64,000 nucleotides of DNA from Capitulum mitella (lineage: Eukaryota; Arthropoda; Thecostraca; Pollicipedomorpha; Pollicipedidae): assembly GCA_030062745.1 (NCBI GenBank), contig CP099842.1:27458307-27522306 (forward strand), read 5' to 3'. The position numbers and the translations under genes were made by a program. This document shows, piece by piece, positions 1-64,000 of the stretch (position 1 is the first letter of the stretch; the number at the start of each line of letters is the position of its first letter). Below the pieces are notes generated by a model. That model had not been told where the DNA came from. It saw only the letters and a list, made by a program, of their open reading frames with translations, and searched no databases.

Positions 1-1200
1 CGTTGAGTTAAACTTGTCACACGATGCAGATAACACCATCTGTTTTCTTGACGGCAACAATAACAGTTGCAGATCATTATTTCACAAACTTAGAGGATTT
101 GCAAAGTATTCCGGTCTCAGGTCTAATATAGGGAAAACTGACTCATTTTGGGTAGGTGCAAACGTAGAAGGCATATTGTCTATTTGTCTTTTATTATCTA
201 TTGTCTATTGTCTGTTATATTGCCTATTGTCTAATTGTCATACAAATTGTCTATTTGTCTATTTGAAAACAAAAGATCAATTGCGAAATAATGCAGGAAA
301 TGTCAGAAATACATTGTGAGAAGAAATGATAACAGCTTATTCTAAATCAACTTCCACAATTTTGACAAATGACCAAGGTATAGACCGCCGTAGCATATGG
401 TATTCAAAACGAAACTAACTTTAAAGATGAAAAGACCATAGAATGAAGATGTTAGGGCCTACATAACATTAACGACATCCTTGGCGTGTCAGACGAGCCC
501 TGACATTGATCAGTTTAAGGACGGGTTTGATGTTCGAGCCGCGTATTTAGATTTCCTTGGCCTCATTCAAAGTTTGCCAAGAAGTTTGGTAGCGTGGCGA
601 AACAAGGTCAGACATTTCGAGGTTCTCATTTATCCTAATGCGCATTATGTACTCGAATGCGCGAGTGGGCGAAAAGGCTCTATGAAATGCTATTGAACGA
701 AAAGCATAAACAAAGCACCAATTCGTGGGAACAATATTGGGAAACAGAATTTGGAGATATTGCTTGGGCCGAAACATATGCATCAGTTTATCTACGCACT
801 ACCTCGGTTCGACTTCATATGTTACATTATAAGATACCATCGAAAATCGTTGCGACAGACCGCCTGCTGCAACGCATGGACATAACAGAACATGATAGAT
901 GTATTAATGCATTTTTGGAACATTAGCGAATGGTTGAGTGGACTAGATGGATTTCACAGGCTTTCTCTTGGCAAGCGGGAGGTGTCATTAGGCTCAGGTG
1001 ATGGGAAGTTAATTAATCATGTCATTGTTATTGGTAAAAATATTATCAATAGCACCAGTAATTTAAAAATTGGGCACTTCATAGCACACATATAGACTAA
1101 CAGAAATACGGAGGAAATCATTGCAGGACGGAGCAACACTTTGGCAGAGTTCATCATCAAGTTGGGGGCGTCCAAGCAGGTTATCCATGATCCACAGCAT
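1..1200 (+). pseudogene. LINE ORF2 fragment, L1/Tx1-like, 3' part, decayed
   Basis: This is the remnant of a non-LTR retrotransposon polyprotein (reverse transcriptase, RT). The first 160 bases translate as the RT catalytic region: S-x-D-ADNT, where the family usually has F/Y-ADDT, followed by a block ending in SGLRSNIGKT, which matches the usual SGLKxNxxKT. Bases 481-700 give FKDGFDVRAAYLDFLGLIQSLP, and 657-930 give a stretch with NSWEQYWETEFGDIAW and LHMLHYKIPSKIVATDRLLQRMDI (these are split by stops or frame changes). Bases 930-1165 resemble the C-terminal NHVIVIGKNII block of L1/Tx1-type proteins. The second catalytic Asp is replaced by Asn, and a TTGTC-rich simple repeat (174-266) interrupts the frame, so it is inactive. 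The 5' part lies left of the window. The LINE assignment is firm; the clade is inferred from the motif pattern. Confidence 0.72.
174..266. repeat. TTGTCTA-type simple repeat inside the LINE relic
   Basis: About 93 bases consist of imperfect repeats of ATTGTCTA / TTTGTCTA. They lie between the RT motif block and the downstream C-terminal blocks of the LINE, so the repeat grew or was inserted after the element died. Confidence 0.8.
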
Positions 1201-2142
1201 TAGGAGAATGTAAGGGTCGAATTAAACGTTACGCAGTTTTGTGAAACGATCTTGTCCTTTGCGGTGCGTGAAATGTGTGAGTGGGTGAAGTTATTGTGGT
1301 AAAGTCACTGTACGTTCGTGGAACATTAAATTTTCCTGTGGAAAAGTGTGCATGAATGTGTAACGTCAAAAGCTTCGCATTGTTTTTGCTACCCGTGCCA
1401 ACATTCTGAACTTCGATTTCACCACCAAGCATGCATGTATGTTCCAATGCACCTAGCAGATCTCAATCTGCTTTAGCATTGGCGCAAGCAACACCAATAG
1501 CACAAGCAGCACCCCAATGCAATAGCACAAATAGCACCATTAGGGATCGCAAACGGCATTGCTACACTTTGTGATGTAGTCGTCTCTTTTTTCAAATAAC
1601 CACAAACAAACGTTCATTAATATCGTCATAAGTAGCAAGTACGACATCATCTAATCCATAAAATCCACTTACTTCCTTCAGGTAAAAGTGTTTTGCTGAA
1701 ACGATGAAAAGCGATTCGGAAGAAATCGGCCTTTAATGGCGTCAGAAGCAGCTAAAACTGTTCCGTAATCTGCGACCAATCACGGAGACGAAGGGGAGGT
1801 AGAAAACTTTTTTTATTCAATGTTTAAAATGGTCCGTAAATCGCTCCTTTTCGCTAAACCTCGATGGCTTTACACTTTAACAGCACCAGTGCTGGCGACG
1901 GTTATCAAACCCAAATGAAAATAAATGGGTCTTTCAGGAGCTGACGTCGCATCTAATTTCGGATATTTTTGGATGTCTGAAAGATAAGAATTAATCATTA
2001 TCAGATTTGAATATCCTTTGGTAAGAAAAGATGTAAAATGAAGAGAGAGAAAGAGAGAATGGTACATATAAGAACTGACGAACGAAAATGAACCTTTTCC
2101 TAGGTTCTTTTGTTTTACCTGCATTAATGCCTTTCGTAAGAT
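1201..2142. other. No gene seen; short CAATAGCACAAGCA-type repeat at 1471-1542
   Basis: No recognisable coding sequence. Bases 1471-1542 hold several irregular copies of a motif around AATAGCACAAGCAGCACC. The rest is unique, moderately AT-rich sequence up to the TTAA site of the next element. Confidence 0.5.
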
Positions 2143-3365
2143 TTAACCCTATTCCCGGCAGGGGGGGGCGGAATCCGCCCCCCCTCGGGTTTTTTGCTTG
2201 CCAATTCCAGGCTTTTTAACGCAGCTTCACAAAAATTGGTCACTTTTCCTAGCTATTCCTTCTACGTGCCGTGACAAAATTTCGAAATTCTATTTTGCTC
2301 AGGGGCGGAGCCAGGCAACGTTTTTGGGAGGCACCTCAGGTCATTTTTGGCCATGTTGAGGGTAAAAGGAAAATGTCTGCCAAAAACAGAGTTTTTAAGA
2401 TAGAACTTAAAACTTTATATGAATATATAGCTAAATAGTTGGGCAATGTGCATATGTAATTTTGTTCATCTGAGGTCACTTTACAAGGTCAGGTCAAGGT
2501 CAAAAGTCAAAATTTGTTTTTTTTCGCAATAATTTCCGCGCCGTTTTTTCAAATGCCAAACCTGGAATATATATGACGTAGAAAGATGCCCTCTACTTGT
2601 GTACCAAGTTTCAGCTTGATATCAGGCCGGGTCACGGAGCTATGACCTAAAATGTCAGTGCACGTACCCTATATCGCAAAAGCCAAAAAATGAATTTTTT
2701 GGAATAGAGTGAATTTAATCGATTAAAAACGTTTACAGATAATACTGAATGCACACGACATTATTCCAGGTGACCCCAAGGTCACTGGAGGTCATTTAAG
2801 GTCAAAGGTCACAAGTTGATCTGAAGAACGTGTGACCATGACAGTTCCCCCTTTTTTATGTCCCTGGCACCGCCTATGCTAACATTATACAAACATTGTA
2901 ATGCGATTTGTACTTCTTTAGCATAACATGACTAGCAGAAGCTAAAAAAGTGTTTTGGCCTCTTTTGTTCATTCCGTTATTAGAAAACTAATCCCCCTAT
3001 TTTTGAAACCCTGTGAACGCCCATGAATTTTCTCAAAATTTCAAATTTGCATACCCATGGTAAAAGCCCTATTCATAATCTCTCGATTGATGCCAGTTTC
3101 ATCGAAATCGGTCGATAAACAACGGAGTTATAAGAAGTCAAAAAGTACCCCCCATTTTGACATTTTTGCCCCCCTGTATCCACAAATTTCAAAATTTTGA
3201 AAATTTCTTTTTATTAAAATGTAGTTCACGTGACGGCAAATCGATTGCCGTTTGTTGTGATGAAATCGGATAAGTAGTTCTCGAAATCTCAGGGGGGGGG
3301 CCGAATCCGCCCCCCCCCCTGCCGGGAATCGGCCATACCGTCTAGCCCTCCGGGAATAGGGTTAA
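2143..3365. mobile_element. TTAA-flanked miniature element, family A copy 1
   Basis: The element is bounded by TTAA on both sides (2143-2146 and 3362-3365), with inverted ends CCCTATTCCCGG and CCGGGAATAGGG. Just inside each end is a G-run/C-run palindrome (around 2161-2186 and 3292-3320) that could fold into a hairpin. It is about 1.2 kb long with no long open frame, so it is non-autonomous. An inverted copy is found at 14681-15886, and split copies lie at about 41630-44781 and 53930-57165. TTAA duplications with ends starting CCCT are characteristic of the piggyBac superfamily; that assignment is inferred from the ends only. The interior is rich in AGGTCA half-sites. It also has a CAGGGGCGGAGCCAGG motif at 2295 and an inverted counterpart near 2861-2878, possibly the ends of an older internal insertion. 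Confidence 0.82.
2799..2811 (+). promoter_or_regulatory. Perfect DR1 nuclear-receptor-type site in family A
   Basis: AGGTCA, one A, then AGGTCA. This is the consensus direct repeat with 1-bp spacing bound by RXR/USP heterodimers and HNF4-type receptors. Several single AGGTCA half-sites lie nearby (2471-2510 and 2770-2795). Whether any protein binds here is unknown; the motif match itself is exact. Confidence 0.35.
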
Positions 3366-4496
3366 AGCCTTCCTCGATACTGCACAATATCCCACAGTAT
3401 TGGACAACAGGTTGCACCGATAATCCGAACCAGACCATTGGAGCAGTACTGGGGGCGTACTAGCCAGTTAAGAATTGATCTAAGTAAACAGTCCAATAGA
3501 AGCCGCAATTTTTGCATACATTGCAAAACCAATTACGGCGGCACTGCTACAATGCTTGTTTCATTTTGATTTGGACGAATAACCTCCCAGACGAAAAGAC
3601 CGGCATATTCGTTATACATTTTGCTCATAACTACTTGGAAGTAAGGACACATTTGGAGTTTGCAGCAGTTTTTATCAGAGCTACCGGAGAGATGTGAATG
3701 AAAACTGTGGCAGTCTCTTCGACAATGAAGCAATATTGGCATGGTGCTGAGGTATTTCGTCGGTCCCAACAGTACTACTTTGGACAGACAACTTCTGCTA
3801 CGTGATACTGGTTTCCCTCCCCCCATTGGTCGAGGACCTCATTAGGATATAACGCGTACTATCATTGGTCGGCTCTCCAGCCACCATGGCGATGGTGAAT
3901 AAAAGATTACGATTAATAAGTTAACGTCAAGCCTATATAGCTCCAGCTGTCAAACGCATCCATTTTCCATTGCTATCGGAGGCAGATAAAGGGATGGCGA
4001 ATGTGCAATTTTTAGACTTGACTGACATTCGCTCTTTGCAGCCTCTTGCAATCAACTGCAGCCGCTAGGAAACGCTGCGTCTGGTTAAGCCGACATATGA
4101 AAGTTTGACGCTGAGATGACGCTACCCGCGTCGCGAAGAGGCGCCCGTCTGGACGCGACCGCTCTGTTCAGACAGCGGCCGCCGTCCTCACGCGAAGGAG
4201 ACGTTTCTTCGGGGGCGTGATCACAGTCGGCGACGGTCGCGCCGTCTCATCTCGCCGCGGGAGGGCGTCCGCCGATGCTGCTTCGGGCAAAGTTCAGCGG
4301 GTCGGAGGCTCTTTGCGGAGGACGACCACGGCCACCAAACTGGCGCTCCCAGGCGCGGGTAGATGCCGGGCCCCGCCGCCGACCTGAATCTGCTGTATTC
4401 CAGAGAGGTTGCTGGGTGTCTGAAGCAGAGGATCACGCGATAATAGTGACGCAGGAGACGTGAGCTCTTTCAAGCGTTGCTGCCCCTTCTTTCCAA
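3366..4496. other. No gene seen; GC-rich island at about 4100-4400
   Basis: 3366-4090 is ordinary unique sequence with no recognisable coding segment. 4100-4400 is strongly GC- and CpG-rich, with open frames on both strands that look like composition effects. It could mark a promoter region for something downstream, but no exon can be confirmed. Confidence 0.4.
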
Positions 4497-4925
4497 ATGG
4501 TGCCATTCGCCACCAAAAGTATCACGGCAAACCTTTTAGAACGTGACACTTTTCGACTGATCTGCTGCATTATTTTGTTTATTGGTTTATTTATTTCTTT
4601 TGTTTATTTTAGCAAGGCGTCTGCTCATTCCAAGCACAGCAACTCAATACCAGCAACAAGTGCCAGTCAAAAATACCCCCACAAGTTCGGTAGCAAGTTA
4701 CCAAAGATACGCTCCAAGGAAACGGAGCAAGACCATTTCGAGCCACCGGGCCCATTTGTCTTCACTACTACTGAACTTCCCTTAAATCCGAATTACTGCA
4801 GCGCCCTCAAGGATAACATTTCTTACTTTGTCTTAGCTTTGCCTGCTGCGATTCCGGCATCTACAGGATCTACGGTATCTACAGGCTACTTTGGTGTCAA
4901 AGATTGGTCGTCAAGACAAGGATAA
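4497..4925 (+). CDS. Uncertain open frame with a single membrane anchor
   Basis: A 142-residue open frame starts just after a GC-rich island. It has a short basic/polar N-terminal tail (residues 1-20), one strongly hydrophobic segment at about 21-40 (LICCIILFIGLFISFVYF), then a Ser/Pro/Lys-rich stretch. That layout resembles the tail, anchor and stem of a type II membrane protein such as a Golgi enzyme. No catalytic domain, known family or convincing splice donor is visible, and the second half contains a TCTACAGG-type short repeat. It may be chance. It is listed because the layout and position after a CpG-rich region make it the best of the unexplained frames in the first 10 kb. Confidence 0.18.
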   Translation: MVPFATKSITANLLERDTFRLICCIILFIGLFISFVYFSKASAHSKHSNSIPATSASQKYPHKFGSKLPKIRSKETEQDHFEPPGPFVFTTTELPLNPNYCSALKDNISYFVLALPAAIPASTGSTVSTGYFGVKDWSSRQG

Positions 4926-5979
4926 GCTTTTGTGCTTTTTGTGACCATCATTAGACCCTTTTCTTCCAAATTTTGCTGTCATGGTAAACGTAACGCAGTG
5001 TTATGTATCATTAATTTCGCATAGTGTGTCTGTTTCACTCATCTCATTCTCTCTTTTTCCCTTGCCATCTGTCGTTCTATCTCCCTTTTCTCCTCTTCGT
5101 CCTTCCTGTTATACCGATACGCAAAGGTATCTCTGCATGCCCCATTTATTTCCTTGGTATCAACGATTTGCGAGCAGACGCGCCACCGATCTCGCCATTG
5201 CCATTTGCACCCCAGGGGTCAGCTCGTGGCAAGATCACGTCCCCGCGAAATTCGATTACGTTAACTCGCTGACACGGTGGCGGTCGGAGCGGCTCGCCGA
5301 GGTAAATGACGCCGAGTCCACCGTTTCCTCTGGAGCACAGACATAACACGAACTGCAAGAGATTGGATTCCCGTCTCTGCTTTAGGGTGCGATAGTCACG
5401 TCATTTTCTTGCCCGGGCCTCAAAAGCGTCTGCTGAGGGTTAGGCTTTGGGCGATGGACAGCAGTTGAAAGGTTGTTGAAACGGGGTCTGCAATTAGCTA
5501 TCAAATTCTGCGTTGGTGGAGAAAGTCATGAAATGCAATGGTAGGTTCGTGTACACTCGTGATATCAAGATGAGAACAGTAGGAAATTGCCAGTGCGTAA
5601 TGAGTACCGGGCTTCTGGATGAGCTAACTGTATCCGAGGGTGATATGTCTCTGTTTCATTTCGAGGAAGACGTAACTCGATTCTGTGAGTGAGTTCAGAA
5701 GAGCAATAATTTTTCACAGCCTTATTTCATAAACCCGTTTCGAATAATGCATGTAGAATTACCAATGCAATCATCACATAACTACCGGGTTGCCGTTGTG
5801 TAAAATACTACCCTAGGATCAAAGCAATAATAAATTACACGAAATGCTGAGCTTGGAACATCGTTCAAATGCTCTAAACCCAAGAAGTATTGAAATTTAA
5901 AATGTGGTGGCATGCGTTAGCGAACTATGGCGAAATGTTTCATGATGTATGTACAGTGCTGAGATTTAGCTGGAGACAT
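4926..5979. other. No gene seen
   Basis: Unique sequence with a pyrimidine-rich tract at about 5030-5110. Short open frames on both strands show no recognisable protein features. Confidence 0.4.
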
Positions 5980-6214
5980 AGCACCAATGAGATGAACAGC
6001 AACAGCAAGATACGGCGGGTGCATGAATGAGGTACACGGGTGAACTGCAGACACCAGCCGTGGTCATAGGCGAAGGCCGCAGCAGGAGTCGGAAAGACAC
6101 CGGCGCCGGTAATGTTGGGAGACACCAGCACAGACGCAAGTAGTGATGGAAGGCACAGACGCCAGCAGTGGTAGAAGGTTCAGACGCCGTCAGTGGCGAA
6201 AGATACAGACGGCG
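5980..6214. repeat. Degenerate CAGACRCCAGC-type minisatellite
   Basis: Imperfect tandem units contain CAGACACCAGC / CAGACGCCAGCAGTGG / CAGACGCCGTCAGTGG followed by GTAGAAGG- or GGCGAAAG-like ends, at roughly 35-45 bp spacing, clearest over 6048-6214. The array leads directly into the GC-rich island that follows. Confidence 0.55.
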
Positions 6215-6450
6215 CGTGAGGCCCAGAGGCGGCCGCGCGGCGCGGCGGGCCGCTGCGAAGACGGCGAACTGTTGACGTGTCGCCGCCGGCGGTCGGCGGT
6301 GCGCCGTAGCCCGCCGGCGCCCGCAGGCAGGGGAGAGCAGTCGGTGCCGACGTGGTCTGTTGTGCGCCCGACGCCGGCCCGCTCCCGGCTGCGGCAGCTG
6401 CCGGGCAGCGCCGTCCACAAGGTGAGGCTGGGTCCCGGCCAGAGACGACC
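6215..6450. other. GC-rich / CpG-rich island
   Basis: Very high GC with many CG dinucleotides. It is open in several frames on both strands simply because stop codons are AT-rich. No protein family is recognised in any frame. Confidence 0.5.
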
Positions 6451-8160
6451 CCATTGGTCCGCGTGTTTGTGAACGCTTTTTTGCACCGTGTGTACGAAGG
6501 TATTTGCACAGAAGGCTTTTGAAAGGGAAGAGAGCTTCGATAATGTGTTCAAAATGCCTTTTGCCTAATGCCTTTTCTGTTCTGGATATTTTACAGCTTG
6601 TTTCGACATTTCACGTTGAAGAGAATGCTGTAAATGTATTTTTTAACGAAATGCAGGGCAATTGCTGGTCAAAATTTTGAGCGCACAGAACACAGATGTA
6701 CACCAAAATTGCATCCCCCTGCTGTTGCAATTTTTTTCCCAATGGCCTGTCTGTCCGTCTGCCATTGCATCGATATCGGTTCTAAAACCTTGATTATGAA
6801 GGAAAACGGTCGTCTTTATTCCAATAGAACCCCTTTTTCTCTATGCAAAACGAGCAATTCTATATGACTCAAGCCGAACTTACGGAACCCAATAGAGACG
6901 ATTTTTAATTCACTCATTTTTGGATACGAAAGTGTTTTATTTAGAGTTGCAAATATGAATTAAATAAATTTGATAAACTACTATAGTAAAAAAATAAAAA
7001 TGAATAAAAAATACATAAAACCAGCTAATCATGACTTCACTCAAATCCTTCGTTTATGTGTTTTTGTGCATGCTTTTTTAGCACATGAAAAGGATGAATA
7101 AAAGCCGAAAACCTTAAATCATGCGACTGGCGCGTATAAAGTGGGGAATTATTATTTGCATATGATATACAATATATACAGTATATGTAATATATAATTT
7201 ATAATATAATGTACCATAGTACCATAGCAGCGTGATAAATGTACCACAATCTACATTGCAAGCTAACGACATGATGAGTAGCTTTCAACTTGGCATAGTT
7301 AAGTAGGCTTAACATGTCTATGTACTGGAACTATTTTCCTTCTTTCTTTCCACGCAAGATCAATACGGTGTACCGCCGACGGCCGATTAGACCTTGGGAC
7401 ATCGCTGTGGCTTGGCATAGGCTTGGATGACCGGAACTGATTTTAATTTTGCGGCATTTTAACAACCTTGGTGTGAATCCATACGACGATTTGCACCACT
7501 TTGTCTTCAAAAACAAGGTCTCTGTCATGAAATGGTAGAAAAGTTTTCTCTCAAAGCTAGGCGCCAATTGAGCAAACGTTCGAATCGAAAAAGCCGTGTA
7601 TAACTAAATGTTCCAAAAATATTTTCAAAATAATTTTTGATGGACGTGCAAAATACGCAGGCATTAAAAATAGAAATGACGCCTCCCGCCGTTTTGTTAG
7701 AAGACAGCCATCGAGCAAACATGAAGAAGGGCAAATGGTCCATCTTCCATGGCGCCGGTCGGCGTCACCTAAGTGTGTCACGGCGACTGTTGGTCCCATA
7801 GATGTCATACCAACAAAATGTTGCATTTAATCTTCATCTGAGTTTTAATTAGGCCTCAGCATTGTCGACTGCAATCCGTCTACTCCGCACCAGACTGGCT
7901 GTCCTTGTTTGAAGTATTATTTCATCAAGAAACCCTGGCTCGCTTACATTAACTTCTCCTTAATTTCAGTGCTTCCCCCCTAATTCCACGACGGTTCCAG
8001 CGAAAAACTCAATAGCAGAAGGGAGAAAGGAGCGACGTCTCTCCATCAGCTGTCCGCTCGCGCACAAAATTACTACTGAGCGCTTTGAAGCGTTTGGTAG
8101 CCGCGCGTTTTCAAAGCGTCGTTGCTTTGTTACGCAGCGCTGCTTTTATTCTGTTATTAA
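6451..8160. other. No gene seen; AT-rich segment at 6890-7240
   Basis: Mostly AT-rich unique sequence. 6960-7215 is notably AT-rich, with TATA-type dinucleotide runs around 7160-7210. Short frames at 7331-7826 (-) show no known motifs. Confidence 0.4.
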
Positions 8161-8169
8161 AATGGGGGA

Positions 8170-8530
8170 AGCCGGCGGCAGCTGCGAAGTCTCGGAGGGG
8201 ACTCGGGTGCGGGAGGAGGCAGACCAGGGTCCTGTAGGGGACAAACTGGTACGGGAGGAGGCAGACTAAGGTTGTGGAAGAGACAGACTCCAGGACTGCC
8301 ATCCAGAAGGGAGACGGCAGACTTGAGTCCTTGAGGAGGCAGACTCAGGTTACGGAGAAGGCATACCGGGGTCCTGTAGGGGACAAACTGGTACGGGAGG
8401 AGGCAGACTAGGGTCCTGGAGGAGACAGACTCGGGTATGGGAGATGGCAGACGCGGGTCCTCGAGGAGGCAGGCTCAGGTCACGGAGGAGGCAGACGGGT
8501 CCTGGAGGGAGCAGACTAAGGTGCGGGCTG
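8170..8530. repeat. GGAGGAGGCAGAC minisatellite
   Basis: A degenerate array of about 30-bp units built on GGAGGAGGCAGACT(C/A)(A/G)GG and GGGTCCTG(G/T)AGG. A 42-bp stretch at 8227-8268 recurs exactly at 8369-8410, showing a recent 142-bp internal duplication within an older array. Confidence 0.8.
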
Positions 8531-9788
8531 GGGCTGGGCCACCGGGCCGTCCCGCCATTAACCTTGCAGCCGCCATTTGGCTTGATCCGGGAGCTTTCGT
8601 GCGAGCGCACGAGTGCGTTATTTGCGCGCCAGTGCGTGATGGCGGCTGCCGTGAGGATTGCCCGACCGCCGACGGCGGGGTCAGAGGTCACCTCCAGTGG
8701 GGCCGGCACGTCTCGCCTGGATGGCCGGAGGCTCTGATCCGCAAGGGAGACATTCATCTCAGAGGGCATTCGTTGACGAATGAGTCACCCAAGGGGAGCT
8801 GTTCAGAAGACTTCCCTTGAACATGCCATCTCTTTCAAAGCTATTTCGAGGTGGTGTTCAGAGAGCTGCTCATTTGAAGATAGGTACTGGCGATTAAAAC
8901 ATCATTCAGTATGATATTTCAAAGTGATGGAGATATTGCCATCGTTGAATTGGCTGCGGCATTTATTTTCCCACTGCTTGAGTCACAGCTACTTCGTGGG
9001 AAACTGATGTTAAATACTTTATTGTCAGACGAAACGTACACCAGCATTTCATTATTTGCCTTATCCCAAAAGTGTTGTAGGGCCATTGTATCCTGACGGC
9101 GACTAATTTCCAGAACTTGTTGGACATGGAAATGTTGTATGACATGTTCTGTTCATGATTAATGCTCGCTTTTCCCATCTGTCATTTTCAAAGTTAAACC
9201 ACAGAAAAGGTTGAGAACAAGATGCAATGTTACAATTCGGCTCATAAGACAACATTTTGTAAACAATCACCTATACTCATATTTAGACGAAATGGCCTGC
9301 CACTCTCCCTGCTTCAGTTTGGACGTTCCGTCGTTAATGACTACGTAAAAAAAGGCCGGATTTTTTGTGGATGGAGATTCAAAGTTGCAAGGTTTTTTTA
9401 GACAGGAAGCCATGATATACGTAGAGAAATAAAGTAAATAGTTCTGTTTTCTGCGATAGCGAGGTTCTCCTAATGCTGGAGAACCAAGCGGCCTAGCAGA
9501 CACATTACCTAAAAAGCTGACGCCTCGTGACGACGCAGACGTCAGGGCAGACTGTTACAGTCTGAATGACTGTAATGACGGAATTCAGTCATGGGGTCAC
9601 CCGGAAGGAAGTGAACGCGGGCATGTCTACAATCAACTAGTACGAAATTAAAGATACGACTACGGGCTTCAAATGGAAATGAACGCATTAACACGCCATT
9701 GACCGGGCGCGACACCATTGCGCACGGGGTTCAAAACTGCTCCCTCCCGCTATCTCTTGAACTTCTGGACTGATCTGAATGATTCAGA
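8531..9788. other. No gene seen; GC-rich to 8760
   Basis: 8531-8760 is GC-rich and open on both strands without a recognisable protein. 8760-9788 is unique, more AT-rich sequence with nothing identifiable. Confidence 0.4.
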
Positions 9789-9796
9789 TAACGGCT

Positions 9797-9819
9797 GGTC
9801 ACTATGAAATGGGACAAAC
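9797..9819 (+). repeat. Left terminal inverted repeat of the mariner element
   Basis: Reads GGTCACTATGAAATGGGACA and continues for three bases. It matches the reverse complement of 11036-11058 at about 20 of 23 positions. Confidence 0.85.
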
Positions 9820-9869
9820 TTTAAAACTTCGTCATGCTCCTATCCTTGCATGCATTGCGATCAAACTGC

Positions 9870-10910
9870 AGTGTCATGTACTCTGGGTTGATGCTGAACA
9901 GGCTTCGATCAGTGGACGGCGGCCTGGACACCGTGTCTCGATGCAGGGCACAAGCACACCGGAGGCCCCATCATCATCTTCTATGGTACCTCTGAGTCGA
10001 TTGCCCTGATCACTTCGTGAATTCGTGCCTTTAGCTGCTGGTCGAATTTCACTTCCTATCCTGATTAAGTCCTCTGCTTCATCACCTCCCACAGGTCCTC
10101 TACAGGCCGAAGCTGTGGCACACAGGGAGGGTTCGTGCCATATGTCACGTAAGGCACCCCTTCCTTCGATCGAGCGTCTCCCGGGCGTGATGCGCGCTCG
10201 CCATGCCCGGCCGGGAGAGGATGTCGCGATCAGGATACCTGGAGTCCAGAAACGGCACAGGAACCCCCCTGGGACACTGGTTGCAGTACTGTCCGCCGGT
10301 CATGTTTGCTCTGCTCGGGAAAATGACCGGCACTGTGATCACACGCCATCTGATGGCGACCCAAACGAACAACTTCCTGGGAAACTTGCCTCCTTTCCTG
10401 ACCATCACCTCAGTGGCAAGTCGCCAGCTGCATGGGCGTAGTAGTCTGCGTTTGTGACATATGATTGCCGTTTGTAGTGAAGTAGGACTCGTCGTCCATG
10501 ACGATGTTAACTTCCTCGTTTCTCGCCATTGGCCCTCGCGACAGCTTCCGGTTGTGACTTCTCTTAGCAGCTGCCTGCTGCTCTGTAACTTCCGGCGCTT
10601 TGTGCCTTTTTCAATATTTCAGTCCAGCCCCTTCCAGAATGTTTTGGACGTACGACCTCGAAAGCCCAAATTTTGTAGCCAACAACATTTGAGACACGCC
10701 TACTTTACCACAAGCTGTGGGGACCATGCGCTTCTTCAAACCAGCTGACACTGTGAAGGCCCTTTTCAATTTCCCGAAAATTTTGTGGGACTGGACATGG
10801 AGGACAATGTCAGCTTTCGTCCACCTTGGGCTCCGCAGAGCTACATCCACCATCACGCGTCGAGCATCTCGTTTACTTAACAACGCCACACTCGCGACCA
10901 AGGTATATGA
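9870..10910 (-). pseudogene. Tc1/mariner-like transposase, inactive
   Basis: A cut-and-paste DDE/D transposase read right to left. It shows an N-terminal helix-turn-helix region ending in GLSRSYVQNILEGAGLKY (about 10611-10680), then a stop. Then come KRHKAPEVTEQQAAAKRSHN and the first catalytic block IVMDDESYF (near 10495). Next is KFPRKLFVWVAI (near 10390), the second catalytic block RPGMASAHHA (near 10205), and NPPCVPQLRPVEDLW (near 10100), which holds the third acidic residue. The tail is LKARIHEVIRAIDSEVP (near 10010). In the second block Gly occupies the position where relatives have Asp (RPD), so a catalytic residue is lost, in addition to stops and frameshifts. It is flanked by the element's own inverted repeats. 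Confidence 0.88.
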
Positions 10911-11035
10911 ACATGACTTGCAACTGAATGCAGATGAGAAGCAATTTCAGATACTTATTACCTAAGTTGTTGAATATGCACGTGCCGAATTATATTTAAA
11001 AGCCTACAGAGATTTTAGAGGCATTGCCATGAACA

Positions 11036-11058
11036 CTTTGTCTTATTTCATAGTGACC
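11036..11058 (-). repeat. Right terminal inverted repeat of the mariner element
   Basis: The reverse complement reads GGTCACTATGAAATAAGACA plus three bases, pairing with 9797-9819. A TA at 11062 may be the target-site copy. Confidence 0.85.
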
Positions 11059-11063
11059 GCCTA

Positions 11064-12899
11064 TTTATAAACAATGTCCCTGTTTTGTGCGACCTCAGGG
11101 TACAAAAAGTCCAAGTCCATTATACTTTTAATGACTCGTGGGCAATGTAAAATGCCTTATGTTTCTTTGACCCCTCATGACAAATATTTTGAATACTTCA
11201 AGCGTATTATGCACATTGACACATGGCCAATATTTGTGCAGGTTCTGGTGACGGGTCGAGGTCGAAATGAGGAACGACTGGACCGAGATGATGAATTCGG
11301 ACGTCGGTTGGTTGCAGTGTGATGTGCAGTCTACTAAAATGTCATATAGCCTTCAATCTGCCGCTTTAATTCGTGTCATGGTGTAATCTGACGCCCCGTC
11401 TTAAACCTTATAAAGACGATTTTAGCATAAAAACAACGTGGTAATATGCTGACTACTTATAGCGTAACACGCTTCCCACCTTGCCATTATCTTGCATCCA
11501 TGGACTTCAGAGACTTTGATAAAAACTTTGCAAAAATGTGCGCAATCGACGTAAAATTTGCTAAAAGTCTCACGTTGTTCCCTTTTCCTCAAAAAATGTC
11601 TCTAAAATTCATATTTACTGCCTCAGTCATGGCAGGTTCAGACCTCGCGACCCCCCCCCCCCCCTCCACCACCACCATTACTGGGCAGCAAGAAAGTCTG
11701 TGGATTCAATGTAGGGCTTTATAAGCGGATTTTGCAAAGTCTAATGTGTTCTAAACAATATACTGGCATCGCTGCATTGTGAGAAAGATAGAAGAGAAGA
11801 CCCATGTTTGCTTCGAGCAAGAGCAAGTCCATAAAAGCTTCGAAAGATCGATGGCTTTGCTTAAATCTTGTGGAACAAAAGGAGACGTTTTGAAGCTCAA
11901 ATTACGTGATACTTAACTGTCAACAGTGGTTGATGACTCTGTCGCATAATACTTCCGCTCCGTTGTTTTTATAAAATGTATCAAACGTAGCACGTCTCAT
12001 GGGCAAAGGAGCGGTCAGTTTTTCGTTAGGTATACGATACCTAAATTGACACATTTTCTTGAGCAAGAGTGTTGCGTATTTATCTTTGAGAGGAGCGAAC
12101 GACGGGGACAACTGAAAACGACAAATGTTTCTAACGGCCTTACTTTTAACACTAAATAACCTTAAACAGACCCGAGCTGTTTTTGGCTGTTGCATCGCCT
12201 TGCAGAGTCTGCGATCGGTTTCTATTGAAGACGTCTCTGCTCCATCGCTGCCGAGTGAATTGGTAAAACTTATAACGACGGTGCAGTACAGCAGATTACA
12301 ACATTTGCTTGCGACTTCCTCGCCGTATAAGCATTGGCTGCATATTTTTCATTTCCTTTGCTGTCAGGACACTCTGACATACTTCCCTTGAACTGCTTTA
12401 TTGGGTCGTTCACAGGATGCAGAAGTTCAGTAAGTTGTCATGTTCAAGCATACATTCACATGGCAACTTTCGCGTGCGCAGTCGGAGACCACGTGAAAAG
12501 AAAGCAAGCAAATAAAACCAAGCTGGAGATGGCCTACGCACCAGGCCACGCGCCAGGCTCAGCGCGCTTCCGTTTCGGATATAACGCTAAACAGCCCGGC
12601 TCTACAAATAACGACGCATGAAGAGACACGCCAATGTACGGTGTCCGGAATGCATGGTTATCGGTCCATATGCCCGAGGAGCTCCCATTCATTTGATGAT
12701 GCAAGCACTTTGAAAGATGACAATGAGACTGACCATCAATATCACGAGACCTCCCATTTCTCGAACTGGAACTCGCGCCCAACATCAAGGCAGATCTGAA
12801 ACCATGCAGCTGTTTTACGTGGCATCCGCAACACAATCACGGACCCATTCGTCTCGCCAGGGAGCGCTTCCAGCCAGATAAGCTCGCAATCTGCATCCA
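11064..12899. other. No gene seen; 14-base C run at 11651-11664
   Basis: Unique sequence with scattered short frames on both strands and no recognisable domain. The C run is followed by a short CCACCACCACC stretch. Confidence 0.4.
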
Positions 12900-13330
12900 T
12901 CCGCAGCAAGCGAAACTGGGCCGCAAGGACCTGATGTCGTTGACATGTCGTGCCAGACCGCCCAGATCTGCCGCCATCGATGACGCCACAGTAAGGCTCC
13001 ACAGACAAGAGCTTCTGGAGCTCTCTTCGCTCCCTGGACCGCCGACTCTGAACAGACCCTTAGCGATGAATCTTCCTCCCCGCGCCGCGCCGCGCTGCCT
13101 CAGCACGGTGGCCGGTTTTTGCGGCCGCCGACCGAGCGGCCGCGCCGTGAAGGCTGATGCCCCCCCCCCCCCACCCGCGGAGAAATTCACCACCGTGACG
13201 GACAGTGCGGGCAGCCTGGGCGGGCAGTCGGTGGCCGCCGCCGCGGCCGGAGGCGTCCCGACACCGGCCGGCGGCGCCGGCGACGGCCGAGGTCGACCAC
13301 GGCCCACGCCGAAAAAGGAAGCCTTTCGCG
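12900..13330. other. GC/CpG-rich island with 13-base C run
   Basis: High GC, most extreme over 13070-13310, with an uninterrupted C run at 13160-13172. Frames of 125-156 residues exist on both strands at once, which is expected from composition and does not support a gene. Confidence 0.5.
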
Positions 13331-13981
13331 ATAATGTGATTTACGGTTTTCTGCGGACGTGGGCTGGTTAGGGGATAGCCTGAAATGATGACCGACTGAA
13401 TGGGATATTTCGGAGCAGGCCATTTTTGCGGGCTCATCCTCGCCAGAAGCTCGTCGTACTAAATGGGTTGTAAAAAGCCTGCCCTGGTGCAATTATGTGC
13501 TAAGCCGTGGATGCGAGCCACGTGTCAAGAAGAAAAATGTACTAAAATGTGCTTTCCCGTGAATGTGTTGGTCCGTTATTGACCCTGCTTCTTCTGTAAT
13601 GTCCACCATGCTGGCAACACTTCACTGAAAGAACGTCTTCACAGAGGTCACCACCTTCGATGTGATGCTAAGCATGTGGATGGGAGAAATGCACAGCCAA
13701 GGCTTTGAAGATATTTCAGAGTTGGTTAATCTGCGGCTGCCAGGACCGCTATCAGCTGCGCCCACTCGCCCAATTACGCATCGCCAGAACACATCTTGTT
13801 AAAGCTGTAGTATGATGATGCGATGAAAATCTCATCTTCCCGACTTTATGAGCTATTATTTTCTGATTGAAAAGTCAGGGTTGATCTGATCATGGCAACA
13901 TCGCGATACTGAAAGATGTCAGAGATCTGGGCTCACAGAAAACGCATGGGATATGAAAAGGTCTTGGTGGGACCGCCCCGT
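13331..13981. other. No gene seen
   Basis: Unique sequence between the GC-rich island and the TTAA of the next element; nothing recognisable. Confidence 0.4.
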
Positions 13982-14680
13982 TTAACCCGGCCCCGACTGG
14001 GGGAAGCGGTTGACCGCCCTCCCCCCTGAGGTTTTTCCAAGACTGCGAGAGAATCAACAAGCGCAATGCCACCAACCTTTGTGTATCTTTTGCACGATCA
14101 TTTTTACATCCTGCGTTAAGATTTTGACCTCAGGTCAAGTCCGGTGTCTGACCTGGGCCAGATCAAGTGGACCTGTGTTCAAAAAAAGTTTAGTGCCCTA
14201 TAACTTTTTCGGAAAACGTGATATCACAGTAAAACTTTTGCAGATTAGAGATCTTGAAAGATGCAACAAATATGCTATCCCAGGTATTTCGGGATTTTCC
14301 GGGTCATTGACCTAACGTCAAGCCCATTTCCAAAGCATGTCGTCTTTTTTTGTAATTCGGTGGAATTTTTTTTACAACATTTTTAGTGTAGGGTGATGCA
14401 GACATCCATTTGCCGTCAGTGGACAAAGTATCAATGACCTCAAACCATTGGCCTGAGGTCAGGTCACGAATAATTGCGTTAAGCACAAATGCGCCGCCGT
14501 CAAAATCGTCGACGAATTACTCAGAACGAATAGGAAATGGCAGAATTGGTCGGCATAGTTGGGAGTAATACAAGGAAGTTCAGAAAGTTTCAGAAATGGC
14601 GTATTTTGGGTATAAACATACTTTCGCGAATAAGGCCCCGCCCGTTGTGTAGATTGATAACTAATGACTTCTTCCAAAAT

Positions 14681-15886
14681 TTAACCCTTTTCCCGAAGGG
14701 CTAGACGATATGGTCGATTCCCGGCAGGGGGGGGGGGGCGGATTCAGCCCCCCCTGGGATCTCGAGAACTATACATCCGATGTCATCGCAACAAATGGCA
14801 ATCGATTTGCCATGACGTAAGCTACACTTTTATAAAAAGAAATTTTCCGAATTTTGAAAGCGGTGGATACAGGAGGGGAGGCAAAAATATCGAAATTAGG
14901 AGTATTTTTGGACTTCTTATAATTTCGTTGTTTACGAACTGTTTTCGATGAAACTGGCATGAATCGAGAGACTATGGATGGGATTTTTACCATTGATACA
15001 CACATCCGAAATTTTGAAGAAATTCATAGGCGTCCACAGGCTTTCAGAAATAGGAAGATTAATTTTTTAACAACTGAATGAATAAAAAGGTCAAAAACAC
15101 TTTTTTGGCTTCTGCTAGTCATCTTAGGCTGAATAAGTACAAATCGCATTACATTGTTTGTATAATGCTAGCAAAGGCGGTGCCAGGGACATGAAAAAAG
15201 GGGAACTGCCATGGTCACACGTTCTTCAAATCGACTTGTGACTTTTAACCTTAAATGACCTGCAGTGACCTTGGAGTCACTTGAAATGATCTCATGTGCA
15301 TGTAATATTATCTGTAAACGTTTCCAATCATTTGAATTTACTCTATTTCAAAAATTCCATTTTACGGCTGTTGTGATATAGGGTACGCGCACTGACGTTT
15401 TAGGTCATATCTCCGTGACCCGACCTGATATCAAGCTGAAACTAGATACACAAGTAGAGGGCACCATTCTACGTCATATAGATTCCGGGTTTGACATTTG
15501 AAAAAATAGCTCCGAAATCACTGCTATAAAACCAAATCTTAACTTTTGACCTTAACCCGACCTTGTAAAGTAACCTCAGATAAACAAAGTTGCACCTGCA
15601 CGTTGCCCAACTATTTTGCTATTCACCCGTATAACGTTTTAAGTTCTATCTTTAAAACGCTAGTTCTGGCAATCGTTTTCCTTTTACCCTGAACAGGGCC
15701 AAAAATGTCCTGAGGTTTGTCCCAAAAACGTTGCCTGGCCCCGCCCCTATGCAAAAAAGAATTTTGAAATTTTGTCACAGCACATAGAAAGAATAGCTAG
15801 GAAAAGTCACCAAGTTTCGTGAAGCTGCTTCAAAAAGCCTGGAATTGACAAGCAAAAAACCCGAGGGGGGCCGGGTATAGGGTTAA
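14681..15886 (-). mobile_element. Family A TTAA element, copy 2, nested in family B
   Basis: Flanked by TTAA (14681-14684 and 15883-15886). It is the reverse complement of 2143-3365 over nearly its full length, with the same internal landmarks: G-run end, AGGTCA-type motifs, and the GCCTGGCCCCGCCCC motif near 15730. The uninterrupted site is preserved at TTAA 63290-63293 in the other family B copy, which proves insertion. The right-hand G/C palindrome is shorter than in copy 1. Confidence 0.88.
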
Positions 15887-16679
15887 ACATGAGAAAACAA
15901 AACAAAAAACGTTACAATTGAGGAATATCACATGGAAAGGCCTATGCCGGGAAAATAAAAAAAAAATGCTTCCCGTCATTTTGTGCCGCGTTCGGTTATG
16001 GCACCCGCCGGCAGTCGGCGCAGAAATCGCCGTGTCTTTAACTAAACGGTTCGACGCACATCGTAAACAAATAAGAGAAATTAGGCGTCTATCACCATTC
16101 GCGGACTTTTACCTGTTTATTGGTGCCTTTACCTAGACCTTATTAATCACAGCCCTTGAGATCCAGGCCGCTTCTCGGTTTCATGCAGTCGGTTGTGAAA
16201 GAAGGTGTATAGGACGTAAATGGCTTACATATTACCCAAAACTAAAAATGGGACCAGTTTCGAGCTCCACTTGTCACAGGCGCCGATCCGGAGGGGAGCG
16301 ATGGGGGCGATCGCCCCCCCCCCCCAGGCCTGAGAAGGGGTCCCTCTCGGGCTGGCCCGGAAGGGGCCCCTCTCAAACTCAAAAGAACCCCGAAGGGGCC
16401 CTGTATGAGCTTTACGGGGTCTCTGTAGAAACGTGACGGGTTTTGATTCAGTCAGGGAGGCCTCTTGGAGGGTTAGATGACCCCTGAGACGCATAAAAGG
16501 GTCCAGGGGCGTAGCCAGGGGGCCCTAGGGATCACAAGATAGGACAAACCAGGACCATCCGAAATGTTTGAAGACAGCTCATCTCCACTGAGGTTAGAGG
16601 AAACTACTCTTGTGAAAACCAAAGCCACGCAAAAATGTTTTAAGAACGGTAGACAACAGAAGACAAAAGATGAAATATA

Positions 16680-17170
16680 TAGATCCAAGCATATAGAGGG
16701 GCCATATAGGCTTGTAGGGGGGCCCATACCGGCTTGTAGGGGCCCTTGCCGGCCTGAAGGGCCCCTGCAAGCCTGTTGGGACCCCTGCTGGCCTGAAGGG
16801 GTCCCTTGCTGGCCTGCAAGGGGTACCCTAGGAAGCTGCCGGCCTGCAAGGGCCCCCGCATGCCTGCAGAAGGACCCTTTTGGGCCCCTTCCGGCCTGCA
16901 AGGACCTCCTGCCGGTCTGTACGGATCCCTGCCAGCCTGTGGGACTCCTGCCAGCCACGGAAGGGCCCCGGTTGGCCTACAGAGGGAACCCTTGCTGTCC
17001 TGTGGGACCTTGCCGGCCTATAGGCCACCTGCCGGTTGATAGGGGACCTCTGTATGTCTGTAGATGGCTCCCTGTCGACATGCAGGAGCCCCTACTGGCT
17101 TGTAGGGACTCCCTGTCGGTCTTTAGGGCCCCTTCCGGCCTGTGAGGCCTCTGCCAGCCTTCGGAGCGCC
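16680..17170. repeat. GGCCTGYAGGGGCCC degenerate tandem array
   Basis: About 15-20 imperfect units of roughly 25-30 bp, each with a GCCGGCCTG(T/C)A core followed by a GGG-CCC palindromic block. Part of the GC-rich insertion inside family B. Confidence 0.8.
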
Positions 17171-18250
17171 CCTGCTGTCCAGGGGTCTACGTAAAGTAGG
17201 GAGAGGGCCCACCGCTGGGCGAGGACCCGAATTTTTGTGGCTGCCTGCACCCCTGGAACGACTCATAAAGCTACCAAAGGGTCCCTGAGACCACAACAAG
17301 GCCCCAACACGGCAGATCGCCCCTGAGTCCGCCAGAAAGGTCACAGGGCTCCTGAAACGGCCAAAATGAGGACTGACTCTATGCAGGCCAAGGGCTGCAT
17401 AGAGGCCCCTGGAATGCCATAGGGGCCCCGAATGTGTTTCACTAACCTGTATGAAAGCTGAAGGTTCCTGATGCAGGCAGAGGGCCTCCGGGAGGGTTAA
17501 TGAGACCCTGAGACGGCAAGATGGCCCCTAAGGTAGGTAGAAAGGCCCTGGAACTCTCGAAGGGTCCCTGGGACCGCAAGAGGGACCCCGACGCGATAAA
17601 AGGCTGATGAGACCGCTTCAAGTGTCATAGAGGCCCCTAAGACGGAAGAAATTTAAAAGAGTGCCTAGCACAGCGTAAGGAGACCCTGGCCAGCCAGAGG
17701 AGCCTCCTGAACAGGGATTCATCAATGACCTTTTCAACTCCGAGAAGGGCCAAATGGGCTACATTGGCCTTTCTGAAAATCTGAAAGGTCCTTGATGGAG
17801 TCAGGAGGACTCGGGAAGGTCAGGTGTGTCCTGAGACGGCAAGGCGGGCCCCTAAACGGCAGATGGCCCCTGAGACCGCCAAAAAGGTGGGAGGGCCCCT
17901 GCGAGGCAAAGGCGATAAGAGGACCTCTTCGACCGTACGAGCGCTTTGGACGGACAGAGGGCCCCCGAATGTGTATGGCGGGCTTCTGGAATAGAAAAGG
18001 TCCGTCTGAGACTGCTAGTGAGGCAACGGCTGCCAGACATACCCTATGTAACAGAGGAAGACCAGCGATACTTCCATGGAGAGTACCAGAGACGTTCAGA
18101 AGGCCCATGGCACTGCACTGGAGTCCTGAAATCGTCCAAAGATCTTTTGTAAAGTTACAGTTCTGCCAGAGGGCTCCTGAGACGGAAAATATGTTCCCCA
18201 GAGACGACGAGAGGGGCTCCTAGGACAACAAGGGGTCCACTGAGACTGCC
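17170..18250. repeat. CCTGAGACGGCAAGAGGGCCCC degenerate array
   Basis: A second repeat type in the same insertion: units of about 30 bp containing (C)CTGAGAC(G/C)G(C/A)AA and GGGCCCC, more diverged than the first array. The change of unit near 17170 suggests successive amplifications. Confidence 0.65.
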
Positions 18251-18423
18251 AGAAGTCAGTGGATCCCAGACCCAGACCCCAGTCAGTCACTGCCAGAACC
18301 AGAAATTTTCCAACGGTGCGCTTATTTTTATCGTACAACTAGCTGTTCGTGAGCTAGAGGGGGCTGTCAAGCCCCCCCCAGTCGAGCGTGGTCGGCGCCG
18401 ACAACCAGTTGAGCGCGGGTTAA

Positions 18424-19510
18424 GTAGAGCATGGCTGGAGATCCTGGTGGTAGAAAGAGCCTTCTCTCCCCCTCCTTCGCCCAGTTTTCAGAGATGTTAA
18501 CGTTAAACGTTGGTAATGCCTGGAAAGGAACGGTCTGAAGCCCTATTCAGGCCCCCCTCCCCAGTACTTTTTGGGAATCTCCACCATAAGGTAGGATTGA
18601 AATACGACGGATCTTCTAATTTGGGCTATCGTTTTGCTTTTTGTAGTGCCTTCGCTGGATCCCACGTCACATTACATCCAGATCGCATTGCTGTTTCAGG
18701 TTTGCGTTTTCATGTCATAATCTTATAGCACGTTCATGGAAGAGGTGACAATAATGCTACCTTTACGATATGTCCACAATTATGTCCAAGGACCACAGGC
18801 TGCTCTTTTTAATTTTGGTGAGCTGCACTGAATTCATCGTCTTGGGATGGATGTAACCGTCATCTAAAATATGCAGAACAGTAGTGACAATTATTTGCAT
18901 TTCCCGATGCAATGGACTGCTATATCACTTAAGCTTGTTCTAATTTTAAAATATTTGCAATTTAGAGGCCGTTGCAAAGTCCTGACGGTTTTATCTCTAC
19001 GTCATTTTAAGGTTTGTTATGGCGTGCTTTTCACGTCTGGATGGAAGGCTCAGTACTTCGAACCGACGAACTGCATCGTGAAACAAGGAATGAAACTGAA
19101 ACCTACCCAGATTTCGTACTCATTATCCCAATTTTGCAATTTGCTCAAGTTAGCTAGTTCGAAATGAGGGCGAGCTAATTCGTGAGCATTGAGAGCTGAG
19201 ACCTACAGTAGGGGCATGGGCGGCGTTGGAGCCTTGTAAACGGGCATACAAGTCTTGAACTTTTCCGTGTGTGGCACTCCTCCTTTTAAACGTTGTTTTA
19301 TTGCTTCAGTGTTCCTTGGAGCAATGTTCATGATTTGCCGTCGCCGTCGTTTGAAGAGTTTCGTCTATGCTTTTTTCATCGCACCTTTTCAAGAATTCCG
19401 CCAAAAGCCATGGCATAAAACTGAAGTGAATGCGTATTCCACCCAGGACTTACCATGTGATACACAATAAAAAAACATAAACCAAATGCCTTTGTTGAAA
19501 AATTAACTAA
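18424..19510. other. No gene seen
   Basis: Unique, AT-richer sequence with no recognisable coding or repeat structure. Confidence 0.4.
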
Positions 19511-19514
19511 TGCG

Positions 19515-20400
19515 GCACCAGCAGCGCACCCAGGATTTCCCGGCGGGGGGAGTCTAGGCCTTCGGTCTCCGGAGGCTCCAATTTCAAGTGGCCTCCCGTT
19601 CGGCTGTATGAAGCACGTTTGCTTCGCGACCAGCCGCAAGCTTGGGACTTTCCTTAGTTCAGGGAGGGACTAGGTTTTCGGCCGGGGAGGGGGGCTCCGG
19701 TTTCACTGGGCTTCCTCCTGCAGCTGCCTCTTTTGCTTTTGTTTCGTAATCGCGAGCAACGAACAATGAACGAAGATAAAGATTTGAAAAAGTGGGGTTC
19801 GAAGATGCAAAGGTTCGTACAGACGCACAAGGGCCTTTGAGACTGGCCTGATGGACATTCACTGGCCCGCAAAGGCCCCTCTCCAGGACGGTAGAGGGCC
19901 CCTTTACAGGCTAACAGAGGGCCCCTTTACGCGCTAACTGATCACACATCTAAAGCCCAACGGGGTGTCCTGTTGGCTTGTAGAACCGGCATCTTGAAGC
20001 CTTTTAGAAGTCAGCAGTATGTCGTCTGAAGGTCCGTAGGGGGGCCATTTACAGGTTGGCATGGCCCCTTTAAAGGCTAACAAAGACAACCTTAACAGAC
20101 CTAAATGGGTCCTTTACGGGCCTCCAGGGGTCTACAGGTCCATAGGCGGGCTCTTTACAAGCCAGTAGAGGACCCCTCTCTGGGTAATCAGGGAACCCTT
20201 TACAAGCCAGCAATGGGCCCGTTTCTACAGGCACGCCGGGGACCGCAGGACGACACAAGACCCCTTTACAGGATGGCAGCGGCTCCTGAACAGGTCGATA
20301 GGCGGCCTTCACAGTCCGCCAGAGGCTTCTGCAAGCCGGCAGGGACCCTATTTACAGGCCGGAATGAGCCAGGTGGCAGGGCGCACCTGAGGACCTTACC
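19515..20400. repeat. Second GC-rich array, GGGCCCCTTTACAGGCTAAC type
   Basis: Degenerate units containing GGGCCCCTTTACAGG(C/G)(T/C) and GCCAGYAGAGG, clearest over 19860-20360. It is related in style to the arrays at 16680-18250. A GCGCACCCAGGATTTCCCGG motif near 19525 resembles the ends of hAT-type miniature elements, so this may be a similar element without a recognised partner end. Confidence 0.6.
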
Positions 20401-23150
20401 GGTCGGTTCCGTACAGTGTCTGGGACGCATCAGAGGAACAAAAAGCAGGACGGTGATTTGTAAATCCCGTGGTCCCGTACCGAGATGGGAGAGTGCCGTT
20501 TTCGCACGCGATCTGCCGTCCTGCACAACGCCCTGCTACCTGGCTTCCACGGCGTGCCCTTGCCGTCTTACAGGCGCGCACTGCAGCGTCATTGGGTGTG
20601 TGCCCTCCATCACTGACAGGACCTGGCAGTGTCATCTAGTCATGCTCCGTTTTATGTATGAGTTTTACTTGACATCGCCGCCGTCTGGCCCCTTCGTTAT
20701 TTTATCACCTCGACGATGGGCTGTAATAGCCACAAGCGCTTTATGGATTACCCCAATATATTTCTATGTCTACGTCTATTAACATCTTTCACATTGCAGT
20801 GGACACCTGTTAGTAGTGAAGTCTAAGCGAGTAAGTAGTATTTGGCTGAAAGGGCCCATAATTATGATACACCCCGCCCGAGAGCCCATTGCAGAGTGGT
20901 CAAGAAACCTTTCCGCGCCACTGGAATATACGGAATACACGGCTGGAAGGTGTGCACCCTTCAGCCCGAATCCGGGTCCGCTCCGCGCGCAGCTCGGAGG
21001 GAACCCTTCGGTGCTAGGAGAGGTGGGGTCTCCAGCCCCATAAGACCACCCTCCCATCCCCCGGGCGTACTTGTGTTTGACATACCTACAAAGTCGTAGG
21101 CTGTGATAACACTAGTGCTAATACACCAGTCAATTTACTTACGATGTGCTTCCATGAAATGGAGCGGTTTCGTTTCCGCCATGTAGAATTTGACCAGACC
21201 AACTAAAGCTGACTGGCTTATCCCACTCAGGAACTCATCGCTTACGCCATGGCAGTCTTGCATTATCAGGAGGCCGTCAAAAACCCATGCAATCCATGAG
21301 TTTCGCAAACCTACGAGGATTTCTGCGTAAGACCAGTTTGTTTGCACACGTCATCTTTGTCAGAACCTTCGTTGGCCGTTTCGCTGTAGTCTGTTAATTC
21401 CAACTGTATTTCTCCAGGTAATCGTGGTCTACTAAGCGCAGCTAGGTACGTTTTTTTAAGTAACAAATAGTTCTGAGTCAGCGTGACTGTATATGAAAGT
21501 TACGTTTTATTAAAACAATTTGTTCATAACTGGTTATGACAGCTATAGCTACGAACGGCTTTGAAATTTTAGAATGAAACTTGTTGCAAACTTAACAGTT
21601 TTCAAGATACAGCAAACTCACCTCCTAGTTGCTTTTCTAGTCGTCGAGATAAGCAAGATGCAACAGCGTTTTTGTTGTTTTACATTGTTTCCAAATAGAA
21701 AAAGAAGCACATGAAACGCAGTGGCGGCTTGTGGTCTTACAAGCACCTAAGCGCTATTTTGGCACCAAACTGTCTTTATAAGGCTGTCTGCCTTTTTTAC
21801 AATGTCTTCTAATAAAACATAAATGATATCCGACCCTTATCAGATCGACGTATACAAAAGAGACGAAATGTTACATGCCGCACCACCTTCGGTGCGTTGT
21901 CTCTATCTACAAAGAAACCCTGCACCAATTCCCTACTACGACGAAATTTTACGACAGATTGCTCGCGTCCAGCGCATGAGGTGGAAAGTTCCTTTCTTCA
22001 TTTTTTCCTTCTTTCTTTCTTTCATTTCTTCTTTCAGAAGGTTTCCCGCTTCGAAAGCTGCTGCGGGCATACGGTCATTGTTGAGTCAATTGTGCATAGT
22101 TCCAAAACATATCTAAATACATTTTATTCATTAATTACCCTACAAACACATGCTTTCCTCCGCCATTGACGCTAGCTCTTCCTGTCTAGCATCCTTCGTC
22201 GGTGAGCTCGATGGTAGCGCTGTCACGGCGGCGGCCAGAGGCAGTACTACGTCTCGCCTTACAAGGTCTCTGTCAGCTGCATTGGCGGCGGCCGACATGC
22301 AGTTTCACGGACGATCACACGATCTCCAGTATTACATGGCATTCTAGCGTTGGCTGAGGCGGGTGAGCTGGCTGCCTCTACGGCCGCCTAGTGCTTTGTT
22401 TGCGGGGCAGCAGGAATGAGGACGCGGGGCGTCGTCGGACGTCTTTGCGGGCGTGTTCCTGCTCTGTTGATGAACGCGGAACAAAGTGAGCACATTATCC
22501 CAGTTAAGTCATGTATTCAGTTCTGTAAACGGTGTTTTTATAGCCAAGTTACGTATGATTTCTATTCCGCATTTCCCGATACTTTTGGTGAGGCACGGCC
22601 TCGCTTGCCTCTAATGACGAGCCGCCATTGATGAAGAGAAATGTGAAAAAGCTTTCTTCATGATTTGGTGTCGTTACCTCCACCAGTACTTTTTCCATCG
22701 CAGACATGGTTGCCAAAAAGGTCGTTCAGCGAGTAAGGATCGTTTACATTGCCTACCATTGAGAGCCGTTCCTGAACACAAAAGAAACTGCTAAACGCAA
22801 AATATATTTAACGTTGGTATCGCCTTTTGAGAAAAGATGTCTTGGAATGTCGCTGCCTATCACATTGGACGAACGATGGCTTTGAGCCGCAGCTATATCG
22901 TTTTTAGACGACGCCATTCATTTTTAATTAATGAAGCTCTCCAGACCAGAGAAGCTGTTGGTCTGTCTGTCTGCCTACCTGTCGGGCAGCTGAGGTAAAA
23001 CAGGCAATGAGAGTCATTCAATTTAATTTTCACACTAGAAAACGGCAGCTGCGACGACAACCAAACGAAACAAGAGATGCTCATCGGGAAGCACCGGAAT
23101 AGTGGGACAATTAGGCATCGGGCAGAGAAGGTCACTGGACCGGACCTTCA
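20401..23150. other. No gene seen
   Basis: Unique sequence with short frames on both strands. A frame at 21823-22000 (+) has no stops for 59 codons before a pyrimidine-rich stretch, but there is no recognisable domain or clear splice site. Confidence 0.35.
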
Positions 23151-23510
23151 CACGACGAACGTTAGCAATGTCCGGGCGTCAGACTCCCCAGCACTGCGCG
23201 CCGGCCAAACGCTGGAGACGTCTCGTGATGCCTCACCCGAAGCCCTTGTGCGCGACATTCTGCAGAGCAGGCCGCCAGAGGTCAGCAGCAGGGATCTCGT
23301 CTGGCCGTGCCGGCCGGCGCCACGCAGGCGGGGCGGCGCCTGCGTCCCCGGGGCCGGTCGCCAATAGTCCCTCTCAGATGAACTTATCTTTGGACAGGAG
23401 GTGGGAGGCGCACCGCAATCACGGCGGCGCGGACCGACCCTCGGCCGCCACCCCCGGGGCGACCGGCTCACGTCTGGTGGACCGGAGCGTCGCACGTCAC
23501 CGCGTCACGC
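23151..23510. other. GC/CpG-rich island
   Basis: High GC with overlapping open frames on both strands (23102-23725 +, 23148-23495 -). No family is recognised, so these are treated as composition effects. Confidence 0.45.
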
Positions 23511-24689
23511 TTTTGCGTGACAATTTAGGCCCTGAGCGTCATCCGACCTTGGCTCATCGTGTGAAGCAACTATGTAAATGTAAAATGCTTGCCGGGACAG
23601 TTAGTCAAAAACAAAAACTTAAGTACAAAAGTTATGGTGTTTTGCCAGCACCGATAGGGCACGCGGAGGTACAACTTTACATATACCTCGAGAACAGACA
23701 TTGCGTTCCGTTGCACTGTTTGTAAGCCACACTGTTCTTGGTTGAGGTTGAGGAACGCATGATCATTGCTTGTTAGAACAATGAGTCGCATGGTTTTGCC
23801 TCTTGAATCTTTCACTGTTTATCAGACCAATGATCGGTTTTGTTCAAAATCTGCCGTTTGTCAAATATCACCACGCGTTTACGCCTCTCACGAAAAGTCG
23901 CTTCGACGGGACACCAAAAGTCTTTTCGACGGCTCCAGACTCCCGACGAAGTCCTGGAGGAGATGCGGAATTTTAGGAGAGCACATGAACCACATCCTCC
24001 CTCTCACGCTAATTTCATTGTTTCGTTCAGGATCGCGCCCCGGTATCGGCCCCGGTTCCAGCCCCAAAGTCGGATGAAGGGCTGGAAGAAAATCAGGGTC
24101 TAAAGGCGTCCACCTAACGGGATGGACGACGTGGTACGGTGCTACGTAACTTGAGCGTTGCTTAGCCGTTCCCAAGTGGTTCCTCTCGTCTCAGATGTGC
24201 GTGTGGTTTCATCAAGGCAAGTCAAGTCAAAAGGCAAGTCGGAGGCAGACGTCATCAGCTTGAAATCGGTTTTCGATCGTCGATTTTCTCTGTCCATTGA
24301 CACGAGGTCAGGAAGTTGGACACGAGGTCAAAACGTTGGATGCCACGAGCCTCCAGGCGCAGATCCAGCATGACTGCAAACCGCAAAACCGGGACTCGAC
24401 AAACGCCCTGACTTGCTAAACGAAACATCATACCGCCAGACACACGTCTTTTGGCTTTCGTCCGGCGTGAAGGTGCGTTTTAGCAAAACTGTCAAACGGA
24501 ATAAGGCATGTCTTTTTCGTGAACATTCTTGATACACATTAGCTAATGCCTTCTTTTCTCGTACTAAAACTCATATTGTCACTGACAGGCGGAACAGCTA
24601 TGGTGTCAAGTCGTGTCAACATACAACGACAATCTCGCCGCCCGGGACTTATCCTTTCATCCCATCAGCCGAGCCCTAAGATTCGTGAG
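23511..24689. other. No gene seen
   Basis: Unique sequence. Short frames at 23766-24175 overlap on opposite strands and show no known motif. Confidence 0.4.
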
Positions 24690-24960
24690 CAGTCGCGCTG
24701 ATCGGCCATTTCGCGCCCGGCACCCCGGCAGCCGCGGCAGGCGGGTGAAGAGAAACGCTCCTCTTTCGGCGTCTCCGGACGGGCCAGCCGGCTCGACGGA
24801 CTGGGGCCGCCACTCGGGCCGGGGCTCGACCGGGACGCGGCGCACCTCTGAGTGGTGGGCAGTGTCGGCGGCCGCCGGCACGGCCATCGGGCAGCGGCCG
24901 GATCGTGTTTACCGTTTGGTAAGTGGCAGTCGGCTCGCACCCCGCCGTCTGACGGTCAAT
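24690..24960. other. GC/CpG-rich island
   Basis: GC-rich block, open in several frames. A TTTG/GTAAGT donor-like site lies at about 24918, but no upstream exon can be supported. Confidence 0.45.
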
Positions 24961-25021
24961 AGCCATTAATGTGCCGGCGCCGCCTCACCATATGGACTCG
25001 TGGGCATGTGCAGCAATTGTT

Positions 25022-25140
25022 CTTTTGTCTCGTCCTCTCTCTCTCTCTCTCTCTCGGTCTCTTCCCTTACCTCTCTATCTTCTTTTCCTTCCTCTCATCC
25101 CCCTCCTTACTCTCACTTTTTCACACTCTCTTCTCTTGAC
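25022..25140. repeat. Pyrimidine tract with (CT)n core
   Basis: An almost pure C/T tract with an uninterrupted CT run of about 22 bases near 25034-25056. It was weighed as a splice polypyrimidine tract, but there is no exon evidence next to it. Confidence 0.8.
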
Positions 25141-27449
25141 CCGAATCTTTACTCATGCATACATGCAGTCAATTCTCATCAACTCTAAATGGAAAGCTGA
25201 GTGAGTGTTGAGTGTTCAGCTAGAGGCGTCATATAACGCTGTCGGGATCGATTAATAGAAGTCCGCAGAATGTCCTTTGTAAGGACGCTAAATTCGCCAA
25301 CAGTTTGAAAACGATAGCAGGGAAGATGGCGTCGTCGTGTTCGAAAGATGGATGACGTTTGTTTTAAGTGTGATGAAGGAGACATTTCAGTAAAGATTAA
25401 GCATTCCGATCCTGTTAATATGAATAAATAGCCCGTGGAGACCTTTCTGTTAGGTAATATAAGAAATTTGTTCGTGGAGACAATTCCGTTGGGTAAGGCT
25501 TGGCGACCAAGACCAGACCAAGACCAATCTCATCACCGAGATCCTGGCTTGGTCTCGGCGACGTTACCACGGCGATGTTAGGTACGCGACGATGTGGGGT
25601 CAGATTACCAATTCAGAATGAGCAGGCTTCCTCCGCTGCGAAAAGCAGGATTAGGATCACTTAAAATTGGCACTTTGCCATTGCACGAAATATCTCTTTG
25701 AGAACATAAAATGGTGATGGTGACTGATTTTTATCGCAGAATAAGATCGTAACGCAAATAGGTTATTTAACTGTTTCGTGTACTGCGGCGAATTGCGAAA
25801 TATTTTCGTAGAACGAGCGCAGGCAGGCATGGGATTGGTTTGCAAAATCGTAAGAAATTCACGTTGAGTGGCTAGACATCTTGGGCGAAGAAATGATGCA
25901 CTACTTCCAAACAGACCATGTGAGAACTCACCGCTAAAAATGACAAAGAATGCGTGAGGTCCCGATTTCACCGTGCTTACACGCACCATCGTTGTGACTG
26001 CCAAAAGCCATCGCGCTGCCTGTAGTAGGGATCGGCCGCGAGGGACCGAATTATTGTGGACGAACTGAAGCCTGTTTGTCAAATCCGCTTTTTTAACGAG
26101 CAGAATGAATGGCCCGCCTGACCCTGCTAGTTAATAAGAAATGCGCCACACTTATCAAATCCGCTGCTAAGATGTCCGAATGTAAAAGCATGATCCCGAA
26201 ATAGGTGGCGTGAAAAGGAAAACAACATGCATAACGGCTTGTCAATTTAACCTAAAAATGCCGCGATACTGCTGCATTTTGTTGTTATCCGTATTTTTTC
26301 AGATGACGCAGCCGCCGGTTTATCAACATTTAAAAAGCGTCATAGCCGCGTCTCTAGCGCTAGGCAGGCGGCGTGAGCGAGAGAAACGCTCGAATGCTTT
26401 CATATAATCGATGAGAACCAGAGTTCCGATTTATTGCTTGCTTGTTTGATTAATCGAAATTAATTCGCAGAAAGATCTTTAATTATGTCCCTTTAGTCAA
26501 TGATCTTGATATGCAGGGGTACATCTCAAATTTCATGGGCAGACTATGTCTAAACCCGTAATATGAGCTATTATGGGTGAAATAAATTCGTGGTAAAGTT
26601 GAGTAATTTACGCGTTAAAACACGGATCAGTTGCAAGAAGCTCACTTATTCGAGTTAAATGACCAACCAGACCGCATGGCACCATCGACAGCTTCCTCGC
26701 GACTGACTGCATCCTAACGAGTTTTTGCTCTGGTTTTCGTAAAACTCTTTTGACATGCCGAACTCGCTCGTTGTAATGTTTTCTATTTTTAAATTGTGTA
26801 GTAGGCGCATCACAGAAAAGCTTTCGAATAAAATACGAACATGCTTAAATTTTACATAAATCCGAAAAGGAACTTGAAAGTCTTATTTAGGTTTAATTAC
26901 GCGGAATTAGTGCATTTAAAATGCAAAATGCCTAATACAGACGCTGAGATAACATTGTCCTGTCCAAAATAACGCTGTAGTGAAAACATAAAACAGACCG
27001 ATATTTTATAATTGGCCTGAAAGTGTTATCGTTTCAAGAGGATTACTTCAGCAATTTCTAGTAGGTTTTCCCAAAATTGACCTCGTGTTGGGTCTTCCAG
27101 GCTTTGAGCCAAGACTTTCAGCCTCTGCCCGCCAAATTTATGTCGCAATCTATCGTCCTCCAGCTGATCCTTGATTAAGTGCCTCGTTTATCTCTGCTCA
27201 AAGACGCCTAGTCAGCTGGAATGTGTCCTGGTGACATCAGTGTCTTGAGGCTGCAAGTGATCAGTGAATTAGAGAGGACCCAGGTTAATCAAAGCATCTG
27301 CTTGAATCACACGAAGCCTGCGATACAGACCCTGCGATGAAGTTTCTGATTGCTTCCTTGTCATTGATCGAGGACTATTGACCATTAAACCTCTCTGTAA
27401 GAGCTTAAACACAGCTACTGGGCCCATGTGTGCGGGTGATGTTAGTTTC
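25141..27449. other. No gene seen
   Basis: Unique, mostly AT-rich. A 141-codon frame at 25657-26082 (-) shows no recognisable motif, signal peptide or repeat. Confidence 0.35.
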
Positions 27450-28159
27450 TTAACCCTTGCACGGTGGGGCCATTTTTACACCCTCGGCCGACGGGGGATC
27501 CTAAAACGACCCCCCCATTGGCTTTTGAACACGGAGAGATAGACCATCGCAGTAGAAAACATGATGTTGCTCTCCATGTAAGCAACTCAGCTATGTCCGA
27601 TCTTTTATATTTCGAAACTTATAAGAATAAATCAATTCCATAAATACCAACGGGTTGGTCGTTGTCTTAGCTATCGGCAACTGTGTGATTTTTTGGGTCT
27701 AGGTCAATGGGCGACCTCCCAGGACACAAAAATGTAATCATAGTTGAAATTCGCGACGTGAGACATGATAGTGTCTCCATACTTTTGTCGGGTCACAGGT
27801 CAAACGAACAGCGATAAGCGTGCCAAACTTGGTACACTGGTTTTCTTTGGGTTGGAAAGGGATCGTCTGTTTGGGGTCGCGGCCGCCTTAGTTCCCAAGG
27901 CCCACGCCAGAGGCGCTCATGTCGTTTTACGGATATCGCTCCTTTTTCTGTTTTTTCAGTTTCAGTTTATTTGCGAATCTTTCCACCGCACCACCAGATT
28001 ACTGTTTGATCCTAGTCATTACAGTACAGCACATGCGCAATAGTCATACAAGTAAAACTAGGCAGTCAGACATGTCAAGTTACAGGAAAAAGTTCGTCAG
28101 ATTTGTGTACAAGCTCTCCACGGGTTCGAGAGGCGGTGATGTCCGGCGGCAGGCGGTTC

Positions 28160-29910
28160 TAGGACGAGGCCACGCGATATGATAAGGCCCTCTGGGACAC
28201 AGACAGACGGAAAGTCGGCGGCTGTAAGGCGCCGGCCGCCAACGCCCGGGTGGCACGCCGGGACACAGCGGTACGCGGAAAGAACAGGGATCTGACCCCC
28301 AACGGAGCACGCGAGTTATTCAGGGCTCGGAAGACACCAATGCCGTCGAGCCTCGCAACTAAGTCACGTGCGGCGCGCCAGCCTAGCGCCCTCACGGTCG
28401 CCGACACCGAACCCCGCTTACGAACCCAGGAGACGATCCTGGCCCCAAAGTTCAACACCCTCTGAACTCTGTTAAGGTGGCACGACGCGGCCCCGCTCCA
28501 GACCGAAAGGCAGTAAAGGATGTGGGGGGAAAACATGTGACTGGATTAGGAGTGTCAGGACTTCGGGCGTAAGGTGATGACGCATGTTATAGAAACAGAG
28601 CAGGACGGAGTTGCACTTTTTGGTAACCTCGGACATGTGCTCCTGCCAGGACAAGCAGTTATCGATAGTGACCCCCAGCATCTTCACGGACGGAGAAGGG
28701 GTTAGTATGTGGCCGGCAACGTTAAGATGGAAGGATGTGGTCTTCGTGAGGTTATGAGCTGTGCCGACAAGGAGTAGCGTTGTTCTGGATGAAATTTCAA
28801 GGAGTTGAACGTAAAGGAGAATCTGACGGCAAGGAGTCTCTTCTTGCCGGGACTTTAGGATGGATAAGTGATCAGGATGTGCGGAGTCTAGCAGCTGGGT
28901 GTCATCGGCATAGGATACCAGACGTCCGTGAGGCAGATAGGATGGAAGGTCGTTCGTGAAGATGCTGAAGAGGATAGGACCGACAATGGACCCCTGCGGA
29001 ACACCGTGAGAGAGAGGAAGGGAGAGAGACCCACCTCTCACCACCTGCCGCCGATCAGCCAGGTAGCTCTCGAACCATCTGGGACCGATCCCATACGATT
29101 GGGACTTGGTCAGGAGGGCGTCATGGTCGACACTGTCAAAAGCCCGACTGAGGTCGATCGAGGTGACGGCGACGACGTGGCCACCGTCAATCCGACGCAC
29201 CGTCCACTCAACAGCGTCCACCAGGGCATCCTCCGTCGAGTGACATGGTCTATATGCATATTGTGGTGGAGCTAAAAGTTTATTGGTAGCGAGATAACAA
29301 GTCAACTGTGTGCAGACGATCTTTTCACATATCTTCGTTAGCGCAGGTAAGATAGATATAGGTCTAAATTGCTGGCGATGTCACGCGGGCTTGATTTGTG
29401 AAGAGGAAGAACAGAGGCCATCTTCCAGGAGGAAGGGAAAACGCGAGTTGCGATAGAGCTGTTGATCAGATGAAGTAAACGTGGCCCGAGGACGGGAAAC
29501 ATTTTTGCAGCGCATACAGCGGCACGCCGTCATGTCCTACCGCCCTCGACGATGACAAATCCCTCATAACTCTCGAGAGTTCAGGGAGAGTCGAAGGGGA
29601 CAGTAATAACAAGTGGACTTGATGTGGTCACGCATGGTGGTTTAGGTGGAAACGAGGTGTCACCGTGGTTGTTCGTTGCCAGCTCAGCAGCACTAGGGCC
29701 GGCGGACGCAAAGTGACGGTTGAAGTCATCAGCCTGCTCAGCGGACATTCCCCCGGCGGCACCCCCTCCCCCCCTTGGCGGGCTAAAAAGCGAAGCTTTT
29801 AATGTTCCTCCAAAATCTGGCACGGTCGGCAAGCATACTGTCACACAGGAAGTTGCGCTTAGCCCGAGAGAAAAGGCTCTTAACGCTGTTACGAAGGCGT
29901 CGTAACAGCG
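28160..29910 (-). pseudogene. CR1-like LINE reverse transcriptase, frameshifted
   Basis: The RT region of a CR1/Jockey-group polyprotein. It shows a pre-RT block SLFSRAKRNFLCDSMLADRA (about 29880-29815), then VMRDLSSSRAVGHDGVP with a stop afterwards (about 29570). The longest intact stretch, 28472-29305, has PPQYAYRPCHSTEDAL, SIDLSRAFDSVDHDALL, GVPQGSIVGPILF and the catalytic YADDTQLL (near 28905), followed by KMLGVTIDNCLSWQEHM. A frame change in the G-run near 28520 leads into the C-terminal part FSPHILYCLSVWSGA and FRLSVSQRALSYRVA. The YADD residues are intact, but frameshifts, stops and the missing endonuclease domain make it dead. Confidence 0.85.
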
Positions 29911-29915
29911 TTAAG
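29879..29915. repeat. 16-bp perfect inverted repeat, 5-base loop
   Basis: CTTAACGCTGTTACGA (29879-29894), loop AGGCG, then its exact reverse complement (29900-29915). It lies at the 5' breakpoint of the LINE relic. Confidence 0.95.
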
Positions 29916-30352
29916 TCAAAAATCACTTGAGCTAGAGCCACGAAATTTGGTGTGTATTTAGGCGGACACACAGTCTGTCCTAGTATATCGCTGCGGTCGT
30001 TGCGATGCTTTTTCAAGGCCACTGATACGGGCGGAGTCGAATTTCGAATTCTGTACTTTTAGAATCCCTCTGACCCAGCATGACCTTGACCTACAAATTT
30101 GCTTTACATTGCGTTTAACGATGCTCGTCAAAACAGTGCTGACGTTTTGGCTCATAATAAAGCATTCTCGCAACTGTAGCTATCGCTTATCCCGCACACA
30201 AAAGTACAAGGCCGTTTGATGTCAGTATTTGGTATTCACATTTGACATAGCTTGACCTTTGGCGACTTGAACTTCCTCACTGAAAAGTTATTCAATAAAA
30301 ACTGCAGGTAGTCCTAAAACAAAACCCTCCTCCCTCGCCAGGTGAGGGTTAA

Positions 30353-30636
30353 CCCATGCATGGTACAGTTTGTCTGGTCTCGAAAGTTTTACGCCGTGTT
30401 TGTGACCTAAAAGGCCACTCCTGGCAACTCAGGCAATCGACTGAGTCTAACATGCCGTTACCCTTCCTCAGCAATCTTGAGCGGTATGCTGTCCCGCACG
30501 ACACCTTGCTCACCGGTACAGCATATATTACTGACGCACGGACGCGGACAGAGAATCATGCATGTCGCTGCGGCGACAAGGACCCTGGACCTGGAGGCCC
30601 ATTGCTGAAGTTTAATCAGCTAGAGGCAAACCAACT
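30353..30636. other. No gene seen
   Basis: Short unique stretch between the family C right edge and the family R copy. Confidence 0.4.
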
Positions 30637-31313
30637 CTTGATGCGGTTGGTGTGGGGTCAGAATCGAAGCTCTGCATTGCACACAGGCCTGTACTCTCGC
30701 TAAGTACCGGCATTACACTCACTCAACTGCGCTGCTCGCGTCTAGTAACGGGCCCATAAAAAGACTCACACGCACGCTGCACGTGACCCGTTGCACCTTG
30801 CCATCATGTAGGGTACCGTTGGACAGCACTAGTGTTGGTCTATCTACCCAACAAATTTCAGCCGTCTAAGTCTCTGCTTCTGGCACTTGGGAGGTCCCCG
30901 AGTCCAAATCGAAACATGTGCCTGTGGATCGCCACGTAGACCGCACGTGAGTGCCGACAACAGAAGCGAATACCCGCAAATGCTGCCCATGTTGTCGCCG
31001 AGTCTTGAGTCAACAGCACCCGCCGTTTGGCCTGTACCCTCTGCAGAGGTCCGACTCTCGCCACGTGGCACGTGCCACATGCCGCGAATCGCTTCGAAAC
31101 CTGCACCACGACTAATCCGCCGAGTCGGCGCACCCGATGGTGCCACTTGTGTCGCGTCGCGATCGACGGCGCGTTCGTGCGCTAGAGGCTCCGAAGCCTG
31201 GACACATTTACAGACGCAATTTGAACTTTTCCAGGAGACCGCTATGTATGGAATCTCACTCGCCAAAAACGTACAAAGCACGATTTCATCTCTCTCGATT
31301 TTGAATGAGACTT
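30637..31313 (-). repeat. Repeat family R, copy 4, internally deleted
   Basis: 30640-30710 matches the tail of the other R copies (reverse complement of about 58735-58807), and 30780-31313 matches their head (57280-57790, 58830-59380 and, in the same orientation, 60790-60840 plus 61190-61790). The middle of about 0.9 kb is missing, so this is a deletion derivative. Function unknown. Confidence 0.75.
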
Positions 31314-32157
31314 AAACGTTCATATATGCCAGAGGGAGAAAAGGGGTCCGAATTCAGGTTTTGTTTTCAGCATTGAGAGGGAAAAATATAGTGTTCATAC
31401 TGTGAGGAGTTCAGTTAACAGGACAAATTAAATTTCATAGTGCAGTTAGATGTGAGCACTTCTTTTTTAGCCCGCGCATCAAAAAGATAACGTTTACATA
31501 TGGCTGGCCCACAGAAAAACTGCTTTTGTCACATGCATGCATTATACATTGATGTATGCGTAAAAGCGTTGCCTGTGACGGCATCCGCAAATATTTGTTC
31601 CGTCGTGCAGAATCTTCTGGCTGTAGTGCTACAATCACTACAATCCTGCGGACGCGCTGCTGAACGTTTAGAAGCCATGCAAAACGCGCATGACGTTTGA
31701 CCTCATGTTGCGTGACAGTCGATGACAAGAAAGTCAACCCGTTTTTCCCGGTTGCCATTCGTCTTCCTCGCTTTTGTGAGAGGAGAAATTGATTCAGAAT
31801 GACATTACATTACGAGACAGCAAATCCCCTTTCCCGAAAACCTTGTACTTGGCTGCTATAAAGCTGGACGACCACGCCTTTTAGCTTAGCTGTGCAAAGT
31901 AATTATCTTCATTGTCTTTTTAGCTTGAAGTCCCAGAAAAATCGTCGGCGAGTGCGTCATTCTGGACGCCCGACATCGCTCCGTCATCGACCGGTTCGCC
32001 ATTGTTCGCTCCTGGACATCCTGCGGTCTCCTGAGGCGGCGAAGGTTTTCTCACGGCCCAGTGTCAGATTCGCCAGCAGTCAATGGCCATCGATCACAGC
32101 CAGAGGGCTGAGCCAGGCGGGAGCGTTTTTCCACCGTCCTCTGGCGCCGTATTGAGC
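31314..32157. other. No gene seen
   Basis: Unique sequence with short overlapping frames and no recognisable features. Confidence 0.4.
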
Positions 32158-32480
32158 GGCCGTTAGCATTATTTCAGAGCAGAGGCCAGCCGCTGTTTTA
32201 GAGCAGAAGCCGGCCACATTGAGCGGCCGGTAGCATTGTTTCAGAGCAGAAGCCGGCCATATTGAGCGGCAGGTAGCATTGTTTCAGAGCAGAAACCGGC
32301 CATATTGAGCAGCAGGTTGCATGACTTCAGAGCAGAAGCTGGCCATATTGAGCAACAGGTAGCACTATTCCAGAGCAGAAGCCGGCTGTATTGGGCGACC
32401 GGTAGCATTGTTTCGGAGCAGAAGCCTGCCATATGGAGCGGCCGTTGTCGTAGTTTCAGAACAGAAGCCGGCCGCCGAGG
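32158..32480. repeat. 43-bp minisatellite, about 7 copies
   Basis: Tandem units with consensus core GTTTCAGAGCAGAAGCCGGC followed by CATATTGAGCGGCCGGTAGC (43 bp in all). Copies differ by a few substitutions each, and the first and last are the most diverged. The unit is not a multiple of three, so the open frames across it are incidental. Confidence 0.9.
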
Positions 32481-35400
32481 GTGGCAGCGTTCGCCCGCGC
32501 TCAAGTGCTGGTGATTTCCACCCGGACGAAACGGGACATCCGCTGACGCAGTCTTGCATCACCTTGTGCGCGTGAGAGGGCCGTGGGGGACTCGACACCG
32601 CTGGAACAAGATTGGCCACGCTCTGCGCGGTCCCGGATAGCGACCGCCGCACTAGTTTCACTCACTGTTCAGCCTTCTGATGTCGCCCAAAAGTGTTGTT
32701 GACGCAAAGTTGCATTGCTTGAAGTTTGTCGCCACAGGTCCGAACTGTCACGCTGCTGATTGAATGATCCCCTGGAGGATCCCAGTTTAACATGCCGCGG
32801 GCGTGCGTGTGGGAGTCAGCTATGTGAGACGGTACAAACATAAATTGTTGTGGTATATAGGTGTATGATTGATATGTTTTAGTAAACGGATGACAATACA
32901 TTAAGTGGAGGATAGCCCTTTTTGTATTACCGACACCCCATGCCTTTCTCCATCATGAATGGTGTTGTTTCTGAATTTATTTCTCATTGCCCTTCTTGAA
33001 GCTGCTAATGATTTGATTCCGTTCTCATATATCGACGGAAATAAGATTTAATATGTTTGAATAATTCCTGCAAACTATTCGTTAAAACAGTTTTATTTAA
33101 TTCCAATTTTGAGCAAATTTTGATAGGCCTTTGTGAATAATGAGTTTTATGGAAATCAGATCATTCTGCGAGTCGAAACAAAGCAACCATGACACATATG
33201 TCATCCTAGACTTTTTGCAACTACATCACAGGCTCAAACACTCATCATAGGAGGAAGGTATGAAGTCCCGCTCCCCCTTGATTTTCCCCTGGAGTTCTAG
33301 AATGATGTGGGACAGCAATAAGGTAGGGGAAGCTGCCCACTTTGCACCACCTTTTCGAAAACGGGCACTATGACTATGACATTCTCACATACCTCTTCTG
33401 CTCTTTTGGCCACCATAATCTCCGATATTTTCAAACTTCAAACTTCCTTGCCTACTATTTGTTTTGCGTTACCTAGCAAGACGCCGCAAAAGGAGGCGTT
33501 AACTAGAGCAATCCTACCATATTTGCACCGCGTGATGTGCTTAATTGCGCCACCATGGAAATGATAGAGAGTCCCAGGTACTTTGCGCCGGCAAGAGGTA
33601 CAGTCAACCGCTATCTGGCATGTTATAAACAGTTTCATTTTTTTTTGCCAACACGTGCAGACAGGTGGAGAGAGGTACTTGGATCCCGACAAGATGCAGG
33701 GCAGCCCCATAGAGATGGCAATATTGACGCATCCAGTGAGTTCGGAGCCCATACCTCCTCGTGTGACCAGAAAATGTTTTCTTCTTAAACCCGAAAATGA
33801 AATAGTCCTGTATTTCTTAAATGTCCAAGTAGTCGCCGGAATCAAGAAGGGTTTTGGGGCATGAAAAGGGTGCATTCTCCCCTTTCATGGTCTGTTTCAG
33901 CATGTTCATTAGGGAACAAATTCTTGCAGAGGCAGGCAAATCCCCCGATGGATTTGGTCACAGAGAAATCACCTGGCTCTGAAGGGCACGGTGACTGTGG
34001 TCAGCGACGAGCCAGCCCTCTTAGTGAATTGTCTGAAACCTGAAGCACATTACCTGCAAGACTAATAGGAGGTCCCCGTTCCTAGGGCGTCGCCTGGACT
34101 GCCGGACTGGGGAGTGCTGGAGAGACTTGGGGGCGTTGATTATTTGGTGAATGAGCAAAAATGATGTTTTACATTGGTTTCCGCGGCTCGTGGACGGCGG
34201 GGGCTGAACGGGCTCCGCGAGGGGAAGGGGAAAGGCTGTAGTCCTTCCAAGAAGGCTCTGACGACATGTCTGCCTCACTCTAAAGTTGTTCCCTCTGCAG
34301 CCGAAATCCCCTCCCCCTGTGATTATCGCTTTCAATGGGTCCCATAAACGTGCGAAGCACTGCAACAACCATCAGCACACCGATGACCTAGTCCTGCCCC
34401 GATTGTGCTACTGGCGCAACAAGGCCCGACAAATGGTGGCACGAAAAAGGCAATTGCTCTTCCATAACAAAACCACCCGCGGTTTAAAAAAAATCGCGGA
34501 AGTATCAGTCCTATTCTGGTCAAATGGGAAGCGTAATTCCACAACGGAGGCACTGAATGGGATCAATTTTTTACGGTATTGATAGCACGGTTGTACACGG
34601 GTAACACAAGGCAGAAGATTATTTCAGACTACCGCTGACAGAGAGGAAAAGGAAGGGAACGAAACTGCAGCCTTGCTGTCTATCTCAGAAAACATCCTTT
34701 ATCTGCCAAGCATCTGTCTCAGTTAGGAGATAATGGGGGCGGTTCAATTAAGCAGGGTGGCACCCATCTGGCAGCTTCCCGATTTTTGGACCATGTTAGG
34801 TGGCTGAGATATCATTTCACTGTCAGGAACATTTCCGGGAATATGGACAGCTTTTTCTGCGACGTTAACATTGCTTGTCCGACGAACATGGCATACCGAA
34901 TATGACTGGATGCGTTTCGAACGTTTCATGTCGTAAATACAACCACACTGATCAGTACGCACGACCATCTGCCACATGGCGTGCATTAAGCTGTTGCGCA
35001 CCACGTGGCAGGGCATCAGTTATGGTTGACGTCCCATTTTCAACAAAATCCTTTGGACATCTCGAAATCCCACAGACGATTAAGCTCCTCCGCTCCGGTC
35101 GTATTCATGCTGTGTCACTGGGACAGTGTCTTGCGGAACAGCGGGCCGTCCAAAACCGATGTGGTGGATTCCACCATTCGCGCATAAGTTTTCTGCTGCT
35201 TGCATGATGGGTTGGCTCTAGAAGAAATTTTTAAGTCATGAAGGTAACATCCTGAAATCCAAGGGCCCAACAGGGAGCACGGATCGGGAAACACTGCAGT
35301 ATTTTGGAACATCACCTCACGGAACGTACTTAAGCGTGCTAAATTCCGCGAACACTGGGAGGGACGAAACACCTTTGCGTGGATGTTGGTGAGCTTGTGA

Positions 35401-36954
35401 AAAATCTGGCTCCATCCCCGTGTATCCTTTGTTAGCGACTACGGGAAAACGATTGCTAAGGTATTCCAATGTAAATGTTCACTCTGCACAATTTATTCAT
35501 TGATTTATTTCTTTGCTTCACATAATCGCGCCACTCCACAACAGAAATGCTATTCTCTCATTACAAGTGGCACGTCAATAGATCACTCTGACACCCTCCT
35601 ACCCATCCCCCACCCCACGTCGCAAACCCACAGCTTGCACACACACGGTCCACAGAAACTGAGCAAAACAACAAAGGGGGAAGCCATGTCCAGCACGCTA
35701 ACACGGCGGGGAAACCCGTTCCCGAAACGAAACGATTCCCGAAACGGCGGGAAACGATTCCCCATCAATGTTTGCCTGTTTTCTCAGAACCCATAATGCG
35801 CCACCCAAACTTCTTTCCCTATCCGTTGGTTCGGAAATGGCTAGGCCCGGCCTAGGGAGTTCTAGAGAGCATCAGTCATGGTATTTTTAAGTATTGGGCG
35901 TGCTATAAACACGACCTCTCAAAGCATCCAGTCAGGAAAAACTGACTCAGCGGAGAAGGAGTTGAAGACTGCGCTGGTCGGTCACATATCGCTGGCATTT
36001 CCTGTCTGCGATATATAACCGTTATGTGCTGTTCGCGAATATTCCCCACACACCTTAAATTGTAGGCGACTGCTTGAGTGTCGCTTTATCTGGTTCGACG
36101 TTTGAAACAAAAAGTTCTGTTTTGGCTCCCGCTAGGTGCGTGCATATTCCACCAACATCGAAACGTTATTCACTTCATGAAAACAAAGCATGATACATAT
36201 TCCCCCCCCCCTCTTTTTCAGTCATCAGAGACTTGGCTGCATGCCATCATATCTAGAACGGCCAACAGGAACTTCGTTCTTTCTTCCGGCCTCGCAACGC
36301 TTTCGTATTTACCACGAAACGTCACGTTTGTGGAACCAGTTCGTCACCATTCCGTAATATAAGCTGGTTATGCGCTGAGCTCAACGTGGCCGCCACCTGG
36401 CTCTGCTCCGACTTGGCTGCTCCGGCGAGGAGCGGCTCCCTGAATACCAAGCACCCGCCTCCGCCCAGCACGCACTCCCAGGCGGACGCGATCAAACAGG
36501 TGGTCCGCCTCCCTCTCCCCTCCTCCCCCCCTCCTGCGAACGGAGGCAACTGGTAACGCAGCTCGCTAGCTGCAGCCGAACAAGTGTTTTCTTACAACTC
36601 CCGCCACTTGTCACTTCCCTGAATACGGCTTATCAATAAGTTCCAGCAAGTAGCGGACCGCGTGGAGGAAAATCCCCTTAAATGTTTGGTTTGCAGAAAC
36701 ATGGGCGTTAAGCACACAGCGACGAGAAAATATGAGATTCCTGCAAAATGTTTGTTTTTTTTTGCTCGAATGGCTCCGGAAGACGTGTTGTGTACAGTCT
36801 AGCTAAATGAGCATTGACACGAGCAACACACAACATCGCCACAGTGTACATTGTTCAAAAACCTCAAAAGGTGTTCTTAAATCATAGAAACATGCAGTAG
36901 ATGCTGCATATCAACCACCAACCGTATTTCCTCTGCGAGTGCGGCCAGTTTCCT
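32481..36954. other. Long stretch with no recognisable gene
   Basis: Unique sequence. Frames of up to 145 codons (33438-33875 -, 34021-34368 -, 34286-34582 +) have no identifiable domain. 35700-35765 has a small CGAAACGATTCCC repeat, and 36470-36545 is C-rich. Nothing can be supported as an exon. Confidence 0.35.
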
Positions 36955-36980
36955 ATAATATATATATATATATATATATT
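36955..36980. repeat. (TA)n microsatellite
   Basis: An uninterrupted TA run of about 11 units followed by AT-rich sequence. Confidence 0.95.
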
Positions 36981-37379
36981 ATTTATTGCACAAATATATT
37001 GCATTTTAATATGTGTAATAATAAACAGAAAAACGAATACTATAACCGGATGGAAGCATGTACCCAATGACGTTCACGGAGAGAGGCTGACTGTTTATAG
37101 CCCTATTGATCTGGTATGTTGTGATGTTTTTCTAACATCCTAATATCCATGTAAATCTTGCCTGACATCGAATGTGCCCAATCATAAGCTAGGCGAGTAA
37201 CAAACTGTGTGAGCGTTTCTTAAAAATGTTGGTAGGTATTTGTACCTTTCTTGGCATGTTTTTTTTTGTACACATAAGAACTTCGGCATATTTTGAGGAG
37301 TATCGTAACCATCCTGTTGCTATTTCTCATCTGTTTTCCCAAGACCACTGCCGAACAAAGCCGGTATTAACGACCATTA
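36981..37379. other. No gene seen
   Basis: AT-rich unique sequence ahead of the receptor-associated GC-rich island. Confidence 0.4.
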
Positions 37380-38084
37380 TGCGGTGCGGTTGGGGCGGCG
37401 CCAACTTAAACACGCCGCGGGCAAACAAGTTAACCCTCGCCGTTCGCGGGCGCCGCGGACGTCTGCGTTTCCAGAGCGGCTGCGTAGTCTGACAGCCCGG
37501 GCCGGATGTCGCGCGTCCGTCGATGTTTTCCGCCCCCGCCCCGGGCCGCTCCCTCTCCACCTGGCCGTGCTCCAGCGGAGTAACCGCCTCGTCGCCGCCG
37601 TGACGCCTGTTCCGTTATTTCCAGACTGGCGGGCGGACGGCGGCTGCGCGCCGGCCTTGGGAGGCGACGAGCGTGAGTGACGGCGCATACCTCGCCGCCG
37701 GCGCCGAAACGGCCGAGACGACGCCCTGCCTGCCCCGAACACCCGGCTTCGTCCGCTAGTCCCGAGCCGACCTCGGCCGGTCAGGGCGGCGCCGTCCGGA
37801 TCAGGGCCGAGAGGTCACCGGCCGACGGTTTCTGGAGACAGAACGTGGCAGGAGGAGACTCCGTTGGCCGGGCCGAGGCGTGAAGCCGTTCCGACTCTAA
37901 CTCCGCGCTTCGAGCAGCCTCCGATCCGACTCCGACTCCGGACTCCGGACAGGCTCTGATCCCGACTCCGACTCAGGACCTCGGCCGATCCATCTGTACC
38001 CAGGCACCGGTCCCATCCGCGCCGGCCGGCCCGCCTTTCGACCCAGAGACCCGACGCCCCCGCCGGGGGCCGCCGAACCCGACC
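37380..38084 (+). promoter_or_regulatory. CpG-rich island and probable 5' UTR of the receptor gene
   Basis: An abrupt rise in GC and CpG content begins at about 37380 and continues through the receptor exon. 37925-37980 is a CCGACT-type hexamer repeat. The start codon sits in CCGACCATGG, a very strong Kozak context. No TATA box is visible, so this would be a dispersed CpG-type promoter plus leader; the transcription start is not determined. A TTAACCCTCGCC at 37430 resembles the TTAA element ends but has no partner. Confidence 0.45.
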
Positions 38085-38518
38085 ATGGACGAGCTGCTGG
38101 CCGCCGACAGCCTGTCGCCGGACGACGGCAACGGCTCCGGCAACGGCTCGGCCGACTACCCCGAGTTCTGGCCGATGAACAACCCGGAGGAGATGCTCAT
38201 CCCGTGGGTCATCAACGAGTACTTCATCCCGGTGGTGATCACGCACTCGGTCACGTTCCTGATCGGCGTGGTCGGCAACCTGCTGGTGGTGCTGGTCATG
38301 GCCGGCGACCGCAAGTCGCGCACGGCCACCAACCTGTTCCTGGTGAGCCTCTCCCTGGCCGACCTGCTGCTGCTGATCGTCTGCGCGCCGCTCGAGACGC
38401 TCCAGTACTTCGTGATCCAGTGGGACGCCGGCGGCACCGTCTGCAAGATGGCCAAGTACGCCGAGATCCTGTCGGCCGTCGCTTCGGTGCTCAACCTGAC
38501 GGCCGTGTCTCTCGAGAG
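38085..38518 (+). CDS. Class A GPCR, first coding exon (N-terminus to TM3)
   Basis: This exon encodes residues 1-144 and two bases of codon 145 of a rhodopsin-like receptor. Residues 1-45 are an acidic, probably extracellular tail with NGS glycosylation sites at N16 and N20. TM1 (about 47-73) has GVVGN, the conserved Asn being N65 (1.50). A basic loop DRKSRTATN follows. TM2 (about 83-104) has LSLADLLLL with D93 (2.50). The first extracellular loop has the conserved W113 and the disulfide Cys C120 (3.25). TM3 ends VSLER, the ERY/DRY-type motif with E144. Coding is interrupted at AG/GTGAGT, so the motif Arg codon is split (phase 2), a common GPCR intron position. The pattern TNLFLVSLSLADLL with C3.25 suggests a neuropeptide-type receptor; the subfamily cannot be named. 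No exon for TM4-TM7 is seen downstream, so the intron exceeds 25 kb or the gene is incomplete. Confidence 0.9.
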
Positions 38519-38524
38519 GTGAGT
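38519..38524 (+). other. Splice donor of the GPCR exon
   Basis: GTGAGT directly after GAGAG is a full match to the extended donor consensus. Translating through it meets TGA at once (38520-38522), consistent with this being the exon end. Confidence 0.88.
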
Positions 38525-39039
38525 CGGAGCGACCGCGCTGGCCGCTGCGCTGGGCGCCTGGCGGCTGGCCACGGGGCGGGGAAGCGAGGGTTACCGTGAT
38601 AGGACGGCATTTAGACATGAAACGGCCATCTTCTTTTCACAGATTTTCTTTAGTCTATCGTCATCGAATGGGGGCTATTTTTTAACAAAGCTATCGGGAC
38701 TTTTTGTTGTATTTTTGGGCTCTAGGTTGACAAATATTTCCTTCGGTCAGACTTATTGCAGAGAGGCACCCTTCAAAGTACGTCATTGCATGGCGTGTAT
38801 GGGCGACACCGTTTGTTCTCGTGAACTTGCACGAGAATGCAAGTGTCTTTGCACCATCCGAAGTTTGTTAGCATCGTCGTCACCCGCTAATTGCCATTTC
38901 ATTTACCCGCTGCATTGAAAAGGCCTCAATCATAAGCTCTCGGAACGGCCTCCTTGCGCTATGACGTTCCCAGGTCTAGGAGGTGTATCACAAAAACCCT
39001 ACAGCCCATCATATCCGGATCGGTTCGACGTCCTGAGAG
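38525..39039. other. Presumed GPCR intron, nothing recognised
   Basis: GC content falls to ordinary values shortly after the donor. No coding match. Confidence 0.45.
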
Positions 39040-39350
39040 CGTTGAATGAGCCTCCCCGGGGAGGACGCGCCGCTGCCGTCGGCGGGACTTTCTGGCCGGG
39101 GCTGCCGCTGCGGACGGGCCCGGCCCGAGCTATAACGGTGACAAATCCCGACGCGTGCTGCCTGCTGATTTCATCTGGAGCCGGCCGGCCGGCCGGCCTG
39201 ATGGCGGCTCGGCAGCGGCGGCGGCGCGCCATCGGAACCGATCAGCTCCGGACATACCGTCTGGGGCGGGGGGGCAGGGCTGACGTCCAGCTCTACCGGG
39301 GATCGCCCCGGCCGCCGTGGAGAGTCCAGAGAGGTGTCCCTCCCCCCCCC
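39040..39350. other. GC/CpG-rich block with a C run at about 39342-39352
   Basis: GGCCGGCCGGCCGG-type runs and open frames on both strands. No protein family recognised. Confidence 0.45.
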
Positions 39351-39819
39351 CCAATTTCTGTTCGGGTACTGTCTGGTCATCGTGAGACTGCTGAATGTTT
39401 TTAGTTGGCTCGTGTCGATTTTTTATGCGAAATCGCGAGTCGGAAGCACACATATTGGACCGTCCGTCATGAAGACTGTCGGATTGTTTGACAACGTGTA
39501 TGGCTGAAGTAGTCAAAACGTGTGGATGTTTGGTCGTGACTGATGCGTTCCGTTTAAGTGGGTGAAATCGAACTTGAGATCTTGCAGTTCCGCAGGTTTT
39601 CAAACAGATGTCGCAAACATTTATGCAACTGAAGCAACTTCAGAAGCCCTTACGTCGCGGGTTGTTCGTAAGCTAAAAATTAAAAATGAAACGAACGGGA
39701 GATCAGCGTCACGTAGCATCTGTAAATGTGGCCATCATGAAACCACGCTTTGCAGCCGATATCCAACGGTACTGCTCTTTGGCTGTTCAAGATAACTACT
39801 TTTTCCGACCTCCTTCGCT
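39351..39819. other. No gene seen
   Basis: Unique sequence between the GC block and the CTAT microsatellite. Confidence 0.4.
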
Positions 39820-39893
39820 TCTCTCTCTTTCTCTTTCTCCTTCTATCTACCTATTCATCTATTTATCTATCTTACTATCTATCTATTTATCTC
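39820..39893. repeat. TCTT/CTAT tetranucleotide microsatellite
   Basis: A CTCTTTCTCTTTCTC-like start grading into imperfect CTAT units (TATCTATCTATTTATC). Confidence 0.85.
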
Positions 39894-40530
39894 GTCTTCA
39901 CTTCTTTCTTCGACTAGGATCCGGAGACCAGTACCCTCCCCTTCTTATGTACATCACTGACTGTAGCGAATCCTTATCTTGGCGGTTAGCGTTCGGTATC
40001 TGCCTCCCCTGAACGGCCCGGAGCGATTAGCCCCTGTCCTAGCGTGTGGAGGTCAGTGCTCCCCCCTCTCCCCGAGCTCCGCCATGGTCCGGCGTCCGGA
40101 GGCAAGACCAGTGATGGGCCAACCCCATCGCCCCCGATCGCGGGCCGGCACCACGGTTCCCCGGACCGGAGTCATTTGCAGCTCCGCCCCGGGCGCCGCC
40201 GCGACGGCTGGCCAGCGAGCGGGCCGTCAGCCGCCAGCAGCCGTCACGAGTCCCGGCCTCGGGCGGCCCGGCCGGTGGTGCTGAGACTGAACCGGACGGG
40301 CGTCGGGTAGTCCAACTCCGAACTGGTCTTAATTAACTCGCGGCCCCAGCGCCACAGCCGGCCGGCCTCAGTAGTTTCAGAGGCCACATCATGCACCACC
40401 TTTGTGCGTGAATCCAGTGCTGTTTTTAGCCACGCCCGATATCGTCAACTGACTCGTCTGGTTAAATCAGCGGTCACCTTTATCATCGCTGAGAGCTATC
40501 ATTGGAAAGGTGCCGACCGCCGCCACCCTA
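39894..40530. other. GC-rich block at 40010-40380, no gene seen
   Basis: High GC with GGCCGGCC motifs. Open frames at 39979-40310 in two frames are composition-driven. Confidence 0.4.
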
Positions 40531-40790
40531 ACCTGTTCTCACCCTCGGTACCTGCCGCCGTCTTCCCCGGTATCATTCGCTGTCTCCCCGGCATCGTCCT
40601 TTGTCTTTGCCCATATCATCCTCCTCTTCTCCGGCACCGTCCACTGTGTGGCCGATGTTGGACCCCCTTTGTTTCCGCCCACGCCTTCCTCTTCTTTCTC
40701 GGAGCCGTCCTCCTCACCACGGCCCGTCTTTGTTCTTCCCCGATATCGCTGCGTTGTTTCGGCGTCGCCGGCTCCATTTGTGGCTATGAC
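40531..40790. repeat. Degenerate CCCCGGYATCRYC pyrimidine-rich repeat
   Basis: Irregular units of about 30 bp with TTCCCCGGTATC / CTCCCCGGCATCGTC / TCCGGCACCGTC cores. They produce a 173-codon frame whose Ser/Pro-rich translation is a repeat artefact. Confidence 0.45.
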
Positions 40791-41629
40791 CACCGCCGTT
40801 AGCAGCATTCCGAATGTAGCCCGCCGTCATCGGCCTCTTGCCCGGCACAGCCCTGCACTCCGTGCGTGGATGTTGGTGGATGTCCGACGAGTGGACGGTG
40901 GCCACCCTCCGGATGGACAGAGGTCGATGTGGCCGTCCTCTGGCCGAATGTCTGAATGGACGCCCTCGTGGACGTCCTTTCAAGGCCCTTCCTGGGTGTT
41001 TGAACGCCTCCTCCGCCATTCCTGGGGATGATCATAACACACTCGCGATTTTTCGAGTGGTGGAGAAAGGCACATGTTTAGTTTGGAACCATAAACGGCC
41101 GATTCCAAAAAGGATTCCAGGTTGATTAGTTTGACAAAAGCCGTGAAATGTAGTGGACTTATCACCATCGAGAGCAATACTAACATCGACTTAATGACAG
41201 AAAAACCACATTGGTCTGATTTCATTCGGATGAAATGCCTTTCTGGACTCTTGTAAGAGCTCATTTAGACGCCGTTCGTATGTTTGCCTTTTTGAACAGA
41301 AAACCATGGGTTAGACAATGTAAACTTCACGGATCAAAAGGCCACGTCAAGGCGCAGCTGGAATCCTTCTTGCTTATCCAAAATGAGCTGCACGGATACA
41401 CGGAATATTGAATAGCGATGGGTTTTACTGCATGATTTAACACTTTTCACAAAGTTATCTCCTTGACTACATTTACGATGTAAATGCATCTACGGAATAT
41501 TCATTCAGGCAACTTTAAATAATCGTTTTCGTTGCCTCCTAGTCTCTCCTAAGTTAAGAATTTCGATGTTTGCTCTCTGGTAGTAATTTAAGGAACTATT
41601 GGCTATATTTACTTTCCCATAGCGCACTC
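40791..41629. other. No gene seen
   Basis: Unique sequence, more AT-rich after 41040. Confidence 0.4.
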
Positions 41630-42703
41630 GTACGCATTCTGGTATCGGAGTAGGGGGTCCGGCCTTCCCCTTGAGGTCTTGAGAGCTACCCGTCCGATTT
41701 ATCGGAAGAAAGGCTAATCGACTTATGGTGACGTAATGTACATTTTTGTAGAAGGATGTCTTAAAAGTCTTGTAATGGGTGGATGCGTAGGTGATTGAGG
41801 AAAAAGCCAGAAAAGGGAATTTTTTTAGTTCTTAAAACTCCGATGTTTATTGACCGATTTTGATGAGACTGGCATGAACCGAGATGTAATCAGTTGGAAT
41901 TTTCCCTTCCATTTGTACGCTTAGAATTTTGAGAAAATTCGTAGGCGCTCACAGGACTTGGAAAATGTAAAGGATATTTTTTTATTGAACGAACATAAAA
42001 GCTAAAAATGTTTCTTAGACTTTTGCTAGTCATTCCATACTCAACAAGCATAAATGGTATTACACTGTTGGCGTGATGCTGGCATTAGCGGAGCCGGGTG
42101 CATAAAAAGTGGGGAATGTCATAGCCACATGCCCATCAGGTCAGTTTACGACCTTTGGCCTGAAATGACCTCAGATTCCCCAAACATCACATGGAATGAC
42201 CTTGGTTCGTTTCACAGTGTTTGGAAACATTTCCAGTCATTTGAATCGACTCTGTTTCTAAGACTCCCGTTCATGACCATCATGATAGGGTACGTTCCTG
42301 GACACTTAACATCAAAGCTCCTTGACCCGACCTGATGCAACTTGGAACTTAAAGCACAAATAGATGATTTTCTGAGTTACGTTATTCAGTCTATATGTCT
42401 AACAAATTAGCGCCAAAGATATTCGCACAAAGCAAATTTTAAGTTTTTGCCTTGCCCTCACCTTGTTCAGTGACTTCAGGTCAACAAAAATGTTGTATGT
42501 TGCCCAGTTATTGGTCTTTACACTCATATAAAACTTTGTGATCTATCTCAAAAGCTCCATTTTTGGTAGCCATTTTTCTATTACTTTTAACAGCGCCAAA
42601 AAAATGGGCTGAGGTGCCTTCCAAAATATTGCCTGGCTCGTTCCTGGGCAAAACGAAATTATGAGAATTTGGCACAATACATAGATAAGATGGATAGGAA
42701 AAG

Positions 42704-44682
42704 GATGATTCCACTTCAGATCGAAAAGGAATTGACTCGGTCTCTTTCGATTTTGATGACATTTGGTACGCTCATAGTAAGGATCGAAAAATGGCCAGCT
42801 GTAAATTTTTTGCTCTGGGTCACCTCCTAGGTCAAAGTTACAGGCCATGAAAAGTCTCTGATTGTTACAGACAATACATGATTCAAATGCCCATAATTCG
42901 GTAATAGATTGTCACGGAAATGTGCGAACAGCGCCATTCGAAAGATAAATGTTCCATCTCTCACAGATAAGCCGATTTTTGTCGGTGACGTCAGAATGAC
43001 CTTCAACTTGACTATGTCAAATGAATTTTTTTTTTCTGTTTTTACCATGCTTGCCCACCGTGATCTCCGCAGACATGTGGCACAATATGCCCCCAAATAT
43101 GTACAAGAAATGTGGCAAAAACATTTCTGGTAAAAATGAAAATTTTTGAGCTTTCGTGAATTTAGTGTTGCCAAGTAGTACTTGAGAAATATGCCCTGAG
43201 GCTGTTTAACGCATATTGATTAATTCCGTGCCTTTGGTTTGTCAGATTGTCCTGCACTTTGGTGTGCACAATGTCCTTCGCGCCTGCTACACATCAGCTA
43301 AGTTTTACATTGCTTGACACAAAAGGTCAAAGATCATGACACTCCGCCACCTTTGGACCCCAGCCATCCAGATCTGACGTACCCGTTCGTCACAATTCCA
43401 TGGAAGTGAGTCTATCGAGCGTTCCAGGGCCTTTAAGCCAACTGAGAAAATCTGAGCCGAGTATCGGGGTCTTCTGAAGGTCAGTCGAGGTCAATGACGT
43501 CGTCTGGCCTTGTGTTACCTTTAAACATCATAGCTTCTTAGGGCAATTATTCCGAAGTTCAAAATAACTTTTTTCCCGTGTCGGACTTTGCACCCATCAG
43601 CGATTCCATGGGTGCTGATTTTTTGTCATGACGTCATTCCGTGAATGCTGCAATGGTAACAAATGAAATGACAGCTTGGTATAGAACTAGACAGAGGTGA
43701 TGATTGAGATACATGCCGAAAAAATCAGAAAATTGACTTTTATCGAGGATTTGAAATGGACATAAACTCTCGATGGCACACTCGATGCGTGCAAAGTGGA
43801 TTTGAAAATCGAAATCAGCGTTCCAAAAATATATAAATGATCCGAGGTCAAAATAGACTGTCCAACGCCAACCGATGTAAATGACATCGGTTGACTTTCC
43901 AAAGACCCAATGCACGACAGGATTATGTCAGTTGGCTTTAGGGCCTAAGAACACCCGACAGACTCACTTTTGTGCAAATGTAAAGAAAGGGATGTCAGAT
44001 TTGGATGACAGGAGTCGATTGGTGGCGGGGTGTCATCATTGTCATCATGACCTTTGACCTTTCTGTTCAGGAAATTTGAAACTAGGCTGACATGCAGCAG
44101 GCACGCAGAACATTGTGCTCACGAAGTTGTAGAATAGTTTGACAAATGAAATGTGCGAAAGAAACCAATTTTTGTGAAATAGCCTCAGGGCATCTTTTTC
44201 AAACACCACTTGGCAACACTAAATTAAAGATATTGAAAAGGCTTGAATTTCCTCAGAAGTGTTTTTTGGCACGTTTATTGTAGATATTTCAGGGCATCTT
44301 GCGCTACAATGTCACGAAGATCACGGTGGGCAAACATGGTTAAAATCAAAAATGTTCCATGTGACCTAGCCAGGTCAAATGTTATCCCCAGGCCACCGGA
44401 AAAAATGAACTTATTCATGAAACCTAGAACATTAATCTTCTGAATCATGCTGATCGCACATTTCTGTGACAATCTAGCACCGAGTTATGGGCATTTGAAT
44501 TATGCAATGTCTGCAAACGTCGGTGACCTTTCATGACCTGTGGCTTTGACCTCAGAGGCCGCCCAGAGCTAAAAATTTATGAAAGGTCATTTTTCGATAC
44601 TTTCTATGAACGTATCAAATTTCATCAAAATCGTAAGGAGTCGGGTCAATTCTTGCGCGATTCGACATGGAATGATCCAACA
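42704..44682. mobile_element. 2 kb fold-back (long inverted repeat) insertion
   Basis: The left arm 42703-43460 is the diverged reverse complement of the right arm 43920-44678. Paired positions sum to about 87380 at every point tested: 42703 with 44678, 42829 with 44552, 43405 with 43970. That means the arms are collinear with few net indels. The spacer is about 460 bp. The whole block sits inside family A copy 3. No coding capacity is seen. It could be a fold-back element or two copies of another repeat joined head to head. Confidence 0.8.
44048..44060 (-). promoter_or_regulatory. Second perfect DR1 nuclear-receptor-type site
   Basis: The reverse complement reads AGGTCAAAGGTCA, identical to the site at 2799-2811 but in a different element (the fold-back arm). 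Binding is untested. Confidence 0.33.
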
Positions 44683-44781
44683 GTAACCACGTTTCGTGGA
44701 GCTTCTTTGAAATGCCTGGAAGTGGCGAGCAAAAAAAAAACAGAGGGGACTTCTGAAGTCCCCAAACGGGAACAGGGTTAA

Positions 44782-46795
44782 GATCTCTTCCGGAGTGCAT
44801 GGCGAGCGCGACCTGCCTCCTTTGCTTTTAAATCTTAAAGTATATCTTAAGATATTGTTTGAAGCCTTTATTTCCCAGGATGAATTTTGCAATACAAATG
44901 AATATTCATCAATCTGTTTCAGTGTTCTACTCTCGAGGACAGGCTTGTTTAAGCAGCAATATTATTTAAACAAAAATATCGCGCAACAACGATGTTGCTT
45001 GCTGTCTAAGCGGCTCCAAATGCGCGGCATGAGCGGTTCAGTGACATCGTAGAAAATAGAAGAAAACGTCTGAAATGGAAAACATCTATCTCAAAATTAC
45101 TGTGTGAACAAAAAAACAAGCTATTTTATTCTAGATGTATGTGCAAAATTTCAACAACGGAGCTATTTTCCAGGAAAATGGCATGATTCGACGTCCAGTA
45201 GTTGCAAAGTGATTAGTGGACAAAAGTCATTACGGTCGGGCCGGAAATTCAGTTTCATTTTTTCTGTTAGTTGAAGTGAAACCCAGTCGGACTATGGCAT
45301 CATTCATAACCAGGTTTGCAATCCACGGGGTTGCAAGTAGCACAATCTTCGTTTTCGTAGAACACGATTCTCTTCACAATTCGCAACGTTCTCTTCGTCA
45401 AACTCCCATCACAGTCCGGGTGAGAGCCAACGGTTAAGCTTAACTGTGAGCACGCCGCTTTTGCTTATTAAGTAGTTATACTCTATTGTTTTGAAAATCT
45501 GTGCTGCAATTTGTCATATTCGTATTATTTTACTTTTACGCCCGCCTGTTTTAAGAAGGATGTCTTTTCGTTATCACAGCGTTCTAAAATATTTGCTTAA
45601 ATATTCAAGGATAAATTCGATTTTTGTCCAAGAAACGTGTCAAAACATTAACGTCGACAAATTGGCTATTTTAAGCACTTGATGTTAGCCTCCTTCCTAA
45701 AATAGTAACACATAAGCTCGGACAATCAGTTGAGTCCAGTGGCAAATGCGCCACTGCGCCTAAAACGAGAACATTCCGGGGAAAATGCACTCGAAACTAT
45801 GCCACATAACAAAAAAAGGATTCCTCGTTGGCAATGATAATGGTTCAATACACCTTCTTAGCCCTTGTGTGACGCCCATGCAATGATTTTCGACATTCTT
45901 AATCGTTTCATTCAGTCTTTTTAAATTCCGGTTCTTATGCGTCATGGACCGGTCGCATAGCACATTAAAAATGATGTGAGACGCTCAAATTTGATGATGG
46001 TGAAAAGTACATCATCATCATATTTCCCAGTGAGCCGTAGACGAATTTTACTTGGGCTGAACCAGGCCGACCTGCAACGACTTCACGAGTGCGACTTCTT
46101 CAGCGTTCTGCAGAAAATGACGGCACAGAATCAATATTTTTGACTTGTCTGGCGTGACGTAAATTCAGGGCATATGACTGATGACTACAGTAGTCTTTTT
46201 GGACAGGGTGTTGCTAATTATCATTTTATTTCCCGGAACTTGGTCAGATTTCTCGATTCAGCAGGTTATTGAGGGAGTTATAACAGGGTGCTTGGATAGA
46301 ATATTCTGGAAAAGCACAGCGCGGCAGGTTGGCTTACTGATGACGCAAGTGGTACGTTTGGCAGCAAGTAAGTCCCAGCCAATCTGCGACGATGCCTGAA
46401 GCTATAGGCTGTGCAGCATTCATATCGGTTTATCGGTGCAGCAATGGCCAGATGACGCCAGCCTCACTTCTCCGCCACTGTCGAAAGGTCAGAGGGAAAT
46501 CGGCCGATTTGGAGGACATCTGCTCCAACTAAAACTGATTAGACTCTGCCCGAAGGCCCGTGACTGCGGAGCAGCAGCGTAACCAATTTTTTTCTGACGA
46601 GATTAAGGCTGAAATATTAAGGTTTGATACTGTACTCTCACCATTTTCTCACAAACTTTGGGAAATTGAACCTGTCTTATAGCACGCAACTGGACGTTTT
46701 AAAGCAAAGATGCACTAGTTTTCAATTCTAAAAATACTTTTGTCTTCATCAAGCAAATCATTTACAAAAAAATGCCGATTTGTCGGATCCTCTGA
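44782..46795. other. No gene seen
   Basis: AT-rich unique sequence with short frames lacking recognisable features. Confidence 0.4.
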
Positions 46796-46990
46796 TCACC
46801 AGTCTTGTCTCCACATCCTTTGGGTGATCCGGATCAGGATCCGAATGGCAGTGGCTTAATCCGGATCAGCGCTTGAATCACGGCCATTTTTATGATTTGA
46901 TCTGAATCAAGTGCCATTCGCGCAAGCTATTTTTATTACTGATCCGAATGAAATGTGATTCACATCATGTTTTTAGCTGATGCGAATCAC
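46796..46990. repeat. GATCCGGATCAG / TGAATCA-rich block, left
   Basis: Clustered variants of TGATCCGGATCA and GAATCACG. 46870-46950 resembles 48955-49055 in the same orientation. The motif is self-complementary (TGATCCGGATCA), so short palindromes recur through the block. Confidence 0.55.
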
Positions 46991-47012
46991 ATTTGACTCG
47001 GATCAGTTTTGA

Positions 47013-47015
<3 letters not shown>

Positions 47016-47078
<63 letters not shown>
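47016..47078. repeat. (TA)n(TG)n microsatellite
   Basis: About 23 TA units followed by about 8 TG units, 63 bases in total. Confidence 0.95.
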
Positions 47079-47831
47079 ACATTATAATATTATATATATT
47101 CTTTATAATATTATGTATATATACATATATATGCATATAAAGGATGTTGAAAGAATATATCAGTTCAAAAGTAATTTCGAAAACTGCGAACCTCGTTCAA
47201 TACACTACACTGCTGTAACCACACTGACACTCCCACGACGCCTGAGAATGCACTCTCGCGGCGGGACAGCACTGGAGCACGTGCGGCATGAACATGGCAG
47301 GACATTAACACGACAGAAACTGACGGACAACACTGGCAGCCTTCGGGAGTGCAACGACAGAAGACGCTTCCAAATCTTGGAAAGTATATTTATCACTCAA
47401 TTCTCCCCAGCCCTGAACAAACAGTCAAATTTTTGTGCAGCCTTAGGCGTTGGGCGTTTAGTACTGTGGATGTCATTGTATTTTTGGTTGCATCAGTATC
47501 TGTTTGGTTATATTTGTGTGTAGTACTCTTTACCATTGCCTATGTATTTTATACGCATTAGAAAATAGCTGCATAAGAATAGGATTATTTGCCTTCTCAG
47601 TACTAAAAGATGCGAGAGTGATGTAGTTGAGCAACTTCCGTCTTTAAGAATTCGAAGCTGATAATACATGCTGGTGAGTTTACTCCACAGTAATCTTGGT
47701 TACTCCCACGATGAGATATTGTCTCGAAATGTTAGACTTTAAGATATCGACGAATACTCGTATATGAGTGATACTATGCCAACAGCTTTTAGATACACGA
47801 CACCGCGAATACAAAAGGTCGTTTTCGATCA
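47079..47831. other. No gene seen
   Basis: AT-rich to 47150, then unique sequence. The 176-codon frame starting at 46993 is mostly microsatellite translation. Confidence 0.4.
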
Positions 47832-47832
47832 A

Positions 47833-47894
<62 letters not shown>
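47832..47894. repeat. (CA)n(TA)n microsatellite
   Basis: About 9 CA units followed by about 22 TA units, 63 bases. It is the reverse complement in structure and length of 47016-47078. Confidence 0.95.
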
Positions 47895-47898
<4 letters not shown>

Positions 47899-48880
47899 CT
47901 TGGCATGCAATAAGGTAGGCTCTACTTTCTAAGTACTTCACTGAGATAACAGGCGTAGACGAAGCGTAAAACTAGTAGGTGCCTAAAATTAGAACGTAAC
48001 CACAACAGTCACAGCTTCAGGTGTTCGGATGTAGCAGCTTTAGCTACTGGCTACTGCTAGCTACGTCTAGGCAATGGTTTTCCGGTAGATATGCCTATAC
48101 TTACCTCTTATGGGTCTTGTTCTATTTCATCCATGGGTCCGAAGTAATCCCAGTTACATGCAATGAATCTATTCATACGGTTCATTGTATCTGAAAATAT
48201 GATATCTCTTTACACTTAAATGTTATATTAGGTGTGTATTTTGACGCAGGTTGCCTCTTGATATTTATCAACTGCTATTTTTCAATTACGACGCGCTAGT
48301 GACAATAGCAGCCACGATACTTTGTGTTATACCCAGAAGTTCATGTAGGCAGGCGCCCAGGGGCTGTCTGGACAAAAATCACTGAAAACAGTGGCATGAT
48401 GACTATTGAATAACACGAAGTGAGTCACGTAATAATTTAACGAATTGCGCAGTTGCCCAGAGGACAGTTGTTCCTATCGACTTACGCAGACATGCGTACG
48501 TGCTAGAAGCCTACTGCCTACCTACGCAGTACACAGTGGTAGGGATTTAACATCAGTAGAAGTACCGGGAGGATTTCAGAGCTGATTATGTGAAAAAGGA
48601 TCACATACTTCATGAACATCTTAAGTCTTACTTTCCCTTGGTGATGCATGCTTAGTACAGAAGGGTATGGGTAAGGGTATATTCACATAGCTGGGCTGTG
48701 GAAGTTGGACCTTGTGAGGCTGTGAAAGGGAGGAGTTGGTTACCTGGCTCATCTGGCGTCCTCTGAAATGCAATTTGGTATGGTGGATTACAACTTGGAG
48801 GTATTCTTCATAAGCATCTTGTCATGTTATTTTATGACCCTTCGTTGCATGTGGAATTTGGTCGCATGAAATCAGATTGA
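47895..48880. other. No gene seen
   Basis: Unique sequence without recognisable features. Confidence 0.4.
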
Positions 48881-49080
48881 CAGCGTAGCTGATCCCGACA
48901 AAAGTCGGCATCATTACGCCCTGATCTGGATCAACATTTGGGTCATCCGAATCAAATCTGATTCACGGCTGCATTTTCAAAATTGGTCGGGATCTAATGC
49001 GATCTACCCAAAATACATGCAGTTATTGATCCGAATCAGGTCCGGATCAGAATCAGGCGTAAGTCTGCTGATCATAAGAG
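48881..49080. repeat. GATCCGAATCAGG-rich block, right
   Basis: A second cluster of GATCCGAATCA / GGTCCGGATCAG motifs, like 46796-46990. The two blocks frame the microsatellite pair and may be repeats of one larger element. Confidence 0.5.
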
Positions 49081-50007
49081 GGCTCAACTGACACTTCTGC
49101 CCCCCCCCCTGGTAACGTCACTAATGGAGAGTACAGGCGATTGCAGAGAAGTGGATAGAAAATATCAAAATGGCATGAAAAGCAAATCACGAAATAAGGT
49201 GACAAAGGTATCATAGATGTCCGATCCCTTTCGAAAAGGTTGATTTGTACAATATTGACAAAAAAATGACTTTTACAAAACCCTGTGCCAGGGCATGTCC
49301 ATTTTTCTTTTTAGATGTCGATAAAGCATGCTATTGTATATTAAGGCGGCGAATGTATGGCTTGAAACCTTTTCACGTGGACGAGCATTTGCCGACGCTT
49401 GCTTTCATGATCTTTGACGATGGTCAACCCCTTCCATGGTTTTCTGTAGGTGGCTTCACTATGAACTAGTGAAAGAAAAGTCGGCGTTGCAATGAATTAT
49501 ATAATGTGTTAATTTTTCATTAAACTTGTGGTAAATGTTTGTCGGTAGACAGTTATGTCTGCATGACACACAGACGAAACGGACATAAACGAATATGAAA
49601 GACCATTGCAAAACTGACCCATTCGGTCTGTCGAAACGTGTCTGGTCAGGAGGAAATACATTTGTTTTTGTCCGCCTATCTCTTCCTTTTAACCTGTTAG
49701 ATTCTGTGGACATTTTAATCGGCGCCGCCTTGACAGCGGTTATGTAGCCGAACTACTCGTGATGCGGCACAACCTACCAGGTCAGGCGTCAACGCCGACT
49801 GTCGACTTCATGGGCATGATCTGTTAAGCTTCCCAGTACAGCCGGAAGGTGTCAGCATAATTGTCGAGGATACAGTCGTCGATTTCCGGGAAGGACTAAA
49901 CGACCAGCGGCAACTTAAGACATTCCCTTCTCCGAGTTTAATTCACGGATTCCCTTCAGACCTTCACTAATGGACGTGGAACAATAAATTTCGCATCTTC
50001 CTTAAAC
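49081..50007. other. No gene seen
   Basis: Unique sequence; a 10-base C run near 49100. Confidence 0.4.
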
Positions 50008-50650
50008 GTTGTGACCCTAGGTCAAGCAAGAGGTCAACAAACAGTCTCAAAAACCCCGGTGCTGCCATATCCGAGTTGGGTTGTCCCATGTCCCGAGCCC
50101 ATGAAACCGATTGCCAGCAAACCTTCACCAATCAACCTGCCGTATGCGTTTTTTTTTCTCTCCGGGACTTGGAAACTTCAGATCAGGTCAGTCACCTTCA
50201 AAAGTGACAAAACCCCATTTTCGGCTGCAACTGATCGCATGCTCCAAGCCTATCGACGCGCCACTTGCGATTGCGATTTACTTATTGTTCCAGAACATGA
50301 CGACCTCAGGTCAGGTCAGTCACCTCCAAAAACAATAAAAAACCCATTTTCGGCCGCATGTGATCCCATGATCCGAGCCTATGGCGCCGATCGCCACCAG
50401 ATCTTCATCAACGGACGCGCCCTGTACGGATTCTTATTTTTTTAGAATCTGTCGACCTCAGGTTAGGTCAATCACCTTTTAGGGTAAAAAAAAGTTTTTG
50501 GCTGCAGGTGATCGCATGTTCCGAGCCTATGGAACTGATCGCCACCAGACTTTCACCAATCGATGATGTATGCGCGGTTTCCTTTCCATTCAAAACTTGA
50601 TAGCTTCAGATCAAATAAGTCACCTCCAAAAGCAACAAAAACCAGTGGTG
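50008..50650. repeat. Tandem array of about 4.3 units, 126-166 bp each
   Basis: Each unit begins with a version of CTTCAGATCAGGTCAGTCAC, then CCAAAA-CAAAAACCC, CATTTTCGGCTGCA, GATCGCATGCTCCGAGCCTA and GATCGCCACC. Unit starts are near 50012, 50178, 50304, 50456 and 50604. Again each unit carries an AGGTCA or variant. The 144-codon frame across it is incidental. Confidence 0.82.
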
Positions 50651-51049
50651 ATGACAGACTATTGAGTGGCTTGTGGGAGTCAGACTTTTCTTTTCGTTGC
50701 ACTATTGCCATCCAAACCTTTCAAACCGATCTTTCCTCCGGGAATTTATATCCAGCCCTGTTCTCATAACCGCTTACGACACAGTAACTGCCCATTGGTG
50801 ATGAACACACGCAATCAGAATGCTAACTGACTCCTTGAACCTCGAAACCTACGGTGTTTTCGCACTGGCGCCGCTAGGCCGCGCTCGGTTTTTGTCCGCA
50901 ACGATGGAGCTGCTGCCCTGGCGGCAAAATCGCGTACAATGCTCCAGTTTGACGCCAACAGCGCCCTTATAACCAATAAGACTGAACTGTGCCATCGCTC
51001 CCAGCCATGCCGACCGCCTCTCCGCAGCAGGTCATTGTTTAGCGATGCC
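50651..51049. other. No gene seen
   Basis: Unique sequence leading into a GC-rich island. Confidence 0.4.
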
Positions 51050-51500
51050 GGTCCAGACCACAATCTGCTGTAACCTTTCGGTTCGGCCAGGCGTGCTGGC
51101 GGCGCTCCCCGGGACCCCGCGGTCCCACCCGGGACAGGCCGGCCAGCTCCCTTCTCCGCCGGCCGGCGACCAGCGGCGACGACCGGCCGGAGGCGGCCAT
51201 TAATTCCGATCACGCGCGACGGCCGGCGCCGGCTCTAACGACGCGGCGGCACCGGCCGGCCGGCCGCCGCGCGGCCACTCAGTCGGCGCGCCGCTGACAA
51301 GTTGGCCCCGTCGGTCGTCGTCACGGCCGGCGCTCGTCCCCGGGGGCCGCGGCGTCGTGACTGACGAGCTCCGGCGGGCGGGCGTGCCCGGCGGACGGTT
51401 CCGTTCGGCCGCGTCCCGAGGCGGGCGCGTGACGGACGGCAAATGTCGGGCCGCCGGCGCTCCGCCTGACGGTCGGCCCGACCGAGCCCGCTCGCCGACC
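51050..51500. other. GC/CpG-rich island
   Basis: Dense GGCCGGC motifs. Frames of 101-172 codons occur on both strands at once. No recognised product. Confidence 0.5.
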
Positions 51501-52189
51501 AGATCGCCGGATTTATTGGAAACCGCAAATGAGTGGCAGAGCAAGCTGAATGCCAGTCACTCGCGAAATTCCGGGAATGGCTCTTGGATCCGGCACAAAT
51601 TAATTGCCTGTCACGCCGCACGACCTGAATCACTAGAACAGTCATTGACATCGAGACTCTAAACGGGGGGAATACTGACATGTTTTCGCTCGGACTGTTG
51701 CTGATGTGAGAAGACGAGATGGAATGCAAGTACGAAAAGATGTGGGTACTCATACTTGACTTTGTCTGGCGACATCCCTTTTTCCTTAGTTTGCGATCGC
51801 CCTATATTTATTATATTTTACTGTTTTTAGGGGGCTCAAGATTGCATGAAATTATCCTAGCACTGCCAATGTTTGAAATGAAAGCATATTTATTTTGTTT
51901 TTATTGCTTTTGGCACAATGTTTTTTGTAACAGCGTGTTATTGCAGCTGTCTTGAATGGCTGTGAAACACCGCGCTTAGCTGCTCGGAGAGTTACGGTTA
52001 AAATGAAGTCTCACAAGAGAGCCAAATGCTTCCTCTAGTTATGTATGCATAATGCATAACACATGTGCATAAGTGTACGTAATGCATTCCCAGTGTCAGG
52101 ACATTACGTTACGACCACTCAGCAAATTATATGTGGAAGCGACACTGCTGGGAACCGATTAGGGCTTATCACACTTACAGCTCGTTCGT
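51501..52189. other. No gene seen
   Basis: AT-rich unique sequence between two GC islands. Confidence 0.4.
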
Positions 52190-53140
52190 CGCAGGCAGGA
52201 GGCGCGCCCTGCCCGGTCACGCGGCGCCCTTCCTGAGGAGACCGCTGTCAGCTGCCGGGAAGGGTCCGCCAGGACCCGAGTGTCTCCTCGCGGCGGGAGC
52301 GGAGACGGTCCCCGAGCCCTCCCGGCCCTCCCCTCGGCCGCCCACGGAACCTCTGTCCAGACGTCACCGGCGGCGGGCATAATTGGCTCAGCCGTCGGCA
52401 GCTGCACTGGCGGCCCTCGCGGCGGCGACACTGATGGTGTTGTTTGGTCGCAGCCGGGACGCTCGGCGGCGGCCGCCGGGGCGTCTGGCCACTCGGCGAG
52501 GCCCCGGGGCGCCGTTATTTGCAGGGGCGCCCCGGGGACCGGCCGCAGCTGCCGAGCGCCGGTCGACGGCGGTGTTTGGTTTTCCCGTTCCCGGGTCTCC
52601 GGCCGCGCTGGCCGGCCGTTTGGTGATCGGGAGGGGGCGGTGTCTCTCGACCGGCCTGGGAATCCGCGGCAGACGGGCGATCCGCCCTCCCGCTCGATCG
52701 CTTGAGGTCTCCGGGCGCTCCGAAGGCCGGAGGTGCGGCCGCCGTCGCCCCGGCGGGCAATGTCTGCCCGACTCGCGGCACCGCCTGCTCGGCTGTTAAA
52801 CGCGGCCCCTGGGAGGCCATGAGAGCTGTTTATGGCCCGTCCGGGACCCGGTGCGGGCAAGAGCGGGCCGCTTTGTGCTGGGCCTCGCCGGCGCCGCGGG
52901 TAGCGAGGTTAGTTGGCGCAGCGGCGACGGAGGTCGGCCGATGCTGCTCTAAGCATTACTGCTCCATCGCGTGGCTAGTGGTCTGGCCCGGCCGGCGGCT
53001 CTCAGGCTCGCGCTCTCCGTCGGAATGGGGCGCGGTGACGACTGCCGTCTCCTGCGGGAGGGGCGGGCCCGACTGTTTACCAGCCCATCAGCCACTGGAA
53101 ACGCCACCTTCAGGTGGGGCCTCAAACACCCAAGGGGAAA
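52190..53140. other. Large GC/CpG-rich island
   Basis: About 950 bases of very high GC, with long frames on both strands (52159-52860 -, 52702-53190 +). Translations are Arg/Gly/Pro/Ala-rich without a domain. It could be a promoter region or non-coding leader of an unseen gene. Confidence 0.5.
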
Positions 53141-53740
53141 CGGACGGGCTGATGATGGATGCTCGTAAAGACGATGGAAACTCAATATGAGCGTCTGATT
53201 CCCGGTTTCGGCGATCTGTGGCGTGTGTACAACCTGAGGCAGAGCGACGGTCTGGATCCCGTTTCGTAGTTTATTCAGAGCTTCAGATGTATCCGTCCGT
53301 CAATGTGGTAGACATATGCCCCTCTGAAAACTCTCCGACCCCCAGGGAAAATTAGTATAGTTTTAATTTTCAACGTAATATATGTATTCAAAGGTTCTGT
53401 ATAGAGTTCTACAGAGTTCATGGACTTTTCCGTGCCATATTGGGCATACTTAAAACCACCAGGTGATCGATCAGTCCTTCAGTAACGCATGACCTACTTT
53501 GACCTGCATTCTCATTTTCATCAGACAACGATAAGGTCATATTGTATGCGTAACCTATTGCTTGTTTTGCCCTTGGGATGATGGTAATCACCGACTGGTA
53601 CGCCAAAAAAGGAGGAAAAAAACGACACCCCAAAATCCGTCAATGGCTGGTTATTGGGTTATTTAACAACGTTCGGGGCTGCCAAAGTCATTTTTCGTCG
53701 CAATCTCTTACGTCGGTGGTCGCGGGTGAAGGCGAAATGT
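53141..53740. other. Mostly unique; possible SINE body at 53570-53740
   Basis: Sequence between the GC island and the SINE head. The part adjoining the tRNA-like head may be the SINE's tail region, but its end cannot be fixed from one copy. Confidence 0.35.
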
Positions 53741-53830
53741 CGCCATTACCCGGACTCGAACCAGGGACCATTCGGCCCCAAGGCGAGCATGGCAAGCACT
53801 ACACCGCGCCGCCCCCACCAAAATCGGCCA
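53741..53830 (-). mobile_element. tRNA-like head of a SINE
   Basis: On the minus strand the RNA polymerase III B box GGTTCGAGTCC (53752-53762) is exact. About 35-40 bases upstream is an A-box-like GGTGTAGTGCTTGCC (53791-53806). A GGGCGGCGCGGTGTAGTG start is typical of tRNA-derived SINEs. A functional tRNA was considered, but the acceptor stem and anticodon arm do not pair, so a SINE is preferred. Confidence 0.6.
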
Positions 53831-54499
53831 TATATTGATATTTGGCGTGACCTGTGACGTAGCTGATAGCCTTGAAGCCCGGAATGTGGCGCACATGAGG
53901 CAGCATTATGGAGGAAAATCGACCGCAGTTTTAACTCCATTCCTTGCTCCTGTCCAATTCCGTGCGAAGGGCAGATTCCGCACCCCACCCCCTTCGATCT
54001 CGAAAACTACAGATCCGCTCTCCGAGTGGAAAAGGGTGTTCAATAGCTTGTAGTAAAGCCTGCATTTCTAAAAAAAATAGAAAATTCTGAGATGGGGGTA
54101 GTGGGTCAAAATGAGCGTATAAATAGAGGTTTATTTATATGAACTGTATGACCACATTTTGGAGCAGATTTTGTTCTTCATGCAGTTCTGCCGACATTTG
54201 ATAGAAGTATCACATACTTTAGGAACAGGTCAATTTTCAAAATTCATAGAAGTATCCAGGGCACATGAAAAGTGGTACACGTTTTGGGGATATGTTAATA
54301 CATCTTTCAACATGTTTTGAGTCTGGCGAAATTATTCGTGTTCAACATTTCCATATGTGTCTAATTCCATATCATGTACATATCACAAATTTCCATGGAT
54401 GAATCCAGTTACCAGAAAAAGCGGGGTAACTTTGTACATGATGAACTGTTGACAACTGCCTATCATGCTCAAACATATTGTAAATATTCTTTTGTATTA

Positions 54500-56254
54500 T
54501 ACGTAAAATGGCGCCCAACCGGCACCATGACGTGGACGGCCGAGCCTGGAAGGGCGTTTAACCCCCTTCCCCATCTCGCAAACGGAATGTGGGAGAAAAA
54601 TGAAACTTATATCATCGGAAAGCTGGCCATGGATACGTTCCAAAGAACAAAAAATCTGGACATTGTTGATAAAACATGCAGCTTTTCGAACTATGTATGT
54701 AAAAATTAGGGATTTCTATAAAGAGCTCCAACTCTGTTCCTAATAAGGCTAGAACAATTCTTAGCATGCTAATAGAGAGCTCATTGAATGTACATTACAA
54801 TAACATATCACTTTAAACATGCATACTATCACATACTGCATCAGGTGACTTGATATAATGCCATTTTTCATTTCGCTATATTTGTTAGATTTTTGGACGT
54901 CGCTGACGAGTTCTCGTTCATGTATGCTTCCAAAACGGTAGGAATGACTCGCACGAACATTTTTAGATACAGACAGACTAGAACGGCAATGACCAGACGT
55001 GACCTGACCTGGCCTTGTAACCTGACCTAACACCCAGCCGTTTTTTTATTTTTACTGCATTTCTGTTCTGTCGAAGATCAACAACAATGCAAACAAAAGG
55101 GCAAGGAGTACCTTTGGACTGGAACTCCTTGGGTTCCACAACCGTCATCAGTAAGATATTATATAGGGTTGATTATGTGACCTGACCTGACGTAGGATCA
55201 TGACCTGATTTGTAGCACGCTTGGCTTTCATATTTCCATGCTTAGATTTGCCATTGACTCATGAAATAAACAGAGGGATAAAGTTGGACATCTGGACATG
55301 AACTTAGCTTCTACCGCGGTTACCTCGCAAGGCTTCAGGTGATCTAAGCTCGTTAGGCCTAAGTATATCAGACCTAAGCACATAAGTTCACCGGTATGCA
55401 AGTGTCTTAGTGAAATTCTGGGCTGCAAAATCTACTTGAGTGCCTATTTCTACTTCAGTGATCATGAAAACGGCATTTTAGACTCTTTTTTCACTAGCTG
55501 ACCCCAGGTGTGACCTGAACTTATGACCCTTCATGTGGGTCAACATCATTTGTCGTGTTTAGTGACTTCCTTAGCCCATGAATGCACTTCAGGCACCATT
55601 AATGCTTTCCAGCTTCTGCTACGTTGACCTCGAATGACCTCAGGTGACCTAAAGTCATTTCACAGCTTGGAAGAGTCTTGATGCAATTTTGGACTGAAAA
55701 CCGACCTCAGCGCCATCACTAAAACGGGGTTTTAGACTACTTTTTGTAAGTTCAGTTCAAACGTGACCTGACCTGACTTCATGACCCTTCATGTGGGTCA
55801 GCACCATTTGTCGTGTTTAGTGACTTCCTTGGCCCAGGAATGCATTTCACACACCAACAAACCGAAGAAACAATCAAAACCGTTAAAAATAGGGAAATAG
55901 GTCGGAGATTGAGTTGACTTCAGGTCACTGACCTTGACCTTTGACAATAAATTCGAGTTAGCACAATTCTTAGGATGTCGTCGATTACTATCCCTGAAAG
56001 TTTTATGTCAGTCCATCGCACGGTGTGTTTTGTTATCTTTATTAGTATCTTAAGACTTAAAGAAATCGGAGGTTGACCTCTTTTACGTGACCTAGATCAT
56101 TGACCCGGCACGACCGGAAACTGCGAATTGTACAGGACATGAGCAAAGAATGTAAAAAGTCACGGAAAATTTCAGCGCGATGCGTGCACTAGTTTTTTGC
56201 TGTCACCAACAATCCTTGGGGGTGCGTTGACACCTTCCGTTGGGCACTGGTTAA
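54500..56254 (+). mobile_element. Family B TTAA element, copy 3, nested in family A
   Basis: The right end, read inward on the minus strand, is TTTAACCAGTGCCCAACGG followed by a GTCAACGCACCCCC block, matching the family B end at 13981 (TTTAACCCGGCCCCGACTGG then GTTGACCGCCCTCCCCCC). The left end near 54500 resembles the 62773 end (GGCGCCCAACCGGCACC; GGAAAGCTGGCC). An internal landmark, GATCATTGACCCGGCACGA (56095), matches 63668. It is longer than the other B copies because of internal direct repeats. The TTAA at 56251-56254 is intact; the left one is eroded. Confidence 0.55.
55500..55856. repeat. Internal direct repeat with ATGACCCTTCATGTGGGTCA
   Basis: About 100 bases at 55510-55605 recur at 55752-55850. 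The shared core is TTTGTCGTGTTTAGTGACTT preceded by the inverted GACCC/GGGTC motif. Spacing is about 243 bp. Confidence 0.75.
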
Positions 56255-57267
56255 AGTTTGCATTTTGACGTCATCATCACATAACATTTCGGCAGAATAG
56301 AATCATAGGCGTAACTAGACTATATGAACGGGGTAATGCTTGGAAAATGTTTCGTTTTTGTCTATATTCTGAATTTGGCGACATTATGTGTGTCAAGCAA
56401 GTATTTCATGTATGTCACATGCCGTATTAAATCCACATTGCAAGTGGTCATAGGAGGATCCAGGTATCGGAAAAAGAGGGGCCACTAAAGGCATGATGAT
56501 AGCTGTGTTTTTCTCCGGAAATCGAGCCATAATTTTTCAGGAAAAAGGGCGAATAAAGTACTCCTTCTACTTCACCCTGGAGCTGCCTCTGATTCTTATT
56601 TTCGTTGAAATGTATGGCATTTGATCGTTATATATGTGGAACTAACAAAACCAATCACACACGTCCAAATCTCTGTTGTACCCACTGAGCACGTCATTGG
56701 ACGAACTATGCACCCGTAAACTGATGCCTGGAGACGACCATGACAGTAAACATAGGTGAACTATATGACCAAATTAGGGCAAAGATGCATATGTCATACG
56801 TCAGCTTTGTTTCAGTCATACAATGGGTTATCATTTCTTAGGAGTTAGGGTAGGAAATGTTTCGATCATTTGAACTGTCCGTGACATCATCCAAGACATC
56901 AAAATGGTAAGTGACCACGTCGATGTGCGCTACCTCCAGAAAGTGCGATATTTTTCAAATACGCCTCCGAAGAAAGTGTCCTGGAACCGCCTCTGGAAAA
57001 GCTAAATTTGTAAGATTCTGTCACAACATCGGAAAATAACTATTTACGAAAAGTCACCAAGCTTCGTGAAGCAGCTCCTAAAAGTCCGGAAATGGCGAGC
57101 GAACAACTGGAGAGAGGAACAGAATCTGCCCCCTCCCCCCAAACGCGGAATAGGCTTGGTCAGCTCAATCGGTCCATTGGTTGCTGAGTTCTAAAGGGGA
57201 GGAGGTCAAATGTCCCTTCCAAGATATCGCAAGATAAGGAAATCTCCAGCACTGGTCAGATTAACCC

Positions 57268-58807
57268 AAAATCGATGGAGCTGAAAACGCGCTTTGCACG
57301 ATTTTAGCGAGTGAGATTTCATACACGGCGGTCGCCCGTAAAAGTTCGGATCGAGGTATTCGTGTATGTGCGTGTGTGTGTTCAAGCTTCGGAGTCTCTA
57401 GTGTCCGAACGCGCCGGCCGACCGCGACACAAATGGCACCCTCAGGTGTGCCGACTCGGCATACAAATTATGGTGTAATTTTGAAGTGATATTCGTGCCA
57501 CTTGGCACATGCTTTGCCAAGTGGCACGAGCCGGACATCTGCGAAATTCACTCAATCATGGATACAGGCCAAACGGTGGTGCTTTTGACTCCAGACTTCG
57601 TGACAACATGAGCCTCACTTGCGGATGCGTGCTTTCGTGGTCTGCACACACGCGCGAGCCACGTGGCGGCCCATATGCACGTATTCTTATCTTTATTCGG
57701 GGACCTCCGAGTGCGGAAACAATGACCTAGGCGGCGGAAATTTTGTGAGTAGATAGACCAACACCAGGGTTATCCAACGGTGTCCCATATGATGGGCAGG
57801 GTGCAAAGGGTAACGCACAGCGCGTGCGCCTCTTTTACACCCCTCTGTTTCTTATTGGCCAATTGCCGCCACGCAAATGGCGCAGTTTCCTGCAGTGATG
57901 GCTCTGAATGGCGGACGGGCAGCTGGACAATCAATTGAAATGGATTCAGGTCGAAACGGGGGTGCAGCTTGCACGTGAAGTGCGAGATGCCCAAGATTTA
58001 CACCTCTACTTCATTGCCGCAAAACCATCACCGTTGGTATGTTGAAAATTGCCGGGCATGAGCAAGTGATAAATGGCAGTCGATATGTGTGACTGTTTTG
58101 CATGCCAATAGCTTCAGCCTGGTGTGAGCGGAACGCACGTGCCGAGGAGTTACCGTTTGTCATCCAGGCCTTTGGTTTAGGAATCGATGATGCCGGAGGC
58201 GTCAAATTTTGTGGTGGGCTGGCAGTTACATACGCAGTCAAGGACTAGCAAGATTTAGGACAACAGTGCAAGATGCCCCCCTCCCCCTCCCCAACTCACA
58301 ACTTGTCGGACCTGGGATCTTACGTTTGCGGGAAGGTGCACGATTTACTTCTACCTGCAGGACGCAAAACCACTACCGCTGTGAAGCTAAAAATTGGTCG
58401 GCTGGAGCATGTGATAAGTAGCGGTCGATATGTGGGACTGTTTTGTATGTCAACAGCTTCAGCCGGGTGCGCGCGGTACGCACATGCTCAGGTGTACCCC
58501 TCTGCCATTTAGGCCTTTGGTTTGGCAACCGTTGATGTTGGACGTGGCAGACTTTATGGTGCGCTTCAAAGTCACTAACACCATTCAGAACAAGCAAGAT
58601 GTAGAACATTATTGGCAAGATGCCACCCATGCGAGCGTGCAACTTGCTGGGTTCGGATCCTCCGTTTGCGGGAAGGTGCACGATTCTGTGTACGTGCGTG
58701 ACGAGGGCGGCAAGTGTCGTTCCATATGGGTAGCACTGGTACCAAACGAGTGCAGAGATCTGCGCACGATACATAACTTCGATTTCGACCCCAAACCAAC
58801 CGTGTAA
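57268..58807 (+). repeat. Repeat family R, copy 1
   Basis: The head module 57280-57790 and tail module 57790-58807 are both shared with copies 2 and 3. Unique to this copy is an internal tandem duplication: 58018-58360 and 58361-58690 are about 0.34 kb repeats sharing GCAAAACCA-C-ACCG, GCAGTCGATATGTG-GACTG, AGGCCTTTGGTTT and TTTGCGGGAAGGTGCACGAT. A 125-codon frame (58430-58807) is conserved in phase with pieces of copies 2 and 3, but no known protein is recognised. Confidence 0.72.
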
Positions 58808-58829
58808 CGCGTTGGTTTGCCTCTTGTTC

Positions 58830-60015
58830 AAAATCAAAAGAGGCAGAAGCGTGCTTTGCATGATTATAGCGAATTTCAGATTTGATGAATGGCGGTCGTT
58901 CGGATAAGTTCAGATCTATGTGTGAGTCTGTGTGCGTGTATTTTCCTGTATGTGTTCAAATTTTGGAGCCTCTAGCGCCCGCACGCGCCAGCTGATCGCG
59001 ACACAAGTGGTACCATCGGGTGCGCCGATTCGACGGACACATCATGGTGCAGGTTTCGAAGCGATTGGAGTCGTGTGGCACATGCCATTTGGCGCGAGCC
59101 GGACCTCTGCAGAATTCAGTTAATCACGGGTATAGGTCAAACGGTGAATGCTGTTGACTCAAAACTTGATGGCAAAATTGGTTCTACTTGCAGGTGCGTG
59201 CTTTTGTGTTCAGCACTCACGTGCGATCCAGGTGACGATCCACAGGCACGTGTCTCGATTTGGACTCGGGGGGACCGCCGAGTGCCTGGAAACAGTGAAC
59301 TGTGCGGCTGAAATCTAGTGGGTAGATAGACCACCACGAGGGCTATCCAACGGTATACCACATGATGGGCATGGTGCAATGGGTCACATGCAACGCGCAT
59401 GTTCCTCTTTGACGCCCTGTGTTTCTTGGCGAAGTTTCGGACAGAAATGGCACAATTTGGTGCGCTGGTGGCTTGGAAAGGAGGACGGTCAGCTGGACGA
59501 TCTATGTTGATGGATTCACACCGAAACGGGGGTGCAGCCTGCACGTCACATGCGAGGTGCCCAACATTAACACCACTCGTTCATTGCCGCAAAAGAACAG
59601 CTACTGGTATGCTGGAAATTGGCGGGCAAGAGCACGTGATACGTACCATTTTGTACATGTGGCTGTTTGGCATGTCAGTAGGTTAGGCATGGTGTGTGTG
59701 GGACGCACGTGCTGGGGCGCACCCATTTTTTATTCATGCCTTGTCTTTTGGAACCGCTGATGCTGGAGGCGCGAGGTTTTTCAGGTGGGCTTCAAAGTCA
59801 CAGACGCCATCCAGAACAAGGACGATTTAGGGCACCAGTGGCAAGATTCCACCCACATGTGAGCGCGCACCTTGTTAGACTTGGATCCACCCATTGCAGG
59901 GCGTTTGTGATGCCTACATTAGTATCTTTATTTAGATGAACGCATTAAACAGATGCGAAGGTCTGTGTGCAATACATAGCTTCGATACATAGCCCAAATC
60001 AACCGCGTAAACTGT
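58830..60015 (+). repeat. Repeat family R, copy 2
   Basis: Lies head to tail behind copy 1. It shares the head (GAGGCAGAAGCGTGCTTTGC at 58839), the central stretch and the tail (ACATAGCTTCGATACATAGC). It is open in two frames over 59399-59760. The frame giving KRGCSLHVTCEVPNI is also seen in copies 1 and 3. Confidence 0.72.
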
Positions 60016-60162
60016 TTGTTTGCGTCGAGGACAAATCCAAGGAATACGACCGGGAAAACAAACTTTCATTTGTCTTAACTGTCTTGTATAGCCCATTTGG
60101 GCATAAAGTAGGGGCAAACCAGCGCGTAACACGTCGCGTAACACGTAACACGCGAAACAAAC
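60016..60162. other. Junction between R copies 2 and 3
   Basis: A short unique spacer with three CGCGTAACACGT-like repeats near 60120-60150. Confidence 0.5.
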
Positions 60163-60840
60163 CAACATACGGTTGGTTTAGGGTCTAAATCGAAGCTTTA
60201 TATCGCACACAGACCTGTGCACCCGCTTAGTACCAGTATTACCCCTACGAAACGACACCTGCCGTCCTCGTCATACAGGTAGAAAAAAATCGTGGACGTT
60301 CCCGCAAACGGTGGATCCCAAGTCCAGCAAGTCGAACGCTTGCATGTGTGGCATCTTGTCAATAATGTCCTAAATCTTGCTTGCCCTGGATGGCGTTTGC
60401 GACTTTGCAGCGCATCACGAAATTTCGCGCCTCCAGGATCAGTGGTTCCCGGCACCAGTGGAACGAACCCAGGGCCTGAATGGCAAGCGGGTACAATTCA
60501 GCACGTGCGTCACGCACACACCAGGCTGAAGCTATTGGTGTGCAAAATAGCCACATGTTTCGTCAGCCATGTATCGCGTACTGCTGCCCAGCAACGTTCA
60601 GCATACCAGCGGTTGTGGTTTTGCGGCAAAGAAGTACATGTGTTGAATGTTAGGCACCTCGCACTCCACGTAGAAGCTGCACCCCCGTTTCGGTCTGAAT
60701 CATCAAAATTGATCGCCCAGCTGCCCGTCCGCCTTTCTAAGCAAACATCGCACTAAATTGCGCCATATGAACCCCGGAAATTAGCCCATCAGAAACAGAA
60801 TGGTGTAAAAGAGGCGCGCGCGACCCGTTGCACCCTGCAT

Positions 60841-61166
60841 CAGGGACGTGGCCAGGGGGGCCATGGGGGCCATGGCCCCCCTTGAGCCAAGCGGTCTACA
60901 CTAAATATATGGCGATTTCATATACATATTCAACAACAACAACAATTCAGACATATTCATACACATTCAAATACATGAATACGTAATAGTGATCATATAT
61001 ATGTTGCAAAAACAAACATTATATGTGTTTTCCTGTATATAAAGTATGAGACATATAGCCTAAAATTTTTACTGTTTCTTGAAAACTTTGTCATATGCCA
61101 TATGTCATATGACAAAATTTGACATTTGCCCCCCCCCCCCCGAGGAGAATCCTGGCTACGTGCCTG
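60841..61166. mobile_element. hAT-type MITE with 8-bp target duplication
   Basis: The left end CAGGGACGTGGCCAGG and right end (reverse complement) CAGGCACGTAGCCAGG pair at 14 of 16 positions. The element is flanked by exact 8-bp direct repeats CCCTGCAT (60833-60840 and 61167-61174). The CAGGG start with an 8-bp duplication is the hAT superfamily signature. The interior is AT-rich, with G-run and C-run blocks just inside the ends (GGGGGCCATGGGGGCCATGG and a 14-base C run), and is non-coding. The duplication is perfect, so the insertion looks recent. Confidence 0.92.
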
Positions 61167-61586
61167 CCCTGCATGTCAGGTGGAGTGCCGGTGGATGGCT
61201 TTAAGTGCTGGTCTATCTACCTACTGAATTTCAGCCGGCTAGGTTACTGTCGGCGGCACTCAGATGTCCCTGAATCCAGATCGGCACACGAGCCGGAGGA
61301 TCACCAAGTGAGTGCCGCAAGTGAGTGAGTGCCGAATACAAAAGCATGCACCCGCAAGTAGGGCCCATGCTGTCACCAAGTCTTGAGTCAACAGCGTCCG
61401 CCGTTTGACCTATATCCGTGATCAGCTGAATTCTGCAAAGGGCCAGCTCGCGCCATGTGACACTTGCCACACGCCACGAATCACTTCGAAAGCTGCAACA
61501 CAATGTGTCTGCCAAGTCGGCGCACCCAATGGTGCCACTTGTGTCGCGATCGGCTGGTGCGTCTGGCCGCTGGAGGCTCCGAAGCT

Positions 61587-61603
61587 TAAACACACACACA
61601 CAA

Positions 61604-61635
<32 letters not shown>

Positions 61636-61700
61636 GCGAGCGCGCGCACACGCACACACACACACACATGCACGCACGCACTCACGCACACACGCGTGCA
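61587..61700. repeat. Compound (CA)n / (CG)(CA) microsatellite
   Basis: About 110 bases of CA with interspersed CG, CGCGAG and CATG. It sits at the place where the other R copies have only a short TG/CA-rich stretch. Confidence 0.9.
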
Positions 61701-61795
61701 CACCCTCGATCGGAACTTTCGTTTTCGAACGATCGCCATGTATGAAATCTCATCCACTTAAAGAGTGCTAAGAACGCTTTCATCTCTTTTGATTT

Positions 61796-62772
61796 TGAAA
61801 AATGATGGCGTCAGCTAGACAAATCTGTTCTATCTTAGTGCCGCAATGAACAAAGCCTTGCGCACCATGTGCCCTGCACAGATGACTGGCACAAATAAAT
61901 CCATCAGATTGCCACTCGCCAGGCTTAATTGCGACTCCATTTAGTTGGTTTAGTCCGTGACCGCACGACTTTGTTTTGCATAAAACGCATACGCCAATCC
62001 ATTCTGGCGTTTCCCATACAGTTCAACACACTCGAGCGTTTTGAGGCCCACAGCAAACCACCATGCCAGGAAATTGCCATTAGTAGCTGCAATTATTCAG
62101 CTTGTAACCTCACTTGCTGCCTTTTAGTCGGGGCTATTCTGACCGTGTTCCGGAAACGTTATTTGGGTAGTGGGGCGTTTGTCATGCGTTTTGACGTCCC
62201 CAGTCACACAGTCACACAGTCAGTCAACAGTTTTCAAACAAGTCTTTTCAAACAAACAAAACAAACTTTTCACGGCCACTGAACGCACGCTGCGGTGTGC
62301 ATATTTATTCATTCGTTTCTCGAACGCAGGTATCGAAAAAGCAAACGTGCTTTATTTTATCTGCCTCGCCCATTGATTCGTGGTTTGTTGAGGTTCGTTC
62401 AAAACCCTGAAGTTTTTTGCAAGCTGCCTTAGGACACTTGGATTGGTCGCTAGGAAATCTCAACTAGGTAAGTGTGAAACTTCGTGGCGTACTCTAAAAA
62501 TTTGGGTTTGATAGGTCAGCAACCCATAACCTCTTTCTCTGGGGCATGTCATGAAGAAATTATGATGCGAATAAATTATGAGTCTGAGTCTGGTGTGCTG
62601 ATGACCTTCATCGCATGGTAGACGTCTGATTACATCAAGTGCACCTCGGCATAATGTGTGAGCGTTACCCATGACCTCCGCACTTGGATTTGCACTGGAA
62701 TCAAAATCATCTTGAATCAAGATGACAAGTTGCAGCCACTAGCCTTTTTAGACCTTTCAATGGCCCAACAGG
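61796..62772. other. No gene seen
   Basis: Unique sequence; a CAGTCACACAGTCACACAGTC repeat near 62200. No recognisable coding. Confidence 0.4.
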
Positions 62773-64000
62773 GACCATCCCGTGCCCGACTACCAGTCGG
62801 CGCCAGTCACACCCGACTGGGAAGAGGTTGGCCGTCCCCTCTAACTCATGAACGGTTCGTCGCGCGATAAAAATAAGCACCTCATTCGAAAGCTGGCGAC
62901 AAATAAAGCTCAAAAATTGTCTCATTTTCAGTTTTGGATGATATGTAAGCCTTTTACGCCCTATATATGTTCTCTCACAGCGAACCGCATGAAACCGAGA
63001 AGCGGCCTGGATTTCAAAAACTGATTAACAAAGTCTGTGTAAATGCATCAAAGGATGGATAAAAGTCTGCAGATGCCGAAACGCGTCTATTTTTTATTTG
63101 CTTAATATACTTGCCGAAACGTTGAGTTAAACACACGGCGATTTTTGAGCCGACTGCCGGTGAACGCCGTAGCCGAATGCGGCACAAAATTAACGGGAAA
63201 TAATTTTAACGTTTCTTTATTTTCACGACATTAGCCTTTCTGTGTGGATATTTCTTGATTCTAGTGGTTTTCGTGATGATTTCCCGAGCTTAAATTATGG
63301 ACAGCTTCATTGGTTATCAATCTACACAATCGGCGGAGGTTTTATTCGCGAAGACCTGTTTATTTCCAAAATATGCAATTTTCGCAAATTTTTTGAATTT
63401 CTTGGTATTACTCGCAACTGTGCGAACCAGGTTCGTCATTTTCTACCCCTTCTCAGTAATTTATCACCGATTTTGACGACGGTGCATTTTGGCTCGCAAC
63501 AGTTATTCGTAACTTAACCTCAGGTCATTGGTTTGAAGTCATTGATACTTTGTCCATTGGCGGGAACTGGGCGTCTGCATCACCCCACACTAAAAATGTT
63601 ATCAAAGAATTCAGACGTTTTCCGAAAAAAACGAAGACAAGTCTTGTAAATGGGCTTGACCTTAGATCAGTGACCCGGAAAATGCCGAAAAATCTGAGAT
63701 GACAGATTTGGCTCACCTATTTGGATCTGTAACCCCTAAAAGTTTTGTTGTAATATCTGGTTTCCCAAAAAAGTTACAGGGCGCTAAACGTTTTTGGACA
63801 TAGGTCCATTTCTAAGTCATTTCTAAGTCCACTTCACCTAAGTCAGACACCTGACTTCACCTGAGGACAAAATTGAGACACGAGGTGTAAAAATAATCAA
63901 ACAAAAAGTGCACAAAGTTTTCGTGCGCGGCGCTGCTGTTCGTTTGTTCTCTCGCAATCTTGGAAAAATCTTAGGGGGCGGGTGTAATAATAATCCGGAA
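62773..64000 (+). mobile_element. TTAA-type family B element, copy 2, nearly complete
   Basis: Matches the reverse complement of 13982-18423 with that copy's two insertions removed. Shared landmarks include TGGCGCCGACTGGTAGTCGG (reverse strand, near 62805), CCAGGCCGCTTCTCGGTTTC (reverse strand, near 63010), and CATTGATACTTTGTCCA. The left TTAA has mutated. The right end lies a few tens of bases beyond the window. Its TTAA at 63290-63293 is the empty counterpart of the site that received family A in copy 1. Confidence 0.82.

Follow-up and report, generated by a model that had tools for sequence, protein, structure and literature searches.

The closest described counterparts of the locus reported here are piggyBac elements, whose terminal motif has been given as CC[C/T]T (PMC2872659), for which CCC tips are described as typical of the superfamily and CTAA duplications are known (PMC10813416), and whose two ends bear the same 19-bp palindrome, set nearer to the tip at one end than at the other (PMC11707139). 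Nested insertion of a short element of this general kind has been described in corals, where passages on the CMITE family report both a filled and an empty allele as well as a CMITE lying at a TTAA inside another element, termed CMITE-IN (PMC2872659). Here, we describe a nested arrangement in the Capitulum mitella genome in which one TTAA-flanked element interrupts another, and we use the assembly (477 Mb scanned, 16 contigs) to place this single case among the genome-wide copies of both families.

The window, by which we mean the whole 64-kb stretch of DNA that was analyzed (G000:C4:27458307-27522306), contains the nested interval at 13982-18423, which is made up of a family B element of approximately 1.2 kb (B1), a family A element (A1) and a 2025-bp block. 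The left part of B1 occupies 13982-14684 on the forward strand, starts with the tip TTAACCCGGCCCCGACTGG, ends with the first of two TTAA copies and is itself counted among the 40 B places that were scored genome-wide. A1, which we read as a non-coding piggyBac-type element, spans 14681-15886 on the forward strand including both flanking TTAA copies (14681-14684 and 15883-15886); it has the tips TTAACCCTTTTCCCG and CGGGTATAGGGTTAA and has lost its right-end palindrome. The middle part of B1 (15883-16281, forward strand) restarts straight after the second TTAA of A1 and is followed by a second, separate insert of 2025 bp (16282-18306, unstranded) consisting of GC-rich degenerate short tandem repeats, after which the right end of B1 (18307-18423, forward strand) closes the element with the tip CCAGTTGAGCGCGGGTTAA. 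The window also holds two further copies. The first, B2 (62776-64000, reverse strand, truncated by the window end), carries neither A nor the 2-kb insert and has a single TTAA at 63290-63293, the position that A1 holds in B1, and the second, A2 (2143-3365, reverse strand), is a complete A copy with TTAA on its flanks and 85.5% identity to A1 over 1200 columns. No open reading frame of at least 120 amino acids was found in A1. Across the window, ARAGORN did not find a tRNA, Rfam returned nothing at gathering score, and one of the 20 open reading frames compared with Pfam gave a match (RVT_1). Another copy in the same window, A3 (41652-44781), is interrupted by an element of 1975 bp whose inverted ends are long.

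With A1 taken out, the flanks of B1 (13982-14684 joined to 15887-16280) align to the reverse complement of 62776-64000 at 78.4% identity over 1044 columns, and the local alignment scores of 495 for the left flank and 281 for the right far exceed the maxima of 32 and 27 obtained from 100 dinucleotide shuffles of each. These values confirm the proposal of a first-pass annotation of this DNA that A lies within B and that the flanks rejoin onto the reverse complement of B2, and the letters themselves bear out its statement that TTAA flanks A1 on both sides (14681 and 15883) and is single at 63290. A1 landed in B1 at a TTAA and duplicated it. The same annotation put the break exactly on TTAA. At 78% identity the alignment leaves the cut ambiguous by several bases, with cuts at 14681-14688 tied at 203.5 and a neighboring cut reaching 205.0, and we therefore took the exact edge from the A tips of other copies, which do place it on TTAA. 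The two ends of A2 are perfect inverted copies of a 17-base sequence, TTTAACCCTATTCCCGG, and the same tips recur in copies across the genome. What had been called a preserved empty site is indeed an uninterrupted B copy with a single TTAA, but it is the paralogous B2 rather than the pre-insertion state of the same locus; and the contention that this pair proves transposition and the TTAA target without outside data, while right about transposition at TTAA, for which many copies now speak, was too strongly put because a lone empty paralog, only 78% identical, leaves the breakpoint loose and by itself does not tell insertion from precise loss.

Insertion at TTAA is general over thousands of A copies. 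A first look at the genome gave 11597 candidate places for A and 7138 for B, 40 of each were scored, and the copies fetched for reading are the best scorers and so are biased towards complete, young ones. The exact 16-base string formed by TTAA and the A tip matches the genome 13225 times (6640 + 6585), compared to zero matches for the reversed-pattern control. A 20-base string from the left tip of A has 5766 exact matches, with TTAA directly in front in 5276 (91.5%) and not in the other 490, against a background in which TTAA begins at 0.41% of window positions. Among 30 complete A copies that were read, A1 included, 27 have TTAA on both sides, and the remaining three have CTAA/CTAA (L026), TTAA/TCAA (L030) and AGGA/TTAA (L016). 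The question raised earlier of whether TTAA is always the target of A can hence be answered with nearly so, as exceptions to "always" exist. The CTAA found on both sides of L026 fits with the target supplying the four duplicated bases. L016 is an A copy lying in a B at a place other than the one occupied by A1, and its TTAA has been lost on one side. Among the first 100 listed of the 13225 tips, 37 pairs face each other across 1172-1246 bp (median 1217), and no facing pair lies 1.3-6 kb apart, as would be expected of a longer A-tipped element.

To follow B beyond B2, we compared B1 with the majority of ten other full B copies, a set that leaves out L072, which is rearranged, and L061, which is B1 itself. 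Relative to this majority, B1 continues to 16281 (B position 1099) and restarts at 18307 (B position 1100), meaning that the 2025-bp block falls between these two positions with zero B bases lost. The block is missing from B2 and from all ten full copies, and no clear target duplication was seen around 16282-18306. The possibility that it is a piece of B was rejected on this junction mapping, and the earlier description of 13982-18423 as A in B, correct for A1 in B1, has to be widened to accommodate a separate insert.

The TTAA occupied by A1 corresponds to B position 694, and A1 is one of several A copies found there. A pattern combining the left B context, TTAA and the A tip matches the genome at nine places exactly and at 151 places with at most two mismatches, and its control matches at none. 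Twenty of these junctions were fetched (L073-L092), comprising all nine exact ones plus 11 of the 12 one-mismatch places, with the 130 two-mismatch places outside the sample. B sequence is present upstream in 14 of the 20 (8/9 exact, 6/11 one-mismatch); the six junctions without clear B upstream were set aside, including L079, one of the nine exact matches, which has 17 matching B bases, and L092 was also set aside since its right junction was not seen. In 13 of the 14, both ends of an A are found about 1.2 kb apart with B restarting at the same TTAA. TTAA stands on both sides in 11 of these 13, L086 and L090 have one substitution each, and the target duplication of L091 is TTAA. A sits at this one B site in both orientations, forward in five loci (L074, L075, L082, L084 and L090) and reversed in eight (L073, L076, L077, L078, L080, L081, L086 and L091), and therefore at least two separate insertions at position 694 are needed.

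These loci bear on the polarity of the event. A single empty copy cannot separate insertion from precise loss, in which B would first have carried A and B2 and other copies would have lost it by precise excision, because piggyBac excision is described, in the portion of the source available to us, as restoring an intact TTAA with no footprint and thus leaves an empty copy on its own unpolarized (PMC3878927). Against such loss, the site is uninterrupted in B2 as well as in 10/10 other full copies, A occupies it in both orientations, and the genome holds 2468 exact empty B sites compared to nine exact filled ones. We rejected precise loss on the empty copies and mixed orientations, and regard it as extremely improbable; insertion of A into B is preferred on the same two observations.

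The recurrence of A at position 694 could also mean that this TTAA is a preferred hot spot, as, in addition to B1, 13 of the loci followed up carry A at precisely this TTAA and most of the 151 junction-pattern places are unread. The exact junctions, however, number nine (eight with clear B upstream) when 8.3 are expected from 2468 empty sites, 13225 tips and approximately 1.98 million TTAA, the latter an estimate from the TTAA density of the 64-kb window. On this count, position 694 appears to be used about as often as any TTAA, and we consider a hot spot improbable.

Divergence from the family majorities gives an indication of the order of events. A1 differs from the A majority by 11.7% (K2P 0.129), the other A copies differ by 2.6-6.5%, and B1 differs from the B majority by 20.5% (K2P 0.245), values that fit with B1 having been old by the time A1 inserted. 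The first-pass annotation had concluded that the activity of A followed the spread of B, which is borne out for B1 itself and does not extend to family B as a whole: the ten fetched B copies, which as best scorers are biased to young ones, are only 3.1-8.4% diverged, so B kept moving after A1 landed. A different history would have B and A travel together as a composite, either because A inserted before B1 reached its present locus, which is possible for B1 given that the older allele of its locus was not seen, or because some of the filled loci share one insertion. We therefore compared the flanks of 14 filled copies, B1 included, with those of ten empty B copies. The nearest flank belongs to a filled copy for nine of the 14, to an empty copy for four, and is tied for one, with margins mostly no greater than 0.02. 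Two pairs with A in the same orientation, L077/L086 (flanks 92.4% identical) and L073/L081 (75.3%, mutually nearest), could each share one insertion, and empty pairs reach identities of up to 93.5%. Arguing against a composite are the presence of both orientations, the finding that the nearest filled neighbor is often opposite in orientation, the lower divergence of A1 from its family than of B1 from its own, and the flanks of B1, whose best match among empty copies (0.747) is slightly closer than that among filled copies (0.734). A composite history thus seems unlikely, and most loci with A at position 694 would represent separate events.

We next consider what A and B are. The tips of both families read TTAA-CCC; that of A is CCCT and agrees with CC[C/T]T, and that of B is CCCG, which has the CCC yet departs from CC[C/T]T. 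Both families show the TTAA target site duplication used to recognize piggyBac-type elements. B2 lacks a TTAA at its end at 62776 and runs past the window on the other side; the case for a TTAA belonging to B therefore comes from B1 and from the genome copies, whose printed ends have the right TTAA in 10/10 and the left TTAA in 5/10, with the other 5/10 one substitution off. With regard to terminal inverted repeats, for which about 12-19 bp is the yardstick, A carries CCCTATTCCCGG at both ends and B has an imperfect repeat (CCCGTCCCCGAC versus CCCGCGCACGAC). Near each tip, both families also have a palindrome formed by a G-run and a C-run, which is set back by about 20 nt at one end of the element and by about 46 nt at the opposite end. 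The best palindrome in A starts at 40-52 of the left end in 28/30 copies and at 17-28 of the right end in 28/30, and that in B starts at 18-24 of the left end in 6/10 (elsewhere in 4/10) and at 39-54 of the right end in 10/10. Moreover, the right end of A resembles the left end of B over 130-160 bp (nhmmer E-values of 1.8e-8 and 3.2e-10 against 1.2-kb targets), with the GC runs contributing part of this score; the B model gave no match to the reversed A sequence used as a control, and the best blastn segment covers 52 bp with an E-value of 3.5e-4. On the strength of the TTAA and CCC tips, the asymmetric GC palindromes and the related end sequence, the two families are probably sisters within the piggyBac-type non-autonomous elements. 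A is also non-coding, homogeneous in length and high in copy number, in the manner of a MITE. At 1.2 kb, it is long for a MITE.

An alternative source of mobility for both families would be a Kolobok-type transposase. TTAA duplication by itself fails to tell piggyBac from Kolobok (PMC6004289), but Kolobok tips start with RR, and specifically with AG in each of the ten full-length elements from frogs in the published table (PMC6004289), and A and B start with CCC; furthermore, matches to the piggyBac transposase domain are plentiful in this genome, numbering 118, some of which are second pieces of one gene. Kolobok was rejected as the source on the tip bases (CCC versus RR/AG), and we judge its involvement to be very improbable. 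We then read 30 of the 118 transposase matches with 1.5 kb of flank, facing tips being complete in part of these loci. Fourteen loci have type I ends (TTAACCCATTAACGCCCAG), 15 have type II ends (TTAACCC(T/A)TTAGTGCCCA), L052 and L056 among them at 88.7-92.5% to L039, and one is a singleton. Palindrome scores for the ends of these two other, unrelated piggyBac families, types I and II, are 4-6 (five elements); the majority of A and B ends exceed this, with the weakest overlapping the 4-6 range. No transposase gene lies between A or B tips in the 30/118 loci read, and the exact A/B tip string occurs at one of the 30, L046, where it comes from an A copy pointing away from the gene. At L033, a piggyBac element that carries a transposase gene lies inside a B copy, at the other conserved TTAA of B (position 856), and the A site of that B copy is empty. 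The best reading is accordingly that A and B are piggyBac-type non-autonomous elements whose transposase partner was not found among the 30 of 118 loci read.

For the nested locus itself, we favor, at a probability of roughly 0.88, an A1 that is a non-autonomous cut-and-paste element of the piggyBac kind, inserted at the TTAA of B position 694 with duplication of that TTAA. The entry of A1 at position 694 of B1, itself an old copy, and the duplication of the four bases are shown by the sequences; under this model, a piggyBac-type transposase would in addition move both A and B, and the palindromes near the tips would be putative binding sites for it. A wider proposal, which we hold tentatively and rate at somewhat below even odds, is that A and B represent two sister branches within a large group of 1.2-kb non-coding piggyBac-type elements. 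The hallmark of such a group would be a GC palindrome that lies about 20 nt in from one tip and about 46 nt in from the opposite one, and its own transposase would be absent from this genome or of an unread type. If this proposal is true, the two families, with thousands of copies each, would constitute a natural integration-site assay that includes repeat insertions at one site. Nested insertion of this sort is ordinary and recurs in this genome, and the nested A1 is valuable as part of a data set, a clean natural record of insertion sites. With thousands of A tips, near-identical B targets, both orientations and an observed count close to the expected one, a single nesting becomes countable, and one assembly suffices to measure the target choice, activity order and age of piggyBac-type elements.

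Comparison with known systems places A and B nearest to piggyBac and its non-autonomous derivatives. Kolobok and T2-MITE families, as excerpted, share the TTAA duplication and the existence of non-autonomous families but have RR (AG) tips where A and B have CCC (PMC6004289). The TTAA target and the unequally spaced palindromes at both ends are shared with piggyBac as described in the sections available (PMC11707139, PMC3878927), whereas A and B differ in having no long open reading frame, in palindromes that are GC runs of varying length, and in that the 30/118 loci read yielded no transposase with tips like theirs. Coral CMITE elements, as portrayed in the passages cited, resemble A and B in their TTAA duplication, CCC-type tips, non-coding nature and occurrence beside piggyBac transposons (PMC2872659). 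Unlike CMITE elements, which are about 100 bp, A and B are 1.2 kb long, have far more copies and have GC palindromes near both tips, and the B tip differs further in being CCCG (PMC2872659). Finally, AmiPB1 from Acropora millepora, though autonomous and 3668 bp long, has a tip, CCCTTTCCCGTCC, that by its printed sequence resembles CCCTATTCCCGG of A (PMC2872659).

In the ten full copies of B (the ~1.2-kb element family that is probably the sister of A) fetched from elsewhere in the assembly (L062-L071), TTAA was retained at the right end of all ten; at the left end it was present in five of the ten and one substitution away in five, in what is a small sample. Copies of B were also found together with other elements at further loci. 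At L033 (C2, 21.43 Mb), a B copy holds a piggyBac element that was inserted at TTAA and carries a transposase gene, with one stop within the matched stretch of the gene. At L016 an element of A, the 1.2-kb non-coding and probably piggyBac-type family, is inserted at a second place in B and the TTAA is gone on one side. At L009, a short B of ~360 bp that is without its middle adjoins A, from which it is separated by TTAATTAA.

Within the window, the third A copy (A3, 41652-44781) is itself interrupted by a 1975-bp element at 42704-44678, whose ends are inverted repeats with 76% identity over 741 columns; where this element breaks A3, the matches of the two halves overlap by ~5 bases. A fourth A-related copy is represented by remnants of its left and right parts at 53969-54111 and 56963-57156, with ~2.8 kb between them.

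Other repeats and coding sequence were also detected. Modules of several hundred bases each are repeated in both orientations at 57267-61626 and 30759-31303 with 72-81% identity, and five ORFs in these stretches scanned against Pfam gave no match. A 43-bp unit forms a tandem array of 6.5 copies at 32194-32473 (82% matches), and a reverse-strand ORF at 28472-29305 contains the reverse transcriptase domain RVT_1, matched with an E value of 8e-22. At 27450, TTAACCCTTGCACGGTGGGG is followed by a G-run/C-run pair, and this sequence is possibly the tip of a third family that shares the layout of A and B, in which CCC tips lie next to TTAA and G-run/C-run palindromes lie near both tips.
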